The notes beneath the pieces were generated by a model. That model made no database searches. It saw nothing but the letters and a program-made list of their open reading frames with translations, and had not been told where the DNA came from. Both the position numbers and the translations under genes were made by a program. Positions 1 to 64,000 of a stretch of 64,000 bases of DNA are shown in pieces. Every line of letters begins with the position of its first letter. The first letter of the stretch is position 1. This DNA is from Mesorhizobium shangrilense (GTDB lineage: Bacteria; Pseudomonadota; Alphaproteobacteria; Rhizobiales; Rhizobiaceae), in the NCBI RefSeq assembly GCF_040537815.1, contig NZ_JBEWSZ010000002.1, positions 372,001 through 436,000 on the forward strand, in the 5' to 3' direction.

Positions 1-2
1 TC

Positions 3-785
3 GGCCTGACCGAGCCGGATGCCGGCTCCGATCCGGGCGGTATGAAGACGCGGGCCGAAAAGACCGCGAACGGCTACAAGCTCACCGGCTCGAAGATGTG
101 GATTTCCAACGCGCCGATCGCCGACGTCTTTGTCGTCTGGGCGAAGTTGAAGGGCGAGAACGGCAAGGACGATATCCGCGGCTTCGTGCTGGAAAAGGGC
201 ATGAAGGGGCTTTCGGCGCCGAAGATCGGCGGCAAGCTCAGCCTGCGCGCGTCGATCACCGGCGAAGTGGTGATGGAAGGCGTCGAGGTCGGTGAAGATG
301 CGCTGCTGCCCAACGTCGCCGGCCTGAAGGGGCCGTTCGGCTGTCTCAACCGCGCCCGCTACGGCATTTCCTGGGGCGTCATGGGCGTCGCCGAGGATTG
401 CTGGTTCCGCGCCCGCCAGTATGGCCTCGACCGCAAGCAGTTCGGCAAGCCGCTGGCCGGCACGCAGCTGTACCAGAAGAAGCTCGCCGACATGCAGACC
501 GAGATCGCGCTGGGGCTGCAGGCCTCCTTGCGTGTCGGACGGCTGATGGATCAGGGCAAGATGGCGCCGGAGATGATCTCCATCGTCAAGCGCAACAATT
601 GCGGCAAGGCGCTCGACATCGCCCGCCAGGCCCGCGACATGCATGGCGGCAACGGCATCCAGATCGGCTACCACGTCATGCGCCATGCGCAGAACCTGGA
701 GACCGTCAACACCTATGAGGGTACGCATGACGTGCACGCGTTGATCCTCGGTCGGGCGCAGACGGGAATCCAAGCGTTTTTCTGA
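3..785 (+). CDS. gcdH: Glutaryl-CoA dehydrogenase, C-terminal part (5' end outside window)
   Basis: The open frame runs in from the left edge (first full codon at 3), so only about the last 260 residues are present. Glutaryl-CoA dehydrogenase is an FAD-dependent acyl-CoA dehydrogenase that oxidises and decarboxylates glutaryl-CoA to crotonyl-CoA in lysine, hydroxylysine and tryptophan breakdown. The fragment opens with the acyl-CoA dehydrogenase signature [13 protein letters not shown], continues with KMWISNAP, and ends with [20 protein letters not shown]. The Glu of YEGT (codon 717-719) aligns with the catalytic base of this family. The [11 protein letters not shown] ending separates it from short-chain acyl-CoA dehydrogenases. 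An aldehyde dehydrogenase of the lysine pathway lies about 11 kb downstream. No truncation or frameshift is seen in the visible part. Confidence 0.9.
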
Positions 786-794
786 GCCCTACGG

Positions 795-965
795 TTCGTC
801 ATCCTCGGGCTTGACCCTAGGATCCTGTGTGTTGGTTCGGGTGTAAGGTTGAAGTGGGAAGGAGGCCGAGAGGATCCTGGTCGTCCCCTTCGGCCGAAGT
901 CGCGGCATGGATCCCGGGGTCTGCGCCGCGTCGCTTCGCTCCTTGCTTCGCCCCAGGATGACGAA
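795..965. repeat. 171-bp palindromic intergenic element with 11-bp terminal inverted repeats
   Basis: The space between gcdH and the next gene (786-1113) has no convincing gene. It holds an element bounded by TTCGTCATCCT (795-805) and its exact reverse complement AGGATGACGAA (955-965). Just inside the ends, CTAGGATCC and GGATCCCGGGG form a second, imperfect inverted pair. The right arm (CTGCGCCGCGTCGCTTCGCT and following) resembles palindromic repeats I know to be common between rhizobial genes. No transposase is encoded. Remaining bases (966-1113) show no further structure apart from the upstream region of the next gene. Confidence 0.6.
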
Positions 966-1113
966 GATACGAAGGCTTTCGCCGGTCGCGTAGCTCCCGT
1001 GGCGCATTCCATAGCCGTTTAAATTAGGTGCAGCGCAACATCCGCTTGGAGATTGGCGGCCAGATGTGTCAGGGTTCAGCGAATTCGTTTGAAACGCTGA
1101 ATTCCGGGGCCCC

Positions 1114-4100
1114 ATGGCAATTCTGGCAGCCGTCTATCACCTGACCCACTACAAATACGACCGGCCGGTGGTTCTCGGCCCCCAGGTCATCAGGCTGCAG
1201 CCGGCGCCGCATTCCCGCACCAAGGTGCTCAGCCATTCGCTGAAGGTCGAGCCGGCCAACCACTTCGTCAATTTGCAGCAGGACCCCTACGGCAATTTCC
1301 TCGCCCGTTTCGTCTTTCCCGAGCCGGTGACGGAGCTGAAGATCGAGGTCGATCTCGTCGCCGACATGACGGTCTACAATCCGTTCGATTTCTTCGTCGA
1401 GCCGTCGGCCGAGATTTTTCCGTTCGAATATCCCGAGGACATCCGGGACGATTTGACGATCTACCGGACACCGGAGCCAGCGGGTCCGCTGCTGTCGGCC
1501 TTTCTAAAGACGATCGATCGCCAACCGGCCAACACCGTCAATTTCCTCGTCGATCTCAATGCCCGGCTGCAGCGCGAGATCGCCTATATCGTGCGCATGG
1601 AAACCGGCGTGTTCTCGCCGGAGGAAACGCTGGCTGCCGCCAAGGGGTCCTGCCGGGATACGAGCTGGCTGCTGGTGCAAATCCTGCGCAATCTCGGCAT
1701 CGCCGCGCGCTTCGTTTCCGGCTACCTGATCCAGCTCAAGCCCGACCTCGTGGCACTTGACGGGCCGCCCGGAACCGCAGTCGATTTCACCGATCTGCAT
1801 GCCTGGTGCGAGGTCTATCTGCCGGGCGCCGGCTGGATCGGCTTCGATCCGACCTCCGGCCTGCTCACCGGTGAAAGCCATGTACCGCTGGCGGCGACGC
1901 CGCATTTCCGCAACGCTGCCCCGATTTCCGGCATGGCGAGCTTCGCCAATGTCGAGTTCGGCTTCGAGATGCGGGTCGACCGCATCGCCGAGCATCCGCG
2001 CATCACCAAGCCATTCTCGGATGAGAGCTGGCAGGCGCTCGACGCGCTCGGCAACAAGGTCGATGCCGTGCTCAAGACTGAAGATGTGCGCCTCACCATG
2101 GGTGGCGAGCCGACCTTCGTGTCGATCGACGATTTCGAGTCCGCCGAATGGAACACCGCCGCCGTCGGCCCGACCAAGCGCGAAAAGGCCGATGCGCTGA
2201 TCCGCCGGCTGCGCGAGCGCTTCGCGCCGGGCGGCTTTCTCCACTACGGCCAGGGCAAATGGTATCCGGGCGAAAGCCTGCCGCGCTGGACCTTTTCGCT
2301 CTACTGGCGCGCCGATGGAGAACCGGTGTGGAGCGACCCGTCGCTGATCGCGCGGGAGAAAAGCTCGGCCGAAATCGGCCCGGAGCAGGCCGAAAGCCTG
2401 TTGGCGGCGATCGCCGGCGAACTCGGCATCGAAAAGACCATGGTCAGCGAGGCCTATGAGGATCCGGCCGAGTGGCTGCTCAAGGAAGGCAAGCTGCCCG
2501 ACAATGTCGATCCGTCCAATTCCAAGCTGGAAGACCCGGAAGAGCGCAGCCGCATGGCAAAGGTGTTCGAACGCGGGCTGACCAAGCCGTCAGGCTATGT
2601 GCTGCCGGTGCAGCGCTGGAACAGCCAGGCCTCTGGACCGCGCTGGCGCTCGGAAAAATGGAAGACGCGGCGCGGCCGGCTGTTCCTGGTGCCCGGCGAT
2701 TCGCCGGTCGGCTACCGCTTGCCGCTGGGCACGCTGCCCTATGTGCCGCCGGCGCAATTCCCCTATATCGTTCCGGTTGATCCCTCGCTGCCGCGTGGGC
2801 CGCTGCCGGCGCGCGAAGCAATCTTGCCCACCGCTGCTCCAGCCGAACTGGAAGGCGCCGATGAAATGGCGCGCCGCCAGCAGGCGGTGTCGTTCACGGC
2901 GACGACCGGCCAGCAGGACCGGGTCGAACAGGAGATCACCGAGATCGGCGGCGCGGTGCGTACCGCGCTTTCGGTCGAGCCGCGCGACGGCCGGCTCTGC
3001 GTGTTCATGCCGCCGGTCGAGGCGCTGGAGGATTATCTTGAACTCGTCGCCGCCGCCGAGAACGCGGCGAAGGCGATAGGCCTTCCCGTGCATATCGAGG
3101 GCTACGGACCGCCACACGATCCGCGCCTCAACGTCATCCGCGTGGCGCCCGATCCCGGTGTCATCGAGGTCAACATCCATCCCGCCGCCAACTGGCAGGA
3201 CTGCGTGGCGACGACGACGGCGGTTTACGAGGAGGCGCGGCTGACGCGGCTTGGCGCGGACAAGTTCATGATCGACGGGCGTCACACCGGCACCGGCGGC
3301 GGCAACCATGTCGTTGTCGGCGGCGCGACGCCCAATGACAGCCCGTTCCTGCGCCGGCCCGATCTGTTGAAGAGCCTGGTGCTGCAATGGCAGCGGCGTC
3401 CGTCGTTGTCCTACCTGTTCTCCGGCCTGTTCATCGGCCCGACCAGTCAGGCGCCGCGCTTCGACGAGGCCCGCCACGATTCGCTTTACGAACTCGAAAT
3501 CGCCATGGCGCAGGTGCCGCATCCCGACCAGGGCAATGCGCCGCTGCCGTGGCTCGTCGACCGGCTGTTCCGCAACCTGTTGACCGATGTCACCGGCAAC
3601 ACGCATCGCTCGGAAATATGCATCGACAAGCTGTTCTCGCCGGATGGGCCGACCGGGCGCCTCGGACTGGTCGAGTTCCGCGGCTTCGAGATGCCGCCCA
3701 ATGCGCGTATGAGCCTTGCGCAGCAATTGCTTGTCAGGGCGATCATTGCCCGCGCGTGGACAAACCCGCTCGACGGACGCTTCGTGCGCTGGGGCACATC
3801 GCTGCATGATCGTTTCATGCTGCCGCACTATGTCTGGGCGGACTTTCTCGACGTGCTCGACGACCTCAAGCTCAACGGCTTCGAATTCCGGCCCGAATGG
3901 TTCGACGCCCAGCTCGAATTCCGCTTCCCATTCTGCGGCGAGGTTAGCCAAGCCGGCATCAAGCTGGAACTGCGCCAGGCGCTGGAGCCGTGGCACGTCA
4001 TGGGCGAACAGGGCGCGATCGGCGGCACCGTGCGCTTTGTCGATTCCTCGGTCGAACGGCTGCAGGTGAAGACCGAGGGGCTGAACCCCGAGCGTCATGC

Positions 4101-4473
4101 CATCGTCTGCAATGGCCGCATCGTGCCGATGAAGGCGACGGATAATCGTGAGGTCGCGGTGGCTGGCGTGCGCTTCAAGGCCTGGCAGCCGGCATCGGGG
4201 CTGCATCCGGCGCTTCCGGTCAACACGCCGCTGGTCTTTGACATCTATGACCGCTGGTCGGGCAGGGCGGTCGGTGGCTGCGTCTATCATGTCGCGCATC
4301 CCGGCGGCCGCAGCTACGACACATTTCCGGTCAATGGCAACGAAGCCGAGGCGCGTCGACTCGCCCGCTTCGAGCCGCGTGGCCATACGCCGTCCAGTTA
4401 TGTGCTGCGCAACGAAGAACCCGCTGAAGATTTCCCGATGACCCTTGACCTCAGGCGGCCTCCAAGACTCTGA
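1114..4473 (+). CDS. Transglutaminase-like / DUF2126 fusion protein
   Basis: This 1119-residue protein has an N-terminal beta domain (about 1-120, starting [12 protein letters not shown]), a transglutaminase-like cysteine-peptidase fold (about 150-260) and a long DUF2126 (COG4196) region to the C terminus. A full catalytic triad is visible: Cys180 in GSCRD, His229 in DLHAW and Asp245 in FDPTSG. Such folds cleave or form amide bonds. DUF2126 has no known activity. It is followed six bases later by the ATP-grasp/alpha-E gene and then by a second transglutaminase, a combination that comparative genomics has linked to a predicted peptide-ligation/maturation system (COG1305, COG2307, COG2308, COG4196). 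The product is unknown. No signal peptide is seen, so it is probably cytoplasmic. The start ATG lies directly before the beta domain. Confidence 0.88.
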
Positions 4474-4479
4474 TCGACG

Positions 4480-6885
4480 ATGGCAAAGGGGAATCACAAG
4501 AGGGCACGCGGCAAGCCGCACAATCTGCTGGAGCACTACCGGCCGATCGACGGCGTCGTCGACGAGATGGTCGATGCCCTGGGCAATCCCCGGCCGGTCT
4601 GGAAACATTTCATCGAAGCGCTGGAGGGACTGGGACCGGAGAAGCTTGGCCAGCGCTTTGCCCGTGCCGACCAGTATCTGCGCGATGCCGGCGTCTACTA
4701 CCGTGTCTACGACAAGGCCGGCGCCAATGAGCGGGAATGGCCGCTGGCGCATGTTCCCGTGCTCATCGGGGAAGAGGAATGGGCTGAGATCAGCGCCGGG
4801 CTCGTCCAGCGCGCCGAGCTGTTCGAAGAGACCATCGCCGACATATACGGGCCGAACCGGCTGATCGAAAAGGGTATCCTGCCGGCCGGGCTGATCGCGG
4901 CCAGCCCAGAATATCTGCGGCCGGTCGTCGGCACCATGCCGGCCAGCGGCCACTTCCTGCATTTCTGCGCCTTCGAGCTTGGCCGTGGCCCGAACGGCCA
5001 GTGGTGGGTGCTGGGCGATCGCACGCAGGCGCCGTCGGGCGCCGGCTTCGCGCTGGAAAACCGCGTCGCCACCACACGCGCGCTCTCCGACATCTATGGC
5101 GAGATGCATGTGCACCGGCTTGCCGGCTTCTTCCGCCGCTTTCGCGATGCACTGATCGGCATGGCGAAGGAGTCGGACGGCCGCGTCGCCATCCTGACGC
5201 CGGGGCCGCTCAACGAAACCTATTACGAACATGCCTATATCGCCCGCTATCTCGGCATCATGCTGCTCGAAGGCGAGGACCTGACCGTTTCAGGCGGCAA
5301 GCTGATGGTGCGCACCGTCTCGGGGCTGATGCCGGTCGGCGTGTTGTGGCGGCGGCTCGATGCCGCCTTCGCCGATCCGCTTGAACTGCGGCCTGATTCG
5401 CAGATCGGCACGCCGGGGCTGGTCGAGGCGATCCGCCAGGGCGCGGTGTCCTGCGTCAACGCGCTGGGCTCTGGCCTGATGGAGACGCGGGCGCTGCTCG
5501 CCTTCCTGCCGAAGATTTCGCGCGCCTTGCGGGGCGAGGAACTTCTGCTGCCGAGCGTCGCGACCTGGTGGTGCGGGCAGGAAACGGAACGCGAGCACGT
5601 GCTGGCCAATCTCGACCGCATGGTGATCGGCCCGGCGCTGTCGACGCGGCTGGCCTTCGAGGATGACGACCAGACCAAGCTTGGTTCTGTGTTGTCGTCC
5701 GAGGAACGGGCCGAACTCGTCGCCAGGATCGAACGCAGCGGCGGCGACTTTGTCGGCCAGGAAGCGGTGACGCTTTCGACCACGCCCGTCTATGCCGGCG
5801 GCAGGCTGGAGCCACGGCCGGCCAGTTTGCGCGTCTGTCTGGCGCGGACGCCGAACGGCTGGACGGTGATGCCGGGCGGTTTCGCCCGCGTCGGCCTGTC
5901 GCTCGACCCGACGGCCATCGCCATGCAGCGTGGTGGCCAGGCGGCGGATGTCTGGGTGGTCAGCGACGGACCAGTGGAGCGCGAAACGTTGCTGCCGCAA
6001 GAGGGTGACAGTTTCACGCGCACCAGACCGGGCAGCCTGCCCAGCCGGGCGGCGGAGAACCTGACCTGGCTCGGCCGCTACATCGAACGCTCGGAAGACA
6101 CGGTGCGTATCCTGCGCGCCTATCATGTGCGGCTGGCCGAGACCTCCGATCCCAACATGCCGCTGCTGGTCGATGTAAGAGACTATCTCGAGCCGTTCGG
6201 CATCGACGTTGAATCTGCTATCCCATCCGGGCTGATCGGCACGCTTGACAGCGCCGTCTACAGCGCGGGCCAGATCCGCGACCGTTTTTCACCTGACGGC
6301 TGGCTGGCGCTCAAGGACCTGTCGAAGACGATTCACCAGTTCGCGACAACGGTGGCGCCAGGCGACGACGCAACCAGGGCGATGACGATCATATTGCGCA
6401 AGCTTGCCGGGTTTTCCGGCCTGCTGCACGAGAACATGTACCGCTTCGCGGGCTGGCGCTTCCTCGAGGTCGGCCGTCGGTTGGAGCGCGGTATCCAGAT
6501 CGCCCGCACGCTGGCCCGGCTGACCAGCGCCAAGGCGCCGGACGGCGCGCTCGACATGATGCTGGAGATCGGGGATAGCGTCATGACCCATCGGCGTCAG
6601 TATCCCGTGCAAGCCGGCCGGCGCACGGTGATCGATCTCCTGGCGCTCGATCCACTCAATCCGCGCTCCATCCTGTTCCAGCTGGAAAGGCTCAAGGCCG
6701 AAATCGCTCTGCTGCCGCCGGTTGGCGGCGAAGGGCACATGTCGACGGCGGCGAAGGAAATCCTGCAGCTCAACACCCAGATCGCCATCAAGGAGCCGGC
6801 GGACATGACGACAAAGGCGCTGGATGATCTCGCCTATGAGATTGGCGGCCTCTACAACAGCCTCGCCAAAGCCTATTTCGGGTAA
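4480..6885 (+). CDS. Circularly permuted ATP-grasp / alpha-E fusion protein
   Basis: The 801-residue protein joins a circularly permuted ATP-grasp domain (COG2308, about residues 1-480) to an alpha-E helical domain (COG2307, about 500-801, starting LPSRAAENLTWLGRYIERSE). In many bacteria these are two separate neighbouring genes. ATP-grasp enzymes activate a carboxylate as acyl-phosphate for attack by an amine or thiol, so a peptide or amide ligase is the expected class, but the substrate is not known. Visible ATP-grasp features include WVLGDRTQAPSGAGFALENR and LTPGPLNETYYEHAYIARYLG. The start is six bases after the preceding stop and the next gene starts 13 bases after its end, so all three are probably cotranscribed. 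Confidence 0.88.
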   Translation: MAKGNHKRARGKPHNLLEHYRPIDGVVDEMVDALGNPRPVWKHFIEALEGLGPEKLGQRFARADQYLRDAGVYYRVYDKAGANEREWPLAHVPVLIGEEEWAEISAGLVQRAELFEETIADIYGPNRLIEKGILPAGLIAASPEYLRPVVGTMPASGHFLHFCAFELGRGPNGQWWVLGDRTQAPSGAGFALENRVATTRALSDIYGEMHVHRLAGFFRRFRDALIGMAKESDGRVAILTPGPLNETYYEHAYIARYLGIMLLEGEDLTVSGGKLMVRTVSGLMPVGVLWRRLDAAFADPLELRPDSQIGTPGLVEAIRQGAVSCVNALGSGLMETRALLAFLPKISRALRGEELLLPSVATWWCGQETEREHVLANLDRMVIGPALSTRLAFEDDDQTKLGSVLSSEERAELVARIERSGGDFVGQEAVTLSTTPVYAGGRLEPRPASLRVCLARTPNGWTVMPGGFARVGLSLDPTAIAMQRGGQAADVWVVSDGPVERETLLPQEGDSFTRTRPGSLPSRAAENLTWLGRYIERSEDTVRILRAYHVRLAETSDPNMPLLVDVRDYLEPFGIDVESAIPSGLIGTLDSAVYSAGQIRDRFSPDGWLALKDLSKTIHQFATTVAPGDDATRAMTIILRKLAGFSGLLHENMYRFAGWRFLEVGRRLERGIQIARTLARLTSAKAPDGALDMMLEIGDSVMTHRRQYPVQAGRRTVIDLLALDPLNPRSILFQLERLKAEIALLPPVGGEGHMSTAAKEILQLNTQIAIKEPADMTTKALDDLAYEIGGLYNSLAKAYFG

Positions 6886-6898
6886 GGCGGCGTTCAGC

Positions 6899-7783
6899 AT
6901 GCTCTATGACATCAGGCTCCATCTTCATTACGACTACGCCGCGGCGGCTGGCGGCGGCCGCCACCAGGTGCGCGTGCTGCCATCGACGATTGCTGGCATA
7001 CAGCGCGTCATCGCCGCGTCGCTGTCTTTCGTGCCGGCGCCCAACGAACGTTCGGATTTTTCCGACTTCTTCGGCAACAATGTCACCTCGATCGCCTTTC
7101 GCGATGCGCATGATGAACTCGACATCAGGATGAGCGCGCGCGTGTCCGTGTCGCGGCCGGAACCGGGGCTCGACGTGTCACCCGACATTGCCCGGCTCCG
7201 GCAGGAACTCGGCGCGGTGCGGTCGCTGTCACCGGCTTCGCCGCACCATTTTCTGTCCGCGAGCCCGCATTCGAGCATCGACGCCGCGATCACCGCCTAT
7301 GCGCAGGACAGCGCCATGGGGTCCGCCGTGGGCACGGCGATCGATCTGTGCAACCGCATCCACCACGATTTCACCTATGATGGCGATGCAACCACGGTTC
7401 GAACCAAAGCCAGCGATGCCTTCAGGCTGAAACGCGGCGTATGCCAGGATTTCTCGCACATCATGATCGCCGGTTTGCGCGGGCTAGGCATTCCGGCCGG
7501 CTATGTCAGCGGCTTCCTGCGCACCATCCCCCCCAAGGGAAAACCTCGTCTGGAAGGCGCCGACGCGATGCACGCCTGGGTGAAGGTCTGGTGCGGCCGC
7601 GATGCAGGGTGGCAGGAATTCGATCCGACCAACGGCATGCGGGCCAGCAACGACCATATCACCGTCGGCTACGGCCGCGACTATTCCGATGTGGCGCCGA
7701 TCGTCGGCGTTCTGAAAACCACGGGCGGACAGGTTGGCGAGCAGGCGGTGGACGTGATCCCGGTCGTACTCGAAAAGGCTTGA
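6899..7783 (+). CDS. Transglutaminase-like cysteine peptidase family protein
   Basis: The 294-residue protein has the same architecture as the N-terminal half of the gene at 1114: a beta domain starting MLYDIRLHLHYDY, then a transglutaminase core with Cys182 (GVCQD), His225 (DAMHAW) and Asp242 (FDPTNG). All three triad residues are present, so it is predicted to be active on amide bonds. I start at the ATG at 6899 because the family begins this way and because the in-frame extension to 6824 would overlap the preceding gene with unrelated sequence. It closes a three-gene unit. In relatives I would expect a proteasome-like peptidase gene (COG3484) to follow, but a glycosyltransferase comes next here. 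Confidence 0.87.
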   Translation: MLYDIRLHLHYDYAAAAGGGRHQVRVLPSTIAGIQRVIAASLSFVPAPNERSDFSDFFGNNVTSIAFRDAHDELDIRMSARVSVSRPEPGLDVSPDIARLRQELGAVRSLSPASPHHFLSASPHSSIDAAITAYAQDSAMGSAVGTAIDLCNRIHHDFTYDGDATTVRTKASDAFRLKRGVCQDFSHIMIAGLRGLGIPAGYVSGFLRTIPPKGKPRLEGADAMHAWVKVWCGRDAGWQEFDPTNGMRASNDHITVGYGRDYSDVAPIVGVLKTTGGQVGEQAVDVIPVVLEKA

Positions 7784-7927
7784 CGCGCTAGCGCCCTTGG
7801 CGGCACAGAGATCGTAAGCGGCATAGAGATCGCTTCCCAAAATCGAGCGGGGCGGCTATCCTGTATTGGCATGGGGGTCACAACTGCTAGCGCATGTATA
7901 TGACACGAACATGTGGAGTTCGTCATA

Positions 7928-8866
7928 TTGAAAGCAGTCAGCATCGTTATCCCTGCCCATGATGCAGCGGCAACCATAGCGGGAACGCTGGCGTCTCTTC
8001 GCGCAGAAATGAAAATCATCGGCGAGATATTGCTGGTCGATGATGCCTCGTCGGACGGGACGGCGGCGGTTGCGGAGGATGCGGCCTCGCAATTGGGACT
8101 TCCGTTGCGCGTGCTTCCGGCCAGTTGTCGTGATGCGGGCGCAGCCCGCAATCTCGGCTTGGCGGAAGCGCGGTGTCCATGGATATACATGATCGACGCG
8201 GATGACCTGCATATCGAGGGCGGCCTTCGATCCCTGCTGCTTCGGTCGGAAGCCCAGCCAAAGGCGCAGATGATCGTCGGCGGCTTCCGGCGGCGGGTGA
8301 ATGGCCAGGATCGGCAGATCAAGGTGCCCGGCGGTTACACGACCGCCTGTCTCGCAAACGCTTCGGCCTATGTGAGAGGCGATATCCGGTCGGTCGCCGT
8401 GGGCAGCGTGCTGGCGTCCCGAATAGCCATTGGCGAGACGAGATTCCCGGTCGGACTGGCCTATGATGAAGACACGCTTTTCTGGGCGCGGTTGATGAGC
8501 AAGGCGTCCCTTGCCATGATCTCGCAACCCGTGATGATCTATGAGGTTTCGCCGGAGCGGTCCGACAATCGTTTCACCATCAAGGCGGTACGACGCTTCC
8601 TGGACTGGCGCCGGGAGCTGCGCACGCTGACCGATTGCGGGATTCCGAAATCGGCGCTCAAGACAAGGGAAGGGCTGGTTGCCCTGAAGATTGCCCGCGT
8701 CCATTACGCGCGCGGCGATCTGGAGACCGCGGCCCGCTTCCTGGCTGTTGCCGCGGCCGCGCCGAAAGCGAGATCGGAAGCTTGGCGCTGCCTGCGTTAT
8801 CAATTCAAGCTCGCGGCACGCCGCCGGTTCTCCATGCCGAAAGTGCACCTGCAGAGCGCTCTGTAG
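7928..8866 (+). CDS. Family 2 glycosyltransferase
   Basis: This is a GT-A fold glycosyltransferase of about 312 residues. The N terminus AVSIVIPAHDAAATIAGTL is the family 2 nucleotide-sugar binding strand, LLVDDASSDGT follows, and MIDADD is the DXD-type metal site. No membrane segments are visible, so it is probably a cytoplasmic or peripheral enzyme making a surface glycan. Donor and acceptor cannot be read from sequence. The start is uncertain: a GTG at 7913 is possible, but a GGAG (7915-7918) sits nine bases before the TTG at 7928, giving MKAVSIVIP, the usual family start. The gene stands alone with no sugar-biosynthesis neighbours. Confidence 0.8.
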   Translation: MKAVSIVIPAHDAAATIAGTLASLRAEMKIIGEILLVDDASSDGTAAVAEDAASQLGLPLRVLPASCRDAGAARNLGLAEARCPWIYMIDADDLHIEGGLRSLLLRSEAQPKAQMIVGGFRRRVNGQDRQIKVPGGYTTACLANASAYVRGDIRSVAVGSVLASRIAIGETRFPVGLAYDEDTLFWARLMSKASLAMISQPVMIYEVSPERSDNRFTIKAVRRFLDWRRELRTLTDCGIPKSALKTREGLVALKIARVHYARGDLETAARFLAVAAAAPKARSEAWRCLRYQFKLAARRRFSMPKVHLQSAL

Positions 8867-8967
8867 TCTACCGCACATCACAAGATGGTTCTTGACGCGG
8901 TTTCGCGAGGCGAGGGAACCAGCGGGCGGCAAGCAGCTTATCCATGGGAAATTCTCGTGGAGGACAG

Positions 8968-10047
8968 ATGCTCGACACGTCCGGGCCACAGCTTGCCGGA
9001 GATGCCGCACCGAAGAACAGGGCGCAAGCCTCCGCCCACCGGGCCTCGCTGGCCTATGTCAGCGATACCGAACCCGGCATTCGCCGCTTGCGTGCCGGAA
9101 AAGGCTTCACGTACAAGTCTCCCGACGGTCGGACCGTTGGCAAAAGCACTGTCGATCGCATCAGGGCGATCGTCATCCCGCCGGCCTGGACGGATGTCTG
9201 GATCTCGCCCGATGCCGACGGTCATATTCAGGCCACCGGCAGGGATCAGCGCGGGCGCAAGCAATATCGCTATCATCCGCAATGGGCTGATGTGCGCGAT
9301 GGCGCCAAATATTCGAGCCTGGTCGCCTTTGCCGAAAGCCTGCCCGAATTGCGGCGCCGGATCGATGCCGATCTGCGCCGCCATGGCTTGCCGTTCGAAA
9401 GGGTCGTCGCGGCAATCGTCTGGCTGCTCGACAACACGATGATCCGGGTCGGCAACGCAGCCTACGCCCGCGACAATAAGAGTTTCGGGCTGACCACGCT
9501 GCGCGACCGCCATGTCAATATCGTGGGCTCAAGCCTGCGCTTCGCCTTCAAGGGCAAGTCCGGCAAGGAATGGAAACTGAAACTGGCCGATCGCCGCATC
9601 GCCCGGATCGTGCGCGACGCCCAGGATCTGCCGGGCCAGACGCTGTTCCAATATCTGGACGAAGACGGACACCGGCATCCGGTGCGGTCGGATGATGTCA
9701 ACCGCTACATCCGGGACGCCGCCGGCCCGGACTTCAGTTCCAAGCATTTCCGCACCTGGGGCGGCACCATCCATGCCGCGTCCCTGTTTGCGCGGACGGA
9801 CCTGCCCGACAGTCGGGGGCAACAGAAAAGAGTGATGAACAGCACCATCGACAAGGTTGCCGAACGGCTTGGCAACACACGCGCCGTCTGCCGCAAATGC
9901 TATATCCATCCGCAGGTCTTCGAGGCTTGGACGGAGGGGCGATTGCTTGACGAGATGACGGATGCAAACAAGCACAAGCGGTCGATAGATGGTCTCGACG
10001 ATGAGGAAGCGCTGGCTCTGAGATGGCTCAGGGCCCGGGAGGGCTGA
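8968..10047 (+). CDS. DNA topoisomerase IB (poxvirus-like)
   Basis: The 359-residue protein belongs to the bacterial type IB topoisomerases, which relax supercoils through a 3'-phosphotyrosyl intermediate. An N-terminal beta domain (GIRRLRAGKGFTYKSPDG) is followed by the catalytic domain. Visible catalytic elements are RDNKSFGLTTLRDRHV, KHFRTWGGT and the nucleophile Tyr312 in CRKCYIHPQV. Such enzymes are common in rhizobia and usually dispensable. The ATG at 8968 is chosen because it is preceded by GGAGGA (8959-8964). An upstream in-frame ATG at 8944 has no such site. It stands between a glycosyltransferase and an ECF sigma unit, and the functional link to either is not evident. Confidence 0.9.
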   Translation: MLDTSGPQLAGDAAPKNRAQASAHRASLAYVSDTEPGIRRLRAGKGFTYKSPDGRTVGKSTVDRIRAIVIPPAWTDVWISPDADGHIQATGRDQRGRKQYRYHPQWADVRDGAKYSSLVAFAESLPELRRRIDADLRRHGLPFERVVAAIVWLLDNTMIRVGNAAYARDNKSFGLTTLRDRHVNIVGSSLRFAFKGKSGKEWKLKLADRRIARIVRDAQDLPGQTLFQYLDEDGHRHPVRSDDVNRYIRDAAGPDFSSKHFRTWGGTIHAASLFARTDLPDSRGQQKRVMNSTIDKVAERLGNTRAVCRKCYIHPQVFEAWTEGRLLDEMTDANKHKRSIDGLDDEEALALRWLRAREG

Positions 10048-10105
10048 CCGAAGTTCAGATCGCGCCCGGATGCCTCGCAACTGGAGGATTTTTTTATCGA
10101 CGCCA

Positions 10106-10132
10106 TGTCGGGATCGGTCCTACTGTTTCGTC
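10106..10132 (+). promoter_or_regulatory. Candidate ECF42-type promoter
   Basis: TGTCGG (10106-10111) and CGTC (10129-10132) are separated by 17 bases and lie just upstream of the DGPF gene at 10157. From memory, ECF42 sigma factors recognise a TGTCGA-like -35 and a CGTC-like -10. This would make the unit autoregulated by the sigma factor it encodes. One of six -35 bases differs from that consensus. Confidence 0.45.
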
Positions 10133-10156
10133 CTTTGATCGAGAAAAGGACTGACC

Positions 10157-10531
10157 ATGCTCTACGCCATCCTCTGCTACGCCTCCGAAGACGTCGTCTG
10201 CTCCTGGAGCAAGGAACAGGACGACGAGGTGATGGCCAATCTCCTCAACGTCCAGGAAAAATACGCTCAAGCGGGACGGCTTGGTCCGGTGGCGCGACTG
10301 CTGCCGACGACGGCGGCGACAACGCTGCGGAAGGTCAAGGGCGAATCGGTGGTCATCGACGGGCCGTTTGCCGAGACCAAGGAACAGTTTCTCGGCTTCT
10401 ACACGCTCGAATGCGCCGATCTCGACGAGGCCGTCGAATTCGCGCGCGAACTGTCCGAGGTCAATCCGAGCGGCGGCTCCTATGAGATCCGGCCGGTTTC
10501 CATCTTCAATCCCGCCAGGGTTCCTACATGA
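10157..10531 (+). CDS. YCII/DGPF-domain protein linked to ECF sigma factor
   Basis: This 124-residue single-domain protein has the YCII fold. It starts MLYAILCYASEDV and carries the diagnostic DGPF motif in VIDGPFAETKEQ. DGPF proteins are ferredoxin-like and are found next to ECF42 sigma factors in many phyla. Their biochemical activity is unknown, and a role in signalling to the sigma factor is an inference. The stop overlaps the start of the sigma gene by four bases (ATGA at 10528-10531), implying translational coupling. An ECF42-like promoter lies 25 bases upstream of the start. Confidence 0.88.
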   Translation: MLYAILCYASEDVVCSWSKEQDDEVMANLLNVQEKYAQAGRLGPVARLLPTTAATTLRKVKGESVVIDGPFAETKEQFLGFYTLECADLDEAVEFARELSEVNPSGGSYEIRPVSIFNPARVPT

Positions 10532-11802
10532 CCGAACTCGCCTGGATCAGCACGGCGATCAGCACGGCGCGCCCGCAGGCGATGGGCGCGCTGCTGCGTT
10601 ATTTTCGTGATCTCGATGCGGCCGAGGAAGCGTTCCAGGATGCCTGTCTCAGGGCGCTGAAGAACTGGCCGCAGAACGGACCGCCGCGCGATCCGGCCGC
10701 CTGGCTGATCTTTGTCGGCCGCAACAGCGGCATCGATGCGGTGCGCAAACGTGCCAAGCAGGCGCCGCTGCCGGAAGAGGATCAGATCTCCGACCTCGAA
10801 GATGCCGAAAGCGATATCGCCGAACGGCTGGATGGTGCGCATTACCGCGACGACATATTGCGGCTGCTGTTCATCTGCTGCCATCCGGACCTGCCGGCGA
10901 CGCAGCAGATCGCGGTTGCGCTGCGCATCGTCTCCGGCCTCACGGTCAAGCAGATCGCGCGCGCCTTCCTGGTCGGTGAAAGCGCCATGGAGCAACGCAT
11001 CACCCGTGCCAAGGCGCGCATCGCGGACGCCGGCATGCCGTTCGAGACGCCAGGCGCGGTCGAGCGCTCGGAACGCCTCGCTGCCGTGGCCGCCATGGTC
11101 TACCTGATCTTCAACGAGGGCTATTCGACCAACAGCGGCGAAGCGCCGGCCCGTGCGCCGCTGTGCGAGGAAGCGATAAGGCTGGCCCGTTTGCTGCTGC
11201 GGCTGTTCCAGACCGAGGCCGAGATCATGGGGCTGACGGCGCTGCTGCTTCTCCAGCACGCGCGCGCCCCGGCCCGCTTTGACGAGAACGGCGAGATCGT
11301 GCTGCTCGAAGACCAGGATCGCAGGCTGTGGAGCCGCAAGATGATCGACGAGGGCCTGGCGCTGGTCGACAAGGCATTGCGTCACCGCAAGCCCGGCCCC
11401 TATCAGGTGCAGGCGGCGATCGCGGCGCTGCATGCGCGGGCCGAAAAGGCCGAGGATACCGACTGGGTGGAGATAGACCTGCTCTACAGTCTGCTCGAGC
11501 AGATGCAGCCGTCGCCGGTGATCACCCTCAACCGCGCGGTCGCGGTCTCCAAGGTGCGCGGGGCGGAGGCGGCGCTCGCCATGATCGAGCCGCTGGAGCA
11601 GCGGCTGTCCGGCTATTTCCACTTCTTCGGTCTCAAGGGCGGCTTGCTGATGCAGCTTGGCCGGGGCGAGGAGGCGCGCATCGCCTTCGACCGCGCCATC
11701 GCGCTTGCCAACACCGCCGCCGAGGCCGCCCATATCCGCATGCATATCGACCGGCTGATGAAGGAAGGTGTCGCGATCGGCACAATCCAGAAGGCGCACT
11801 GA
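10528..11802 (+). CDS. ECF42-group RNA polymerase sigma factor
   Basis: The 424-residue protein has sigma region 2 (about 10-80, with FRDLDAAEEAFQDACLRALKNWP) and region 4 (about 115-175, with GLTVKQIARAFLVGESAMEQRITRAK, split here only for description). A long C-terminal extension (about 180-424) is rich in helix pairs resembling TPRs, including YHFFGLKGGLLMQLGRGEEA-like segments. That extension and the adjacent DGPF gene define the ECF42 group. No anti-sigma gene is next to it, consistent with regulation through the extension instead. The four-base overlap with the DGPF gene indicates one transcript. Regulon members cannot be identified from this window beyond the unit itself. Confidence 0.88.
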   Translation: MTELAWISTAISTARPQAMGALLRYFRDLDAAEEAFQDACLRALKNWPQNGPPRDPAAWLIFVGRNSGIDAVRKRAKQAPLPEEDQISDLEDAESDIAERLDGAHYRDDILRLLFICCHPDLPATQQIAVALRIVSGLTVKQIARAFLVGESAMEQRITRAKARIADAGMPFETPGAVERSERLAAVAAMVYLIFNEGYSTNSGEAPARAPLCEEAIRLARLLLRLFQTEAEIMGLTALLLLQHARAPARFDENGEIVLLEDQDRRLWSRKMIDEGLALVDKALRHRKPGPYQVQAAIAALHARAEKAEDTDWVEIDLLYSLLEQMQPSPVITLNRAVAVSKVRGAEAALAMIEPLEQRLSGYFHFFGLKGGLLMQLGRGEEARIAFDRAIALANTAAEAAHIRMHIDRLMKEGVAIGTIQKAH

Positions 11803-11956
11803 ACCCCACCTGGCTCAATCCTGCCGTCCAACCTTGGACCATGCCGGGGTGGCGATTTTTCCACCAAACGAGTAATGCCAATCCATCAACGCGCCTCGCA
11901 TGCCCATGGGCATTGTGAAGGCATGGCGGAAGGCTTTGGCCGAGGTGCTTTTGTTT

Positions 11957-12004
11957 ATGCATGTCGTTGTCCCAAAACCGCTGGGCACTTTTGGGCGACA
12001 TACA
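11957..12004. repeat. Palindromic repeat, ATGCATGTCG family, copy 1
   Basis: The repeat starts ATGCATGTCG and contains CCCAAAA paired with TTTTGGG. It ends CGACATAC, one base off the perfect complement of the left arm. Similar copies are at 39432 and 42883. It lies about 27 bases before the aldehyde dehydrogenase start, so it would be part of that gene's leader or promoter. The rest of 11803-12030 holds no visible gene. Confidence 0.65.
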
Positions 12005-12030
12005 ATTATAAACGGCGGGATATGAAAGGG

Positions 12031-13551
12031 ATGAACATGACGATAGCGAAGGAAACGGCAGAGCTTCTGGGCAAGCTTGGTGTTGCCGGTGGCGTGCTTA
12101 CGGGTGGCGACCTGATCGTGCGGAGCCCGGTGACGGGCGAAAAGATCGCGGCGCTGAAGACGATCTCGCCGGCCGATGCGGCCAAGGCGATCGATGGCGC
12201 CCACAAGGCGTTCCAGACATGGCGGCTGGTGCCTGGTCCCAAGCGCGGCGAACTGGTGCGGCTGCTGGGCGAGGAACTGCGCGCCCACAAGGCCGAGCTC
12301 GGCCGCCTGGTGTCGATCGAGGTCGGCAAGATACCGTCCGAAGGTCTGGGCGAAGTGCAGGAAATGATCGACATCTGCGATTTCGCGGTTGGTCTGTCGC
12401 GCCAGCTCTACGGCCTCACCATCGCCACCGAACGTCCGGGCCATCGCATGATGGAAACCTGGCATCCGCTTGGCGTTGTCGGCGTCATCTCCGCCTTCAA
12501 TTTCCCGGTCGCTGTGTGGTCGTGGAATACGGCACTCGCCCTGGTCTGTGGCGATGCCGTGGTGTGGAAGCCGTCGGAGAAGACGCCGCTCACCGCACTC
12601 GCCTGCGAGGCCATCTTTGCGCGCGCGGTCAAGCGTTTTGGCACTGACGCGCCAGAAGGCCTGCTTTCAGTGCTGATCGGCGACCGTGCCGTCGGCGAGA
12701 TCCTGGTCGATCATCCAAAGGTGCCGCTGGTGTCGGCCACCGGCTCGACGCGCATGGGCAGGGATGTCGGCCCGCGCCTGGCCAAGCGCTTTGCCCGTGC
12801 GGTGCTGGAGCTTGGCGGCAACAATGCCGGCATCGTGGCGCCCTCCGCCGATCTCGACATGGCGCTGCGCGCCATTGCCTTCGGCGCCATGGGCACCGCG
12901 GGACAGCGCTGCACGACGCTGCGGCGCCTGTTCGTCCATGACAGCGTCTACGACCAGCTCGTGCCGCGCCTGAAGAAGGCGTATCAGAGCGTCTCGGTCG
13001 GCAATCCGCTGGAGACCACGTCGCTGGTCGGCCCGCTGATCGACAAGGCGGCGTTCGATGCCATGCAGAAGGCGCTCACCGAAGCCACCGCCCATGGCGG
13101 CAAGGTGACCGGCGGCACGCGGGTCGAGAACGGCCATCCCGATGCCTATTATGTGCATCCGGCCCTGGTCGAGATGCCCAAACAGGTATCGCCGGTGACG
13201 GAAGAGACCTTTGCGCCGATCCTCTATGTGATGAAGTATTCCGACTTCGACGCGGTGCTCGACGAGCACAATGCGGTGGGGGCCGGTCTTTCCTCCTCGA
13301 TCTTCACGCGCGACCTGCAGGAATCCGAGCGGTTCCTTGGTGTCGACGGATCGGATTGCGGCATCGCCAATGTCAATATCGGCACGTCGGGCGCCGAGAT
13401 CGGCGGTGCGTTCGGTGGCGAGAAGGAGACGGGTGGTGGCCGTGAATCAGGTTCCGACGCCTGGAAGGCCTATATGCGCCGCGCCACCAACACGGTGAAC
13501 TACTCCAAGGCGCTGCCGCTCGCCCAGGGTGTTTCGTTCGACATCGAGTGA
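12031..13551 (+). CDS. Aldehyde dehydrogenase, family 7 (L-aminoadipate-semialdehyde dehydrogenase type)
   Basis: This 506-residue NAD(P)-dependent aldehyde dehydrogenase matches family 7, which oxidises alpha-aminoadipate semialdehyde (in equilibrium with piperideine-6-carboxylate) in lysine catabolism. Seen in sequence: the cofactor-binding stretch SAFNFPVAVWSWNTALALVCGD (in two parts), the general base Glu260 in LELGGNN and the nucleophile Cys294 in GQRCTT. The KETGGGRESGSDAWKAYMRR ending is characteristic of the family. ATG codons at 12022, 12031 and 12037 are all possible. AAAGGG at 12025-12030 serves the 12037 start best, while 12031 gives MNMTIAKETAELL. A second lysine-pathway enzyme, glutaryl-CoA dehydrogenase, is at the left edge. 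Substrate is inferred from family only. Confidence 0.87.
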   Translation: MNMTIAKETAELLGKLGVAGGVLTGGDLIVRSPVTGEKIAALKTISPADAAKAIDGAHKAFQTWRLVPGPKRGELVRLLGEELRAHKAELGRLVSIEVGKIPSEGLGEVQEMIDICDFAVGLSRQLYGLTIATERPGHRMMETWHPLGVVGVISAFNFPVAVWSWNTALALVCGDAVVWKPSEKTPLTALACEAIFARAVKRFGTDAPEGLLSVLIGDRAVGEILVDHPKVPLVSATGSTRMGRDVGPRLAKRFARAVLELGGNNAGIVAPSADLDMALRAIAFGAMGTAGQRCTTLRRLFVHDSVYDQLVPRLKKAYQSVSVGNPLETTSLVGPLIDKAAFDAMQKALTEATAHGGKVTGGTRVENGHPDAYYVHPALVEMPKQVSPVTEETFAPILYVMKYSDFDAVLDEHNAVGAGLSSSIFTRDLQESERFLGVDGSDCGIANVNIGTSGAEIGGAFGGEKETGGGRESGSDAWKAYMRRATNTVNYSKALPLAQGVSFDIE

Positions 13552-13567
13552 GGAGACGACAATGCCG

Positions 13568-13587
13568 GGGCGGCTGCATGGCCGCCC
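13568..13587. terminator. Terminator-like hairpin between convergent genes
   Basis: GGGCGGC (13568-13574) and GCCGCCC (13581-13587) form a perfect 7-bp stem with a TGCATG loop. It lies between the stops of the aldehyde dehydrogenase and the HTH gene facing it. The tail on the plus strand (TGGTCTGTTCTCC) is only moderately T-rich. Confidence 0.4.
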
Positions 13588-13602
13588 TGGTCTGTTCTCC
13601 GC

Positions 13603-14463
13603 TCAATCGCCTTTTGGAAAACTGGCCGAGAAGGCCGCATCGATGATGGCCAGCTTCACGGCCTGGGCGGCCATGTATTCCTGGTAGAAATCGCTGGACA
13701 CCCACATCACCGAATTGCAGCGTTGACCGAGCCAGCCGATGCTGCCGAGCTCTTCAGCGGCGCGCAATTTGCGCGTCAGGTGGGTTCGCGAGAGTTTGAG
13801 CCAGTTTGCGAAGTCTCCGATCGAGAGCACGCCGGTTGGAATCTGGCTGAGGCCGGCATTGTCGGGATCGACGCCCGATATCAGCCAATCCATGACGACG
13901 CCGCCATTGTTCAGCCAGGTGAACAGCGAGAAAGTCCGTTTGGGCTCGCGCACCGGATTTGAAGACAGCAGGCCGTCGGCCACCAGCGGCTGCAATCGGG
14001 CAAGTCCGTCGGGGCGGGCGAGGAAGGTGGCCATCCGGTTCGCGCCATCAAGACTGTCCAGCGTTCGCAGATGCGCAAGGACCCAGCCGGCCACCACTTC
14101 CAGCGAGGCCGCCACCGGCTGCAGGGGACGGATACGGCCGTCCTGGGTCGAGGGCAGCAGCTCAATGAAGTTGTAGTGCAGCATCTCCTTGACGAAGGCG
14201 TCGGCTGTGTTGCGGCTGGCCACGGAATTCTGCCGGATCACGTCGATGAAACGCGCCATCGTGAGCTCTTTGCGATAGTCGTCGGGCTCCCGCCTGAAAT
14301 GCAGGGCAAGACCAATATGGGCCATCAGCCATCGTTGCTGGGTCGCGAATACCGAGGAAAGCCGCGGATTTGTCCGATAGAGCTGGTTCATCGCCTGCGC
14401 CTGCGCCCGCACACCGCGATGCAATGCCGGGTGGGCGGCAATATCTTCCAAGGTCAGCGTCAT
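13603..14463 (-). CDS. Uncharacterised HTH protein, paralogue A
   Basis: I do not recognise the family. The 286-residue protein has a predicted helix-turn-helix near its C-terminal third: LSIGDFANWLKLSRTHLTRK (about 215-235), followed by GSIGWLGQR. That layout resembles a transcriptional regulator, with the N-terminal two thirds as a helical sensor or dimerisation domain. No membrane segment is seen. It is a tandem paralogue of the gene at 14704 (same strand, same length, roughly 60 percent identical by eye), including FATQQRWLM.HIGLA.HFRR, ASRNTADAF and LQPLVADGLL. A 32-base upstream block is also shared. It faces the lysine-pathway aldehyde dehydrogenase tail to tail, but a functional link is unproven. 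Confidence 0.75.
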   Translation of the reverse strand: MTLTLEDIAAHPALHRGVRAQAQAMNQLYRTNPRLSSVFATQQRWLMAHIGLALHFRREPDDYRKELTMARFIDVIRQNSVASRNTADAFVKEMLHYNFIELLPSTQDGRIRPLQPVAASLEVVAGWVLAHLRTLDSLDGANRMATFLARPDGLARLQPLVADGLLSSNPVREPKRTFSLFTWLNNGGVVMDWLISGVDPDNAGLSQIPTGVLSIGDFANWLKLSRTHLTRKLRAAEELGSIGWLGQRCNSVMWVSSDFYQEYMAAQAVKLAIIDAAFSASFPKGD

Positions 14464-14511
14464 TCTTCCCCGCTGCTGTCAGCTTCAATGCTGCGAAGAC
14501 GCAGAATCACA

Positions 14512-14543
14512 TTTTCAGCCTTCTGCGCCTGTGTCCAGACGTC
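14512..14543 (-). promoter_or_regulatory. Conserved upstream block of paralogue A
   Basis: Read on the plus strand, TTTTCAGCCTTCTGCGC followed by TGTGTCCAGACGT lies about 50 bases upstream of the start at 14463. Nearly the same block is at the same distance from the start of paralogue B (15613-15645). It is probably a shared promoter or operator. The core GTCTGGACACA (minus strand) is identical in both. Confidence 0.5.
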
Positions 14544-14703
14544 GGTCGCCAATAGTGGGTGAGTGTATGCAGTCGGGAGGAATTTACAAAAGCGACTCAT
14601 CGTCTCGGTGAATTCAGAACCGCTTGGCTCTTTGTTCCGAAGTCACTCATAGCCTAGACTGTTCTGTGCCTCTTTCTGGATTGGTCCCTTTGCGCGGCGT
14701 TTC

Positions 14704-15564
14704 TCAATTGCGCTGTGACGGCGGAAAACAGGCCGCGAACGCACTATCGACAATTGCCAGTTTGGCGGCCTGCACGGTCATGTATTCTTCATAGAACTGG
14801 CGCGACAGCCACATCACCGAATGGCCGCGTTCGCCAAGCCAGCCAACGCTGCCGAGATCCTCGGCGGTGCGCAGCTTGCGGCCAAGGTGGGTTCGCGAGA
14901 GCTTGAGCCATCTGGCGAACTCTCCGATCGAAACCACGCTGGTCGGAATCCGCTCCAGGCTGGCATGGCCTGGATCAATGCCCGACATCAGCCAATCCAT
15001 GACGATGCCGCCATTGTTGAGCCAGATGAACAGGGAAAAGGTCTGGTTGGGTTCGCGTACCGGCTTTGAAGCAAGCAGGCCGTCAGCCACCAGCGGCTGC
15101 AGTCTGGCCAGCATGTCGGGCTGTTCCAGGAACCTGGCCAGCCGGTTGCCACCATCGATATGATCCAGCGTCCGCAGATGGGCCAGAACCCAGCCCGTGA
15201 ATGTCTGGATAGTAGCAGCCGTCGGCTGCAATGGGTGCGTCCGGCCATCCCCGCCTGCCGCGTACTCGGCAATGTTGTAGCGCAGCATCTCCTTGATGAA
15301 GGCGTCAGCCGTATTGCGGCTGGCCACCGCGTGGCGATGCACGACCTCGATGAAACGCGATACCGTAAGCTCCTTGCGACGGTCGCTCGGATCGCGTCTG
15401 AAATGCATGGCAAGGCCGATATGACCCATCAACCAACGCTGTTGCGTGGCAAAAATAGAGGCCAGCCGGGGGCTGTCTTCATAGATTCGGATCAGCGCCA
15501 GCGACTGCTCCTGAACGTAGCGATGCAACGCCGGATGGCCGGCAATGTCTTCCAAATTCAGCAT
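14704..15564 (-). CDS. Uncharacterised HTH protein, paralogue B
   Basis: This is a tandem copy of the preceding gene, also 286 residues, with the same predicted helix-turn-helix (VVSIGEFARWLKLSRTHLGR, about 213-233) followed by GSVGWLGER. Conserved blocks shared with paralogue A are FATQQRWLM, FRRDP/FRREP, ASRNTADAF, GWVLAHLRTLD, ARLQPLVADGLL, FSLF.WLNNGG and VMDWL. Differences are spread along the length, so the duplication is not recent. The 240 bases between the copies hold no other gene. Function is unknown. A regulator is inferred only from the HTH. Confidence 0.75.
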   Translation of the reverse strand: MLNLEDIAGHPALHRYVQEQSLALIRIYEDSPRLASIFATQQRWLMGHIGLAMHFRRDPSDRRKELTVSRFIEVVHRHAVASRNTADAFIKEMLRYNIAEYAAGGDGRTHPLQPTAATIQTFTGWVLAHLRTLDHIDGGNRLARFLEQPDMLARLQPLVADGLLASKPVREPNQTFSLFIWLNNGGIVMDWLMSGIDPGHASLERIPTSVVSIGEFARWLKLSRTHLGRKLRTAEDLGSVGWLGERGHSVMWLSRQFYEEYMTVQAAKLAIVDSAFAACFPPSQRN

Positions 15565-15612
15565 TATCCTGTGGCGTTCCGATTCAATCCCAACAGCGGA
15601 GTCTTGGTCCCA

Positions 15613-15645
15613 ATTTTCCAGCCTTCAGCACGTGTGTCCAGACGT
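15613..15645 (-). promoter_or_regulatory. Conserved upstream block of paralogue B
   Basis: TTTTCCAGCCTTCAGCAC followed by GTGTGTCCAGACGT (plus-strand reading) lies about 50 bases from the start at 15564 and matches the block at 14512-14543 with only a few differences. The rest of 15646-15934 shows no gene or other structure that I can support. Confidence 0.5.
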
Positions 15646-15934
15646 GCCAAAATGCTGAGAATAGGCCCAGCCCGGGGGCGACAGGTTGATAGCGCGGCTT
15701 GCTAACTGGTTGCCATAGCTTGGAAAACCCCTCCCAATAATAGTCAGTCGACCGGGTCTGCCAGCCGCATGGTGGCCATCGGCCAGGCAGCCGGATCGGA
15801 GCTGCTGTCTTCCTGACCGGTCGTGATAGCCGGGAGCGCCGGCCAATGGCCTGGCGCATTGCCGCGATCATCGCCATGCCCCCACGGCTTTGATCGAGGC
15901 TCTCTCCAGGCCGACAGCCAAGAGCCGCGCCGCT

Positions 15935-17365
15935 TTACTGCGTCGCGGCGGCAAGCACGGGTTCAGGCTTGTTCCAGCCGCCGCCCAGAGCCTGGAAGAG
16001 ACTGGTCGCCGCAAGCGCGCGGTTCAGGCGAACTTGCACCAATGAGGATTCGGCGGAGAAAAGCGTCTGTTCCGTCTGCAGGACGGTGACCAGGTTGACC
16101 GTGCCGCCGTTCAATTGCGCCTCGGCCACCTGGAAAGCCTTGCGGGCGTTGGTCACGACGTCGTTTTGCAGCCGCATCTGGATCGTGGTCTGTTCGAGCG
16201 CAACCAGCGCCATCTCCACATCCGCGAAGGCCGAGAGCACCGCCTTGCGATAGGCCTGCAGGTCTTGCAACTGCACGCCGCTCGCCTGCTTGAGCTCGCT
16301 CTTCAGCAGGTTGCCGTCAAGGATCGGCTGCGCCAGGCTGGCGGCAAGCGTGTAGTACCAGGCGCCGGGACCGAACAGTGAGGAGAGCGCGGCACTCTGG
16401 AAACCCGTCGTGCCGGTCAGCTGGATCTGCGGCAGGAAGGCCGCGCGTGCGGACTCGACACTGAAGTTGGACGCGGCAAGCTGCGCCTCGGCCTGGCGGA
16501 TATCGGGCCGCTGGACCAGAAGTTCCGAGGGCAGGCCGGGGGTCACGCGCGGTATGGATATGCGCGACAGGCTCTGGCCACGCACGTTGAAGTTGGCTGG
16601 CGCGCGCGCCACCAGCACGGCGATCGCCGCGATGTTCTGCCGGCGCGTGACCTCCAGCGGCGGGATCGAGGCCCGCACGGTCGCGACCAGTGCCGCCTGC
16701 TGCGAAACATCGAGCTGTGTGGCCGTGCCGCCGGTGAGCTGCTTCTGGATAAGATTGAGGATGCGTGTCGAGGCGGCAAGATTGTCGCGCTCCACCTTGA
16801 TCTGGTCCTGGGCGGCCAGGATCTGGAAATAGGTGTTGGCGACCGCGACGGTTGTGCTGAGGGCGACGACCTCGCGGTTGTAACGGCTGGCCAGCGCGTT
16901 CTTCTCGGCCGCGTAGAGCGTTGCGCGGTTCTTGCCCCAGAAATCGAGCATGTAGCTCGCCGTGAGGCCGAGATTGAACTGGTTGCTGTTGTTTCCCTGC
17001 TGGCGCAACCGTTCGGCCGACGCGCCGGCCGACAGGCTCGGCAGCAACGGCGCGCCGGCGACGCCGGCCTGGGCGTCGGCCTGGATGATCTGCGCCACGG
17101 CCACGGCGATGTCCAGATTGGAGGCCTGAGCCTGCTCGACCAGGCCGGTCAGTTCCTCGGAGCGGAAGCCGCGCCACCAGTCCAGTGACGGAACGGCGGC
17201 ATCGGGATGGCGCGGGCCATTGCCGTAAGCCGCCGGAACCTCCAATGCGGCGTCGGGATGTTCAGTGTTGAGAACGCAACCCGACAGGCCAAGCCCGATC
17301 AGACCGACAAGCGTCAACCGACTGAGCCGGGAGCCAATGCGGACTTGCCAGCGTCTCAGGCTCAT
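15935..17365 (-). CDS. RND efflux outer-membrane lipoprotein, NodT family
   Basis: The 476-residue TolC-like factor forms the outer-membrane duct of a tripartite RND pump. The N terminus has a lipoprotein signal ending in LGLSGC (lipobox, Cys at about 31), so it is acylated and exported. The body carries two outer-membrane efflux repeats with long helices such as RYNREVVALSTTVAVANTYF and LVQVRLNRALAATSLFQALG. The ATG at 17365 lies one base after the stop of the upstream permease and is preceded by GGGAGAG, so the longer frame to 17452 is rejected. It is the last gene of a four-gene operon transcribed leftward. Confidence 0.9.
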   Translation of the reverse strand: MSLRRWQVRIGSRLSRLTLVGLIGLGLSGCVLNTEHPDAALEVPAAYGNGPRHPDAAVPSLDWWRGFRSEELTGLVEQAQASNLDIAVAVAQIIQADAQAGVAGAPLLPSLSAGASAERLRQQGNNSNQFNLGLTASYMLDFWGKNRATLYAAEKNALASRYNREVVALSTTVAVANTYFQILAAQDQIKVERDNLAASTRILNLIQKQLTGGTATQLDVSQQAALVATVRASIPPLEVTRRQNIAAIAVLVARAPANFNVRGQSLSRISIPRVTPGLPSELLVQRPDIRQAEAQLAASNFSVESARAAFLPQIQLTGTTGFQSAALSSLFGPGAWYYTLAASLAQPILDGNLLKSELKQASGVQLQDLQAYRKAVLSAFADVEMALVALEQTTIQMRLQNDVVTNARKAFQVAEAQLNGGTVNLVTVLQTEQTLFSAESSLVQVRLNRALAATSLFQALGGGWNKPEPVLAAATQ

Positions 17366-17366
17366 C

Positions 17367-20300
17367 TCACTCTCCCGGTTGCGCAGTTGGCTGCCGCGGA
17401 CGCCATGACCGTGAACGCAGCCGCCGGCCCCAGTTCCCGAATCGGTCGACATAGATGTAGATGACCGGAGTCGTATAGAGGGTCAGAACCTGGCTCAGGA
17501 TCAAGCCGCCGACGATGGCTATCCCTAGGGGTTGGCGCAGTTCGCTGCCTTCGCCAAGGCCGATGGCGAGCGGCACGGCGCCGAACAGTGCCGCCATGGT
17601 CGTCATCATGATCGGGCGGAAGCGCAGCAGGCACGCCTGGTAGATGGCGTCATGCGCTGACATTTTCTCGTTGCGCTCCGCGGCCAGCGCGAAGTCGATC
17701 ATCATGATCGCGTTCTTCTTGACGATGCCGATGAGCAGGATGACGCCGATCAGCGCCATGATGGAGAACTCGATGTTGAACACCGACAGGGCCAGCAGCG
17801 CGCCGACCCCGGCCGAAGGCAAGGTGGAGAGAATGGTCAGGGGATGCGCGTAGCTTTCATAGAGGATGCCGAGCACGACATAGACGGCGATGAGCGCGGC
17901 GAGAATGAGCAAGGGCTGGTCGGACAGCGAGTCCTGGAACACCTTGGCCGTGCCCTGGAAAGTGCCATGGATGGTGGTGGGCATGCCGATACGGTCGGCG
18001 GCCGCATTGATTGCCGCCACCCCATCGCTGAGCGCAACGCCGGGCGCCAGGTTGAACGAGAGCGTCGTGGCCACGAACAGGCCCTGGTGGTTGACCGCAA
18101 GCGGAGTGCTGCCGGGGCCATAGCTCGCGACGGTCGCCAGCGGCACCATCGTCTCGGTGCTGGTGCTCACGGCCGAGCCCGTCGAGGCGGCGGACTTGCC
18201 GGTGCTGGTTATGGAGTTGGTGGCCTGGTTGCGCGCGGCGTCGCCCGCGATCGAGGCGGCGCTGTTGGATTGTCCCCGCGAGACGAAGGTACCGGCCACC
18301 GCGTTGCTCGACTGCGATCCGCCGACCGATCCGCCCGATGTGCTGACATAGACCTGCTTCAGCACCTCGGGGTTCTGCCAGTATTGCGGCGCCACCTCCA
18401 TGATGACGTGGTACTGGTTGCGCGCCACATAGATGGTCGAGACCTGGCGCTGGCCGAAGGCGTCGTAGAGCGTGTTGTCGATCTGGCTCACCGTAATGCC
18501 GAGGCGCGCGGCCGTATCGCGGTCGATCACGACATCCGCTTCAAGCCCCTTGTTCTGCTGGTCGCTGTTGACGTCGGTGAGCTTCGGTTCCGTTTGCAGC
18601 GCCGCCGCGAGCTTTGGCGCCCATTGCGCGAGTTCCTCGAAACTGTCGCCCTGCATGGTGTACTGGTACTGGGCATTCGACTGCCGTCCGCCGACGCGGA
18701 TGTCCTGTACCGCCTGCAGGAAAAGGGTGGCGCCAGGCACCACCGCCAGCTGGCGCCGCAGCCGGCCGATCACCTGGTCTGCCGAGATCTTGCGCTCTGA
18801 CAGCGGCTTGAGCGACACGAACATGAAACCGGAATTGGTCTGGCCGCCGCCGGTGAAACCGACCGCGGCGTCGACGGCCGGGTCCTTGCTGACGATCGCG
18901 GAGAACTGGCTGAGCTTCTGCGACATGAGCTGGAAGGAGGTCGCCTGGTCGGCCTGGATCGAGCCGGTCAACCGTCCGGTATCCTGCTGCGGGAAGAAGC
19001 CCTTGGGAATGGTGACGTAGAGATATCCGTTGAGGCAGAGCGTCGCCGCAAGCACCGCCATGATCAGCAAGGGATGGTCCAGCGCCCAGGAGAGCGTGCG
19101 GCGATAGAAGTTCAGCATGCCGTCGAAGACGCGCTCGCTGAAGCGATAGAGCCGGCCATGCTTGCGGCCCTGCTCGCCGCGCAGCAGCAGCGAACACATC
19201 ATTGGCGTCGTGGTCAGCGAGATGGCCAGCGAAACCAGGATCGCGGCCGACAGAGTGACGGCGAATTCGCGAAACAGCCGGCCGATGATGCCGCCCATGA
19301 GCAGGATCGGAATGAAGACGGCGATGAGCGACAGGCTCATCGACAGGACGGTGAAGCCGACCTCCTGCGCCCCCTTGATCGCCGCCTGCATGCGGCTCAT
19401 GCCGGCGGAGGTGTAGCGCGAGATGTTCTCCAGCACGACGATGGCGTCGTCGACGACGAAGCCGGTGGCGACGGTCAGCGCCATCAACGACAAATTGTCG
19501 ATGCTGAAGCCGAGCAGGTACATGACGGCCAGCGTGCCGACCAGAGATACCGGCACCGCCACGATCGGCACCAGTGCCGAGCGCACATCGCGCAGGAAGG
19601 CGAAGACGACCAGGATCACCAGGCCGATGGCGATCATGAGGGTCTGCCCGACCTCCAGCAGCGAGGCTCGGATGGTCGTCGAGCGGTCGACGGCCAGTGA
19701 CAGGTCGATGGCCGGCGAGATCGAGGCCCGCAGCGACGGCAGAAGCGCCTTCACGCGGTCCACCGTCGCGATGATGTTGGCGTTGGGCGACCGGTTGAGG
19801 ATGATGAGAACCCCCGGCTTGCCGTTGGCGAGGCCGGCATTGCGGATATTCTCGACGGAATCGTTGACCTGTCCGACGTCGGAGAGCCGCACCGGCGCGC
19901 CATTGCGATAGGCAACGATCAGGGAGCGGTAGTCCGCGGCCTGGGTCGCCTGGTCGTTGGCATAGATCTGGTAGCGCTGAGGGCCGACATCGATGGCGCC
20001 CTTGGGGCTGTGGGCGTTGGCGGAGGCAAGTGCCGCGCGCACGTCTTCCAGGCCGATGCCATAATTGTAGAGCGCCTGCGGGGTCAGTTCGACGCGCACC
20101 GCGGGCAGCGAACTGCCGCCGACGGACACTTCGCCGATGCCGTCGACCTGGGCGAGCTTCTGCGCCAGCACCGTGCTGGCGGCGTCGTAGAGCTGGCCTT
20201 TCGACAGCGTGTCGGAGGTCAGCGTCAGGATGAGGATCGGGGCGTCGGCGGGGTTGACCTTGCGATAGGTGGGATTGGAACGCAGGCTGGTCGGCAGGTC

Positions 20301-20651
20301 GGCGCGCGCGGCGTTGATCGCCGCCTGCACGTCCCGCGCCGCGCCGTCGATGTCGCGGTCGAGGCCGAACTGCAAGGTGATGCGCGCGCTGCCGACGCTC
20401 GAGGACGAGGTCATCTCGTTGACATCGGCGATTTCGCCCAGATGCCGTTCGAGCGGGCTCGCCACCGTGTTGGCCACGACCTGCGGACTGGCGCCCGGCA
20501 GCGACGCCTGCACCGAGATCACCGGGTAGTCGACCTCGGGGAGCGGCGCTACCGGCAGTTGCGGGTATGCCACCATCCCGGCCGCGAACAGGCCGAAGGT
20601 CAGCAGGATTGTCGCTACGGGCCGCCGGATGAAGGGAGCCGACAGGTTCAT
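17367..20651 (-). CDS. RND multidrug efflux permease (second, MdtC-like)
   Basis: The 1094-residue inner-membrane proton antiporter of the HAE1 family has the standard two halves of six membrane segments with large periplasmic domains. Seen: [20 protein letters not shown] start, the proton-relay Asp pair in [17 protein letters not shown], and GFFPQQDTG. It differs from its paralogue at 20648 by a Ser/Thr/Ala/Gly-rich insertion of about 60 residues (about 770-830) in the second periplasmic domain. The start overlaps the stop of the upstream permease by four bases (20648-20651). Two adjacent permeases suggest a heteromeric MdtBC-type pump. The substrate cannot be told from sequence. Confidence 0.9.
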
Positions 20652-23600
20652 GGCGTGGCGTCCGCCTCGGAAAGATCGGGCTCGATGCCCTGGAAGCGGG
20701 CGGCAAGACGATCGAACCAGAGATAGATCACCGGCGTCGTGAACAGGGTCAGCAACTGGCTGAGCAGCAGGCCGCCGACGATGGTGACGCCGAGCGGATG
20801 GCGGAGTTCCGAGCCGACGCCGGTGCCGAGCATCAGCGGCAGCGCGCCGAGCATCGCCGCCAGTGTCGTCATCAGGATCGGGCGGAAACGCAGCAGGCAG
20901 GCCTGGTAGATGGCGTCGCGCGGCGCCTTGCCTTCGTTGCGCTGTGCGTCGAGCGCGAAGTCGATCATCATGATCGCGTTCTTCTTGACCACGCCGATCA
21001 AGAGGATGATGCCGATGATCGAGATAATGGTCAGGTCCTCGCCGGCGATCATCAGCGCCAGCAAGGCGCCGATGCCGGCCGAAGGCAGCGTCGACAGGAT
21101 CGTGATGGGGTGGATGAAGCTCTCATAGAGCACGCCCAGCACGATGTAGACGGTCACCACCGCCGCCAGGATCAGGAACAACGTGTTGCTGAGCGAAGCC
21201 TGGAAGGCGCGCGCGGCGCCCTGGAAGGTGGTGATCACGCTGATCGGCATGCCGATGTCGTTCTGCGCCTGCTGGATCGCGGTGACCGCGCCGCCGAGCG
21301 ACGCACCGGGCGCGAGGTTGAACGAAAAGGTGGTGGCGGGGAACTGCCCCATATGCGTGATCTGGAGCGGCGCCGTGTCGACACGCGTTTTCGCGACCAC
21401 GGCAAGCGGCACGGGGGCGCCGCCCGTCGAGGAGGGCAAGTAGACCGAGGACAGGGCGCGCAGCGAATCCTGCAACGATGGGTCCGCCTCGAGAATGACC
21501 CGGTATTGGGTGGACGTGGTGAAGATGGTCGAGACGATGCGCTGGCCGAAGGCGTCGTAGAGGGCGTTGTCGATCGTCGCCGGCGTGATGCCGAAGCGCG
21601 CGGCCTGGTCACGGTCGATGTCGACGAAGACCGCAAGGCCGGCGTCCGACAAGTCGCTGGCGACGTCGGCGAGTTGCGGCAGCGTGTTCAGCTTGGCCAG
21701 CAGCTTCGGCGTCCATTGCGACAGTTCGTCGGAATTGGCGTCCTGGAGGACGAATTGATACTGCGTGCGGCTGACCGTGCCGTCGATGGTCAGGTCCTGC
21801 ACCGGTTGCAGATAGAGGCTGACGCCGACAGTCGAGGCCGTGGCCTCCTTCAGCCGCTCGATCACCTGCGTGATGTCGGCGCTACGCTCTTCATGCGGCT
21901 TGAGGTTGATCAGGATGCGGCCGACATTGAGCGTGTTGTTGGTTCCGTCGACGCCGATGAAGGATGACAGGCTGTCGACATCGGGGTCCTTGAGAATAAT
22001 GGCGGCCAGCTTTTGCTGCCGCTCGGCCATGGAGGCGTAGGAGACCGACTGCGGCGCCTCGGTGATGGCCTGGATGACGCCGGTGTCCTGCACCGGGAAG
22101 AACCCCTTGGGGATCACCACGTAGAGCACCACCGTCAGGACCAGGGTGGCGGCCGCCACCACCAGCATCAACGTCTGCCGGTCGAGCACCCAGGTCAGCG
22201 CATGGCCGTAGCCGCGGATCACCCAGTCGAAAAATTGGCGGCTGCCGCGCTGGAGGGCGTTCTCGTGCACCGCGGCCAGGGGCTTGAGCAATTTGGCGCA
22301 GGCCATCGGCACCAGCGTCAGCGACACCACGGCCGAGATCAGGATGGTGGCGGCGAGCGTTATGGAGAACTCGCGGAACAGCCGGCCGACGACATCGCCC
22401 ATGAACAGCAGCGGGATCAGCACCGCGATCAGCGACACGGTCAGCGATATGATGGTGAAGCCGATCTGTTCGGACCCCTTCAGCGCCGCCTCCAGCGGCG
22501 TATCGCCTTCCTCGATGTAACGGGCGATGTTTTCGATCACGACGATGGCGTCGTCGACGACGAAGCCTGTCGCGATGGTCAGCGCCATCAGCGAGAGATT
22601 GTCGAGACTGAAGCCGAACAGGTACATGACGCCCAGCGTGCCGACCAGCGACAGCGGCACCGACAGGCTCGGGATCAGCGTGGCGCGCGCGCTGCGCAGG
22701 AAGACGAAGATGACCAGCACGACCAGCATGATCGCCAGCGTCAGCTCGTATTCGACGTCGCGCACCGACGCGCGGATGGTGGTGGTGCGGTCGGTCAGCA
22801 CCGCCACGTCGACGGAGCTTGGCAGCGATGCCTGCAGTTGCGGCAGCAGGGATTTGATGCGGTCGACGACCTCGATGACGTTGGCGCCGGGCTCGCGCTG
22901 GATGTTGACGATGATGGCTGGCGTGGTGTTCATCCAGGCCGCCAGCTTGTTGTTCTGGGTGCCGTCGATGATCGAGGCGACGTCGCTCAGCCGCACCGGT
23001 GCGCCGTTCTTGTAGGCGATGATCAACGACCGGTATTCGTCCGCGCTCTTCAGCTGGTCGTTGGCGTTGATCGTGTAGGCTCGCGACGGGCCGTCGAAAT
23101 TGCCCTTGGGCGTGTTGACGTTGGCGCTGCCCAGCGTCGTGCGCAAATCGTCGAGGTTGAGGCCGTAGGCGGCGAGCTTGCGCGGATCGGCCTGGACGCG
23201 CACGGCCGGACGCTGGCCTCCGCTGAGGCTGACCAGGCCGACGCCGGCCAGTTGGGAGATCTTCTGCGCCAGCCGCGTGTCGGCAAGCTGCTGGACATCG
23301 CGCAGCGGCATGGTGGCCGAGGTCAGGCCAAGCGCCAGCACCGGCGCATCGGCGGGATTGACCTTGGCGTAGATCGGCGGCGCCGGCAGATCGGCCGGCA
23401 GCAGGTTGCCGGCGGCGTTGATGGCGGCCTGGACTTCCTGCTCGGCGACATCGAGCGAGATCGCCAGGCTGAATTGCAGCGTGATGACGGAGGAGCCGGC
23501 GGAGCTCACCGAGTTCATCTGGTTGAGGTTGGCGATCTGTCCGAGCTGGACCTCCAGAGGTGCCGTAACCGAGGAGGTCATCACGTCCGGGCTCGCGCCC

Positions 23601-23755
23601 GGATAGAAGGTCTGCACCTGGATGGTCGGATAATCGACTTCCGGAAGGGCCGACACCGGCAGATAGCGGTAGGCCAGCATGCCGGACAGCATGATTGCTA
23701 CCATGAAAAGCGATGTCGCCACGGGCCTGAGAATGAAGGCTCTCGACGGGCTCAT
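20648..23755 (-). CDS. RND multidrug efflux permease (first, MdtB-like)
   Basis: This 1035-residue HAE1-type proton-driven exporter is a paralogue of the next gene. It starts [19 protein letters not shown] and has [16 protein letters not shown], the Asp pair in [17 protein letters not shown], and [18 protein letters not shown] at the second-half membrane core. Length is normal for the family. The four-base overlaps with the adaptor gene (23752-23755) and the second permease (20648-20651) indicate tight translational coupling. Together with the adaptor it forms an MdtABC-like inner-membrane complex that would dock on the NodT-type protein encoded last. Confidence 0.9.
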
Positions 23756-25137
23756 TGCTGCTGCCCGGTCTCCGAATGGCGATGCTTGCGGCCCTGGCCT
23801 TTGTGCTTGGTCGCATCGCCCGGGTTCGGATCGTCCGTCGGCTGCTGTCCCGCTGGTGGTGCCTGCGCCTGCGGTGTCTGTGCTGGCGTCTGCGTCTGTC
23901 CTGGCGTTTGCGCCGGTGTTTGCGCTTGCGCGGCTGGCTGCGCCGATGTCGCCGGCTGGCCGTCCTGCTGCAGGTTGATCTTGGCGCCGTCGCGGAGCTT
24001 GTCGGCGCCGTCAACCACGACGCGGTCGCCAGGAATCAGGCCCGACAGCACCTCGATACGCTCGCCATTGGTCACGCCAAGGGTGATCTTGCGCACCGAG
24101 ACGGTGTTGTCGGCGTCCACAAGATACACGAAGGTGCCGGGCACGCCGCGCTGCACGGCGGCGGTCGGCGCGATCGCCACGTCCTTGTGCTGGTCGACCA
24201 GAAGCTCGATGTTGACGAACTGGTTGGGGAAAAGATTGCGCGTTTCGTTGGTGAAGGCCGCCCGCAGCTTGATGGTGCCGGTGCTGGAGTCGATCTGGCT
24301 GTCGAATGTCTCCAACTGGCCATCGGCGAGCTTGTTCTTGCCGGTCTTGTCCATCGCTGTGGTGGGCAGCGTGGCGCCCTGTTGCATGCGCTGCGCGATC
24401 GCCTGAAGTTGATCTTCCGGCACGGTGAAGATCACGCTGATCGGCTGGATCTGGGTGATGACGACGATGCCATTGGCGTCGCCCGGCGTTACATAATTGC
24501 CCTCATCGATTTGCCGCAGGCCGGCCCGCCCATCGATCGGCGCCAGGATGCGGCAATAGCCGAGATTGACGGTGGCGGCCTGGATCAGTGCCTTGTCGAT
24601 CGAGACCGTGGCTTCGTCCTGGGCGACGAGGGCGACCTGCGTGTCCAGCGTCTGGCGCGGCACGGCGTTCTGGGTCGCCAGCCCCTGGTAGCGCGCGAGA
24701 TCGACCTGCGCGCCCTTGAGAAGCGCCTGGTCGCGATCCAGCTGGGCCTGTGCCTGGGCAAGTGCGGCCTGATAGGGGCGAGGATCGATCAGCGCGAGCA
24801 GTTCGCCTTTCTTGACGTCCAGGCCTTCCTTGAAGTTCACCTGGATGAGTGGTCCGCTGATCTGCGACTTGACCGTGACGGTGGCAAGCGAGGTGACCGT
24901 GCCGAGCGCATCGACGGTGACGTTGATGGTGCCCTTCTCGACCGTTGCCGTGCCGACCGACATCGGCTGTGCATTTCTTCTGTTGCCTGTCTGGGGAGGG
25001 GTGACCACGGGGCGCTGATACAGATAGGCACCGGTGGCCGCGATGATCAGAAGGAATATGACCCAGCCAATCCAGCCGCCGCGCGAGCGCTGCCGCACTG
25101 CGCCTTTCTCCTTGGGCAACTCCACAGTCTGGTCCAT
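23752..25137 (-). CDS. RND efflux periplasmic adaptor (MdtA-like membrane fusion protein)
   Basis: The 461-residue adaptor has one N-terminal membrane anchor ([20 protein letters not shown], about 22-41), a lipoyl-like half motif ([19 protein letters not shown]), a coiled-coil hairpin and a beta-barrel region. It would bridge the permeases and the outer-membrane duct. The last 70 or so residues are a low-complexity Gln/Pro/Thr/Ala tail ([20 protein letters not shown]) ending in a His/Lys-rich stretch, unusual for the family. I take the ATG at 25137 ([12 protein letters not shown]). The longer frame would need a TTG at 25188. The operon promoter must lie in 25138-25353. I see no certain motif there. 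Confidence 0.88.
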
Positions 25138-25353
25138 GGCAACGATCTTCGGTCCCTTCGCCAACCCATATGGCCGAAATCGAACCAAGTCGAATTAACA
25201 GTTGGACAGGTTCAACCGCTGCCCAGGCGCGCCGTTCCACACCCTATGATTGTATCAGGCAACCATAGGGAGTGCCATGGTTTGTCGTGCAGGCGTCGGA
25301 AACCGGCCGTGGCTTCCTCAACAGGGAGGCCATGGCCAGGCAGGATACCGAAC

Positions 25354-25620
25354 TTATTGCGCCGTCGTGGCGGGTTGTTGCGGCGTTGCGGCTGGCTTTT
25401 GCATCTGCTGCTGCTTCTTCAGCTTGGCCGCCGCCACCTGCTTCTTGTGAAGATGATGGCCGGCGACGCATCCGCCGACCGCACCCAGCACCGCGTGATG
25501 GCCGGCGTAGTGACCGGCCACGGCACCGGCGGCGCCGCCTGTCAGGCAGCCGATTGCCTGCGCCTGATTGCTCGCGCCAACCAAAGCGAGAATTGCAGAT
25601 GCGAGAAAGATCTTTTTCAT
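25354..25620 (-). CDS. Small secreted glycine-rich protein
   Basis: The 88-residue protein has a clear signal peptide (MKKIFLASAILALVGASNQAQA, cut after the last Ala). A mature glycine-zipper-like segment follows (GGAAGAVAGHYAGHHAVLGA) with several His, then a Lys/Gln-rich tail. Glycine-zipper proteins often insert into or associate with membranes. No precise function is known. The start at 25620 is supported by GTGAGG a few bases upstream and by the signal peptide. An in-frame extension to 25749 is not credible. It is on the same strand as the RND operon but about 215 bases upstream of it, so it may or may not share a transcript. Confidence 0.7.
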   Translation of the reverse strand: MKKIFLASAILALVGASNQAQAIGCLTGGAAGAVAGHYAGHHAVLGAVGGCVAGHHLHKKQVAAAKLKKQQQMQKPAATPQQPATTAQ

Positions 25621-25813
25621 GGGGGCCTCACCAAATCCGTTTTTGCTCCGGCCCTGCACACGGGAATCGTGCATTTTGCAGCGATAAGAACCGGTGCCTT
25701 CATGGAGTCCGACCGATTCTTGGCTTAAATGCGGCGCAGGCGTTGGCACACTTGACGGAGCGTTGGGCGAGGTGCTGGGCGATCCAGGCCGGTATCGGAG
25801 GATTTTCCGGCAT

Positions 25814-25838
25814 GGAACTTTGTCGGGGCGACAGCGTT
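25814..25838 (+). promoter_or_regulatory. EcfG-type (general stress response) promoter
   Basis: GGAAC (25814-25818), 16 bases, then CGTT (25835-25838) is a perfect match to the promoter of the alphaproteobacterial general stress sigma factor EcfG/RpoE2. It points rightward, where no protein gene starts on that strand. A hairpin and a strong terminator follow within 85 bases, so it probably drives a small RNA. Confidence 0.7.
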
Positions 25839-26125
25839 CATCTACCAGATCGCTTCCCTTCGCGATCTTCTCTTATCCCACCTAAAGTGCCCCGCGGGCT
25901 CAAACCGGCGGGGCTTTTTTGTGGTATCTGAGGCGGTGAGGGGTTTTTCGCCCTGATTGGCAAGTCGATCACCGTCGCCGAAGGGCGGCTGTATTCAGCG
26001 GCCGCCACGGCTTCGATCAGCAGATCGAGCGCCTCCCGCGTCTTGCTGCTGGTCTCGTCATCACCGCGAAGTGCGTCGTAGGCGCGCTCAAGATGGACGC
26101 GAGCGGCCGAGAATTCGCTTTTCAT
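25838..26125 (-). CDS. Small conserved rhizobial protein of unknown function
   Basis: The 95-residue protein begins MKSEFSAARVHLERAYDALRG and contains TREALDLLIEAVAAAEY, predicted as two amphipathic helices. The C-terminal third is Pro/Gly/Arg-rich and probably disordered. I recall similar short proteins in rhizobia but no function. The ATG at 26125 is preceded by GGAGG with a five-base gap, a strong ribosome-binding site. The 3' end overlaps, on the opposite strand, the whole candidate small RNA and its terminator, so the two transcripts would be antisense over about 77 bases. Confidence 0.6.
   Translation of the reverse strand: MKSEFSAARVHLERAYDALRGDDETSSKTREALDLLIEAVAAAEYSRPSATVIDLPIRAKNPSPPQIPQKSPAGLSPRGTLGGIREDREGKRSGR
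25844..25920 (+). ncRNA. Candidate stress-induced small RNA
   Basis: Transcription from the EcfG-type promoter would begin around 25844-25847 and end at the intrinsic terminator, giving a transcript of roughly 75 nt. It holds a 5' hairpin GATCGC (25848-25853) / GCGATC (25862-25867) whose eight-base loop TTCCCTTC is C-rich. A single-stranded stretch with TATCCCACC comes next, then the terminator stem. C-rich loops that can pair with ribosome-binding sites are typical of regulatory small RNAs. The Caulobacter GsrN RNA is an EcfG-dependent example. I do not claim homology to it. The RNA lies antisense to the 3' end of the small gene at 25838-26125. Confidence 0.55.
25889..25920 (+). terminator. 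Intrinsic terminator
   Basis: GCCCCGC (25889-25895) pairs with GCGGGGC (25908-25914), followed by six T (25915-25920). It is directional for the plus strand, because the minus strand has no T-run after the stem. It terminates the candidate small RNA. Confidence 0.8.
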
Positions 26126-26288
26126 CGTTTCCTCCGTGATCCCGCGCTAATACACAGTGCCGCGCCGATGGAAACGAAGCGCCAATATCCACAGTTGGAT
26201 TTGAATAAAATCCGCCAGGTCCTGCGATCGCTGGGTGCCCGCCGAGACCATTCGGCGCCGGCGGCGGAGAACGCCCGCCCTTGTTGCT

Positions 26289-27089
26289 CTAAAGGCGAAC
26301 GAAGGCGGTCAGCGGCAAGTGGTCGGAGGCAACCCGTGAAAGCGGCGTGTCATGTGCTTCCACGGCCGAGATCATTCCGTGCCGATTGGCCATGATGCGA
26401 TCGAGCGCCAGCAGCGGCAGGTTCGACGGGAAGGTGGGGACGGCCGGCGGCAGCGGACCAAATGTCGTGTGCAGCGTGTTCAGTGAGGAGCGGTTTCCGA
26501 GCCGCCACTCGTTGAGATCGCCGAGCAGCAATGTCGGCGTCTCGTCGGGGCTGTTCATGATGTCCAGCACCACGCCGGCCTGCCGGGAGCGGGAGCGGCG
26601 CAGCAATCCGAGATGAGCAGCGATGACGCGCAGGGTCCGGTTTCCGTCCAGGTCGATTTCCGCCACCACCGCGCCGCGCGGCTCCAGTCCCGGAAGCTTG
26701 ATCTGATGAACGTCGCGAACGACGCCCTTCTTGAACAGCAGGACATTGCCGTGCCAGCCGTGCCCCTTGCCATTGGCCGAGATCGGCACCGGCACCAGGC
26801 CAGTGTCGGATTCCAGCCGAGACAGGTCGAGAAGCCCGTCGCGATCGCCGAAGCGGTTGTCCGCTTCCTGCAACGCTATGACATCCGGGTCGATTTCGCG
26901 GATGACGCGGCTGGTCCGCTCTGGATCGAACCTCCTGTCGAGGCCAATGCATTTGTGGACATTGTAGGAGGCAACCAGCGTTCCGGTCGTGCCCGTCCGC
27001 TTGGGCGAGCTGGCGTTTGCCTTTTGCATCCTCCTGTCGCGAATGGAGAGAAGCATGCTTGCCGGGAGGCTACGTCCAGTTCTCTGCAT
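26289..27089 (-). CDS. Endonuclease/exonuclease/phosphatase family protein
   Basis: This 266-residue protein has the DNase I-like fold. Visible motifs are ASYNVHKCIG (first metal-site strand), VIALQEAD (catalytic Glu), LLLGDLNEW (Asp/Asn pair) and SDHLPL (C-terminal Asp-His). Members hydrolyse phosphodiesters of nucleic acids, phosphoinositides or sphingomyelin. The substrate here is unknown. It lies upstream on the same strand as nothing else, and just downstream of a cardiolipin synthase-like gene, a pairing often seen in bacteria. Starts at 27089, 27056 and 27029 are all possible. None has an ideal ribosome-binding site. A weak EcfG-like match is upstream (GGAAC at 27162-27166, minus strand). 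Confidence 0.82.
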   Translation of the reverse strand: MQRTGRSLPASMLLSIRDRRMQKANASSPKRTGTTGTLVASYNVHKCIGLDRRFDPERTSRVIREIDPDVIALQEADNRFGDRDGLLDLSRLESDTGLVPVPISANGKGHGWHGNVLLFKKGVVRDVHQIKLPGLEPRGAVVAEIDLDGNRTLRVIAAHLGLLRRSRSRQAGVVLDIMNSPDETPTLLLGDLNEWRLGNRSSLNTLHTTFGPLPPAVPTFPSNLPLLALDRIMANRHGMISAVEAHDTPLSRVASDHLPLTAFVRL

Positions 27090-27197
27090 GTCCCTGCTGT
27101 TCGTCCTCGCTGCGTTCAGGATTTGACCTGGCTATTACTGAAATAGGCGCTGTCGGTGAATGTTCCATGTCTTGACCGGGCGAGGCTCGTAAAAGAG

Positions 27198-28658
27198 CTA
27201 GAGATAGGGCGAGCCAAGCCATAGCAGCTTGTCGAGCAGGCGGATGACGAACGGCCGAGCCCTCAAGGTCTCGAGGGTTACCGGTGTGGCGGACGCCATG
27301 GCCGATCCGATCCGGCTTTCAATCTCCGCGGCAAAGCCGGCATCGAGAACCTCCAGGTCGATCTCAAAGTTCAGCCGCAGCGATCGGGCGTCGAGGTTGG
27401 AAGAACCGACATAGGTCCATACGCCATCGATCGACAGCAGCTTCGAATGATCGAAGGCGCCATTCGCGCGCCAGATGCGGCAATAATTCTTCAGGATCTG
27501 GTCGAATTGCGCGGTCATCGCACGATCGACGAGGAAGAGATTGTTCACCGCCGGAACCACGACATCGATCTCGACGCCGCGCCTGGCCGCTGTCGTCAAG
27601 GCGCTGATCAGCTCTCGGTCGGGCAGGAAATAGGGCGACATGATGCGGATCGATTTGCGGGCGACCGAGAAGGCGCCGATCAGCAATTTGTGGTTTGTTT
27701 CGATGCTGCCATCAGGACCGGAGGCAATTGCCCGCGACATCATCGGCAGTCCGGGGGCTGGCGAAAGTGGAGCCACCAGCCACTCGTCGCCCTTGAGAGC
27801 TTCTTTGGTGGCGAAGCGCCAGTCCTCGGCTGCGATCGAAAACAGGTCGGCCACGATCGGCCCGGTGACGTGAAAATGCGTATCGTGGGCAACGGCGGTG
27901 CCGACAAGCTCGGCGGAGAACGCCTTGCGGATGTTCATCCCGCCGGTAAAGGCGACCGCGCCGTCGACCACCAGGATTTTCCGGTGCGTTCTCAGGTTGG
28001 CATAAGGCAGGCGCAGTCCCATCACGATGTTGCCGTTGAAGAGGGCGGCAGTGACATTGGCGTCGCGCAGATGGCCGATAATGCTGGGGACGGAGTACCG
28101 GGCCCCGACAGCATCGATCAGCACGCGCACGCTGACGCCGCGCCGCACGGCTTCGGCGAGCGCCTCGACGAAAAGCAGACCGATGGCGTCATTGTCGAAG
28201 ATGTAGGTTTCAAGCAGGATGCTGCGCCGCGCGCCGCCAATCGCCGCGCACATCGCCGAATAGGCCTCGTCTCCCGTCTTCAACACCGCAATTGCGTTTC
28301 CCGGAGTCAGGGCACGCCGCGCCACCCTGTCGCCCAGTATCTTCAGGCCGGTGAAGCGCGGGCCATATTGCTCGACGACCAGGTTTTCGGCGGCCTCGGT
28401 GCGAAGCGCGTCCGCCGCCGTCGCGCTGCCTGGAAGCAGCCGCTGCGCGCTGATCGACGCGCGACGAATGCGATTGATGCCCGCCACCGCATAGACCAGC
28501 ACGCCGATGATGGGCGACAAGAGCATGACGCCGACCCATCCGGTGGCTGAGCGCACGTCCTCCTTGGTCATGGCGGCATGCGCGATGCCGACCGTCGCCA
28601 TCACCACCGAGATGATCGCGAGAATCTGAGGCCAGTGAGTCGCCAGGGTCTGCCACAT
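27198..28658 (-). CDS. Cardiolipin synthase-like phospholipase D family protein
   Basis: The 486-residue membrane enzyme has two N-terminal membrane segments (WPQILAIISVVMATVGIAHA and GWVGVMLLSPIIGVLVYAV) and two HKD motifs: His225-Lys227-Asp232 (HRKILVVD) and His404-Lys406-Asp411 (HSKLLSID). Both are complete. Cardiolipin synthases of this class join two phosphatidylglycerols, or transfer phosphatidyl groups. I start at the ATG at 28658 (MWQTLATHWPQ). The longer frame needs a TTG at 28694 and adds nothing family-like. A 108-base gap separates it from the endonuclease/phosphatase-fold gene, so they may be cotranscribed. Confidence 0.85.
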   Translation of the reverse strand: MWQTLATHWPQILAIISVVMATVGIAHAAMTKEDVRSATGWVGVMLLSPIIGVLVYAVAGINRIRRASISAQRLLPGSATAADALRTEAAENLVVEQYGPRFTGLKILGDRVARRALTPGNAIAVLKTGDEAYSAMCAAIGGARRSILLETYIFDNDAIGLLFVEALAEAVRRGVSVRVLIDAVGARYSVPSIIGHLRDANVTAALFNGNIVMGLRLPYANLRTHRKILVVDGAVAFTGGMNIRKAFSAELVGTAVAHDTHFHVTGPIVADLFSIAAEDWRFATKEALKGDEWLVAPLSPAPGLPMMSRAIASGPDGSIETNHKLLIGAFSVARKSIRIMSPYFLPDRELISALTTAARRGVEIDVVVPAVNNLFLVDRAMTAQFDQILKNYCRIWRANGAFDHSKLLSIDGVWTYVGSSNLDARSLRLNFEIDLEVLDAGFAAEIESRIGSAMASATPVTLETLRARPFVIRLLDKLLWLGSPYL

Positions 28659-28720
28659 GGCCAAGACTATCCAGCGAGCGATTGCAGAACGCAATGCAGC
28701 CCATCACGCTTCGGTGGCCT

Positions 28721-28882
28721 TCAGGGCTGGAGAACCGAGCTTTCCGCTTGGTTCCACTCCGGGGCGGCTTCCGCAACACGCCGGCTCAATTCGGCAAGGA
28801 ACCTGTCGAGGTCGGCTGCAAGCTCATCTTCGGATTCGAGGCCGATGCTCAGGCGCAGCAAAAGGTTCAAGCTGTCGAGGGG
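28721..28882 (-). pseudogene. Remnant of a PLP-dependent transsulfuration enzyme (C-terminal end)
   Basis: On the minus strand 53 codons before a TGA (28721-28723) read LNLLLRLSIGLESEDELAAD followed by LDRFLAEL. This matches the C-terminal end of cystathionine gamma-synthase/beta-lyase family enzymes (typically RLSIGLED..DLIADL). The frame is closed by a TAG directly upstream (28883-28885) and no start exists, so the rest of the gene is gone. The flanking 28886-29036 contains no gene. It has a perfect GGGCGGCC/GGCCGCCC hairpin (28991-29007) beyond the ThDP gene stop. Confidence 0.6.
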
Positions 28883-29036
28883 CTAGAACGCGTGCAGAAG
28901 CGACGCCCGGTGCATGGCGCGCAGAAGCGCGCCGCGTGAATCCGTTCAACGCGACGCGCAGTAACCTGGCCGAGACCACCTGGTATCTTAGGGCGGCCAG
29001 GCCGCCCCCAATGACCTGTAACGTCCCATCTGGCGC

Positions 29037-30653
29037 TCAGTCCTGGCGCAGGAAGGCGGCGTCCTCGCGCAGCACGACAACGGTCGGCCTCTGTGCGGAG
29101 AAGCCGTCGCGCAGCGCGGCTTCCAGTTCGCCGGTGCTTTGCGGGCTGGCGGTGAGACAGCCATAGGCCTCGGCGAGTTTGATGAAATCCGGATTGTGCT
29201 GGTTGACGCCGATGGTGGGGATGTCGCGGGCGATCATGCCGTCGCGGATCTGAGCGAGGCTGTCATTGTTCCAGAGCAGTACGACCAGCGGCAGCTTCTG
29301 CTCGACCGCGGTGCCGAGCTCCTGCAGCGTGAACTGGAAGCCGCCGTCACCGACGATCGCCATCACCGGCCGGTCCGGCGCAGCGATCTGTCCACCGATC
29401 GCCGCCGGCAAGGCATAGCCCAGTGTGCCGTAGCCTGCCGGGAAGAACCATTGCTTTGGCCTTTCGGTGGGGAAGAAGGCATAGCCGGTGTAGGCGAGCT
29501 GCGTCATGTCGGTGTAGACGACGCCATCGGCGGGCAGAGCGCGGCGAAGCGCGTCCAATACCTTGACGTGCTTGCGTTCCAGCGGGGTCAGTGCGGCCCG
29601 CTCGGTTGCCCGGACACTGGCGATTTCGTTCGAACCGCTGAAGCCACCCGCGGTGACCTGGGGCAGGGCGGACAGGATCATGTCGATCGCTTCGCTCGAA
29701 TCGGCGTGCAGCGCCACCGTCGCGTCATAGTCGCGAGCGAGAGCCGCCGCGTCGATGTCGATGCGGATGATCTTGCCGGTCATCGGCAGGGGACCGTCCA
29801 GCCAGATGTCGGGCTCCGCCAGTTCGGTGCCGATGCAAAGCACGACATCGGCGGAGGCGATCAGAGCCTGGGTGGCCGGCCGGTCGAGCGTGGCTTCCAG
29901 GGCAAGCGGATGCGAATCCGGGATCGCGCCCTTGCCGGCGATGGTCGGCACGACAGCGGCGCCGACCATCTCCGCCAGCTTGCGCAACCGATCGCTGGCG
30001 CCGAGGCTGCCACCGCCGGCGATGATCACCGGCCGTTTCGCCGACGCGAGCAGCTTCGCGGCCTCTGCCGCATCCTCGGCGACAGGCGCGGGCCGGCCGC
30101 GTGCGCTACGCCGCGTCACCGGCTTGTCGTCCATTGCCTTGAACACGTCGAGCGGAATGGAAATGTGCACGGGTCGCGGGCGTCCGGTCTCGAATACGGC
30201 GAAGGCGCGCGCCACCAGTTCGCGCACCTGCTCGGGATCAGAGGCGATCGCGGAGAACGCCGTCAGCGGCGCGGTCACCTGAGACTGATCGGTGATTTCA
30301 TGCAGGCGTCCGCGCCCCATGCCGAGGTCCTTGTTGGCGGCGACGCTCGAAATCAGCAGCACCGGCACGCTGTCCGAATAGGCCTGGCCGAGCGGGGTGG
30401 CGGCATTGGTGACGCCCGGTCCCGAGATCAGCAGGCAGACGCCGGGGCGGCCGGACATGCGGGCATAGCCATCGGCCATGAAGCCGGCGCCCTGCTCATG
30501 GCGTACGCCGATGTGGCGGATGCCGGCGGCATTCATGCCGCGATAGGCCTCCAGCGTGTGCACGCCGGGCATGCCGAAGACAGTATCCACGCCATAGGCT
30601 CGCAAGAGCTGCATCAACCGGCTGCCACAGGAAATCGCGTCGGACATTTTCAT
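29037..30653 (-). CDS. Thiamine diphosphate-dependent enzyme (acetolactate synthase / oxoacid decarboxylase family)
   Basis: This 538-residue ThDP enzyme has the three domains of the family: pyrimidine-binding (AYGVDTVFGMPGVHTLEAYR, then EQGAGFMADGYAR with the activating Glu), a central domain, and ThDP-diphosphate binding (VGDGGFQFTLQELGTAVEQ and NNDSLAQI). Similar proteins are annotated as 5-guanidino-2-oxopentanoate decarboxylase (AruI) or as acetolactate-synthase-like. I cannot decide between them. It is the last gene of an eight-gene operon with a polyamine-type transporter, which makes a role on a 2-oxo acid derived from an imported amine or amino acid plausible. I start at 30653 (GAGAGAG upstream). 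An in-frame ATG at 30671 overlaps the previous stop. Confidence 0.82.
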   Translation of the reverse strand: MKMSDAISCGSRLMQLLRAYGVDTVFGMPGVHTLEAYRGMNAAGIRHIGVRHEQGAGFMADGYARMSGRPGVCLLISGPGVTNAATPLGQAYSDSVPVLLISSVAANKDLGMGRGRLHEITDQSQVTAPLTAFSAIASDPEQVRELVARAFAVFETGRPRPVHISIPLDVFKAMDDKPVTRRSARGRPAPVAEDAAEAAKLLASAKRPVIIAGGGSLGASDRLRKLAEMVGAAVVPTIAGKGAIPDSHPLALEATLDRPATQALIASADVVLCIGTELAEPDIWLDGPLPMTGKIIRIDIDAAALARDYDATVALHADSSEAIDMILSALPQVTAGGFSGSNEIASVRATERAALTPLERKHVKVLDALRRALPADGVVYTDMTQLAYTGYAFFPTERPKQWFFPAGYGTLGYALPAAIGGQIAAPDRPVMAIVGDGGFQFTLQELGTAVEQKLPLVVLLWNNDSLAQIRDGMIARDIPTIGVNQHNPDFIKLAEAYGCLTASPQSTGELEAALRDGFSAQRPTVVVLREDAAFLRQD

Positions 30654-30667
30654 CTCTCTCTTCGGGT

Positions 30668-31387
30668 TCATTTCGCGGCGTCGGCGAGGCCGGACAGGAT
30701 CGCACCATATTCGTCGGCGACGACGAGCAGACCGGCGCCGAGCTCCAGCGCGGCCGTCCGCTCGGTGCGCGTCCAGGCCGGCATGATCCACGGCTTGCCC
30801 GCCGCGCTCGCGGCGGCGGCGATCCGCCGGATGGCGGCCTTGTCCTCGCCGGTGTTGCGATAGGCGCCGCGCCCACTGTCCAGCGACAGATCGCTCGGCC
30901 CGACGAACACGCCGTCAACGGTCGGCAAGGCCAGAATGGCCTCGACGTCGTTCAGCGCGGCCGCCGATTCGATCATCGGATAGCAGCGTGTGTTGATGTT
31001 TTCCCGCTCGTAATAGTCGGGCGAAACGACATTGTAGCGTGCGGGACGCGTGCCGGAGAAACTGCGATTGCCGAGCGGCGGGTATTTTGCCGAAAGCGTG
31101 ACACGGCGCGCATGTTCGAGGTCGCCGATATGCGGAATGATGACGCTGTCGCAGCCCATGTCGAGCGCCTGCTGGATAGGGATCGCTTCAGGCCCGAGCA
31201 CCTTGGCGTGCATTTTCATGCCCAGCGCCTTGCCGAGCGCGACGATGCGGTCGGTGGCCTCGAGATCGAAGAGGCCGTGCTCGATGTCGAGCACGATATG
31301 CCGGTAGCCGATGTCATGGGCGATCTCCATCATCGCCTGATGCGGGGTCGACAGCCATACGGCGAAATGTTCGATCTGCTCAGCCAT
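30668..31387 (-). CDS. HpcH/HpaI family aldolase
   Basis: The 239-residue class II aldolase has a TIM-barrel fold. It cleaves 2-keto-3-deoxy or 4-hydroxy-2-oxo acids to pyruvate plus an aldehyde, using a divalent metal. Seen: HIVLDIEHGLFD (Glu metal ligand), CDSVIIPHIGD and DGVFVGPSDLSLDSG (Asp ligand region). The start lies within the end of the RraA-like gene (8-base overlap) and the stop touches the next reading frame, so it is translationally coupled in the operon. The exact substrate is unknown. Confidence 0.85.
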   Translation of the reverse strand: MAEQIEHFAVWLSTPHQAMMEIAHDIGYRHIVLDIEHGLFDLEATDRIVALGKALGMKMHAKVLGPEAIPIQQALDMGCDSVIIPHIGDLEHARRVTLSAKYPPLGNRSFSGTRPARYNVVSPDYYERENINTRCYPMIESAAALNDVEAILALPTVDGVFVGPSDLSLDSGRGAYRNTGEDKAAIRRIAAAASAAGKPWIMPAWTRTERTAALELGAGLLVVADEYGAILSGLADAAK

Positions 31388-32075
31388 GCGACGCCTGATC
31401 CTTCTTGTTGCGTTCGGCGATCATGCCGTCGATGTCGACGAGATCCTGCAGGCGTGCTCCGGCCTCGATTTTTCGCACCCAGCTGCCTTCATCCTCCTGG
31501 TCGAACAGCGCCACGGACGTGACCCCGTCGACCTGTTCGGGTGGCAGCACGAGGATGCCGCAATCGTCTGCGAGCACCGCGTCGCCAGGGTTGACGACGA
31601 CGCCGCCGCAACCGATCGGAATATTGAAGCCGCCACCCAGGTTGAGCAGCTTGGTGGTGATCGGCGACACGCCACGCGCCCATGTCGGCACGCCGGCGAC
31701 GCGGATCGCTGCGGGATCGGTGACGACGCCATCGATGATGACGCCCGCGAGGCCGCGCACCTTGGCCACCGCCGCCATGAAGCCGCCCCACGGCGCATGC
31801 CGCTCATCGCCGGCACGGTCGATCACCAGTATGTCGCCTGGCCGCACACGGTCCATCGCGTAGTACAGCAGTGTGGAGTCGGCACCGGGGATCGACACCG
31901 TCACGGCAGTTCCGGCAACGCGGACGCCGTCGATCAGCGGCCGGATGTCGGTGCGCATGAAACGGTCGTGCAGATAATGACCGACGGTCGCTGCCTCGAC
32001 CCTTGCGAGACGCTCGATCAGCGAGCGATCGAGCGGGGGAGGGATCTGTTTGATCCTGTAGGAACGTATGCTCAT
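31380..32075 (-). CDS. RraA-like protein (4-hydroxy-4-methyl-2-oxoglutarate aldolase / oxaloacetate decarboxylase family)
   Basis: This 231-residue protein belongs to the RraA/HMG aldolase superfamily. The motif GDILVIDRAGDERHAPWGG, followed by GVIIDGVVTD, is the family core. Aldolase members need Arg and Asp in this region, both present here (IDGVVTDPAAIR). Members either cleave 4-hydroxy-4-methyl-2-oxoglutarate, decarboxylate oxaloacetate, or inhibit RNase E. Given the catabolic operon, an enzymatic role is more likely than RNase inhibition. The ATG at 32075 starts MSIRSYRIKQIPPP, eight bases after the ATPase gene stop. Confidence 0.82.
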   Translation of the reverse strand: MSIRSYRIKQIPPPLDRSLIERLARVEAATVGHYLHDRFMRTDIRPLIDGVRVAGTAVTVSIPGADSTLLYYAMDRVRPGDILVIDRAGDERHAPWGGFMAAVAKVRGLAGVIIDGVVTDPAAIRVAGVPTWARGVSPITTKLLNLGGGFNIPIGCGGVVVNPGDAVLADDCGILVLPPEQVDGVTSVALFDQEDEGSWVRKIEAGARLQDLVDIDGMIAERNKKDQASHG

Positions 32076-32083
32076 CGAATGTC

Positions 32084-33202
32084 CTAGTCTTTCAGGAGGT
32101 GAATGGCTGCGGAGGGGCAGGAGACCGTGACCGGTTGCCCGATGGCGACCGTGTCCGCGCCGTCGGTGTTGCGCGCACGCACGGTAATGGTCTCTCCACT
32201 GGCGAGGCGTACGGCATAAAGCCGATCGGTGCCGATGTAGACGGTCCCGGCGACCGACCCGGCGAAGCACGTCGCCGCGGACCCGTCGGCCGAGGCAAAG
32301 CTCAATGCTTCGGGGCGGACGGCGAGCGTGCAGGATTGATCGACGTCGAATGCCCTGTTCGCGCGCAGCGAAAAGGCGGCACCGCCGGCCTCGACTTCGA
32401 AAAGGCCGTCGCGCTTGCCACTTACCGTGGCCGCCAGCATGTTCATGTCGCCGATGAAGCCGGCGGTGAAGCGATCCGCGGGACGCTCGTAGATGCCGAT
32501 GGGATCGTCGACCTGCCGCACCAGGCCTGCGCTCATGACCGCGATGCGGTCCGACATGGTCAGGGCTTCTTCCTGGTCGTGGGTCACGAAGACGAAGGTG
32601 ATGCCCAGCCTGCGCTGCATCTCCTTTACCTCGAGCTGCATCTCGCGCCGCAGTTTCAGGTCCAGCGCGCCAAAAGGTTCGTCGAGCAGGAGTACGGACG
32701 GCTCATTGACGAGGGCACGCGCCAGCGCCACGCGCTGCTGCTGGCCGCCCGAGAGTTCCGACGGCTTGCGCCTGGCAGCGTGGCGCATGCGCACCAGGTC
32801 GAGCGCGGCGCAGACCCGATCGCCGCGATCCGCGCGCGGCACGCGTTTGACCGCCAGGCCGAAGGCGACATTGTCCTCGACGTTCAGATGCGGAAACAGC
32901 GCGTAACTCTGGAAGACGGTGTTCACGTTGCGCAGATGCGCCGGAAGGTCGGAGACATCCTGGCCCTGCAGCAGGATCCTGCCCTTGGTCGGCGTCTCGA
33001 AGCCGGCGATCATGCGCAATGTCGTGGTCTTGCCGCAGCCCGACGGGCCGAGGAACGTGAAGAACTCACCCGCCGCGATGGTCAGGTTCATGTCGTCGAC
33101 AGCCAATTGCTGCGACGCCCCGTCGAACGCCTTGCTGACGCCGATCAACTCGATCGCCGGGCGACCCGTGCCGCCCGCGAGGTTTTTCTGCTCGATGGTC
33201 AT
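32084..33202 (-). CDS. ABC transporter ATP-binding protein, polyamine type (PotA-like)
   Basis: The 372-residue ATPase of a polyamine/iron-type importer has Walker A GPSGCGKTT (about 53-61), signature LSGGQQQRVALARAL, Walker B VLLLDEPFGALD and the switch His in FVTHDQEE. A C-terminal TOBE domain (about 285-372) follows. It belongs with the two permeases and the binding protein upstream in the same operon. A 77-base gap from the binding-protein gene carries a GGCGGC/GCCGCC hairpin (33240-33256). Confidence 0.9.
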   Translation of the reverse strand: MTIEQKNLAGGTGRPAIELIGVSKAFDGASQQLAVDDMNLTIAAGEFFTFLGPSGCGKTTTLRMIAGFETPTKGRILLQGQDVSDLPAHLRNVNTVFQSYALFPHLNVEDNVAFGLAVKRVPRADRGDRVCAALDLVRMRHAARRKPSELSGGQQQRVALARALVNEPSVLLLDEPFGALDLKLRREMQLEVKEMQRRLGITFVFVTHDQEEALTMSDRIAVMSAGLVRQVDDPIGIYERPADRFTAGFIGDMNMLAATVSGKRDGLFEVEAGGAAFSLRANRAFDVDQSCTLAVRPEALSFASADGSAATCFAGSVAGTVYIGTDRLYAVRLASGETITVRARNTDGADTVAIGQPVTVSCPSAAIHLLKD

Positions 33203-33239
33203 CTACAAATCCGGCTTGTTGCGGTGCTGCTCCAGGCCA

Positions 33240-33256
33240 GGCGGCAGGAAGCCGCC
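33240..33256. other. Intercistronic hairpin
   Basis: GGCGGC (33240-33245) and GCCGCC (33251-33256) with an AGGAA loop lie between the binding-protein and ATPase genes. Hairpins here commonly stabilise the upstream message of a binding-protein gene relative to the transporter genes. No T-run follows on the minus strand, so it is probably not a full terminator. Confidence 0.4.
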
Positions 33257-33279
33257 CAGCCTTTCGCGGTTAGGCCCCC

Positions 33280-34308
33280 TCATTGCGCCGTTTTCACCTT
33301 CGTCCAGCCGTCCTGGTAGAGTTTCGTGGCATCGCCGGTGTCGAGGATGAAGTCGACTTTCTTGAGCGAATCCGCCGGCGGATAAATCGCCACGTTGCCG
33401 GAAACCTCCTTCGGCAGCAGCGCCTTGGCGGCGTCGATCACCGTTGCCGATTTGCTGAGATTGGCTGCCTTGGCAGCGACCTCCGGTCGCATGATGTAGT
33501 CGATGAACTTGTGGGCGGCATCGACATTCTTGGCGCTCTTGGGGATCGCAAATCCGTCGATCCACATCGAGCCACCCTCTTGCGGAATCACGTAGCGCAC
33601 ATTCGGGCTCTCGCTGAGGATCTGCGTGATGTTGCCATTCCAGGCCTCGACGATGCAAGCTTCGCCGGACGCCACCAGCTCGGCGAAGTTGGTGCTGTTG
33701 TAGCCGCCGAGCACCTTCTTCTGCTCGATCAGCGATTGCGTCGCCTTTTCGATCTCGGCCGCATTCGTGGTGCCGGCACGGAAGCCGTTGACCTGGAGGC
33801 CGACGATGTAAGCGGCCAGCATGTTGTCCAGCATGTAGACGCGGCCTTGATACTGGGGGTCCCACATCGCCTTCCAACTGGTGATCGGCTGCTTTACGCA
33901 ATCGGTGTTGTAGGCGAGCCCGGTGGTGCCCCAGATGTAAGGCACGGAGTGTTTTTGGCCGGCATCGTAGGAGACGTTCTTGAAGTCCTCCGAAAGGTTG
34001 GAAAGATTAGGTATCTTGGAATGGTCGAGTTCCAGCAGCAGCCCCTGCTTCGACAAGACCTGCACGGTGTACTGGCTTGGCTCGATCAGGTCGAAGCCCG
34101 AGGCGCCGGCGGAGAGCTTGGCCATCATGGTCTCGTTGGAATCATAGGTGTCCATCGTCGTGGCGATGCCGGTTTCCTTGGCGAAATCGTCGACGATTTC
34201 CTGCGGCAACTCGCTTGCCCAGGCATAGATGTGAAGTTCCTCGGCAGAGGCGGCCAGGCTTGCAGCCAGCAGCGCCGTGGTGGCGAGAAGCAGTTTGTAT
34301 TTCATCAT
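33280..34308 (-). CDS. ABC transporter substrate-binding protein, polyamine type (PotD-like)
   Basis: This is a 342-residue periplasmic binding protein with a signal peptide (KYKLLLATTALLAASLAASA, then EELHIYAWASELP). Family landmarks include TYDSNETMMAKL and GFDLIEPSQYTVQVL in the first lobe and YIWGTTGLAYN in the hinge region. The family carries putrescine, spermidine and related amines or amino-acid derivatives. The precise ligand is not predictable. It is cotranscribed with two permeases and the ATPase. Confidence 0.9.
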   Translation of the reverse strand: MMKYKLLLATTALLAASLAASAEELHIYAWASELPQEIVDDFAKETGIATTMDTYDSNETMMAKLSAGASGFDLIEPSQYTVQVLSKQGLLLELDHSKIPNLSNLSEDFKNVSYDAGQKHSVPYIWGTTGLAYNTDCVKQPITSWKAMWDPQYQGRVYMLDNMLAAYIVGLQVNGFRAGTTNAAEIEKATQSLIEQKKVLGGYNSTNFAELVASGEACIVEAWNGNITQILSESPNVRYVIPQEGGSMWIDGFAIPKSAKNVDAAHKFIDYIMRPEVAAKAANLSKSATVIDAAKALLPKEVSGNVAIYPPADSLKKVDFILDTGDATKLYQDGWTKVKTAQ

Positions 34309-34343
34309 GGCAGTTCCCCTTTGTTTTGGGTGCGTCTAGCGGC

Positions 34344-35129
34344 CTAGCGCACCGTCTTTAGATAGCGTCCCAGCACCAGCAGGATCGCCAGCACGTTGAC
34401 GCCGATGAGAATGGTTCCGAGCGCGTTGATCTTGGGAGTGAGCCCCGTCTTGAGCATCGCGTAGATCTGGATCGGCAGCGGCGTTGTTCCGACGCCCGAC
34501 ACGAAGGTCGACATGACGAAGTTGTCGAAGGAAATGACCAGCGAAAGCAGGACCGCGGACAGTATGGCAGGCGCCAGCAGCGGCAGCGTGACGCGCATGA
34601 AGATCTGCCGGCTGTTGGCGCCGAGATCCGCAGCCGCCTCGTCGAGGCGCGGGTCCAGTCCGGCCGCGGCGGCGCGCACGATCAGGAAGGTGAACGGCGC
34701 CGAAACAAGCGTGTGTCCGGCGACCAGCGTCGAATAGCCCAGCGTGACGCCCGACCAGACCGTGGCGACAAGCAGCCCGACCGCCAGCACGATCTCGGGC
34801 AGAACCAGTGGCGCGATCAGGACGGTGGAGAACAGGTTCTTGGCGGGGAATTTCCGCTTCACGACCGCGAGCGCAGCGCTGGTGCCGATCACCGTGCTCA
34901 ACAGCGCCGAGATGGACGCCACGATGGCGCTGACCTTGATGCTTGCCTGCAAGCCGCGGTCGCTGAAGACCTGCGCGTACCAGTCGAGCGAGAACCCGGT
35001 CCAGACCACCGTGGAGCGGCCGCTGTTGAACGAATAGGCGACCAGGATCACCAGCGGTGCGAACAGGAATACATAGCCGGCAAATGTCAATACCGGGACG
35101 AACAGCGATGACGGACGGAATCTTGTCAT
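34344..35129 (-). CDS. ABC transporter permease (PotC-like)
   Basis: The 261-residue inner-membrane permease has about six membrane segments. The cytoplasmic EAA loop is visible as LDEAAADLGANSRQIFMRVTLP (described in part), which docks to the ATPase. It starts MTRFRPSSLFVPVLTFAGYV. The start overlaps the stop of the other permease by four bases (35126-35129), implying coupled synthesis of the heterodimer. Confidence 0.9.
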   Translation of the reverse strand: MTRFRPSSLFVPVLTFAGYVFLFAPLVILVAYSFNSGRSTVVWTGFSLDWYAQVFSDRGLQASIKVSAIVASISALLSTVIGTSAALAVVKRKFPAKNLFSTVLIAPLVLPEIVLAVGLLVATVWSGVTLGYSTLVAGHTLVSAPFTFLIVRAAAAGLDPRLDEAAADLGANSRQIFMRVTLPLLAPAILSAVLLSLVISFDNFVMSTFVSGVGTTPLPIQIYAMLKTGLTPKINALGTILIGVNVLAILLVLGRYLKTVR

Positions 35130-35983
35130 GCCCGCGCCGCCTCGACCCGGCTGAGCAGCCGCATGTAGAAGATGATCACCACCGACGACAGCACCAGCAT
35201 CACCACCGACACGGCCGCGCCGAGCGGGATGTTGCGAAATTCGAGGAACAGCTGGACGATCAGGTTGCCGAGAATGATGCTCTTGCCGCCGCCGAGCAGA
35301 ACAGGAATGGCATAGACGCCCATCGCTGGCACGAAGACGAACAGGATTGCCGCCATGACGCCGGGCAGCGAAAGCGGAAAGGTTACCCGCCAGAACGCCT
35401 CCAAAGGGCTGGCGCCGAGGTCGTTGGCGGCCTCGATCAGGCGGCGGTCGATGCTGTTCAGCGAGGCATAGATCGGCAGGACGGTGGTCGGCAGGAAGGC
35501 ATAGAGCATGCCGACCAGCACCGCCGGATAGGTGCCGATCATGCGGATGGGCTCATCGACAATGCCAACTCCGGTCAGAAGTCCATTGAGCGTGCCGTTG
35601 CGGCCGAGCAACACCATCCAGCTCGACATGCGGATCATGAAATCGACCCAGAACGGAATGAGCAGCAGTGCCAGCAGCAGAGTGGCATAGCGACCGGCGC
35701 GGAAGACGATGAAGTAGGCGATCGGGTAGCCAAGCAGGACGGAGATTGCGGTGGAGGCGAGGGCTAGGCGCAGCGAATTGAGGAAGATCGGCAGGTAGGT
35801 CGCCTGGAACAGTTCGCGGTAGCTGTCGAGTGAGAAGCCGGTGACGACGGCGCCATAGGCGTCGCGTCCGGCAAAGCTGTAGGCGACGACGATGAACAGC
35901 GGAATGGCCAGCAGCAGCACGGCCATGATCAGCGAGGGAGCGAGCATCGCCAGCGTGGTCAGGCTGTATGCTCGCTGGCTCAT
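35126..35983 (-). CDS. ABC transporter permease (PotB-like)
   Basis: This 285-residue permease partners the PotC-like subunit. It has about six membrane segments, starting with LAMLAPSLIMAVLLLAIPLF, and the EAA loop LIEAANDLGASPLEAFWRVT. The ATG at 35983 (MSQRAYSLTTL) lies one base after the stop of the GntR regulator, so the regulator and transporter share a transcript. An in-frame extension to 36037 would overlap the regulator and is rejected. Confidence 0.88.
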   Translation of the reverse strand: MSQRAYSLTTLAMLAPSLIMAVLLLAIPLFIVVAYSFAGRDAYGAVVTGFSLDSYRELFQATYLPIFLNSLRLALASTAISVLLGYPIAYFIVFRAGRYATLLLALLLIPFWVDFMIRMSSWMVLLGRNGTLNGLLTGVGIVDEPIRMIGTYPAVLVGMLYAFLPTTVLPIYASLNSIDRRLIEAANDLGASPLEAFWRVTFPLSLPGVMAAILFVFVPAMGVYAIPVLLGGGKSIILGNLIVQLFLEFRNIPLGAAVSVVMLVLSSVVIIFYMRLLSRVEAARA

Positions 35984-35984
35984 C

Positions 35985-36671
35985 TCACGCCTCCGTCGTC
36001 TGCCGAGCGGGCGGCACCTTGGCGGGGCGCACCACATCCACCCCGCTGATCGTCAGGTGATCGCGCATGGCCCGCTCGGCTCGGTCGGGATCGTGCGCTT
36101 CCAGCGCCGAGCGGATGGCGTCGAAATTGTCGAGCTCGTCCTGCATCAGCGTGACCGGCATATGCGAGACGTAGAGGCTGCGCACGGACAGAGCGTAGAG
36201 GCGGGTCAAAGCCTGGGCGAGATAATGGTTGCCGCTCGCCTGTGCCACCAGCCGATGCATGCGTTCGTCGATGCCGAGATGCCAGTTTATGTCCGGCTGG
36301 CGCTCGTCCACTCCGGCCCGCGCCTCCGACATCAGCGCCGCGAACTCGGCAAGCTGCGCCGGCGTGATGCGCACGGCGGCCATCCGCACGGAAAGGATTT
36401 CCGAGTGCAGGCGGAATTCATGCAGATGGAAGAAGTCGGCAGCCGATGTCGCCGACACGAAATAGCCGCGCTGCGGCACCGACAGGACGAGATCCTCCTG
36501 CGCGAGACGCTGCAGCGCCTCCCGCAGCGGCGTGCGCCCGACCGAGAGCATTTCCATGCATTCACGTTCGTTGATCGGCGAGCCGGGTTTCAAATCGGCG
36601 CGAATGATGGCGGTCCGCAGCCCCTCATAGGCGGTGTCGCTTTGGCGTTTCTTGGGTGCGCTTGCGAGCAT
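35985..36671 (-). CDS. GntR-family (FadR/VanR-type) transcriptional regulator
   Basis: The 228-residue regulator has an N-terminal winged helix (AYEGLRTAIIRADLKPGSPI, recognition part MLSVGRTPLREALQRLAQE) and a helical FCD effector domain. The FCD metal/effector residues appear in HLGIDERMHRL and the C-terminal RAERAMRDHL. FCD regulators usually bind an organic acid and repress their own catabolic operon. It is the first gene of the eight-gene operon. A near-perfect 26-bp palindrome begins ten bases upstream of its start, so autoregulation and control of the whole operon are likely. No clear ribosome-binding site precedes the ATG. Confidence 0.88.
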   Translation of the reverse strand: MLASAPKKRQSDTAYEGLRTAIIRADLKPGSPINERECMEMLSVGRTPLREALQRLAQEDLVLSVPQRGYFVSATSAADFFHLHEFRLHSEILSVRMAAVRITPAQLAEFAALMSEARAGVDERQPDINWHLGIDERMHRLVAQASGNHYLAQALTRLYALSVRSLYVSHMPVTLMQDELDNFDAIRSALEAHDPDRAERAMRDHLTISGVDVVRPAKVPPARQTTEA

Positions 36672-36680
36672 TGGTTGCCA

Positions 36681-36706
36681 TATATCGAAAATATATTTTC
36701 AATATA
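36681..36706. promoter_or_regulatory. 26-bp palindromic operator upstream of the GntR operon
   Basis: TATATCGAAAATA (36681-36693) and TATTTTCAATATA (36694-36706) are inverted copies with one mismatch. The AT-rich palindrome stands out from the surrounding GC-rich DNA and starts ten bases before the regulator's ATG. It is the expected binding site for the GntR protein and probably overlaps the promoter. Confidence 0.7.
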
Positions 36707-36866
36707 CAATCGCAGGAGCGGTGGCCTGTCAACCCTCTGCCTGCTCGACAAGGGCCGCGGCCGATGGCGGCCGGAGGCAGCCCAGATTGTGAGAAGCTGC
36801 TGGGCATGGGGGGCATCAGCCTGTGCTCGCCCTCAAAGAGGGCTGAGCTCACAGGTTGTTCCGGAA

Positions 36867-37508
36867 TTGAAGGATGTTCCGGATCGTTATGCAAACCAGT
36901 TTCTGCTCCGCGGGCTGATCCCGTCGGACCTGTTTGGCGCGCCGCAGCTGCTTCGCTTCACCCTGCCGATCGCCACGGCACCGGAGTTTCCGGACGGCTA
37001 TGTGACGGGCCTGGGCGATCTGACGCTCATGGATATCTTCGTCTTCCCGGGGAAAACCGTTTCATTCGGCGCCGGTCCCCTCGTCGTCCTGCCAACCGCA
37101 ACCGATGAGGCGCTCGGCGCCGGGAAATGGCAGGCCGGGGCGGTTGGCCTGGTCATCGCCCCGCAAAGCTGGGGCCTGCTCGGGGGGCTTGCGACATATC
37201 AAGCTTCATTCGCCGGCCAAAGTGACCGCGAGAACGTATCGACAGCTACCTTTCAGCCAATCGTGAACTACAACCTCAAGGACGGTTTCTACCTGCGATC
37301 CTCCGCAACCTGGAACTTCGGCCTCGAAAATGGCGACTACGCGATCCCCGTCGGGTTCGGCATCGGCAAAGTCTTCCAGGTCAGCGACAAGGTCACCATG
37401 AACGCGTTCGTCGAGCCGCAATACACGGTTTTCAGCAGAGGCAGGGGAAACCCTGTCTGGCAGATTTTCGCTGGCGTGAATTTCCAGTTCTCCCTGGCGA
37501 AGAAGTAG
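36867..37508 (+). CDS. Outer-membrane beta-barrel-like protein, probably 5'-truncated
   Basis: The frame encodes beta-strand-rich sequence typical of small alphaproteobacterial porin/transporter-like proteins: YANQFLLRGLIPSDLFG, GLGDLTLMDIFVFPGK, VVLPTATDEALGAGKWQAG and PVWQIFAGVNFQFSLAKK at the end. Such proteins normally start with a signal peptide and 30-50 more residues. Here no signal peptide, ATG or convincing ribosome-binding site precedes the conserved part. I give the first plausible start (TTG at 36867). A GTG at 36789 adds unrelated residues. The upstream region up to the GntR operator probably reflects a deletion that removed the N terminus. Confidence 0.5.
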   Translation: MKDVPDRYANQFLLRGLIPSDLFGAPQLLRFTLPIATAPEFPDGYVTGLGDLTLMDIFVFPGKTVSFGAGPLVVLPTATDEALGAGKWQAGAVGLVIAPQSWGLLGGLATYQASFAGQSDRENVSTATFQPIVNYNLKDGFYLRSSATWNFGLENGDYAIPVGFGIGKVFQVSDKVTMNAFVEPQYTVFSRGRGNPVWQIFAGVNFQFSLAKK

Positions 37509-37647
37509 GTCTCTTGCCGAGCGGCTTTGCCGCCGCTATCCGCCAGAGCCTCCAGCAAGAATTGTCAAATGCAGACTCGGCTGCGGTTTTCCTCATGCTT
37601 TGGCTCGGGTCGGACCAATGTCTACTGCCTTCCTGAACGGGTGGCCT

Positions 37648-37767
37648 TTATTCTTCGGTCAGTGCGATGCAGGCTTCGTCAACGGTGCTGCCAGCCGCGT
37701 CGCGGTGGTGCTTCGAATGGGATTGCAGGGTGGCTGCGATGGCCTTCCCCTGGCAGAAGCGGGACAT
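37648..37767 (-). CDS. Candidate 39-residue protein
   Basis: This short frame reads MSRFCQGKAIAATLQSHSKH, then HRDAAGSTVDEACIALTEE, and ends with TAA. It has a good ribosome-binding site: GGAG six bases before the ATG at 37767. The composition is protein-like, and no signal or membrane segment is seen. I do not recognise it. The surrounding 37509-38071 otherwise has no feature I can support. Confidence 0.35.
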   Translation of the reverse strand: MSRFCQGKAIAATLQSHSKHHRDAAGSTVDEACIALTEE

Positions 37768-38071
37768 AGTGTACTCCAGTTTTCCCGTAAGAACCCCGCA
37801 GCATACTCAATTCAGCCTCGCCGCCTGGATATTTTCTCCTACAGAGGCGAAATAACAGGTCTCAATTCCTTGATTGGGAGGGGATTGCGCTGAGATTCGT
37901 CACCTTCGGTTTGATCGCCGCCGAACGATGGCCATTTTGTGGACCGTCGTAGCCATAGCTAAGCGGATCGGGAAATGGTGCAGGAATGCTGTGTGCTATG
38001 AGAGAATTCGAAACATAAGGCAGGCCAGCTGCCTCATGTTTCGATAAATGTCTGATTTTCTTCAAGAACTT

Positions 38072-38148
38072 TGGTAGCGGGAGAGGGACTTGAACCCCCG
38101 ACCCCAGGATTATGATTCCCGTGCTCTAACCAACTGAGCTACCCCGCC
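38072..38148 (-). tRNA. tRNA-Met (anticodon CAT)
   Basis: Read on the minus strand, the 77-nt sequence starts GGCGGGGTAGCTCAG, has the anticodon stem CGGGA/TCCTG with loop ATCATAA (anticodon CAT), the T loop TTCAAGT and an encoded CCA end (38072-38074). The G1-U72 end pair fits elongator rather than initiator methionine tRNA. A tRNA-Ile with a modified CAT anticodon cannot be fully excluded by sequence reading. Confidence 0.93.
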
Positions 38149-38386
38149 AGGGCGGTGAAAGGCCCGAAATCCGCCTTAAATCGAAAGGCATGTCGAGGCG
38201 TTCACCAAGGTCGGGCGGATATAAGGTTGGGAGGGTAAGCCTGTCAAGCATCGAAGCAACCAGTACGCCGGCATATTGTCATTCGCGAAAAGCTTCCCTG
38301 CCCAGGCATTTCAGCACAGGTGCCGGGGTTGAGTTCGACGGGGCACGCCGCTATGTCTCGGCCACGAATATTTCGAGTTCAACACG

Positions 38387-39352
38387 ATGAAGCCGCGCAT
38401 AGCAGTCCTCGGTTGCGGATACTGGGGCAGCAACCATATCCGCACCCTCAAGGCGCTTGGCGCCCTGCATGCCGTTTCCGACGCCAACCGCGCCCGCGCG
38501 GAAGGTTTCGCCAGCGAGCAGGATTGCCTGGCCATCGAGCCTGATCAGCTTTTCCTTCGCGACGATGTCGACGCAATCGTCATGGCGCTGCCGCCGCAAT
38601 TCCACGCCGACCTCGCCGTGCGCGCCGTCGAACACGGCAAGGACGTGCTGGTGGAAAAGCCGATCGCGCTGACGGTCGCGGACGCCGAGCGTTCGGTGCA
38701 GGCGGCCAAGGACAATGGCCGCGTCTTCATGGTCGGCCATGTGTTGCGCTTCCACCCCGCCTTCGAGATGCTGAAGACGCTGATCGACAAGGGGGAACTG
38801 GGCGAGGTCAAATACATCCACTCGCACCGGCTCGGGCTCGGCAAGTTTCACACCGAGAACGACGCGCTGTGGGACCTGGCGCCGCATGATCTGTCGATGA
38901 TCCTGGCGATCACCGGCACCGAGCCGATCGAAGTGCGCGGCGAGGGCGCGGCCCTTCTCGACAATCTCAGCGATTTCGCGCATCTGCACATGCGCTTTCC
39001 CAACGGCCTGCGCGGCCATCTCTTCGCGTCGCGGCTCAACCCTTATCGCGAGCGGCGGCTGACTGTTGTCGGAACCAAGGCGATGGCTGTCTTCGACGAT
39101 GTCGAGCCCTGGGAGCGCAAGCTTGCCGTCTACCGCCACGCGGTGTGGCAGGACAGCGGCCAGTGGGCGTTCACCGCCAATGAGCCGTCCTATGTCGCGG
39201 TGGGCGAGGGCATGCCGCTGACGCGTGAACTCGAACATTTCATCCAGTGCATCGAGACCCGCGCCGAACCGCGCACCAGCGGCGAGGAAGCGATCAGGGT
39301 GCTGCGGATCCTGACCGCGGGCACCGTCACCCACAGCAGGTCCAATCCCTGA
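38387..39352 (+). CDS. Gfo/Idh/MocA family oxidoreductase
   Basis: The 321-residue NAD(P)-dependent oxidoreductase has an N-terminal Rossmann fold (VLGCGYWGSNHIRTLKAL), then VEKPIALTVADAE, which contains the EKP motif with the catalytic Lys. The C-terminal domain starts around 125 (VGHVLRFHPAFE). Family members oxidise or reduce sugars and cyclitols. WGSNH-type proteins are often UDP-sugar dehydrogenase/aminotransferase pathway partners. No sugar-biosynthesis genes are adjacent, so the substrate is open. It is transcribed alone, between a tRNA and repeats. Confidence 0.85.
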   Translation: MKPRIAVLGCGYWGSNHIRTLKALGALHAVSDANRARAEGFASEQDCLAIEPDQLFLRDDVDAIVMALPPQFHADLAVRAVEHGKDVLVEKPIALTVADAERSVQAAKDNGRVFMVGHVLRFHPAFEMLKTLIDKGELGEVKYIHSHRLGLGKFHTENDALWDLAPHDLSMILAITGTEPIEVRGEGAALLDNLSDFAHLHMRFPNGLRGHLFASRLNPYRERRLTVVGTKAMAVFDDVEPWERKLAVYRHAVWQDSGQWAFTANEPSYVAVGEGMPLTRELEHFIQCIETRAEPRTSGEEAIRVLRILTAGTVTHSRSNP

Positions 39353-39377
39353 AAGAAAACGCCGCTGCTCTAGACTA

Positions 39378-39480
39378 AAGCGCGCCACGTCTGAACGGAT
39401 TCATGCCGACGCGTTCTAGGGCTTTGTTTTTATGCATGTCGTTGTCCCAAAACCGCTGCGCACTTTTGGGCGACATGCAC
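39378..39480. repeat. Palindromic repeat, ATGCATGTCG family, copy 2 (extended)
   Basis: This is the most complete copy. A left part CACGTCTGAACGGATTCATG leads into ATGCATGTCG (39432-39441), CCCAAAA/TTTTGGG, and CGACATGCA (39471-39479), which is the exact complement of the left arm's TGCATGTCG. The same order is found at 42831-42930. Confidence 0.7.
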
Positions 39481-39586
39481 TAGAGTGGTTCATCGTTTCA
39501 CGGAAACGCAGAACCGCTCTATCTCCCTATTTTAACGGAATTCCGGACGGAAAACCGCTACGCACTTTTCCTGTAATTGCACCAGG
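39481..39586. repeat. Second palindromic repeat units next to copy 2
   Basis: TAGAGTGGTTC (39481-39491) and GAACCGCTCTA (39511-39521) are inverted with one mismatch and enclose CGTTTC/GAAACG, forming a nested hairpin. A further unit follows containing GGAATTCC and GGACGGAAAACCGCTACGCA. I know both as common rhizobial intergenic sequences. No gene lies in 39353-39633. Confidence 0.55.
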
Positions 39587-39633
39587 CGCCTGATCCGATT
39601 CGAACGGATCAGGTCGTAACGCTTGCCGCCTGC

Positions 39634-40824
39634 CTATTCGGCGGGAATCTGCGCCGGCCTGGCGGCGAGCCGGCTCAGCATCGCCTCGGCCTCGGCGCCG
39701 CGCTCGGAACGCTCGATGAAGCCGCCGCCAAACACGCGGGCCTCGTTGCCGTCGTCGGAATAGAGCACGCAGGCCTGTCCCGGCGCGATGCCGGACTCGC
39801 CGTCGGCCAATTCGACCGAGGTGACGCCGGCCTTGTGGCGCAGCATCGCCGGACGTGGCGGCCTGGTCGAGCGGACCTTGGCGAACAGTTCCAGCCCTGC
39901 CGGCGGGATGTCGGCCAGCGAACCGTCGCCCAGCCAGTTCATGTTGCGCAGATAGATCTTGTGCGTCTCCAGCGCCTCGCGCGGGCCAACGACGACGCGG
40001 GCCCGTTCTGCGTCGAGATGGACGACGTAGAGCGGCTCGCCCGAGGCGATGCCAATGCCGCGGCGCTGGCCGATCGTATAGCGCAATATGCCTTCATGGC
40101 GGCCGAGCACGCGGCCGTCGATGTGGACGATGTCGCCCGGATTGGCGGCGGTCGGCTTCAGCTTGGCGATGATGTCGGAATATTTGCCCTGCGGCACGAA
40201 GCAGATGTCCTGGCTGTCCTGCTTGGCGGCCACCGTCAGCCCCATCTCCTCGGCAATGGCGCGAACCTGCGGCTTCGGCAGGCCGCCGAGCGGAAAGCGC
40301 AGATAGTCGATCTGAGCCTGCGTGGTGGCGAACAGGAAGTAGCTCTGGTCGCGGTCGGCATCGACCGGCCGGAACAGCGCGCGGTGGGCGCCGTTGGCGC
40401 CGGAGCGGATGTAATGGCCCGTCGCCAGCGCGTCGGCGCCAAGTTCCTTGGCTGTGGCCAGAAGGTCGGCGAACTTGACCGTCTGGTTGCACGAGACGCA
40501 TGGGATCGGCGTTTCGCCGGCAACATAGCTTTCGGCGAACGGATCGATGACCGCCTTGCGGAAACGCTCTTCATAGTCGAGCACATAGTGGGGAATGCCG
40601 AGGGTCTCGGAGACGCGGCGGGCATCATCAATATCCTGCCCGGCGCAGCAGGAGCCAGCCCGGTGTGTCGCCGCGCCATGGTCATAAAGCTGCAGGGTGA
40701 CGCCAACGACGTCATAGCCCTCGCGCTTGAGAAGGCCGGCGACGACCGATGAATCGACGCCGCCCGACATGGCAACGACGATGCGGGTATCTTCAGGGCG
40801 TCCGGGAAGATCGAGACTGTTCAT
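39634..40824 (-). CDS. mnmA: tRNA-specific 2-thiouridylase
   Basis: The 396-residue enzyme makes 2-thiouridine at the wobble position of Lys, Glu and Gln tRNAs with ATP and sulfur relayed from cysteine desulfurase. Motifs visible are the PP-loop SGGVDSS, the catalytic Cys in [12 protein letters not shown] and [11 protein letters not shown] (second Cys), and [12 protein letters not shown] in the central domain. Length is normal. The ATG at 40824 is chosen over a start at 40842 because the family begins a short distance before the PP-loop. Confidence 0.95.
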
Positions 40825-41010
40825 GGTTCTTTCATTCTGCACGGCGCTGAATGCCGATGGCCGGAATATAGGTCAAGCTTTCCGGGCGCGCCAGCTTTGA
40901 GGTCGCGCCGATTTTCACGGGCGAATTCCTCACATGTCGGCAGATGGTTCAAATGCCGGCGAAAAGACTAACGCAGCGTTCATGATCCTTACCTAGTCAT
41001 TAGGGTCTGC

Positions 41011-41025
41011 TTAGGCAATTTTTAA
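41011..41025 (+). promoter_or_regulatory. Candidate CtrA box upstream of sciP
   Basis: TTAG (41011-41014), seven bases, TTAA (41022-41025) matches the CtrA consensus TTAA-N7-TTAA with one mismatch, 57 bases before the sciP start. In Caulobacter sciP is activated by CtrA, so this site is where such control would be expected. Confidence 0.45.
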
Positions 41026-41081
41026 AGCTGTGGCGGTAACGTGGTGGGGATTGGGTCTTTGAGTTTTTTGTAGAGAGTACG

Positions 41082-41357
41082 ATGACCGATCTGGTTAGAC
41101 CGCGAGTCAAATATGTTATCGGGCCTGACGGCAGCCCTCTTACGATTGCCGATCTGCCGCCGACGAATACGCGTCGCTGGGTCATCCGGCGCAAGGCGGA
41201 AGTGGTTGCAGCGGTGCGCGGCGGGCTTTTGAGCCTTGAAGAAGCGTGCCAGCGGTACAAGCTGACCACCGAGGAATTCCTGTCCTGGCAGGCGTCGATC
41301 GATGAATACGGCCTTGCCGGGCTGCGCACGACGCGCATCCAGCAATATCGACACTAG
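41082..41357 (+). CDS. sciP: CtrA inhibitor SciP
   Basis: The 91-residue DUF1153 protein is a small helix-turn-helix protein that binds DNA-bound CtrA and represses CtrA-activated promoters in G1 cells of Caulobacter. The core RRWVIRRKAEVVAAVRGGLL followed by SLEEACQRYKLTTEEFLSWQ is the highly conserved family signature, and the length fits. It lies about 2.5 kb from ctrA. A bidirectional terminator follows. A CtrA-like box lies upstream, suggesting feedback. Confidence 0.93.
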   Translation: MTDLVRPRVKYVIGPDGSPLTIADLPPTNTRRWVIRRKAEVVAAVRGGLLSLEEACQRYKLTTEEFLSWQASIDEYGLAGLRTTRIQQYRH

Positions 41358-41377
41358 GCTGGTCTGACAAAGAAAAA

Positions 41378-41400
41378 GGGCGCGGTATCCGCGCCCTTTT
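41378..41400. terminator. Bidirectional intrinsic terminator
   Basis: GGGCGCGG (41378-41385) and CCGCGCCC (41389-41396) form a perfect 8-bp stem with a TAT loop. Four T follow on the plus strand and five A precede it, so it serves both sciP and the convergent oxidoreductase gene. Confidence 0.85.
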
Positions 41401-41423
41401 GTTTCGCCGCGACGATTCTTGTT

Positions 41424-42350
41424 TCAGACCGTCAGCACCACCTTGCCGATCGGCCTGGTGCCGAGAAAGCTATGGGCCGCACCCGCCTGATCGAGCGGAA
41501 ACGTCTTGGCCACGTGGACCACGAGTTTCTTTTCGTCGATCAGTTTGCCAAGTTCGATAAGACTGGCGCGGTCGGGCACCACGGACATGCGCTCGACACG
41601 AATGCCCTTTTCCTTGGCCTGCGCCTTGGCCGCGTCGCTGACATTGAGCAGCGAAACCAGCACGCCGCCCGCCTTGATCACCTTCAACGAGTGTTCGGCA
41701 TGATCGCCGCCCACGGTCTCCAGCACCAGGTCGACATTGCCAACGCTGCCGGTGAAATCACCTTTGGTGTAGTCGATGACCTCGTCGGCGCCGAGCGAAC
41801 GGACGAAATCCAGCTTTTCGGGGCTCGCCGTGGCGATGACATAGGCGCCCAGTGCCTTGGCGACCTGCACGGCCAGATGCCCGACGCCGCCGGCCGCGGC
41901 ATGGATCAGCACGCGTTGGCCCGATTTCAATGCGCCATGGCGGACCAAGCCTTGCCAGGCCGTCAGCCCCGCCAGCGGCAGCGCCCCGGCGTGGACATGA
42001 TCGATGCCTGCGGGCTTGGGGGCCATTTCATCCGCGGGCACTGCGGCCAGTTCGGCATAGGCCGCCGCCTGCTTGGGAAAGCGCGGCATGCCGAACACGG
42101 CATCACCGACCTTGAGGCCTGTCACGTCCGGGCCTAGCGCCTCGACGGTTCCCGATACATCCCAGCCGAGAATGAAGGGCGGTTCGCCGAGCAGCGGGAA
42201 ATAGCCGGCGCGCACGGCGCCGTCGACCGGGTTGATGCCGGCCGCCTTGACGCGGACAAGCACTTCGCCGGCCTTGGGCTGTGGGTCGGGACGATCGGCG
42301 ATGACAAGGACGTCGGGTCCGCCGACGGAATTCTGGATGATGGCACGCAT
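41424..42350 (-). CDS. NADP-dependent quinone/alcohol oxidoreductase (zeta-crystallin-like MDR)
   Basis: This 308-residue medium-chain dehydrogenase/reductase lacks the structural zinc cysteines. It has a GroES-like N-terminal domain (VRVKAAGINPVDGAVRAGYF) and an NADPH-binding Rossmann part (VLIHAAAGGVGHLAVQVAKALGAYVIATAS, given in part). Members reduce quinones or enones. The gene is divergent from an HxlR regulator with an 89-base gap that carries a palindrome, a common arrangement for redox-sensing regulation. GGAGAC precedes the ATG at 42350, so the in-frame ATG at 42371 is rejected. Confidence 0.88.
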   Translation of the reverse strand: MRAIIQNSVGGPDVLVIADRPDPQPKAGEVLVRVKAAGINPVDGAVRAGYFPLLGEPPFILGWDVSGTVEALGPDVTGLKVGDAVFGMPRFPKQAAAYAELAAVPADEMAPKPAGIDHVHAGALPLAGLTAWQGLVRHGALKSGQRVLIHAAAGGVGHLAVQVAKALGAYVIATASPEKLDFVRSLGADEVIDYTKGDFTGSVGNVDLVLETVGGDHAEHSLKVIKAGGVLVSLLNVSDAAKAQAKEKGIRVERMSVVPDRASLIELGKLIDEKKLVVHVAKTFPLDQAGAAHSFLGTRPIGKVVLTV

Positions 42351-42376
42351 GGAAGTCTCCTGCTTGTTCATGTGCC

Positions 42377-42393
42377 ACTATCATTCGGATAGT
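42377..42393. promoter_or_regulatory. Palindrome in the oxidoreductase/HxlR divergent promoter region
   Basis: ACTATC (42377-42382), ATTCG, GATAGT (42388-42393) is a perfect 6-bp inverted repeat midway between two divergent starts. It is the likely operator for the HxlR protein. GGATAGTG occurs again at the HxlR start. Confidence 0.5.
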
Positions 42394-42439
42394 AATAATC
42401 TCTTGTCTAGTATGTACCTTTTCTATATATAGGCACCCT

Positions 42440-42829
42440 ATGGATAGTGAAGAGAGTTCCCCATTCGGCTATGATGCGTACCGGCGCACGTGTCCGTCGC
42501 ACACGGTGCTGGAGATGCTGGCCAGCAAATGGGTTTACCTGGTGGTGTGCGCGCTGCGGCGGGGCCGGATGCGCAATGGCGAGCTTGCCCGCAAGCTCGA
42601 GGGTATCACACCAAAGATGCTGACGCAGACGCTGCGTGTCCTCGAACGCGACGGCCTTGTGCGGCGAGAAATCTTCCCGGTTATCCCGCCGCGCGTCGAG
42701 TACGAGCTCACCGAACTCGGCCAGAACCTGGCGGGGTTGCTCAGTCAGATAAGGGCCTGGTCGGAACAGCATGCGCCCGACATCAAGGAGGCGCGAGCCC
42801 GCGCGATCATGGAAGGGGAAGCTGCCTAA
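42440..42829 (+). CDS. HxlR-family transcriptional regulator
   Basis: The 129-residue winged-helix regulator has the HxlR signature: CPSHTVLEMLASKWVYLVVC, then GELARKLEGITPKMLTQTLR (recognition helix) and PRVEYELTELG (wing). Cys18 is at the position often used by HxlR proteins to sense electrophiles or oxidants. It probably represses the divergent oxidoreductase and itself through the palindrome in their shared promoter. The gene is followed by a copy of the ATGCATGTCG repeat. Confidence 0.88.
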   Translation: MDSEESSPFGYDAYRRTCPSHTVLEMLASKWVYLVVCALRRGRMRNGELARKLEGITPKMLTQTLRVLERDGLVRREIFPVIPPRVEYELTELGQNLAGLLSQIRAWSEQHAPDIKEARARAIMEGEAA

Positions 42830-42830
42830 A

Positions 42831-42930
42831 ACGTGTCGCGTCTGAAGAGATTCATGCGACCCACATCAGGTTCTTGATTCTTATGCATGTCGTTCGCCCA
42901 AAACCGGGGCTGCTTTCGGGCGACATGCAG
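42831..42930. repeat. Palindromic repeat, ATGCATGTCG family, copy 3
   Basis: It has the same order as copy 2: TCGCGTCTGAAGAGATTCATG, then ATGCATGTCG (42883-42892), CCCAAAA, and CGACATGCAG (42921-42930). It is more diverged in the loop (CCGGGGCTGCTTTCGGG). It lies between the HxlR gene and fliJ, which converge. Confidence 0.65.
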
Positions 42931-43003
42931 TAGGGCGACGCATGCGCCCCTGATTCAGCCATTCGGATCGCCAGTCGCCGGCGCTTGCGCGGCGACTCTT
43001 GCC

Positions 43004-43381
43004 TCAGCCAATCATGGCGCTGCGGCCACCAATTTCCGTGTCGCGGATCTTGGTGTCGCGCGACTCCAGCATTTCCGCCTTGGACAGCTCCGCTTCAGCT
43101 TCGCCGAGTAGTGATTCGGCGGCACTTCGTTGCTGTGCGAGGTCGCTTTGCGAATTTCTGAGGTTGTCGCGGCGCAAGCGCGCCGCCTTGGCGAAGGTCG
43201 GATAGGCGAAATGGTTGATGTCGGTGATGCCAGCCTTCTTCTCTTCAGCGGTGATCTGAAGCTCCAGTTCGACGGCCATGCGTTCGAACTCGGCAATCAT
43301 CATGTCGAGCTGCAGCAGCTGCCGGCGCTTCTCGTTCACCTGAAACTGTTTCAGACGAACGAGGTTTTCACGTGACTTCAT
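43004..43381 (-). CDS. fliJ: Flagellar export protein FliJ-like coiled-coil protein
   Basis: The 125-residue, mostly helical protein has long heptad stretches (ENLVRLKQFQVNEKRRQLLQ and MMIAEFERMAVELELQITAE). FliJ is a small coiled-coil chaperone of the flagellar type III export ATPase. Identification rests on length, coiled-coil pattern and its known position beside ctrA in related bacteria, not on a unique motif. No fliI lies next to it in this window. The ATG at 43381 has GGGAG nine bases upstream. It is divergent from ctrA across a 450-base regulatory region. Confidence 0.7.
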   Translation of the reverse strand: MKSRENLVRLKQFQVNEKRRQLLQLDMMIAEFERMAVELELQITAEEKKAGITDINHFAYPTFAKAARLRRDNLRNSQSDLAQQRSAAESLLGEAEAELSKAEMLESRDTKIRDTEIGGRSAMIG

Positions 43382-43511
43382 GATTCGGTACTCCCGGAAA
43401 CGCACACCCGCACATATCGTCCAATCCGCTCAGAAAGGCCCAAGCGTCACCCGTGTCCACCGGCTTTCCCCGAACTATGGGAAACAAAATCCTAAAGTTT
43501 TTTGCCGGCGG

Positions 43512-43521
43512 TAACCATTCG
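43512..43521 (+). promoter_or_regulatory. CtrA half-site-like motif, copy 1
   Basis: TAACCATTCG occurs here and again at 43741-43750, both in the fliJ/ctrA intergenic region. It contains the TAACCAT core of the half-site reported for CtrA in Caulobacter. Copy 1 is nearer to the fliJ promoter. Confidence 0.35.
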
Positions 43522-43601
43522 TTTACGGGCATTGTTAATCATACGGCTCAGGACTTAAGGCCGGGTAAAAATTCCGGCTAGCGATGCGGAGCGCGGCCGA
43601 T

Positions 43602-43678
43602 GAGTCCCTTGAGTCACTTAGGCTGGATTATTAATGTGTTGCATTAGCGATTTGGGTCTGTGATTCATTATTAGATTC
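43602..43678 (+). promoter_or_regulatory. Cluster of four CcrM methylation sites (GANTC) upstream of ctrA
   Basis: GAGTC at 43602 and 43611, and GATTC at 43662 and 43674, all lie within 77 bases, about 155-230 bases before the ctrA start. GANTC is the target of the cell-cycle methylase CcrM. In Caulobacter one such site in the ctrA P1 promoter makes transcription depend on hemimethylated DNA. Four sites in one small region suggest the same or stronger control here. Confidence 0.6.
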
Positions 43679-43728
43679 AAGAGGGTGTAGAAAGGGGTTA
43701 AAAAATCTGGTACCGTTATGGATGCGGA

Positions 43729-43750
43729 ATTAGGTTTTGTTAACCATTCG
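43729..43750 (+). promoter_or_regulatory. Candidate CtrA-binding region near ctrA start (half-site copy 2)
   Basis: ATTA-N7-TTAA (43729-43743) with one mismatch to the CtrA consensus runs directly into TAACCATTCG (43741-43750), the second copy of the motif at 43512. It lies about 80-100 bases before the ctrA start and could mediate autoregulation. Confidence 0.4.
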
Positions 43751-43831
43751 ATGGCAGCCTCTGCACTAGGCAATCACTGCTACCGGCCCGATGGGTCGCG
43801 AAATGGTCCGGCAGCAGAAAAGGGGAATGAA

Positions 43832-44527
43832 ATGCGTGTTCTGCTGATTGAAGATGACAGTGCAACCGCACAGAGCATCGAGCTGATGCTCAAATCGGAA
43901 AGTTTCAACGTCTATACGACGGACCTCGGCGAAGAGGGGGTCGATCTAGGCAAGCTCTACGACTACGACATCATCCTTCTCGACCTCAACCTCCCGGACA
44001 TGTCGGGTTATGAAGTGTTGAGAACACTGCGCCTGTCCAAGGTGAAGACGCCGATCCTGATCCTGTCCGGCATGGCCGGCATCGAGGACAAGGTGCGCGG
44101 CCTTGGCTTCGGCGCCGACGACTACATGACCAAGCCGTTCCACAAGGACGAGCTGGTGGCGCGAATCCACGCCATTGTGCGCCGTTCCAAGGGACATGCT
44201 CAGTCGGTCATCACCACTGGCGACCTGGTCGTCAATCTCGATGCCAAGACCGTCGAGGTCGGCGGACAGCGCGTGCACCTGACCGGCAAGGAATACCAGA
44301 TGCTGGAGCTGCTCTCGCTGCGCAAGGGCACCACACTCACCAAGGAAATGTTCCTCAACCACCTTTATGGCGGCATGGACGAGCCGGAACTGAAGATCAT
44401 CGACGTCTTCATCTGCAAGCTGCGCAAGAAGCTCGACGCGGCTTCCGGTGGCCAGAACTATATCGAGACGGTCTGGGGTCGTGGCTATGTGCTGCGCGAA
44501 CCGGAAGATATTCGCGTCAGCGCCTGA
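43832..44527 (+). CDS. ctrA: Cell-cycle response regulator CtrA
   Basis: This 231-residue OmpR-type regulator is the master cell-cycle regulator of alphaproteobacteria. The receiver domain has [20 protein letters not shown], phospho-acceptor Asp51 in [12 protein letters not shown] and Lys in MTKPFHKDE. The DNA-binding domain contains [20 protein letters not shown], then the [13 protein letters not shown] wing. It ends in Ser-Ala rather than the Ala-Ala that marks Caulobacter CtrA for ClpXP. AGGGGAA precedes the ATG at 43832. The frame's earlier start at 43718 adds no conserved sequence. The promoter region holds GANTC and CtrA-like sites, and an intrinsic terminator follows. Confidence 0.97.
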
Positions 44528-44560
44528 GCGAAAACCGCTCGTTCGATTCGTTCCCCATGA

Positions 44561-44583
44561 AAACCCGGCCTTGGCCGGGTTTT
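44561..44583 (+). terminator. Intrinsic terminator of ctrA
   Basis: AAACCCGGCC (44561-44570) and GGCCGGGTTT (44573-44582) form a perfect 10-bp stem with a two-base loop, ending in a T-run. It lies 34 bases after the ctrA stop. Confidence 0.85.
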
Positions 44584-44610
44584 GCTTTTATGCGTTGATG
44601 GTTGCGTGAA

Positions 44611-44979
44611 TCAGGCGGCGACTTTCAAGGTGCGGAAACGCTCGAGCAGCTGCGGCCGGTTGAACGGCTTCAGCAGGTAGCCCTGAGCGCCGGCGCGCTT
44701 GGCCCGCATGATCGAACCCACGTCCAGTTCGACCAGGGAAATCAGGATCTGGGGTGTCACCGGGGCTTCCATGGCGCGCACGCGGCGGATGAAATCCACG
44801 GCCTGCATGTCGGGCAGGGCGCCATCGACGACAATGACATCGGGCATGTCGGCTGCGCACATCTCGACCGCGTCAAGCCCGCTGGCCGCTTCGATGACAA
44901 TCATGTCGGAGCCGCCAAGGATGCGCTTTGCAACCTTGCGGATGACGCTTGAATCGTCGACGAACATGCAGCGTTTCAT
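44611..44979 (-). CDS. Single-domain response regulator next to ctrA/chpT
   Basis: The 122-residue protein is a stand-alone CheY-like receiver. It starts MKRCMFVDDSSVIRKVAKRI (Asp pair), has phospho-acceptor Asp52 in VIVVDGALPDM and Lys in LLKPFNRPQ. There is no output domain. It is not clearly CpdR or DivK by motif. Its place between ctrA and chpT suggests it may receive phosphate in the same network, but this is inference. GAGGAC precedes the ATG at 44979. An in-frame extension to 45051 crosses a tandem repeat and is rejected. Confidence 0.85.
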   Translation of the reverse strand: MKRCMFVDDSSVIRKVAKRILGGSDMIVIEAASGLDAVEMCAADMPDVIVVDGALPDMQAVDFIRRVRAMEAPVTPQILISLVELDVGSIMRAKRAGAQGYLLKPFNRPQLLERFRTLKVAA

Positions 44980-44993
44980 TCGGGGTCCTCTTT

Positions 44994-45029
44994 GCCATGT
45001 GGACGATCTGGGCCATGTGGACGATCTGG
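44994..45029. repeat. 18-bp tandem duplication
   Basis: GCCATGTGGACGATCTGG occurs twice in direct succession (44994-45011 and 45012-45029), perfect. It lies 15 bases upstream of the receiver gene start, in its leader. The remaining 45030-45292 has no gene I can support. Confidence 0.85.
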
Positions 45030-45292
45030 CAGCGGGGCATCTGGGCGCCACGCTAGAACAATCTGGTAAAGAAGCTGAAAAGCCATTAGGTAAAATTTTT
45101 GCAAAGATGCTCTTTGATGCGATTTATTCACCGATGCTTTCGACAGTCTGACGAAAGAATCTGGTTCAAATGGATTGCAATGCCCTGGAAGGTATTGCCC
45201 GAAGAGAATACTTCTATTTCTCTTTCGGACGATAAAATGCGATCCTGAAAGCCGTTTTGCGACCTTCAGGACAGCGCCTTTGATTGAAAATC

Positions 45293-45922
45293 TCAGGCTG
45301 CGGTAAAGGCGATTTCTTCCGCCGTGGCGTGGATCGATATCGTCATGTTGGCTTCGCGCGCCAGAAGCAGCGTGTAGTAGGGCTGCACGGAATGGGCGTC
45401 GATCGGTTCCTCGGGCTTATTGCCGGAATGCAGTTCCAGGAACTTTGGCGGCACGCGCAGCATCGGGCCGCTGGCGGCAAGCGCGAAGCGTGGTTCGGTT
45501 TCGAGATTCTCGAGCGTGACCGTCAGTTTGCCGCCACGCGGAATGGCGGCATTGGCGACGAGGAGGAGGTTGAGCAGCAGCTTGACCTTGTTCTTGGGCA
45601 GCAGCGCTCGGGTGCCGTTCCAGATCAGTTCGGGCTTCTCGTTCTTGAGGAAGGCGATTGCCACGGCCTCGGCGTCGCCGGTGTCGATCAGCATGCCGGC
45701 GGAGCCTGCGGCGCCGAAGGCGATACGGGCGAACTGCAGGCGGGCCGAAGCGTTTCTGGCGCTCTGGCGAATGAGCTTCATGGCGTCTTCGTCGGCGCCG
45801 CCTTCGTCGAGCAACTCAAGCCCGTTGTTTATGGCGCCAACCGGCGAAATGATGTCGTGGCAGACCCGGCTGCACAAAAGCGCTGCGAGGTCGGGTGCGG
45901 AAAGGGTGAACAGATCGGACAT
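45293..45922 (-). CDS. chpT: Histidine phosphotransferase ChpT
   Basis: This 209-residue protein relays phosphate from the CckA kinase to CtrA and CpdR. It resembles a histidine kinase dimerisation domain plus degenerate ATPase domain. The phospho-His is in VCHDIISPVGAINNGLELL, and the C-terminal domain keeps the fold but not an ATP-binding site (NAAIPRGGKLTVTLENL). The ATG at 45922 (MSDLFTLSAPDLAALL) is the family start. Frames to 45988 or 45955 are rejected. It follows the receiver gene on the same strand 313 bases away. Confidence 0.93.
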   Translation of the reverse strand: MSDLFTLSAPDLAALLCSRVCHDIISPVGAINNGLELLDEGGADEDAMKLIRQSARNASARLQFARIAFGAAGSAGMLIDTGDAEAVAIAFLKNEKPELIWNGTRALLPKNKVKLLLNLLLVANAAIPRGGKLTVTLENLETEPRFALAASGPMLRVPPKFLELHSGNKPEEPIDAHSVQPYYTLLLAREANMTISIHATAEEIAFTAA

Positions 45923-46265
45923 CGGCGAAAATCCCTGCAAAACTTCACAATTCATGGCCGAGCGATCGATTGTCTCGCCTGCCGACACGAATCACGCTTT
46001 TCTCCCCGGGACCCTGAATACACAGTGCCCGTGCGAGCAGCAACAAAACCAAAATTGTCGTTATCGAAAAATGGTGCGTTCACGCAGGGTACGACTGCCT
46101 GAGCGGTGCGAAACCAGCCTTCGAACCGCCACGTTCATGTGAGAGCTTAATGGTTGAAAAAGAATTACGGCATAGTTTGCCCGTAACAGTCATCCTTAAC
46201 GGCCGCCAAAGAGCCGTGCGGGTGCGAGGCGTCGGCGAAAGTGCTCCATGACGGAGATTGGAAGC

Positions 46266-46847
46266 ATGTTTTCCCGATATAACGGCCGGACTTTTTTCCG
46301 TGTCATCTCAATGACGATTGCGCTCATGGGTGTTCTCGTCTTTTCGACCTCGGCCCTGCGGGCCCAGGAATACACTGCTCAGGAGATCGTAGATTCCGGT
46401 CACAAATTCTTCGGCGCGACATCAGGCGGTCTGGCGACCGTCGTCGAGAAGATTTTCGCTTCCTACGGCTTGCCCAACGGCTATCTGCTGGGCGAGGAAG
46501 GTTCGGGTGCGCTGATCGGCGGCCTGACCTATGGCGAAGGCACGCTCTACACCAAGAATGCCGGCGATCACAAAGTATTCTGGCAGGGACCGTCGCTCGG
46601 CTGGGATTTCGGTGGCGAGGGCTCCCGGGTCATGATGCTGGTCTACAATCTCGACGATGTCGGCAACCTCTACAACCGCTATGGCGGCGTGGCCGGTTCC
46701 GCCTATGTCGTGGCCGGTGTCGGCTTCAATGTGCTGAAGAACAACAATGTGCTGCTGATTCCGATCCGTACCGGCGTCGGCGCCAGGCTGGGCATCAATC
46801 TCGGCTATCTCAAGCTGACCGAGCGGGCGACCTGGAATCCGTTCTGA
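46266..46847 (+). CDS. eipA: DUF1134 envelope protein, EipA-like
   Basis: The 193-residue periplasmic protein has a signal peptide (VISMTIALMGVLVFSTSALR, cleaved before AQEYTAQE) and a DUF1134 domain: GATSGGLATVVEKIFASYGL, GALIGGLTYGEGTLY and GVGARLGINLGYLKLTERATW (given in parts). EipA in Brucella supports envelope integrity and was reported to be CtrA-regulated. That it sits next to chpT agrees with this. The ATG at 46266 is preferred over 46248 because of GGAG upstream. I found only a single TTAA half-site in the leader, not a full CtrA box. The 343 bases before it hold no other gene. Confidence 0.85.
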   Translation: MFSRYNGRTFFRVISMTIALMGVLVFSTSALRAQEYTAQEIVDSGHKFFGATSGGLATVVEKIFASYGLPNGYLLGEEGSGALIGGLTYGEGTLYTKNAGDHKVFWQGPSLGWDFGGEGSRVMMLVYNLDDVGNLYNRYGGVAGSAYVVAGVGFNVLKNNNVLLIPIRTGVGARLGINLGYLKLTERATWNPF

Positions 46848-47000
46848 GCCGCGTGTGGTTTGGCATCGGGATCCCATCCTTGAGGCCGTGAATCCGACCA
46901 ATTGCCGCGGCAGACTCTTGCCGCGGCGCTGGATTTCCGTCATGCGAACGTGGCACAGTTCTGCTCTGGCTGTTGGTTGCCGTCCATACGGGTTGTCGCT

Positions 47001-48173
47001 TTGGTTCAGTCGATCCTGTTCTTCGCCCTTGGCTTTCTCGTTGCCGGCTTCCTGGCGCTGCTGGTGGCGCCGGCAATCTGGCGCCGCGCGGTTGCGCTGA
47101 CGCGCAGGCGCGTCGAGGGTTCCATGCCGCTGACGCTTCCCGAAATCCAGGCCGACAAGGACCGCATCCGCGCCGAGTACGCCATGATAACGCGCCGGCT
47201 TGAAATCGATGTGAAGTCCTTGCGCGCGAAGTCCGCCGAACAACTCGTCGAGATCGGCCGCGCACGGGAAGCGCTGAAAGGCCTCGCGGTCGAGCGCAAG
47301 GACAAGAACGAGGCGCTTTCCGAACTGGAGGCCAAGAACGAGGCGCTGCGGCACCGCGAGGAGCAATTGCAGCGCTTGTCGGACAGGATGACGGAGACAG
47401 AGCGCAAGCTGGAGAAGCGGGCTTTGGAACTCGAGAAGCTGGAGAGCATGTATGACGACGCCAGTTTCTCCTCCAGCAGCCGCCAGATCGAACTGGTGGC
47501 GCGCGAATCCGAATTGCAGAAGCTGGCCGACGACATCGCGGCGTTGCGCGCCCAGCGCAAGGAGGCGGACCGGCGCAGCCAGGAGATCGCTGCCGAGAGC
47601 AAGGCGGCGCGAGATGCCTTGAAGGCGGAAAAGAAGAGAACCGGCGAGTTGGACAAGAAGATCGAGCGGCTGCTCGCCACGCTTGCCGATCGCGAGGACA
47701 AGCTCGAGCGCCGCGAAAAGGAGCTGATGCGGCTGCGTGAGAAGGCGAAGGGCGAGGGCGCGGACAATGCACCAGCCTTGCGGCTGGTCGAGGCGCAAGG
47801 CAATCCTGTCGATAAAGGCGCCAAGGGCGACGAAATCGAAAAGGCGATCGCCAGGCTCGACAGCGAGCGTGAGCGGCTGGAAGCCAGGTTGACGACGCTG
47901 GCTCGCGAGAACAAGCGGCTGAAGACGGATCTTTCCGCCTTCGAGGCGACGAAAGCCGCGAATGGCAACGACGCCAGCCATGCCAGCGCGGCATTGCGCG
48001 AACAGATGAGCGAACTGGCGGCGGAAGTCGTCAATCTGACGGCGAAGCTCGAGGGGCCGGATTCGCCGATCGCCAAGGCGCTGGCAACCCCGCAGGACGT
48101 GCGCCCTTCCAGCGGCGAACGCAGTCTTGCCGACCGTGTACGGGCACTGCAGAAGGCAGAATCGTCGAGCTGA
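47001..48173 (+). CDS. Coiled-coil membrane protein of unknown function
   Basis: The protein starts with one membrane segment (VQSILFFALGFLVAGFLALL), a basic stop-transfer WRRAVALTRRR, then about 300 residues of continuous charged coiled coil (for example EEQLQRLSDRMTETERKLEK and REDKLERREKELMRLREKAK). The C terminus ends SLADRVRALQKAE. It is thus a single-pass inner-membrane protein with a long cytoplasmic rod. I recall similar proteins in rhizobia but no function. The start is unclear: TTG at 47001 fits the membrane segment, while TTG at 46902 is also possible. It follows eipA on the same strand. Confidence 0.7.
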   Translation: MVQSILFFALGFLVAGFLALLVAPAIWRRAVALTRRRVEGSMPLTLPEIQADKDRIRAEYAMITRRLEIDVKSLRAKSAEQLVEIGRAREALKGLAVERKDKNEALSELEAKNEALRHREEQLQRLSDRMTETERKLEKRALELEKLESMYDDASFSSSSRQIELVARESELQKLADDIAALRAQRKEADRRSQEIAAESKAARDALKAEKKRTGELDKKIERLLATLADREDKLERREKELMRLREKAKGEGADNAPALRLVEAQGNPVDKGAKGDEIEKAIARLDSERERLEARLTTLARENKRLKTDLSAFEATKAANGNDASHASAALREQMSELAAEVVNLTAKLEGPDSPIAKALATPQDVRPSSGERSLADRVRALQKAESSS

Positions 48174-48176
48174 GGG

Positions 48177-48980
48177 TCAGCGTCCCCGCTGCGAAAAATG
48201 ATGCAGCGCGATGGCCGACGCCGCGGCGACGTTCAGGCTGTCGAAGCCTGCCGACATGGTAATCCGCACTGTATGCAGTCGGGCTAGCAGGTTCTCCGGC
48301 AGACCCTCACCCTCGGTGCCGAGATAAAGGGCCAGGCGTTCCGCTCCCTTTGCTTGCCGAATGTCGGTCTGTCCGCGCGGTGAGAGCGCGAATTGTTCGA
48401 AGCCGTGGCGAACAAGCGTTGCCGTGAAACCGGCGGTGCCGGTGAAGGACGCAAAGGGGACTTTCAGCGCAGCACCGACGGAAACGCGGATCGCCTTGCG
48501 GTAGAGGGGATCGCAGCAGGTGTCATCCATAAGCACGGCATCGGCGCCAAACGCCGCGGCGTTGCGGAAGATCGAGCCCATATTGTCATGATTGGCGATG
48601 CCGATGGCCACGACGACCAGAGCGCGGGCCGGCAAGGTATCCAAGAGGGCCTCTGCTGGCAGGTCGGTGCCCTTGAGGCCGATAGCCAGTATCCCGCGAT
48701 GCATGTGGAACCCGGCAATCCTGTCCATGACCTCAGCGGCCACGACAAAGACCGGCAGGCCGGCGGGCGCCTTGCGCAGCGTGTCGGCAAGGCCGGCCAG
48801 GCGGTTTTCCAGGACCAGCACCGATTCGGCCGAGAACCTCAGGCCCGAAAGCAGCATGTCCAAAACCACCTTGCCTTCGGCAATGAAGCGGCCCTGCCGC
48901 CCGACGAGGTCGCGCTCGCGGATGTCGAGATAGGCGGCGACGCGCGGGTCATCCGGGTCGTCGATACCAATGGGGACCAT
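48177..48980 (-). CDS. TrmH-family (SpoU) RNA 2'-O-methyltransferase
   Basis: This 267-residue SPOUT methyltransferase has an N-terminal substrate-binding domain (FIAEGKVVLDMLL) and a knotted catalytic domain with the SAM-binding motifs IGIANHDNMGSIFRNAAAFG, YLGTEGEGLP and FDSLNVAAASAIALHHF. The target RNA, rRNA or tRNA, cannot be read from sequence. The ATG at 48980 has GAGGA upstream. It converges with the coiled-coil gene (3-base gap). Confidence 0.88.
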   Translation of the reverse strand: MVPIGIDDPDDPRVAAYLDIRERDLVGRQGRFIAEGKVVLDMLLSGLRFSAESVLVLENRLAGLADTLRKAPAGLPVFVVAAEVMDRIAGFHMHRGILAIGLKGTDLPAEALLDTLPARALVVVAIGIANHDNMGSIFRNAAAFGADAVLMDDTCCDPLYRKAIRVSVGAALKVPFASFTGTAGFTATLVRHGFEQFALSPRGQTDIRQAKGAERLALYLGTEGEGLPENLLARLHTVRITMSAGFDSLNVAAASAIALHHFSQRGR

Positions 48981-49054
48981 GCGTTCCTCGGCGGCGCATC
49001 GGTCCGAAGATCGGAATCGACCTCTCGGCAAGCACGATGCATGGCTTCAAAGCT

Positions 49055-49090
49055 TCAGAGCGAGGCCTCCGGCAGGAGGCCTCGCTCTGA
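49055..49090. terminator. Strong hairpin downstream of the ArsR gene
   Basis: TCAGAGCGAGGCCTCC (49055-49070) and its exact complement (49075-49090) form a 16-bp stem with a GGCA loop. It lies between the ArsR stop and the methyltransferase start, both on the minus strand. The T-run after it is short, so termination may be incomplete. Confidence 0.5.
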
Positions 49091-49126
49091 AAATCACAGC
49101 AGGTAAGCGGTGAAGATGCTTCCTGG

Positions 49127-49465
49127 TCAAGCCCTGGCGCGGCGAAGACTATACGCCGCCTCGGGCTCCTTACCTTCGCCGAAAATGCCGTCCAGCATGG
49201 CGAGAAGCTCATGCACGGCCTCGGACTTGCAGGAATAGTAGATCATCTGCCGGTCGCGGCGAGTGTCGACGAGATCAAGCGCCCGCAACTTGGCGAGATG
49301 CTGCGACAAAGCGGATTGGCTGAGCATCACTTTCTCGGCGATCGCGCCGACCGACATTTCGCCGTCGGCGAGATAGCTCATGATCAACAGTCGCTTCTCA
49401 TTGCCCATCAGCATGAGAAAGGCGGCCGCTGATTCGGCGTTGGCGATTAGCTTTGTCGAGACCAT
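49127..49465 (-). CDS. ArsR-family transcriptional regulator
   Basis: The 112-residue winged-helix repressor has a recognition helix in LSQSALSQHLAKLRALDLVD and a wing (TRRDRQMIYYSC). The usual metal-binding ELCVCDL motif is absent. One Cys lies at the end of the wing. The effector is therefore not a classical metal and remains unknown. A perfect-core palindrome lies 24-54 bases upstream of its start, suggesting autoregulation. No obvious target gene is adjacent, since the neighbour upstream is a HugZ-like gene 155 bases away. Confidence 0.85.
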   Translation of the reverse strand: MVSTKLIANAESAAAFLMLMGNEKRLLIMSYLADGEMSVGAIAEKVMLSQSALSQHLAKLRALDLVDTRRDRQMIYYSCKSEAVHELLAMLDGIFGEGKEPEAAYSLRRARA

Positions 49466-49488
49466 CGATCCCCCATGTCTTTCTGCTG

Positions 49489-49519
49489 ACCGGACGCTAT
49501 GGGGGCGATAGCGTCTGGT
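49489..49519. promoter_or_regulatory. Palindromic operator upstream of the ArsR gene
   Basis: ACCGGACGCTAT (49489-49500) and ATAGCGTCTGGT (49508-49519) are inverted 12-base arms with one mismatch, spaced by GGGGGCG. ArsR repressors bind such imperfect 12-2-12-like sites. It also lies between this gene and the HugZ-like gene, which is transcribed toward it. Confidence 0.6.
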
Positions 49520-49619
49520 TCCATAGATTCACTCGTCAAATCGCGCTGGCGATTCAGTGTCGATATAAAAGGTAGATCATTTCGCTCAAATCTCAAGGCT
49601 TGCTTTCGATCCGACGCGA

Positions 49620-50435
49620 TTAACTGCCAGACTGTGAATAATCTGCCTCACGGCCGATCCTGGCCATGTCGACCAGAACATGCCGTAATTTGTTCGCCGC
49701 CTCCAGTGGACTGGGGAAGAAAACCCGGCAGGTCTCGTCGCCGGATACCAGGTCCATGCCGTCGGCATCAAAACCGGTGAGGGTCCATCCGTTGCCCGCC
49801 GCCTTGGCAAAATGCTGTGCATAAACAGCGATCGCGTCGAGATGGTCGGCGTTCATGTGGTCGAGCGCCGATTGTTCGCTCGCGGCAAGCTCCTCGACGA
49901 TCGGTCCGGTGGTGACCAGATCGGCGCGCTCGAGCAGATAGGCCTTGCCGAACCCGCCGTTCAGACTGGCCCGCTCCGGCTCGAGGCGAAAGATCGAGAA
50001 GTCGCCAAGCCCGGCATAGAGTTTTGCCTTGGGATTGCGGTTGAGATAGCGCCGCTCGGCGTTGGCGTGCTCGCTCGATCCGCGCTCAAGCCTAACCGCC
50101 CGGCAGACCAGTGTCAGGCGCGGATGCGCCAGAGCGTCACCTTTGCCGGGTTCGCCGACAAGCAGAGAGCAGCGCGGGTCGGCAAGGATCGCGCCGGTAT
50201 GGGCCGACAGCATCGACACCAGGATCAGTGGCACGCCGTCAATGTCAGTGGCCACGCCCACCCGGCTGGCCAGCGGTGCGCCGGTGCCCGGCTCGATCAC
50301 GGCCAGCGCGCCGAAACGGGCGCTGCGCAGCAACGTCTTCGCCAGCCGGATCGCCTCGGCATCGGTTTCGCGAATTACGTCCTTCTTGCGATCTTCCAAG
50401 GTCCTCGTCTCGCTAAGTTGATTTTCTTCATCCAC
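49620..50435 (-). CDS. HugZ-like / pyridoxamine 5'-phosphate oxidase-fold protein
   Basis: This 271-residue protein has a split-barrel FMN/heme-binding domain (about 25-160, with GALAVIEPGTGAPLASRVGV and RCSLLVGEPGKGD) and a C-terminal DUF2470 region with HMNADHLDAIAVYAQHFA. HugZ proteins degrade heme. Others of this fold bind flavin. Which cofactor this one uses is not visible. It may serve iron supply, but no heme-uptake gene is nearby. Confidence 0.75.
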   Translation of the reverse strand: MDEENQLSETRTLEDRKKDVIRETDAEAIRLAKTLLRSARFGALAVIEPGTGAPLASRVGVATDIDGVPLILVSMLSAHTGAILADPRCSLLVGEPGKGDALAHPRLTLVCRAVRLERGSSEHANAERRYLNRNPKAKLYAGLGDFSIFRLEPERASLNGGFGKAYLLERADLVTTGPIVEELAASEQSALDHMNADHLDAIAVYAQHFAKAAGNGWTLTGFDADGMDLVSGDETCRVFFPSPLEAANKLRHVLVDMARIGREADYSQSGS

Positions 50436-50474
50436 TTATCAGGCGATAGCACCGGGTTTGGCAAGGGCAAGCTT

Positions 50475-51236
50475 TTATTTCGGCGCCATCCGGATGGCGC
50501 CGTCGAGGCGGATGGTCTCGCCGTTCAGCATCTGGTTCTCGATGATATGCAGCGCCAGCGCCGCATATTCGGAAGGCTCGCCCAGGCGGGACGGGAAGGG
50601 CACGGCGGCGCCGAGCGAATCCTGCACGTCCTGCGGCATGCCGGCCATCATCGGCGTCTTGAAGATGCCGGGCGCGATGGTGCAGACGCGGATACCGGAG
50701 CGGGCGAGGTCGCGCGCCACCGGCAGCGTCATGCCGACGACGCCGCCCTTGGATGCTGAATAGGCGGCCTGGCCGATCTGGCCGTCGTAGGCGGCGACCG
50801 ACGCGGTGTTGACGATGACGCCGCGCTCACCGCCTTGCAGCGGCTCCAGTTTTGCGGCTCGGTCGGCGACGAGGCGGATCATGTTGAAGGTGCCGATGAG
50901 ATTGACCTCGATCACCTTGCGGTACTGGTCGAGGGGATGCGGGCCGTCCTTGCCAACCGTCTTCACGCCGATGGCGATGCCGGCGCAATTGACGAGGATG
51001 CGCGGTTCGCCAAGCTTGCCCGCTACCTCCACGACCGCTGCCGCGCCACTGTCGGCGCTGCTGACGTCGCATTGGACGGCAATGCCGCCGATATCGGCGG
51101 CCACCTTTGCCGCCCGCTCGATGCCGACGTCGAAGATGGCGACCTTGGCGCCCTTGGCGGCAAGAGCACGCGCCGTCGCTTCGCCAAGCCCCGACCCGCC
51201 GCCGGTGACGATCGCAATGTGGCCGCTCGGGTTCAT
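50475..51236 (-). CDS. Short-chain dehydrogenase/reductase (3-hydroxyacyl-CoA dehydrogenase type)
   Basis: The 253-residue SDR has the cofactor motif [15 protein letters not shown], the NNAG-equivalent VNCAGIA, and the catalytic Ser ([13 protein letters not shown]), Tyr and Lys (AAYSASKGG). The [20 protein letters not shown] pattern and C-terminal [17 protein letters not shown] fit the type II 3-hydroxyacyl-CoA dehydrogenase branch (HSD17B10-like), which oxidises fatty or branched acyl intermediates. GGAGGAG precedes the ATG at 51236. Confidence 0.88.
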
Positions 51237-51302
51237 GTCAATCTCCTCCACCGGATGGCAAACAGGCTGTGTTGCCAGGGCGGCATAACAGCACCCGGAT
51301 GG

Positions 51303-51839
51303 TCAGGCAATCGCGGCCATGTGCGCGCCAACCCGCGCCTGATCGGCATGGCAGACTTCGCCGGTGAGCCTGGCAACCGCGCCGGGCAAGATCTCATGCG
51401 ACAGCAGCCGGTCGAGATCGACCGGGCGTGGCATGGAAATCTGTCCGCGCGGGATCCGCTTGAAGCCGAGCGGGCCGTAGTAAGGCTCATCACCGACGAG
51501 CATCACCGCGGGCACGCCGGCCTTGGCAGCGGCTTCCAGCGCGATCGCCACCAGACGGCGACCGATGCCGAGGTTCTTGTAGGCTGGCCGAACGGCAAGC
51601 GGCCCAAGCATCAAGGCGCGACCGGCGCCGGCCGCGATGCGGGTCATCCGCACCGAGGCGACGACGATATCACCGTCGACCGCGACAAAGGACATCGACC
51701 GCTCATGGCCACCGGCTTCGCGGATCTTGTAGGCGGCCAGCACGAAGCGGCCGGGCCCGAAGGCTTCGTCATTGATGGCTTCGATCTGGAGGTCATGCGC
51801 CGGGGTTTCCGGCAGGTATTTCACGTCGGCAAGGCTCAT
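51303..51839 (-). CDS. GNAT-family N-acetyltransferase
   Basis: This 178-residue acetyltransferase has the acetyl-CoA pyrophosphate loop in AYKNLGIGRRLVAIALEAAA and a core strand ALMLGPLAVRP. GEEPYYG-like text reads GDEPYYGPLGFKRIPRGQ, a pattern seen in YhbS-type GNATs. Substrate unknown. The ATG at 51839 is the natural start. The longer frame starts at a TTG (51938) without conserved sequence. Confidence 0.8.
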   Translation of the reverse strand: MSLADVKYLPETPAHDLQIEAINDEAFGPGRFVLAAYKIREAGGHERSMSFVAVDGDIVVASVRMTRIAAGAGRALMLGPLAVRPAYKNLGIGRRLVAIALEAAAKAGVPAVMLVGDEPYYGPLGFKRIPRGQISMPRPVDLDRLLSHEILPGAVARLTGEVCHADQARVGAHMAAIA

Positions 51840-52107
51840 GGTCTTTGCGTTCCGGTATGCGAGGAAGGTTCGCTGCAAACGGCAGCATTCGCCAGTCAGC
51901 GCTTCATCAAGCGCGGGCGCCCTTTCGTCGTCGGTCAAACCGGATCAAAGCAAAGTCGAACATGCGGATTTTCCGCTAGCATCAATTCTCGGCCACCGCA
52001 ATCGACCCTTTCGCTGGCCCTATGGATTGACGATCTGTTCAGCGCTGTGGGTTTCCGCATCGCCGCTGCACATCCTACATGGGGTGCGAACGCGAAAGGG
52101 ATGTTTC

Positions 52108-53097
52108 ATGGGATTGCTGGTCGAAGGCAAATGGCAGGACCGCTGGTACGATACCGGAGAGAGCGGCGGCAAGTTCGTGCGCTCGCAGTCGCAATGGCGT
52201 GACTGGATCACCCGCGACGGCACGCCCGCCGAAGGCCGCGGCCGCGGCTTCAAGGCCGAACCCGGCCGCTATCACCTCTATGTCTCGCTTGCATGCCCCT
52301 GGGCGCACCGGACGCTGATCTTTCGCGCGCTGAAGGGGCTCGAGGACATCATATCCGTTTCGGTGGTTCATCATTTCATGGGTGCTGACGGCTGGACATT
52401 CCTGGCCGAGGACGGCGCGACCGGCGACACGCTTTACGGGCTCGATTTCCTGCATCAGATCTACACCAGGGCCGACCCCGCCTATTCGGGCCGGGTGACC
52501 GTTCCGGTTCTATGGGACAAAAAAGAGCAGACCATCGTCTCCAACGAATCCTCCGAAATCATCCGGATGCTGAACTCAGCTTTCGACGAATGGGGCGATG
52601 CCGGCCTGGATTTCTATCCCGAGAACCTGCGTGGCGAGATCGACGCGATCAACACGCTGGTCTATCCGGCGGTCAACAATGGCGTCTACCGCGCCGGTTT
52701 CGCCACCACGCAATCCGCCTATGAGGAAGCCTTCGGCGACCTGTTCTCAGTGCTCGACATGCTGGAGGACCGCCTTTCGAAGCAGCGCTACCTCGTTGGC
52801 GACCGCATCACCGAGGCCGACTGGCGGCTGTTCACCACGCTGGTGCGCTTCGACCCGGTCTATGTCGGCCATTTCAAGTGCAACCTGCGCCGCATCGCCG
52901 ATTATCCGAACCTGTCGAATTATCTGCGCGACCTCTATCAGGTCCCCGGTGTCGCCGGAACGGTGAACCTGCATCACATCAAGGCGCATTATTACGGCAG
53001 CCACGAGACTATCAATCCGACGCGGATCGTGCCGGTCGGCCCGGAACTCGACTATGGCGGGCCGCATGACCGGGCGCGGTTCGGGAAGGCGGCGTGA
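52108..53097 (+). CDS. Glutathionyl-hydroquinone reductase (ECM4/YqjG-type GST)
   Basis: The 329-residue enzyme of the Xi-class glutathione transferases reduces glutathionyl-hydroquinones. The catalytic Cys63 is in LYVSLACPWAHRT, at the same residue number as I recall for E. coli YqjG. Other landmarks are FYPENLRGEIDAINTLVYPA (in part) and ITEADWRLFTTLVRFDPVYV. AAAGGGA lies eight bases before the ATG at 52108. It is divergent from the GNAT gene and converges with the NUDIX gene, one base apart. Confidence 0.9.
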   Translation: MGLLVEGKWQDRWYDTGESGGKFVRSQSQWRDWITRDGTPAEGRGRGFKAEPGRYHLYVSLACPWAHRTLIFRALKGLEDIISVSVVHHFMGADGWTFLAEDGATGDTLYGLDFLHQIYTRADPAYSGRVTVPVLWDKKEQTIVSNESSEIIRMLNSAFDEWGDAGLDFYPENLRGEIDAINTLVYPAVNNGVYRAGFATTQSAYEEAFGDLFSVLDMLEDRLSKQRYLVGDRITEADWRLFTTLVRFDPVYVGHFKCNLRRIADYPNLSNYLRDLYQVPGVAGTVNLHHIKAHYYGSHETINPTRIVPVGPELDYGGPHDRARFGKAA

Positions 53098-53098
53098 C

Positions 53099-53596
53099 CT
53101 ACCAGTAGGGCGAGGGCGCTTCCCCTCCGAAAACCTCTGCGATCCGCCGCAATGTCGCAGGCGTCGTGCCCTCGGGCAGGCCGTCGAGCGGGAAGAAGCC
53201 GGCCTCGGCGATCTCATGGTCGGGCAGCTTTGGCGTCGTCTGGGTGAAGCTCTCGATCAGGTAGAAGCCGACATGATCGCGGCGGCTGGCGCGGCGGTTG
53301 AAGTGCATGGATTTCAGCATCGGCGGGGCGGTCAGCGCGACGTTGCCTTCTTCAGCGAGTTCACGCGCCAGCGCCTCGGCCATCGTCTCGCCGACTTCGA
53401 CACCGCCGCCCGGAAGCTGCCAGCCGGGCACATAGGTGTGGCGGATGAGGAAGACGGAATTGGCTGAAGCGTCATGGATCAGGCCGCGCACGCCAAGCGT
53501 CATGGGGCGCCTCAGCACGAAATAGAGGTGGAACAATCGTCCCCTGAATCCCGGCCAGCCGGTTTGGCGAAAAGCGGTCTCGGGATCGGTCGCCAT
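53099..53596 (-). CDS. NUDIX hydrolase
   Basis: The 165-residue protein has a complete Nudix box GGGVEVGETMAEALARELAE followed by EGN, giving the metal-binding REXXEE-type core. It hydrolyses a nucleoside diphosphate linked to X. The target is unknown. The 5' end is near the divergent phosphoesterase gene (54-base gap), and a shared promoter region is likely. Confidence 0.88.
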   Translation of the reverse strand: MATDPETAFRQTGWPGFRGRLFHLYFVLRRPMTLGVRGLIHDASANSVFLIRHTYVPGWQLPGGGVEVGETMAEALARELAEEGNVALTAPPMLKSMHFNRRASRRDHVGFYLIESFTQTTPKLPDHEIAEAGFFPLDGLPEGTTPATLRRIAEVFGGEAPSPYW

Positions 53597-53649
53597 CAGT
53601 ATCGAAACCGTGGGTGGAAAGGTGCACGCGCGTCGCCTATGAAGGAAGA

Positions 53650-54579
53650 ATGTTCAGGCTCGCGCATATTTCCGATGTCCATCTTGGGCCGCTTCCCGAT
53701 GTATCCTATCGCGATCTCGCCTCCAAGCGCGTGCTCGGCTATGTCAACTGGCAGCGCAACCGCCGCCGCCACATGCATGACGCCGTCATCGACGCGATCG
53801 TCGCTGACATGAAGGCGAGCGGGCCTGATCATCTCGCTGTTACCGGCGACCTGGTCAATCTGGCGCTCGACGGCGAGATCGAAATGGCAAGGCATTGGCT
53901 GGAGGCGCTGGGTTCGCCGCATGACGTGTCGGTGGTGCCCGGCAATCACGATGCCTATGTGCCTGGCGCCTTCGACAAGATCTGCCGGTCCTGGGCGGCG
54001 TGGATGACCGGCGATGGCGTCGATGGGCCGATCGACCGCAATGCCTTTCCCTATCTGCGGGTGCGCGGCGATGTCGCGCTGATCGGTGTCTCGACGGCGC
54101 GCGCCACGGCACCGTTCATGGCCAACGGTTTCTTCATGGAAGGCCAGGCGGAACGGCTGGGCGCGATGCTCGACCAAGCCAAGGAGCAAGGCCTGTTCCG
54201 GGTGATCATGATCCACCATCCGCCGGTGCGCGGCGCGGTTTCGCAGCACAAGCGGCTGTTCGGCATTTCCCGCTTTCACAAAGTGGTTCGCCGGCATGGG
54301 GTGGAGCTTGTCCTGCACGGCCACTCGCATTTGCCGTCGCTGTCGTTCATCGGCGGGCGCGGCTTGAAAATTCCGGTGGTGGGTGTTGCCGCCGGGGGGC
54401 AGGCGCCGGGCGGCAAGCATCCGGCGGCGCAGTACAATCTGCTGGATATCGAAGGCGAAAAGGGCAGGTGGCGAATACGGCTGACGCGGCGCGGCCTCAC
54501 CGGGCCGTCCATACCGCCCAGCGACCTGCAGACGCTGGAACTTGGCGTCGAGACGGCGCCTCAGCTGGTCAGAAGCTGA
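53650..54579 (+). CDS. Metallophosphoesterase (calcineurin-like)
   Basis: This 309-residue binuclear metal phosphoesterase has the family metal motifs in order: ISDVHLGP (D-x-H), VTGDLVN (GD), VVPGNHDAY (GNHD), IMIHHPP and LHGHSHLP (GHxH). No signal peptide is seen, so it is cytoplasmic. Substrates in this superfamily range from cAMP to lipid A precursors. The ATG at 53650 has AAGGAAGA upstream. An in-frame GTG at 53614 is rejected. The 3' end overlaps the convergent gene by 11 bases. Confidence 0.88.
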   Translation: MFRLAHISDVHLGPLPDVSYRDLASKRVLGYVNWQRNRRRHMHDAVIDAIVADMKASGPDHLAVTGDLVNLALDGEIEMARHWLEALGSPHDVSVVPGNHDAYVPGAFDKICRSWAAWMTGDGVDGPIDRNAFPYLRVRGDVALIGVSTARATAPFMANGFFMEGQAERLGAMLDQAKEQGLFRVIMIHHPPVRGAVSQHKRLFGISRFHKVVRRHGVELVLHGHSHLPSLSFIGGRGLKIPVVGVAAGGQAPGGKHPAAQYNLLDIEGEKGRWRIRLTRRGLTGPSIPPSDLQTLELGVETAPQLVRS

Positions 54580-55186
54580 TCTTCATCGCCAGGATACGGT
54601 CCCAGAAGAACACGACCGACGCGGCCAGTCCGACCAGGGCGCCGGCGGCGATCAGGCCAAGGCCGGACAGGAAGGCGGACCAGACCTTGCCGCGCGTGGT
54701 CGACCGTAGCGGCGGTTCGGCTTCCGGAACCGCGGTGCGTCTTATACCTACGATAGCCGGCTCGGCGCCGCCTTCCATCATCTTCTGGCGCTCGACGACG
54801 CGCTCGGCGACGTAACGCGTCACCTGGTCGGCGACCGGCTTCATCTCGGTCGATTCGGCAAGCACCACGCGGCCGATCCTCGTGTCCTTGAGGAAGCGAT
54901 AGGTGCGGCGGTCGCGGCCCATGGCGACATGGCTGACGGCGTCGATCCACAGGCGCGGCTGCAGGCCGGACGACAGGGCGAAGTCGAAATTGTCCATGTC
55001 GGCGGGCACATCGGCAAAGACGGGCGCCAATTCAGCGGCAAGCAGTTCGAGGCGCATGCGATGCGCCTCGCGCATATCGACGACGACGTCGTCGCGGTCG
55101 GCAAAAGCGTTCTTCACGTCACGAATGGCATCGGACAGTTTTCGCGACGGATCGATGGGGGTGATTTTTTCGCCTGCGTCCTTCAT
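54569..55186 (-). CDS. C-terminal-anchored protein of unknown function
   Basis: The 205-residue protein is mostly soluble (starts MKDAGEKITPIDPSRKLSDA) with VVVDMREAHRMRLELLAAEL and RDRRTYRFLKDTRIGRVVLA, and has one membrane segment at the C terminus (FLSGLGLIAAGALVGLAASV). It would thus be tail-anchored with the bulk in the cytoplasm. I recall similar rhizobial proteins but no function. The 3' end overlaps the convergent phosphoesterase gene by 11 bases. Confidence 0.7.
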   Translation of the reverse strand: MKDAGEKITPIDPSRKLSDAIRDVKNAFADRDDVVVDMREAHRMRLELLAAELAPVFADVPADMDNFDFALSSGLQPRLWIDAVSHVAMGRDRRTYRFLKDTRIGRVVLAESTEMKPVADQVTRYVAERVVERQKMMEGGAEPAIVGIRRTAVPEAEPPLRSTTRGKVWSAFLSGLGLIAAGALVGLAASVVFFWDRILAMKISF

Positions 55187-55274
55187 CGGCGTGTGCCTCG
55201 CGGTTTGGTTAACACCCGGTTAACACAGCCGCCGGCAAATTGCACTGACGAGAGTGGGTGGGAACTGGGGGCGA

Positions 55275-56078
55275 TCAGCCCGCCGCGGCGGCGAGGTTTG
55301 GACGACGAGACCGGCCGCGGCGGTTCATGTTGCGGCGAATGATTTCGGCGACGAGGTCGGGCGCTTCCTCGACCAGCATGTGGCCGGCCTCCAGCACATG
55401 GTGGAGGTGAAATTGCGACGGCAGGTCATCGGCCTGGGTGACGGGCAACACGGTGTCATCGGTGCCCCAGGCCACCATCACCGGCATGTTCAAGGCCTCG
55501 AGCCATTGGCGCGGGATGACGCCTTGCCGGTCGTCACGGGTCATGGCGGCGGCGATCTCGACGAGTCTTGCCGCCTGGCCGGGACGCCCGCGCATTTCAA
55601 ACAGGACATCCACTGTGTGTTCCGCGGGCACCTGGTGCGGACCCGACATGGCGGCTAGGCAGGCCCGGATCTCGTCCTTGTCCACGGCGGCGGCGAAGCG
55701 GCGCAACAATGCCGCGTTGATCTCGTGACCAAAGCCGCCCGGAGCCAGAAGCGTCAGCGACGCCACGCGTGCCGGCTCCGCGGCCGCCATCAGCGCGGCA
55801 ACGGCTCCGCCCATCGAGTGACCGACGATATGGGCCCGCTTTATACCGCGCGCCGCCAGGTCGGCAAGAATGGCATTGGCCGCCACCTTGGCCGGGCCGG
55901 CGCCCGGAAAATCCAGCGAGAGTCCATGGCCGGGCAGGTCATAGGCCAGCGTCCGCGCGCCGTTCAGCAAAGGCGCGGTCACGTCGCGCCAGACATCATG
56001 GCCGCCGCCGAATCCGTGCAGCAACACGATGACCCTCGGGCCAACGCCCTGTTCCGCAGCATAAAGTGATGAGATCAT
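55275..56078 (-). CDS. Alpha/beta hydrolase
   Basis: The 267-residue enzyme has the alpha/beta hydrolase fold: oxyanion motif LLHGFGGGHDVW, nucleophile Ser in VGHSMGGAVAALMAA, an Asp in WGTDDTVLP and His in LEAGHMLVEEAP. All triad elements are present. It resembles acyltransferase or esterase branches such as the E2-acetoin relatives, but the substrate is not predictable. It starts at 56078 and is monocistronic by spacing. The upstream region 56079-56202 shows no clear feature. Confidence 0.82.
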   Translation of the reverse strand: MISSLYAAEQGVGPRVIVLLHGFGGGHDVWRDVTAPLLNGARTLAYDLPGHGLSLDFPGAGPAKVAANAILADLAARGIKRAHIVGHSMGGAVAALMAAAEPARVASLTLLAPGGFGHEINAALLRRFAAAVDKDEIRACLAAMSGPHQVPAEHTVDVLFEMRGRPGQAARLVEIAAAMTRDDRQGVIPRQWLEALNMPVMVAWGTDDTVLPVTQADDLPSQFHLHHVLEAGHMLVEEAPDLVAEIIRRNMNRRGRSRRPNLAAAAG

Positions 56079-56202
56079 GAAATCAGATGGGTTTTAACAC
56101 AGCAGGACGCCAATTGTGGCTGGATTGCTCCATGTCCAACAAGATGGCCAGTAAAATTTTCGCGACTGGTCGGCCAACCAAAAAGGATAGTGTTGGCGTA
56201 TA

Positions 56203-57978
56203 TCAGCTCGCGCCGCCGAGCCCGGCGGCACGCAAGGCCTCGACCAGTCGGTCGGTCAGATCGGCGGGATATCGCCTCTCGACGAATGTCGCGCGCGGAT
56301 CGGCCGCGAATTTCGGAAATTTGGCTGTCAATTCGTCCAGAAGCCTTGCCGCCAGTGCGTCGCGCCCAAGGCTTCTGGCGCTGATCAGCCGAGCGGCAAG
56401 ATAATGTGATTTCGCTGCCGTGGTTCTGAGCGCGGTGCTGGCGGCGGCGGCCTTCTTCATGTCGCCAAGCATGAATTCACCGACGAAGAGCCCGAAATCC
56501 CACCATGTCGGGTGCCCGCTGGACGTGTCCACCGCGTGGGCCATGATCGGCGTTCCCTCGGCATATTTGCCAGCAAATATCAGCCCGTAGCCATAGGCGG
56601 CGGCCATTGCGAGGTCATATGGGTTGAGTTCATAGGCCTTGCGCATCCAACTGATGGCTTGTTCCGCGTTGCCGACACGCGAATTGATGTAGCCGTAGGC
56701 GCGATGCGCATAGGGGCTGGTCGGCCCCATCTGCACACCACGATGAGCAAACGTGAGCGCCTTGTCGATCGACGCATCGGGCGGATAGGCGTAATGGTCG
56801 CTAACCGCCTCGAGATGTAGCGAGGCAAGCTCCGAATAGACGAGCGACGACTTCGCACCACGGCTGGCGAGACTTTCGAGACAGCGATAGGCAGCCTCGT
56901 GGGTCTTGTCGTTCTGGTCGAGGTAATATTTGTCGTTCAGGATCAGGCATTGCGTCAGGTCGGTCTGCAGGTCGCTCTGTTCGATATAATTATAGATGGT
57001 GCCGGAGGCGGGGGCGGCTGAGCTCAGGATGGCGGCGACGCTGTCTTGGACAGCGGAAGGGGCGCTGTCGGCGGCAGTCAGGCTGCGTGACATCAGGACA
57101 CGACCGGTGGCAACGCTCTGAAGCTCGAGGGTGAGGTCGCCCGTGTCCGGGCCCGGCATGATGTCGAAGACGAAGCTGGCGGCGTCCGCGACAGGATCGG
57201 GCACCCTGTCGGCGTCACGGCTGATGAAGTTGACGGTGTCGAAGCCGGTCAGCCCGGCGCGCAGCGAGGCAGCGACACGGCCGGCCTCGGCGCTGCTGGT
57301 CCTCATGGCGATGTAGACAAGAGGAAGAGTTTCCACCGGCGCCGTCGAGATGCTGCTGGTCGCTCCCGCGGTCTCGATCGTTGATGGCGCGTCACCACCC
57401 GCCAGCAGGTTGCCGCTGCCTTGCCGCAGGATAAGCACCGCCAGCATGACGATGACGAGGGCGATCGCCGCCCAGAAGAATTGGAGCTGCCTGAGCACCG
57501 AGACCGCCGGCGCGGCTGCCGGCGGAACCGGCAAAGCGGCTGCATCGGCACTGACGTGTGCGTCGGCGGGCTGTCCAGGCAGGGTGGCAATAGCCGCCGG
57601 GGAGGCGACCGCTTCTACCGGCTCGGGCAAGCGGATGGCGTTGAGCTCATAGGCTGGAACATAGCCGCCGCGCGGGATGGCGATGCGGACCGGCTCGTCG
57701 ATCCCCTCACTGGCGAAATACTGCTGCAGAAGCTCGCGCAACCGGCCCGCCTGCACGCGCACCACCGCATCGGTCGACGAATCGAAGTCGCCGTCCTTGC
57801 CGAAGACATCCATCGCGATCGAGAAGCCCTTGAGCCTGTCAGCTTCGCCGGCCTGTTCGCGCTCGACAAGGTAACGGAGCAACTCGCGCGCGCGCTCGGA
57901 CCTTCCAAACGTTTCGCTGGCAAGCAGTCGCTCAAGTGTTTCGCGCACTGCGGGGGCGGCAGGCGGGGTATGCTGCAA
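56203..57978 (-). CDS. Winged-helix / transmembrane / TPR signalling protein
   Basis: The 591-residue protein combines a cytoplasmic DNA-binding-like domain (about 1-110: ASETFGRSERARELLRYLVE, then VQAGRLRELLQQYF and IAIPRGGYVPAY), one membrane segment (FFWAAIALVIVMLAVLILRQ, about 168-187) and a periplasmic half with TPR-like helices (NAEQAISWMRKAYELNPYDL). A single-pass protein with a DNA-binding domain on one side and TPRs on the other suggests a ToxR/CadC-like regulator. I recall such families in rhizobia without known ligands. No target gene is adjacent. Confidence 0.72.
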   Translation of the reverse strand: MQHTPPAAPAVRETLERLLASETFGRSERARELLRYLVEREQAGEADRLKGFSIAMDVFGKDGDFDSSTDAVVRVQAGRLRELLQQYFASEGIDEPVRIAIPRGGYVPAYELNAIRLPEPVEAVASPAAIATLPGQPADAHVSADAAALPVPPAAAPAVSVLRQLQFFWAAIALVIVMLAVLILRQGSGNLLAGGDAPSTIETAGATSSISTAPVETLPLVYIAMRTSSAEAGRVAASLRAGLTGFDTVNFISRDADRVPDPVADAASFVFDIMPGPDTGDLTLELQSVATGRVLMSRSLTAADSAPSAVQDSVAAILSSAAPASGTIYNYIEQSDLQTDLTQCLILNDKYYLDQNDKTHEAAYRCLESLASRGAKSSLVYSELASLHLEAVSDHYAYPPDASIDKALTFAHRGVQMGPTSPYAHRAYGYINSRVGNAEQAISWMRKAYELNPYDLAMAAAYGYGLIFAGKYAEGTPIMAHAVDTSSGHPTWWDFGLFVGEFMLGDMKKAAAASTALRTTAAKSHYLAARLISARSLGRDALAARLLDELTAKFPKFAADPRATFVERRYPADLTDRLVEALRAAGLGGAS

Positions 57979-58073
57979 GTGTCGATCCTCTCGAAGTCGG
58001 CACAGGTTAAGGTCTGATCATATAGGTCCGGCACCAGCGTACAAGCGCGGTCATATTATGTGATCACGTACCT

Positions 58074-58136
58074 CACCGGATAATTTTCCGGTGGTCAACA
58101 CCCTGACCCGGCAAACCGATCTGGTCTGCCGGGTCA
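58074..58136. terminator. Two hairpins downstream of leuA
   Basis: A perfect 10-bp stem TGACCCGGCA (58104-58113) / TGCCGGGTCA (58127-58136) lies 57 bases beyond the leuA stop. A second stem CACCGGA (58074-58080) / TCCGGTG (58087-58093) follows. No T-run is obvious after the first, so termination is likely but not assured. Confidence 0.45.
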
Positions 58137-58192
58137 TGTGAAAATCAGGCTGTTGGCAAGTGATGCCTACATCTCGTCCGGACCGTGGAAGA

Positions 58193-59944
58193 TCAGCCGG
58201 CCTTGCGGCCGACAATCCGGTTGGCGGCGGACACCACGGCTTCCAGCGAGGCGGCCACGATGTTGGTGTTGATGCCGGCACCGAACAGCTTGCCGCCGGG
58301 ATATTCCATCTCGACATAGGAGATGGCCGAGGCGTTCGAGCCGCGCTGCATCGAATGCTCGGAATAGTCGAGCACCGACATCTCCACGCCGACATGGCGT
58401 GACAGCGCGTCGACGAAGCCGTCGATCGGGCCGGTTCCGGTGCCGGATATCGTCACCTCCTTGCCGTTGTCGAGGATGACCGCCTCGACAACGCGCCGGC
58501 CCTTGACCTCGGTGTCCGGGTAGGTGTGATGGTCGAGGAATTTCAGGCGCGCGCCCGGCTGGTCGACGTAAGTTTCGAGGAAACGTTCGTAGATCCGCTT
58601 GGCCGGCACTTCCTTGCCTTCCGCATCGGTGATCGCCTGGATCTCCTGGCTGAATTCGATCTGCAGGTTGCGCGGCAGGTTGAGGCCGTGGTCGGCCTGC
58701 AGCACATAGGCGATACCGCCCTTGCCTGACTGCGAGTTGATGCGGATGATCGCCTCGTAGCTGCGGCCGACGTCGGCCGGGTCGATCGGCAGATACGGCA
58801 CTTCCCACAGGCTTGTGTTGGCCTTCTTCAGCGCCTTCATGCCCTTGTTGATGGCGTCCTGGTGCGAGCCGGAAAAAGCCGTGTAGACGAGTTCGCCGAC
58901 ATAGGGATGGCGCTCAGGGATCCGCAACTGGTTCGAATATTCGTAGACGTCCTTCATCCGGTTGATGTCGGAGCAGTCCAGTTCCGGATCGACGCCTTGC
59001 GTGTACATGTTGAGCGCAAGGTTGACGATGTCGACATTGCCGGTGCGTTCGCCATTGCCGAACAAGGTGCCCTCGACGCGGTCGGCGCCGGCCATCAAGG
59101 CGAGTTCGGTGGCGGCGACGCCGGTGCCGCGATCATTGTGGGGATGCAGCGAAATGATCAGGTTGTCGCGATTATCGAGGTGCCGGATCATCCATTCGAT
59201 GCGATCGGCATAGACATTCGGCGTCGAGGATTCGACCGTCGACGGCAGGTTGACGATCAGCTTGTTGTCGGGCGTCGGCCTGACGATTTCGGTGACGGCG
59301 TTGCAGATCTCCAGCGCCACTTCGAGCTCGGTGCCTGGAAAACTTTCCGGCGAGTACTGGAAGCGGTAGCCGCCGCCGGCCTTTGCCGCCATGTCGGTGA
59401 TCAGCTTGGCGGCGTCGGTGGCAATCCGCTTGATGCCGGCGACGTCCTTCTCGAAGACGACGCGGCGCTGCAACTCGCTGGTCGAATTGTAGAAGTGCAC
59501 GATCGGGGTCTTCGCCCCCTTGAGCGCCTCGAAGGTTCGGGTGATGAGTTCGGGACGGCACTGCACCAGCACCTGCAGGTCGACATCGTCGGGAACATTG
59601 CCTTCTTCGATGCACCAGCGGGCGAAGTCGAAATCCGTCTGCGAGGCCGACGGGAAGCCGATCTCGATTTCCTTGAAGCCCATGTCGAGCAGCAGGGCCA
59701 GCATGCGGGCCTTGCGTTCGTGGCCCATCGGGTCGATCAGCGCCTGGTTGCCGTCGCGCAGGTCGACCGAGCACCAGATCGGCGCCTTGCCGATGACCTT
59801 CGAGGGCCAAGTGCGGTCGGCGAGGCCGACAGTCGGATAGGGTTGGTATTTTCGGACGGCGTCGGGCATGCCGCTTGGCCTACCCTTGGCCGCGTCATTG
59901 CCGGCTGCCGCGGCATTCGAGCGGATGTCTTCGCGTGCGTTCAT
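58193..59944 (-). CDS. leuA: 2-isopropylmalate synthase
   Basis: This 583-residue enzyme catalyses the first committed step of leucine synthesis, condensing acetyl-CoA with 2-oxoisovalerate. The TIM-barrel part has SVDLRDGNQALIDPM (metal-binding Arg-Asp) and SLHPHNDRGTG (His pair), then LFGNGERTGNVDIVNLALNM. The C-terminal third is the leucine-binding regulatory domain. The length and order fit type 2 LeuA. A leucine-rich leader peptide and several hairpins lie upstream on the same strand, pointing to attenuation control. Confidence 0.95.
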   Translation of the reverse strand: MNAREDIRSNAAAAGNDAAKGRPSGMPDAVRKYQPYPTVGLADRTWPSKVIGKAPIWCSVDLRDGNQALIDPMGHERKARMLALLLDMGFKEIEIGFPSASQTDFDFARWCIEEGNVPDDVDLQVLVQCRPELITRTFEALKGAKTPIVHFYNSTSELQRRVVFEKDVAGIKRIATDAAKLITDMAAKAGGGYRFQYSPESFPGTELEVALEICNAVTEIVRPTPDNKLIVNLPSTVESSTPNVYADRIEWMIRHLDNRDNLIISLHPHNDRGTGVAATELALMAGADRVEGTLFGNGERTGNVDIVNLALNMYTQGVDPELDCSDINRMKDVYEYSNQLRIPERHPYVGELVYTAFSGSHQDAINKGMKALKKANTSLWEVPYLPIDPADVGRSYEAIIRINSQSGKGGIAYVLQADHGLNLPRNLQIEFSQEIQAITDAEGKEVPAKRIYERFLETYVDQPGARLKFLDHHTYPDTEVKGRRVVEAVILDNGKEVTISGTGTGPIDGFVDALSRHVGVEMSVLDYSEHSMQRGSNASAISYVEMEYPGGKLFGAGINTNIVAASLEAVVSAANRIVGRKAG

Positions 59945-59970
59945 TGTCTTGTCTCCCGGCGGCTCGCGGG

Positions 59971-60096
59971 TCCGCCTTCAGGCGGATTTGGTGCCGAGCG
60001 GCGCCTTTACCAGATTTCATTCGCTGATTGTGAATTGCCAAGGAGCATGCGCGTGAGCGGCGGTTCGACCGCCGGGCGCTCCTTCAGCGAGCCCGG
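59971..60096 (-). promoter_or_regulatory. Candidate leuA attenuator region
   Basis: Three hairpins follow the Leu codons of the leader on the minus strand: CCGGGC/GCCCGG (60072-60096, covering the leader stop), GGCGGT/ACCGCC (60059-60073, overlapping the first by two bases, so mutually exclusive) and TCCGCC/GGCGGA (59971-59986). No U-run follows the last. Control could therefore be Rho-dependent or translational rather than classical. Confidence 0.5.
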
Positions 60097-60203
60097 CGAT
60101 CGCCGATAAGGCCGAGAAGAAGCAGGGTGGAAGCAAGCGCGCGCGCGGTCTGGCCGGCAAAGCCGGTCTGACGGGAAGCGACGGAGGGCGCGCGCGTGTT
60201 CAT
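60084..60203 (-). CDS. leuA leader peptide, leucine-rich
   Basis: A 39-codon frame directly upstream of leuA ends ASTLLLLGLIGDRRAR before its TGA (60084-60086). It has four Leu codons in a row and a fifth two codons later, near the end of the peptide, as in attenuators for leucine genes. The ATG at 60203 is preceded by GAGAACCGCC. An ATG four codons earlier is also in frame. Ribosome pausing at these Leu codons would change folding of the following hairpins. Confidence 0.6.
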   Translation of the reverse strand: MNTRAPSVASRQTGFAGQTARALASTLLLLGLIGDRRAR

Positions 60204-60304
60204 GGCGGTTCTCATACAGGAGCCGCCAAGGGGAGGCAAGTGGGCTGCGGGGCGGTCCGTGCTGGACACTCTTTCCCATGCGCGGCAAATGCGCCACACT
60301 TGGC

Positions 60305-60334
60305 GGCCGGCGAGGCCTCGCGGCCTCGCCGGCC
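60305..60334 (+). other. Perfect 13-bp hairpin abutting a ribosome-binding site
   Basis: GGCCGGCGAGGCC (60305-60317), loop TCGC, GGCCTCGCCGGCC (60322-60334) is a perfect inverted repeat. AGGAGG (60335-60340), the ribosome-binding site of the ATP-grasp gene, begins at the very next base. The stem could insulate the gene from upstream transcription or limit ribosome access. Confidence 0.6.
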
Positions 60335-60348
60335 AGGAGGGGTCGTCC

Positions 60349-61515
60349 ATGAACTTCGTGTTCTTCTCGCCGCATTTTCCCACCAATGGCGCCGATTTCT
60401 GCGATCGGCTGAAGAAGGCCGGCGCCGCCGTGCTCGGCATTGGTGATGCGCCCTTCGATGCGCTGGACGGCAAGCTGAGGGCGGCTCTGTCGGAATACTA
60501 CCGCATCCCCGACATGGAGGACTATGACGCCGTGTTCCGGGCGATCGGTCATTTCATCCACAAATGGGGCCGCATCGACCGCTTCGAGTCGCTCAACGAG
60601 CACTGGCTGGAGCTGGAAGCCAACATCCGCACCGATTTCAACATCTATGGCACCAAGCTCGATTTCGTGAAGAACCTGAAGCGCAAGAGCCGCATGCGCG
60701 CTTTCTTCCGCAAGAGCGGCGTCGAGACCATCCCACAGCGCAAATGCTCCGATCGCGCCGGGGCCATGACCTTCATCCGCCGCGTCGGCTATCCCGTCGT
60801 GGTCAAGCCGGATTCCGGCTCCGGCGCCTCGAACACCTACAAGATTTCAAGCGCCAGGGAACTTGACCAGTTCTTCAAGGAAAAGCCGGCGAATGTGAAC
60901 TTCGTCATGGAGCAGTTTATCGAGGGGTTGGTAGTGACCTTCGACGGGCTGGTTAACAGGGACGGCGAGGTGGTGCTCGCGGCCAGCCATCGCTACGACC
61001 AGAGCGTGATGGATGTGGTCAACAGGGACCGGCATATGAGCTATATCTGCTTTCCCCGGATCAACCCGGCAGTCGAGGAGGCTGGCCGCAAGATTCTGAA
61101 AGCATTCGACGTTCGCGAGCGCTTCTTCCATATCGAGCTGTTCCAGACCACGGACGACCGTGTCATCGCGCTCGAGGTCAACATGCGTCCGCCCGGCGCC
61201 TGGATGACGGACGCCATCAATTACACGTTCGACATCGACGTCTATGCCGCGTGGGCCGACATGGTGGTGAAGGATGCCGCCGGCGGACCCTACGAGGGCA
61301 AGTATTTCACCGCCTATGCCAGCCGCAAGCGGCACCTGGCGTATCTGCATGGTCACGAGGACGTGCTGGCCGCGCATGGCGACAAGATCGTCCACCACCA
61401 GGCCATCGAAGAGGTTTTCAGCCGCGCCATGGGAAATTACGCCTACCAGATGCGGTCGAAAGACCCAGAGGCGCTGCGCGCCGCCGTCGATTACATCCAT
61501 GCGGAAGAGGCATAG
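60349..61515 (+). CDS. ATP-grasp domain protein (predicted carboxylate-amine/thiol ligase)
   Basis: The 388-residue ATP-grasp enzyme has an N-terminal preATP-grasp fold (MNFVFFSPHFPTNGADFCDR) with the nucleotide-binding part GYPVVVKPDSGSGASNTYKI (Lys for phosphate) and metal-binding residues in IALEVNMRPPGAW. The family adds an amine to an acyl-phosphate. Substrate unknown. It starts a likely three-gene operon: the next gene begins five bases after its stop and encodes an esterase-like protein. AGGAGG precedes the ATG. A strong hairpin lies directly upstream of it. Confidence 0.85.
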   Translation: MNFVFFSPHFPTNGADFCDRLKKAGAAVLGIGDAPFDALDGKLRAALSEYYRIPDMEDYDAVFRAIGHFIHKWGRIDRFESLNEHWLELEANIRTDFNIYGTKLDFVKNLKRKSRMRAFFRKSGVETIPQRKCSDRAGAMTFIRRVGYPVVVKPDSGSGASNTYKISSARELDQFFKEKPANVNFVMEQFIEGLVVTFDGLVNRDGEVVLAASHRYDQSVMDVVNRDRHMSYICFPRINPAVEEAGRKILKAFDVRERFFHIELFQTTDDRVIALEVNMRPPGAWMTDAINYTFDIDVYAAWADMVVKDAAGGPYEGKYFTAYASRKRHLAYLHGHEDVLAAHGDKIVHHQAIEEVFSRAMGNYAYQMRSKDPEALRAAVDYIHAEEA

Positions 61516-61520
61516 GCCCG

Positions 61521-62297
61521 ATGGACATTTCCTACCACAAGGGTTTCAGCCGTAACCTCGGCCGCGACATGGAATACAAGCGTTACGGCCATGCCGGCCG
61601 CCCGGTGGTGGTGTTCCCGACCTCGCAAGGGCGCTTCTACCAGTTCGAGGATTCCGGCGCGGTCGCAGCACTTGCCGATTTCATCGACACCGGCCGCATC
61701 CAGTTGTTCACGCTGGACGGCATCGATTCGGAATCCTTCTTCAACAAGCATGCCGATGCCGCCCACCGCATCGGCCGCCACGAAGCCTATTTCCGCTATG
61801 TGCGCGAGGAGGCGTTACCGGAGCTGGTGTCGACAGCCGCCAAAGCCAATGGCGGGCGGAACTTGAAGCCGCTGTTCTGCGGCTGCTCGATGGGCGGCTA
61901 TCATTCGTCGAACTTCGTCTTCCGTTTTCCCGAACTGGCCAGCGGCGTCATCGCCCTGTCGGGCGTCTATTCGAGCCGCGATTTCTTCGGCAAGGCGCTC
62001 GACGGCGAGATCTTCTTCAACTCGCCGCTCGACTACCTGCCTGGCATTGTCGACCAGAAGCTGCTTGGCCGGCTGAAGGCGCTCAGGCTGATCTTCTGCT
62101 GCGGGCAGGGCGCCTGGGAAGAGCGCATGCTGGTCGAGACACGGGCGCTGGAGCAGATCCTGCGCGACAAGCACATTCCCGCTTGGGTCGACTATTGGGG
62201 CGGCGATGTCAGCCATGACTGGCCATGGTGGCACAAGCAGCTGGTCTATTTCTTCGCCCGCTGGCTGGACGACGACCTCATGCACCGGCTCGACTGA
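61521..62297 (+). CDS. Putative esterase (alpha/beta hydrolase of the esterase D type)
   Basis: This 258-residue protein has an alpha/beta hydrolase fold. The nucleophile Ser is in FCGCSMGGYHS, an acid/His pair is plausible in DYWGGDVSHDWPWW (conserved His-Asp near the C-terminal end), and the N-terminal strand is VVVFPTSQGRFYQFED. It is adjacent to an ATP-grasp gene with a five-base gap, so an amide or ester made by the ligase may be processed by this enzyme. That is inference. The ATG at 61521 is chosen, and the long in-frame extension to 61251 overlaps the ATP-grasp gene. Confidence 0.8.
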   Translation: MDISYHKGFSRNLGRDMEYKRYGHAGRPVVVFPTSQGRFYQFEDSGAVAALADFIDTGRIQLFTLDGIDSESFFNKHADAAHRIGRHEAYFRYVREEALPELVSTAAKANGGRNLKPLFCGCSMGGYHSSNFVFRFPELASGVIALSGVYSSRDFFGKALDGEIFFNSPLDYLPGIVDQKLLGRLKALRLIFCCGQGAWEERMLVETRALEQILRDKHIPAWVDYWGGDVSHDWPWWHKQLVYFFARWLDDDLMHRLD

Positions 62298-62611
62298 TGG
62301 ATACGAACTGTCCCATCCACCGCTTTGTCGAGGCGACCAATGAAGGTGACACGGAAGCCTTTCTGAGCATTTTCACCAACGATGCCGTGCTGATCGACTG
62401 GGGTCGCAAGTTCCGCGGCCGCCAGCAGATCGCCCAGTGGAACGAAACCGACAATATCGGGGTTCAGTCCAGGCTGCGCATCGTCAGCATCGCCGCGTCC
62501 AAGGGCGCCTGCCGCGTGCGCATTGCCGTCACCGGCAATGGCTTCAACGGCGAAGGTGACATGACCTTCAAGCTGGACGGCGATCTCATTTCGAGCCTGG
62601 TGATCGCCTGA
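62297..62611 (+). CDS. NTF2-like (SnoaL-type) small protein
   Basis: The 104-residue protein has an alpha+beta NTF2-like fold: FVEATNEGDTEAFLSIFTND then AVLIDWGRKFRGRQQIAQWN. Such domains form cone-shaped pockets used by isomerases, dehydratases and binding proteins. Its start overlaps the esterase stop by one base (TGATG), strong evidence for coupled translation in the ATP-grasp operon. No catalytic residues can be assigned by eye. Confidence 0.82.
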   Translation: MDTNCPIHRFVEATNEGDTEAFLSIFTNDAVLIDWGRKFRGRQQIAQWNETDNIGVQSRLRIVSIAASKGACRVRIAVTGNGFNGEGDMTFKLDGDLISSLVIA

Positions 62612-62620
62612 CATCGCCGG

Positions 62621-64000
62621 CTACGCTTCCTGGCACGCCTCCAGAGCAGGCGGCTCTTGTTCAGACGCCGGTCCGCGCCGAAGACCGAGGAAGACGACGA
62701 TAGCGGTCACGACGGTGACGGTTGCCAACACCATCAGCAGGATGTCGAAGGCGGTCTCGTAAGCGTGGACCAGCATGGCTTGGTCGGCTTGCGGCAGGCT
62801 CTTCGTCGCGGCGGAACCAAGATTGCCGGTGACGAGCAACTGGGCCGCTTCGGTTGCGTTCGAGGCAACGCCTCGCGCGGCGAGCTGCGCGGCTGTGAAA
62901 CCGGAAAGAGCCGCGCTGACGATTGCCAGGGCTACACCCTCGGAAGCGATGCGGGTGGTGTTGAAGATGCCTACAGCCATTCCTGCGCGCTCCTTGGGCA
63001 CGACGCTGACGGCCAACCCGTCCATCAACCCCCATGGCAGGCTGATGCCGATACCGATTGCCAGGAGCGGAGCCACCACCGCGAGACTGCCAGCCGGAAC
63101 CTGGCTGAGCCAGACGAGCCCGACCGCAGCAATGAGCAGGCCGATGCCACAGAGCGTGGCCGGTGCGACCGAGCGCGCCAAAAGGCCGGCAAGCATCGGC
63201 AGGACCAGCAAGGGCCCCGACAGGCTGATCATCATTTGCCCGGCCTGGACCTCGGTCATGCCCTCAATGCCGATGAAGCGGATCGGCAACAGCACCAGCA
63301 GCACCACGAAGGCGTAGGCGGGGGCGGCGGCCAGAAGCTGAACGCCGACGAAACGCGGATAGCGAAACAGCGTGAGATCCAACATCGGCCGGCGCACGCG
63401 CCGTTCAACGACGACGAAGGCTGCCAGGAAAAGCACGGCAACGGTGAGCAGTGCCAGCACGAAGGGGCTCGTCCAGCCGCTTTGCGGGGCGCCGAGCACG
63501 CCATAGGTGAGCGATGCGAGTGCCAGCGTGAAGGTGGCGGCGCCTGGCCAGTCAACGCCTGCCGCATCCGGGTCTCGGGATTCGCGGAGATGGCGCGCGC
63601 CGAGGATGAAAGCCACGACCGCCAACCCGACGACGAGAAGGAAGATCGAACGCCAGCCGAAGGCATCGATGAGCATGCCGCAAGCGATCGGCCCAAAGGC
63701 GAGCCCGATGCCGAAGCTGGTGCCAAGCAGGCTGAACGCACGCAACTGGGTTGGTCCTTCGAATTCCTGGGCGAGGGCCGATGCGCCGCCGGCAAATGCC
63801 GCCGCGCTGCCGATGCCCTGAGCCGCCCTGAAGACATCGAACCAGACGATGTCAGGTGCCAGCATCGCAGCCAGCGAGGCGAGGACATAGGTGAACAGGC
63901 CGGACAGGAATATCCGCTTGCGGCCATGATTGTCGGCGAGAGCGCCAAGCGCCATCAGGCTGGCGCCGAAGGTCAGCATGAAGGCGTTCGTCACCCAGTT
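62621..64000 (-). CDS. MFS transporter, DHA2-type drug/proton antiporter (5' end outside window)
   Basis: The frame enters from the right edge reading NWVTNAFMLTFGASLMALGA, which aligns with the first to second membrane helix of DHA2 (14-segment) exporters. The N terminus is missing. The motif LADNHGRKRIFLSG is the conserved loop between helices 2 and 3. About 12 further hydrophobic segments follow. Family members export drugs or metabolites against proton influx. A final Glu/Pro-rich tail ends at 62621. It is convergent with the NTF2-like gene (9-base gap). Confidence 0.85.
   Translation of the reverse strand, partial: NWVTNAFMLTFGASLMALGALADNHGRKRIFLSGLFTYVLASLAAMLAPDIVWFDVFRAAQGIGSAAAFAGGASALAQEFEGPTQLRAFSLLGTSFGIGLAFGPIACGMLIDAFGWRSIFLLVVGLAVVAFILGARHLRESRDPDAAGVDWPGAATFTLALASLTYGVLGAPQSGWTSPFVLALLTVAVLFLAAFVVVERRVRRPMLDLTLFRYPRFVGVQLLAAAPAYAFVVLLVLLPIRFIGIEGMTEVQAGQMMISLSGPLLVLPMLAGLLARSVAPATLCGIGLLIAAVGLVWLSQVPAGSLAVVAPLLAIGIGISLPWGLMDGLAVSVVPKERAGMAVGIFNTTRIASEGVALAIVSAALSGFTAAQLAARGVASNATEAAQLLVTGNLGSAATKSLPQADQAMLVHAYETAFDILLMVLATVTVVTAIVVFLGLRRGPASEQEPPALEACQEA

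Follow-up and report, generated by a model that had tools for sequence, protein, structure and literature searches.

Does the GGAAC-N16-CGTT motif that precedes a hairpin and an intrinsic terminator in Mesorhizobium shangrilense mark the gene of a stress-dependent small RNA (sRNA), and does this RNA stand alone? The locus lies in a stretch of 64,000 nucleotides (contig NZ_JBEWSZ010000002.1, positions 372,001 to 436,000, forward strand), from here on called the window, in which all positions without a contig name are counted. EcfG-dependent sRNAs are an established kind, known in Caulobacter, Rhizobium and Sinorhizobium from the parts of the literature cited below. We conclude, with a probability of roughly 0.78, that the element is the gene for a short, trans-acting, EcfG-dependent regulatory RNA, one of at least three siblings that belong to a Mesorhizobium family. 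This reading builds on the promoter motif, the hairpin, the terminator, the conservation of the unit, the sibling copies and the fact that the genome encodes the EcfG switch.

Parts and fold of the element

The initial annotation had described a perfect GGAAC-N16-CGTT promoter, a 6-bp hairpin with an eight-base loop, an intrinsic terminator and the absence of any protein gene starting on that strand. The promoter reads as described (Table 1), the terminator is strong and ends at 25920, and no plus-strand open reading frame (ORF) of at least 60 aa begins within the element. The eight-base, C-rich loop TTCCCTTC is present as well, whereas its stem comprises 7 bp and not 6. Downstream of CGTT, six bases lead to an RNA-like segment that opens with CC, followed by this stem. 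The run of six T after the terminator stem occurs on the plus strand only.

Table 1. Features of the element and the overlapping reading frame (window positions)
Feature	Position	Strand	Remarks
EcfG-type promoter, GGAAC-N16-CGTT	25814-25838	+	GGAAC 25814-25818, CGTT 25835-25838; direct reading
Small RNA gene, predicted, about 76 nt	25845-25920	+	76/76 identity with G148; covariance-model relatives; start placed by its distance to CGTT
5' hairpin	25847-25868	+	stem AGATCGC 25847-25853 / GCGATCT 25862-25868, 7 bp; loop 25854-25861
Linker, single-stranded, 20 nt	25869-25888	+	TCTCTTATCCCACCTAAAGT, holds second C-rich motif TCCCACCT
Intrinsic terminator	25889-25920	+	GC stem of 7 bp with further inner pairs, followed by T6; arms GCCCCGC 25889-25895 / GCGGGGC 25908-25914, six T 25915-25920
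95-aa ORF	25838-26125	-	C-terminal part lies antisense to the sRNA; no Pfam family

The predicted fold of the RNA from 25845 to 25922 reaches -30.8 kcal/mol (z = -4.33), a value that none of 200 dinucleotide shuffles equalled. Coding of a peptide is unlikely, since the predicted RNA contains no ATG, its single GTG runs into the terminator stem, and the ATG found in some linkers of the related type A loci described below is not conserved.

Related loci and the kinship of the window copy

Absence of the promoter and hairpin from the same place in close relatives had been named as a finding that would speak against the RNA. The locus is kept in one genome of the genus, G148, in which all 76 of 76 bases of the RNA are identical, as compared with 15 mismatches over 159 aligned bases plus 17 gap columns in the upstream stretch 25640-25813 and 8 mismatches over 150 bases in the small-ORF stretch 25976-26125. 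Beyond this pair the conservation of the exact locus did not extend: a BLAST search with 25800-25880 against 146 genomes of the genus returned only the own genome and G148 (2/146). In a BLAST search with the whole element against 41 genomes (the own genome and 40 relatives), only short matches to the terminator end were obtained besides the own copy. Synteny gave the same picture. None of 28 further loci found via the small ORF (L019-L046) carried GGAAC-N15..18-CGTT, and 28 further loci found via the neighbouring endonuclease gene (L049-L076) had neither this motif nor such an element alongside.

A covariance search of related genomes had also been suggested, and it was productive. The model R1 was built from the RNA with the promoter excluded and was run on the 146 genus genomes. 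Among 28 loci examined beyond the two starting copies, which are part of a longer match list, six carried a perfect GGAAC-N16-CGTT at the identical offset upstream, and 22 had no promoter at that offset. As the promoter was absent from R1, these same-offset promoters constitute an independent confirmation.

The six loci define type A, in which a hairpin of the form GGATCG-UCUCCCAUU-CGAUCC is followed by a linker like CUCCUCCAAUCAA, in most members CTCCTCCAATCAA or a close variant, and by a terminator. Type A was found in 23 of the 146 genomes by combining a second covariance model (R2), a pattern search and locus L084; R2 scored 33 out of about 1,000-3,500 candidates per genome, so that an absence is not proof. 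The pattern search returned 26 matches in 25 of the 146 genomes, of which 22 were real on inspection and four (L195, L202, L204 and L205) were chance matches; it missed L084. A perfect GGAAC-N16/17-CGTT stands at offset -31 or -32 in 20 of the 23 type A loci, the exceptions being L136/L200 of the own genome (AGTT), L120/L215 (CGTG) and L201. Matches to R1 or R2 at examined loci with neither promoter nor UCCC hairpin were not counted; by eye, they look like terminators of other genes.

Type B comprises nine loci (L128, L129, L131-L133, L140-L142 and L220) with a longer stem and a linker like ACCUCCGAUCAA. Its promoter is GAAAC-N17-CGTT and not GGAAC in seven of them, and its short loop contains UCCC in six, the C run being lost in L128, L140 and L220. 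Type C is represented by one copy in the own genome (C1:150088) and one in G148 (C1:5999823), with loop C runs of five and six; the loop of the own copy is CUCCCCCUC. The window copy is a fourth type, restricted to the own genome and G148 in the BLAST search of the 146 genomes. Three diverged loci, L219 (G109), L135 (G014) and L151 (G048), show GGAAC, a UCCC-containing hairpin, a C-rich linker with CCCCC and a terminator, and are perhaps further family members.

The own genome thus carries three copies, type A at C1:4009698, type C at C1:150088 and the window copy, and G148 holds the same three. At L251 (G000:C1:106002-106117) and L252 (G148:C1:5951804-5951919), which score 32.4 and 28.4 bits, respectively, a GGAAC-N16-AGTT motif is followed by a hairpin whose loop contains UUUCCCUC and by a terminator; this pair may be a fourth sibling sRNA.

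Whether the window copy shares its origin with these loci was judged from profiles, a hairpin matrix and the pattern of base pairing. A profile of 22 type A members, with the window copy excluded, found it in the window at E = 4.3e-9, the next best match reaching 0.5. With the promoter removed, the RNA part alone still gave E = 8e-4. A sequence-only profile limited to hairpin and linker missed this copy at E <= 10, so the kinship rests on promoter, structure and terminator jointly. The window copy ranks first among 127,952 window positions in a weight matrix of the type A hairpin, although unrelated stretches that outscore it occur among 416,466 positions examined in other loci. This matrix cannot take loops that are one base shorter, which is why the type A members L106, L122 and L123 score below 0.

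Over an alignment of 33 members, which was fitted to the structure and therefore favours the pairing statistics, 94.2% of cells in the two helices are paired, with 97.6% in helix 2, the terminator. In the same alignment, changes on both sides of a pair (4 pairs, 14 cells over the 33 members) were reached by none of 500 shuffles; two pairs with such changes belong to the 5' hairpin. Further pair types (10 versus 8.5) were unexceptional, 49 of 500 shuffles being as high. In the 5' stem the seventh pair is broken in 19 of 30 cells, and type A lacks it.

The most serious alternative is that the window copy is an EcfG-driven RNA of independent origin, and that its likeness to type A arose by convergence on a simple layout consisting of promoter, GATCG/CGATC hairpin and terminator. 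When aligned with the 22 type A members compared, the window copy agrees with them at only 52-69 of 107-109 positions, and the failure of the hairpin and linker profile fits such an origin. Against it, the spacing from CGTT to the stem is the same, CC.GATCG, TCCC and CGATC are common to both, and the window copy has the best hairpin score of the window and an E value of 4.3e-9 when the promoter is included. We consider convergence unlikely and, judging from these sequence comparisons, a common origin of the window copy and the family likely.

Genomic surroundings and the chance level of the motif

The window copy is flanked on one side by an 89-aa ORF and an HlyD gene and on the other side by the 95-aa ORF and an endonuclease-family gene. 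The 95-aa ORF runs on the minus strand from 26125 to 25838 and passes antisense through the sRNA gene, which suggests another way of acting: the RNA would be made, but it would mainly control in cis the mRNA to whose 3' part it is antisense. The match of this ORF in G148 has no internal stop, as would suit such a role. Matches of the ORF (79 residues searched) occur in 136 of the 146 genus genomes, and outside G148 most of those listed extend only over residues ~1-55 to 1-70; since the matches elsewhere mostly stop at about residue 70, the overlap between sRNA and ORF appears to be lineage-specific, which argues against a cis role. So do the neighbours of the other family members. An ORF resembling D-2-hydroxyacid dehydrogenases lies within 1.5 kb in 13 of the 22 type A loci compared (the gene in the own genome is PF02826), and a CsbD-like ORF lies downstream in four of six loci inspected (Pfam PF05532 in L102). 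A mainly cis-acting RNA is therefore improbable. A permease-like ORF precedes five of the eight type B loci compared by eye.

By itself the promoter match carries no weight as evidence: GGAAC-N15..18-CGTT occurs 234 times on both strands of the 8.35-Mb genome as compared with 649 times for a reversed control pattern, which is chance level. Within the window there are two instances of GGAAC-N16-CGTT, versus an average of 0.25 in 60 random windows from a first-order Markov model, and by the same simple rule none of these 60 had a terminator within 100 nt of the motif. These random-window counts make the combination of promoter and terminator unusual, and conservation in relatives argues against chance. 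The second window instance (40371-40395, plus strand) has no terminator nearby by the simple rule and is probably a chance match. That there is no functional RNA at all, the element being a chance GGAAC/CGTT pair beside the intrinsic terminator of a convergent gene, would agree with the chance frequency of the motif, but is highly improbable in view of the recurrence of the unit with fixed geometry in other species, its full identity in G148 and the strand-specific T run.

The EcfG switch, known sRNAs and proposed action

In the general stress response, PhyR releases EcfG from NepR under stress, which is an established switch. The own genome encodes PhyR, NepR and an ECF sigma factor in three adjoining ORFs of contig C5 (L185), with the Pfam domains PhyR_sigma2, PhyR_sigma-like, NepR and Sigma70_r2/r4. 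Two divergent GGAAC-N16-CGTT sites lie in the gap between phyR and nepR. Beside phyR, such sites precede an ORF for a small membrane-protein-like product and an HWE kinase gene. The stretch read beside phyR (L185 5480-6100) yielded no recognisable GsrN-like RNA. The idea of an EcfG-type promoter in front of a short, terminated RNA-like element has thus held up, in that the unit is kept in relatives, with the promoter of window positions 25814-25838 present also in 20 of the 23 type A loci, and PhyR, NepR and EcfG are all encoded.

The EcfG1 motif of R. etli is GGAAC-N16-CGTT, the same as the window promoter (PMC3892343, in the part that deals with the motif). The same source describes ReC64, an EcfG1-dependent non-coding RNA beside the phyR locus with 5' RACE support, and for S. 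meliloti 23 sRNAs with predicted RpoE2 motifs are reported in a section of PMC3616915; EcfG-driven RNAs are hence established in rhizobia.

The initial annotation had proposed a functional counterpart of GsrN, which is known in Caulobacter crescentus, with GsrN-like RNAs predicted in Rhizobiaceae; in GsrN a C-rich loop pairs with a G-rich leader (PMC5869019, in the passages on GsrN). According to these accounts, GsrN, GsrN-like RNAs and ReC64 have in common with the present family an EcfG-type promoter, a short RNA and a C-rich loop near the 5' end, here TTCCCTTC in the window copy, UCUCCCAUU in most type A members and CUCCCCCUC in the own type C copy. The proposal therefore fits as regards the kind of RNA, but not as regards position, since the family lies away from the phyR-ecfG locus, nearness to which Tien et al. 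treat, in the part concerned, as a key criterion for GsrN outside Caulobacteraceae (PMC5869019). On the single contig of G148, nepR lies at 4,684,200 and the copies at 3,263,411, 5,362,461 and 5,999,823, that is, at least 0.67 Mb from nepR. As far as these sources describe GsrN and ReC64, the Mesorhizobium family differs in being multi-copy and away from phyR-nepR-ecfG, and in a loop of UUCCCUUC or UCUCCCAUU instead of six tandem C, the type C loops having runs of five and six C.

RNAs of the AbcR type repress ABC-transporter mRNAs through pairing at the ribosome site. AbcR1 and AbcR2 of S. meliloti (alpha-r15) silence mRNAs at ribosome sites by means of two motifs (PMC8844928, in the sections on these RNAs). 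As described there, they resemble the family in a C-rich loop of the 5' hairpin, to which the linker adds another C-rich motif, and in the presence of sibling copies with different transcription control. According to the same sections, their anti-Shine-Dalgarno (anti-SD) motifs, CUCCUCCC and UUCCCCUC, are unlike those of the family, and AbcR1 depends on LsrB and AbcR2 on RpoH1, whereas the family has an EcfG-type promoter (PMC8844928). The Rfam model ar15 gave no match at E <= 10 in the three family stretches searched. By analogy, the best reading is that the family would work like AbcR or GsrN.

The NfeR1 / alpha-r14 family is multi-copy. It is an alphaproteobacterial sRNA family (RF02344) with unpaired C-rich anti-SD motifs, as here, and is described in part of PMC10746234 as having a sigma-70 promoter and three hairpins that all contain CCUCCUCCC; in both respects it is unlike the present family. 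In the own genome the ar14 model stayed below its gathering score of 58.8, with 23.3 bits for the type C copy (L137) and 14.4 bits for the type A copy (L136), and it did not appear among the 16 Rfam matches obtained at E <= 10 for the window copy. Over the whole window only a tRNA reached the Rfam cut-off, and five family loci gave no match at the cut-off, ar14 on the type C copy being the best alphaproteobacterial near-miss.

For the RNA acting in trans we infer transcription, dependence on EcfG, a contribution of Hfq and pairing with mRNAs, and we propose the following course. Once PhyR has freed EcfG from NepR under stress, RNA polymerase carrying EcfG would initiate at about 25845 and transcribe as far as the terminator, yielding an RNA of 75-77 nt. 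The predicted RNA would have a 5' hairpin whose loop is rich in C, a single-stranded linker that is likewise C-rich, and a U tail that fits Hfq. Both the loop and the linker would base-pair with G-rich mRNA stretches, which would most likely lie in leaders or translation-initiation regions, and this pairing would alter translation or stability of the mRNA. The earlier suggestion of pairing with ribosome-binding sites found no backing in a crude test over 57 regions, in which 21 of 40 shuffled RNAs did as well as the window RNA (6 of 40 for the type A copy and 9 of 40 for the type C copy); the target step is for this reason stated conditionally.

The search at the level of the order (R3), in which nine candidates were scored per genome so that absences are not proof, covered 397 genomes, of which 56 matched at E <= 0.01. 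Among the 30 loci examined, five were judged to be members, and each of these belongs to the genus (G000, G012, G021, the type B locus of G104 and the diverged L219 of G109); L240 was incomplete and not readable. A GTDB pattern scan returned 18 matches. Seven are Mesorhizobium members, among them M. norvegicum as well as M. loti DSM 2626 and M. erdmanii USDA 3471, which both carry type A; the 11 in other taxa lack the rest of the element by eye. Among the loci inspected, the family so far appears only in Mesorhizobium.

No description of an EcfG-driven RNA in Mesorhizobium was found in the literature searched, where an sRNA list of Mesorhizobium huakuii 7653R could include the family. In the part of that source concerned, unannotated RNAs of similar size are given (MH_s36, 73 nt; MH_s12, 85 nt; MH_s37, 65 nt), and MH_s36 is among those tested by Northern blot (PMC5596092); part of the family may hence be known already. 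We regard it as a new, predicted sRNA family of the EcfG-dependent kind, and its sibling copies are what makes it most interesting.

It is conceivable, and we put it forward tentatively, that these siblings form a Qrr-like set that serves in Mesorhizobium as a post-transcriptional arm of the general stress response, with at least three sRNAs per genome in this lineage (possibly four, with L251/L252), each under a separate EcfG promoter and with a C-rich loop that differs from the others. The type B class on GAAAC-N17-CGTT may answer another sigma factor, e.g. a non-canonical EcfG, so that the copies would split the stress inputs. The family also provides an example of sRNA duplication in which the promoter may have switched. 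A family whose sequence, fixed promoter, loci and siblings are set out in this way makes the RNA arm of the stress response in these nitrogen-fixing symbionts directly testable.
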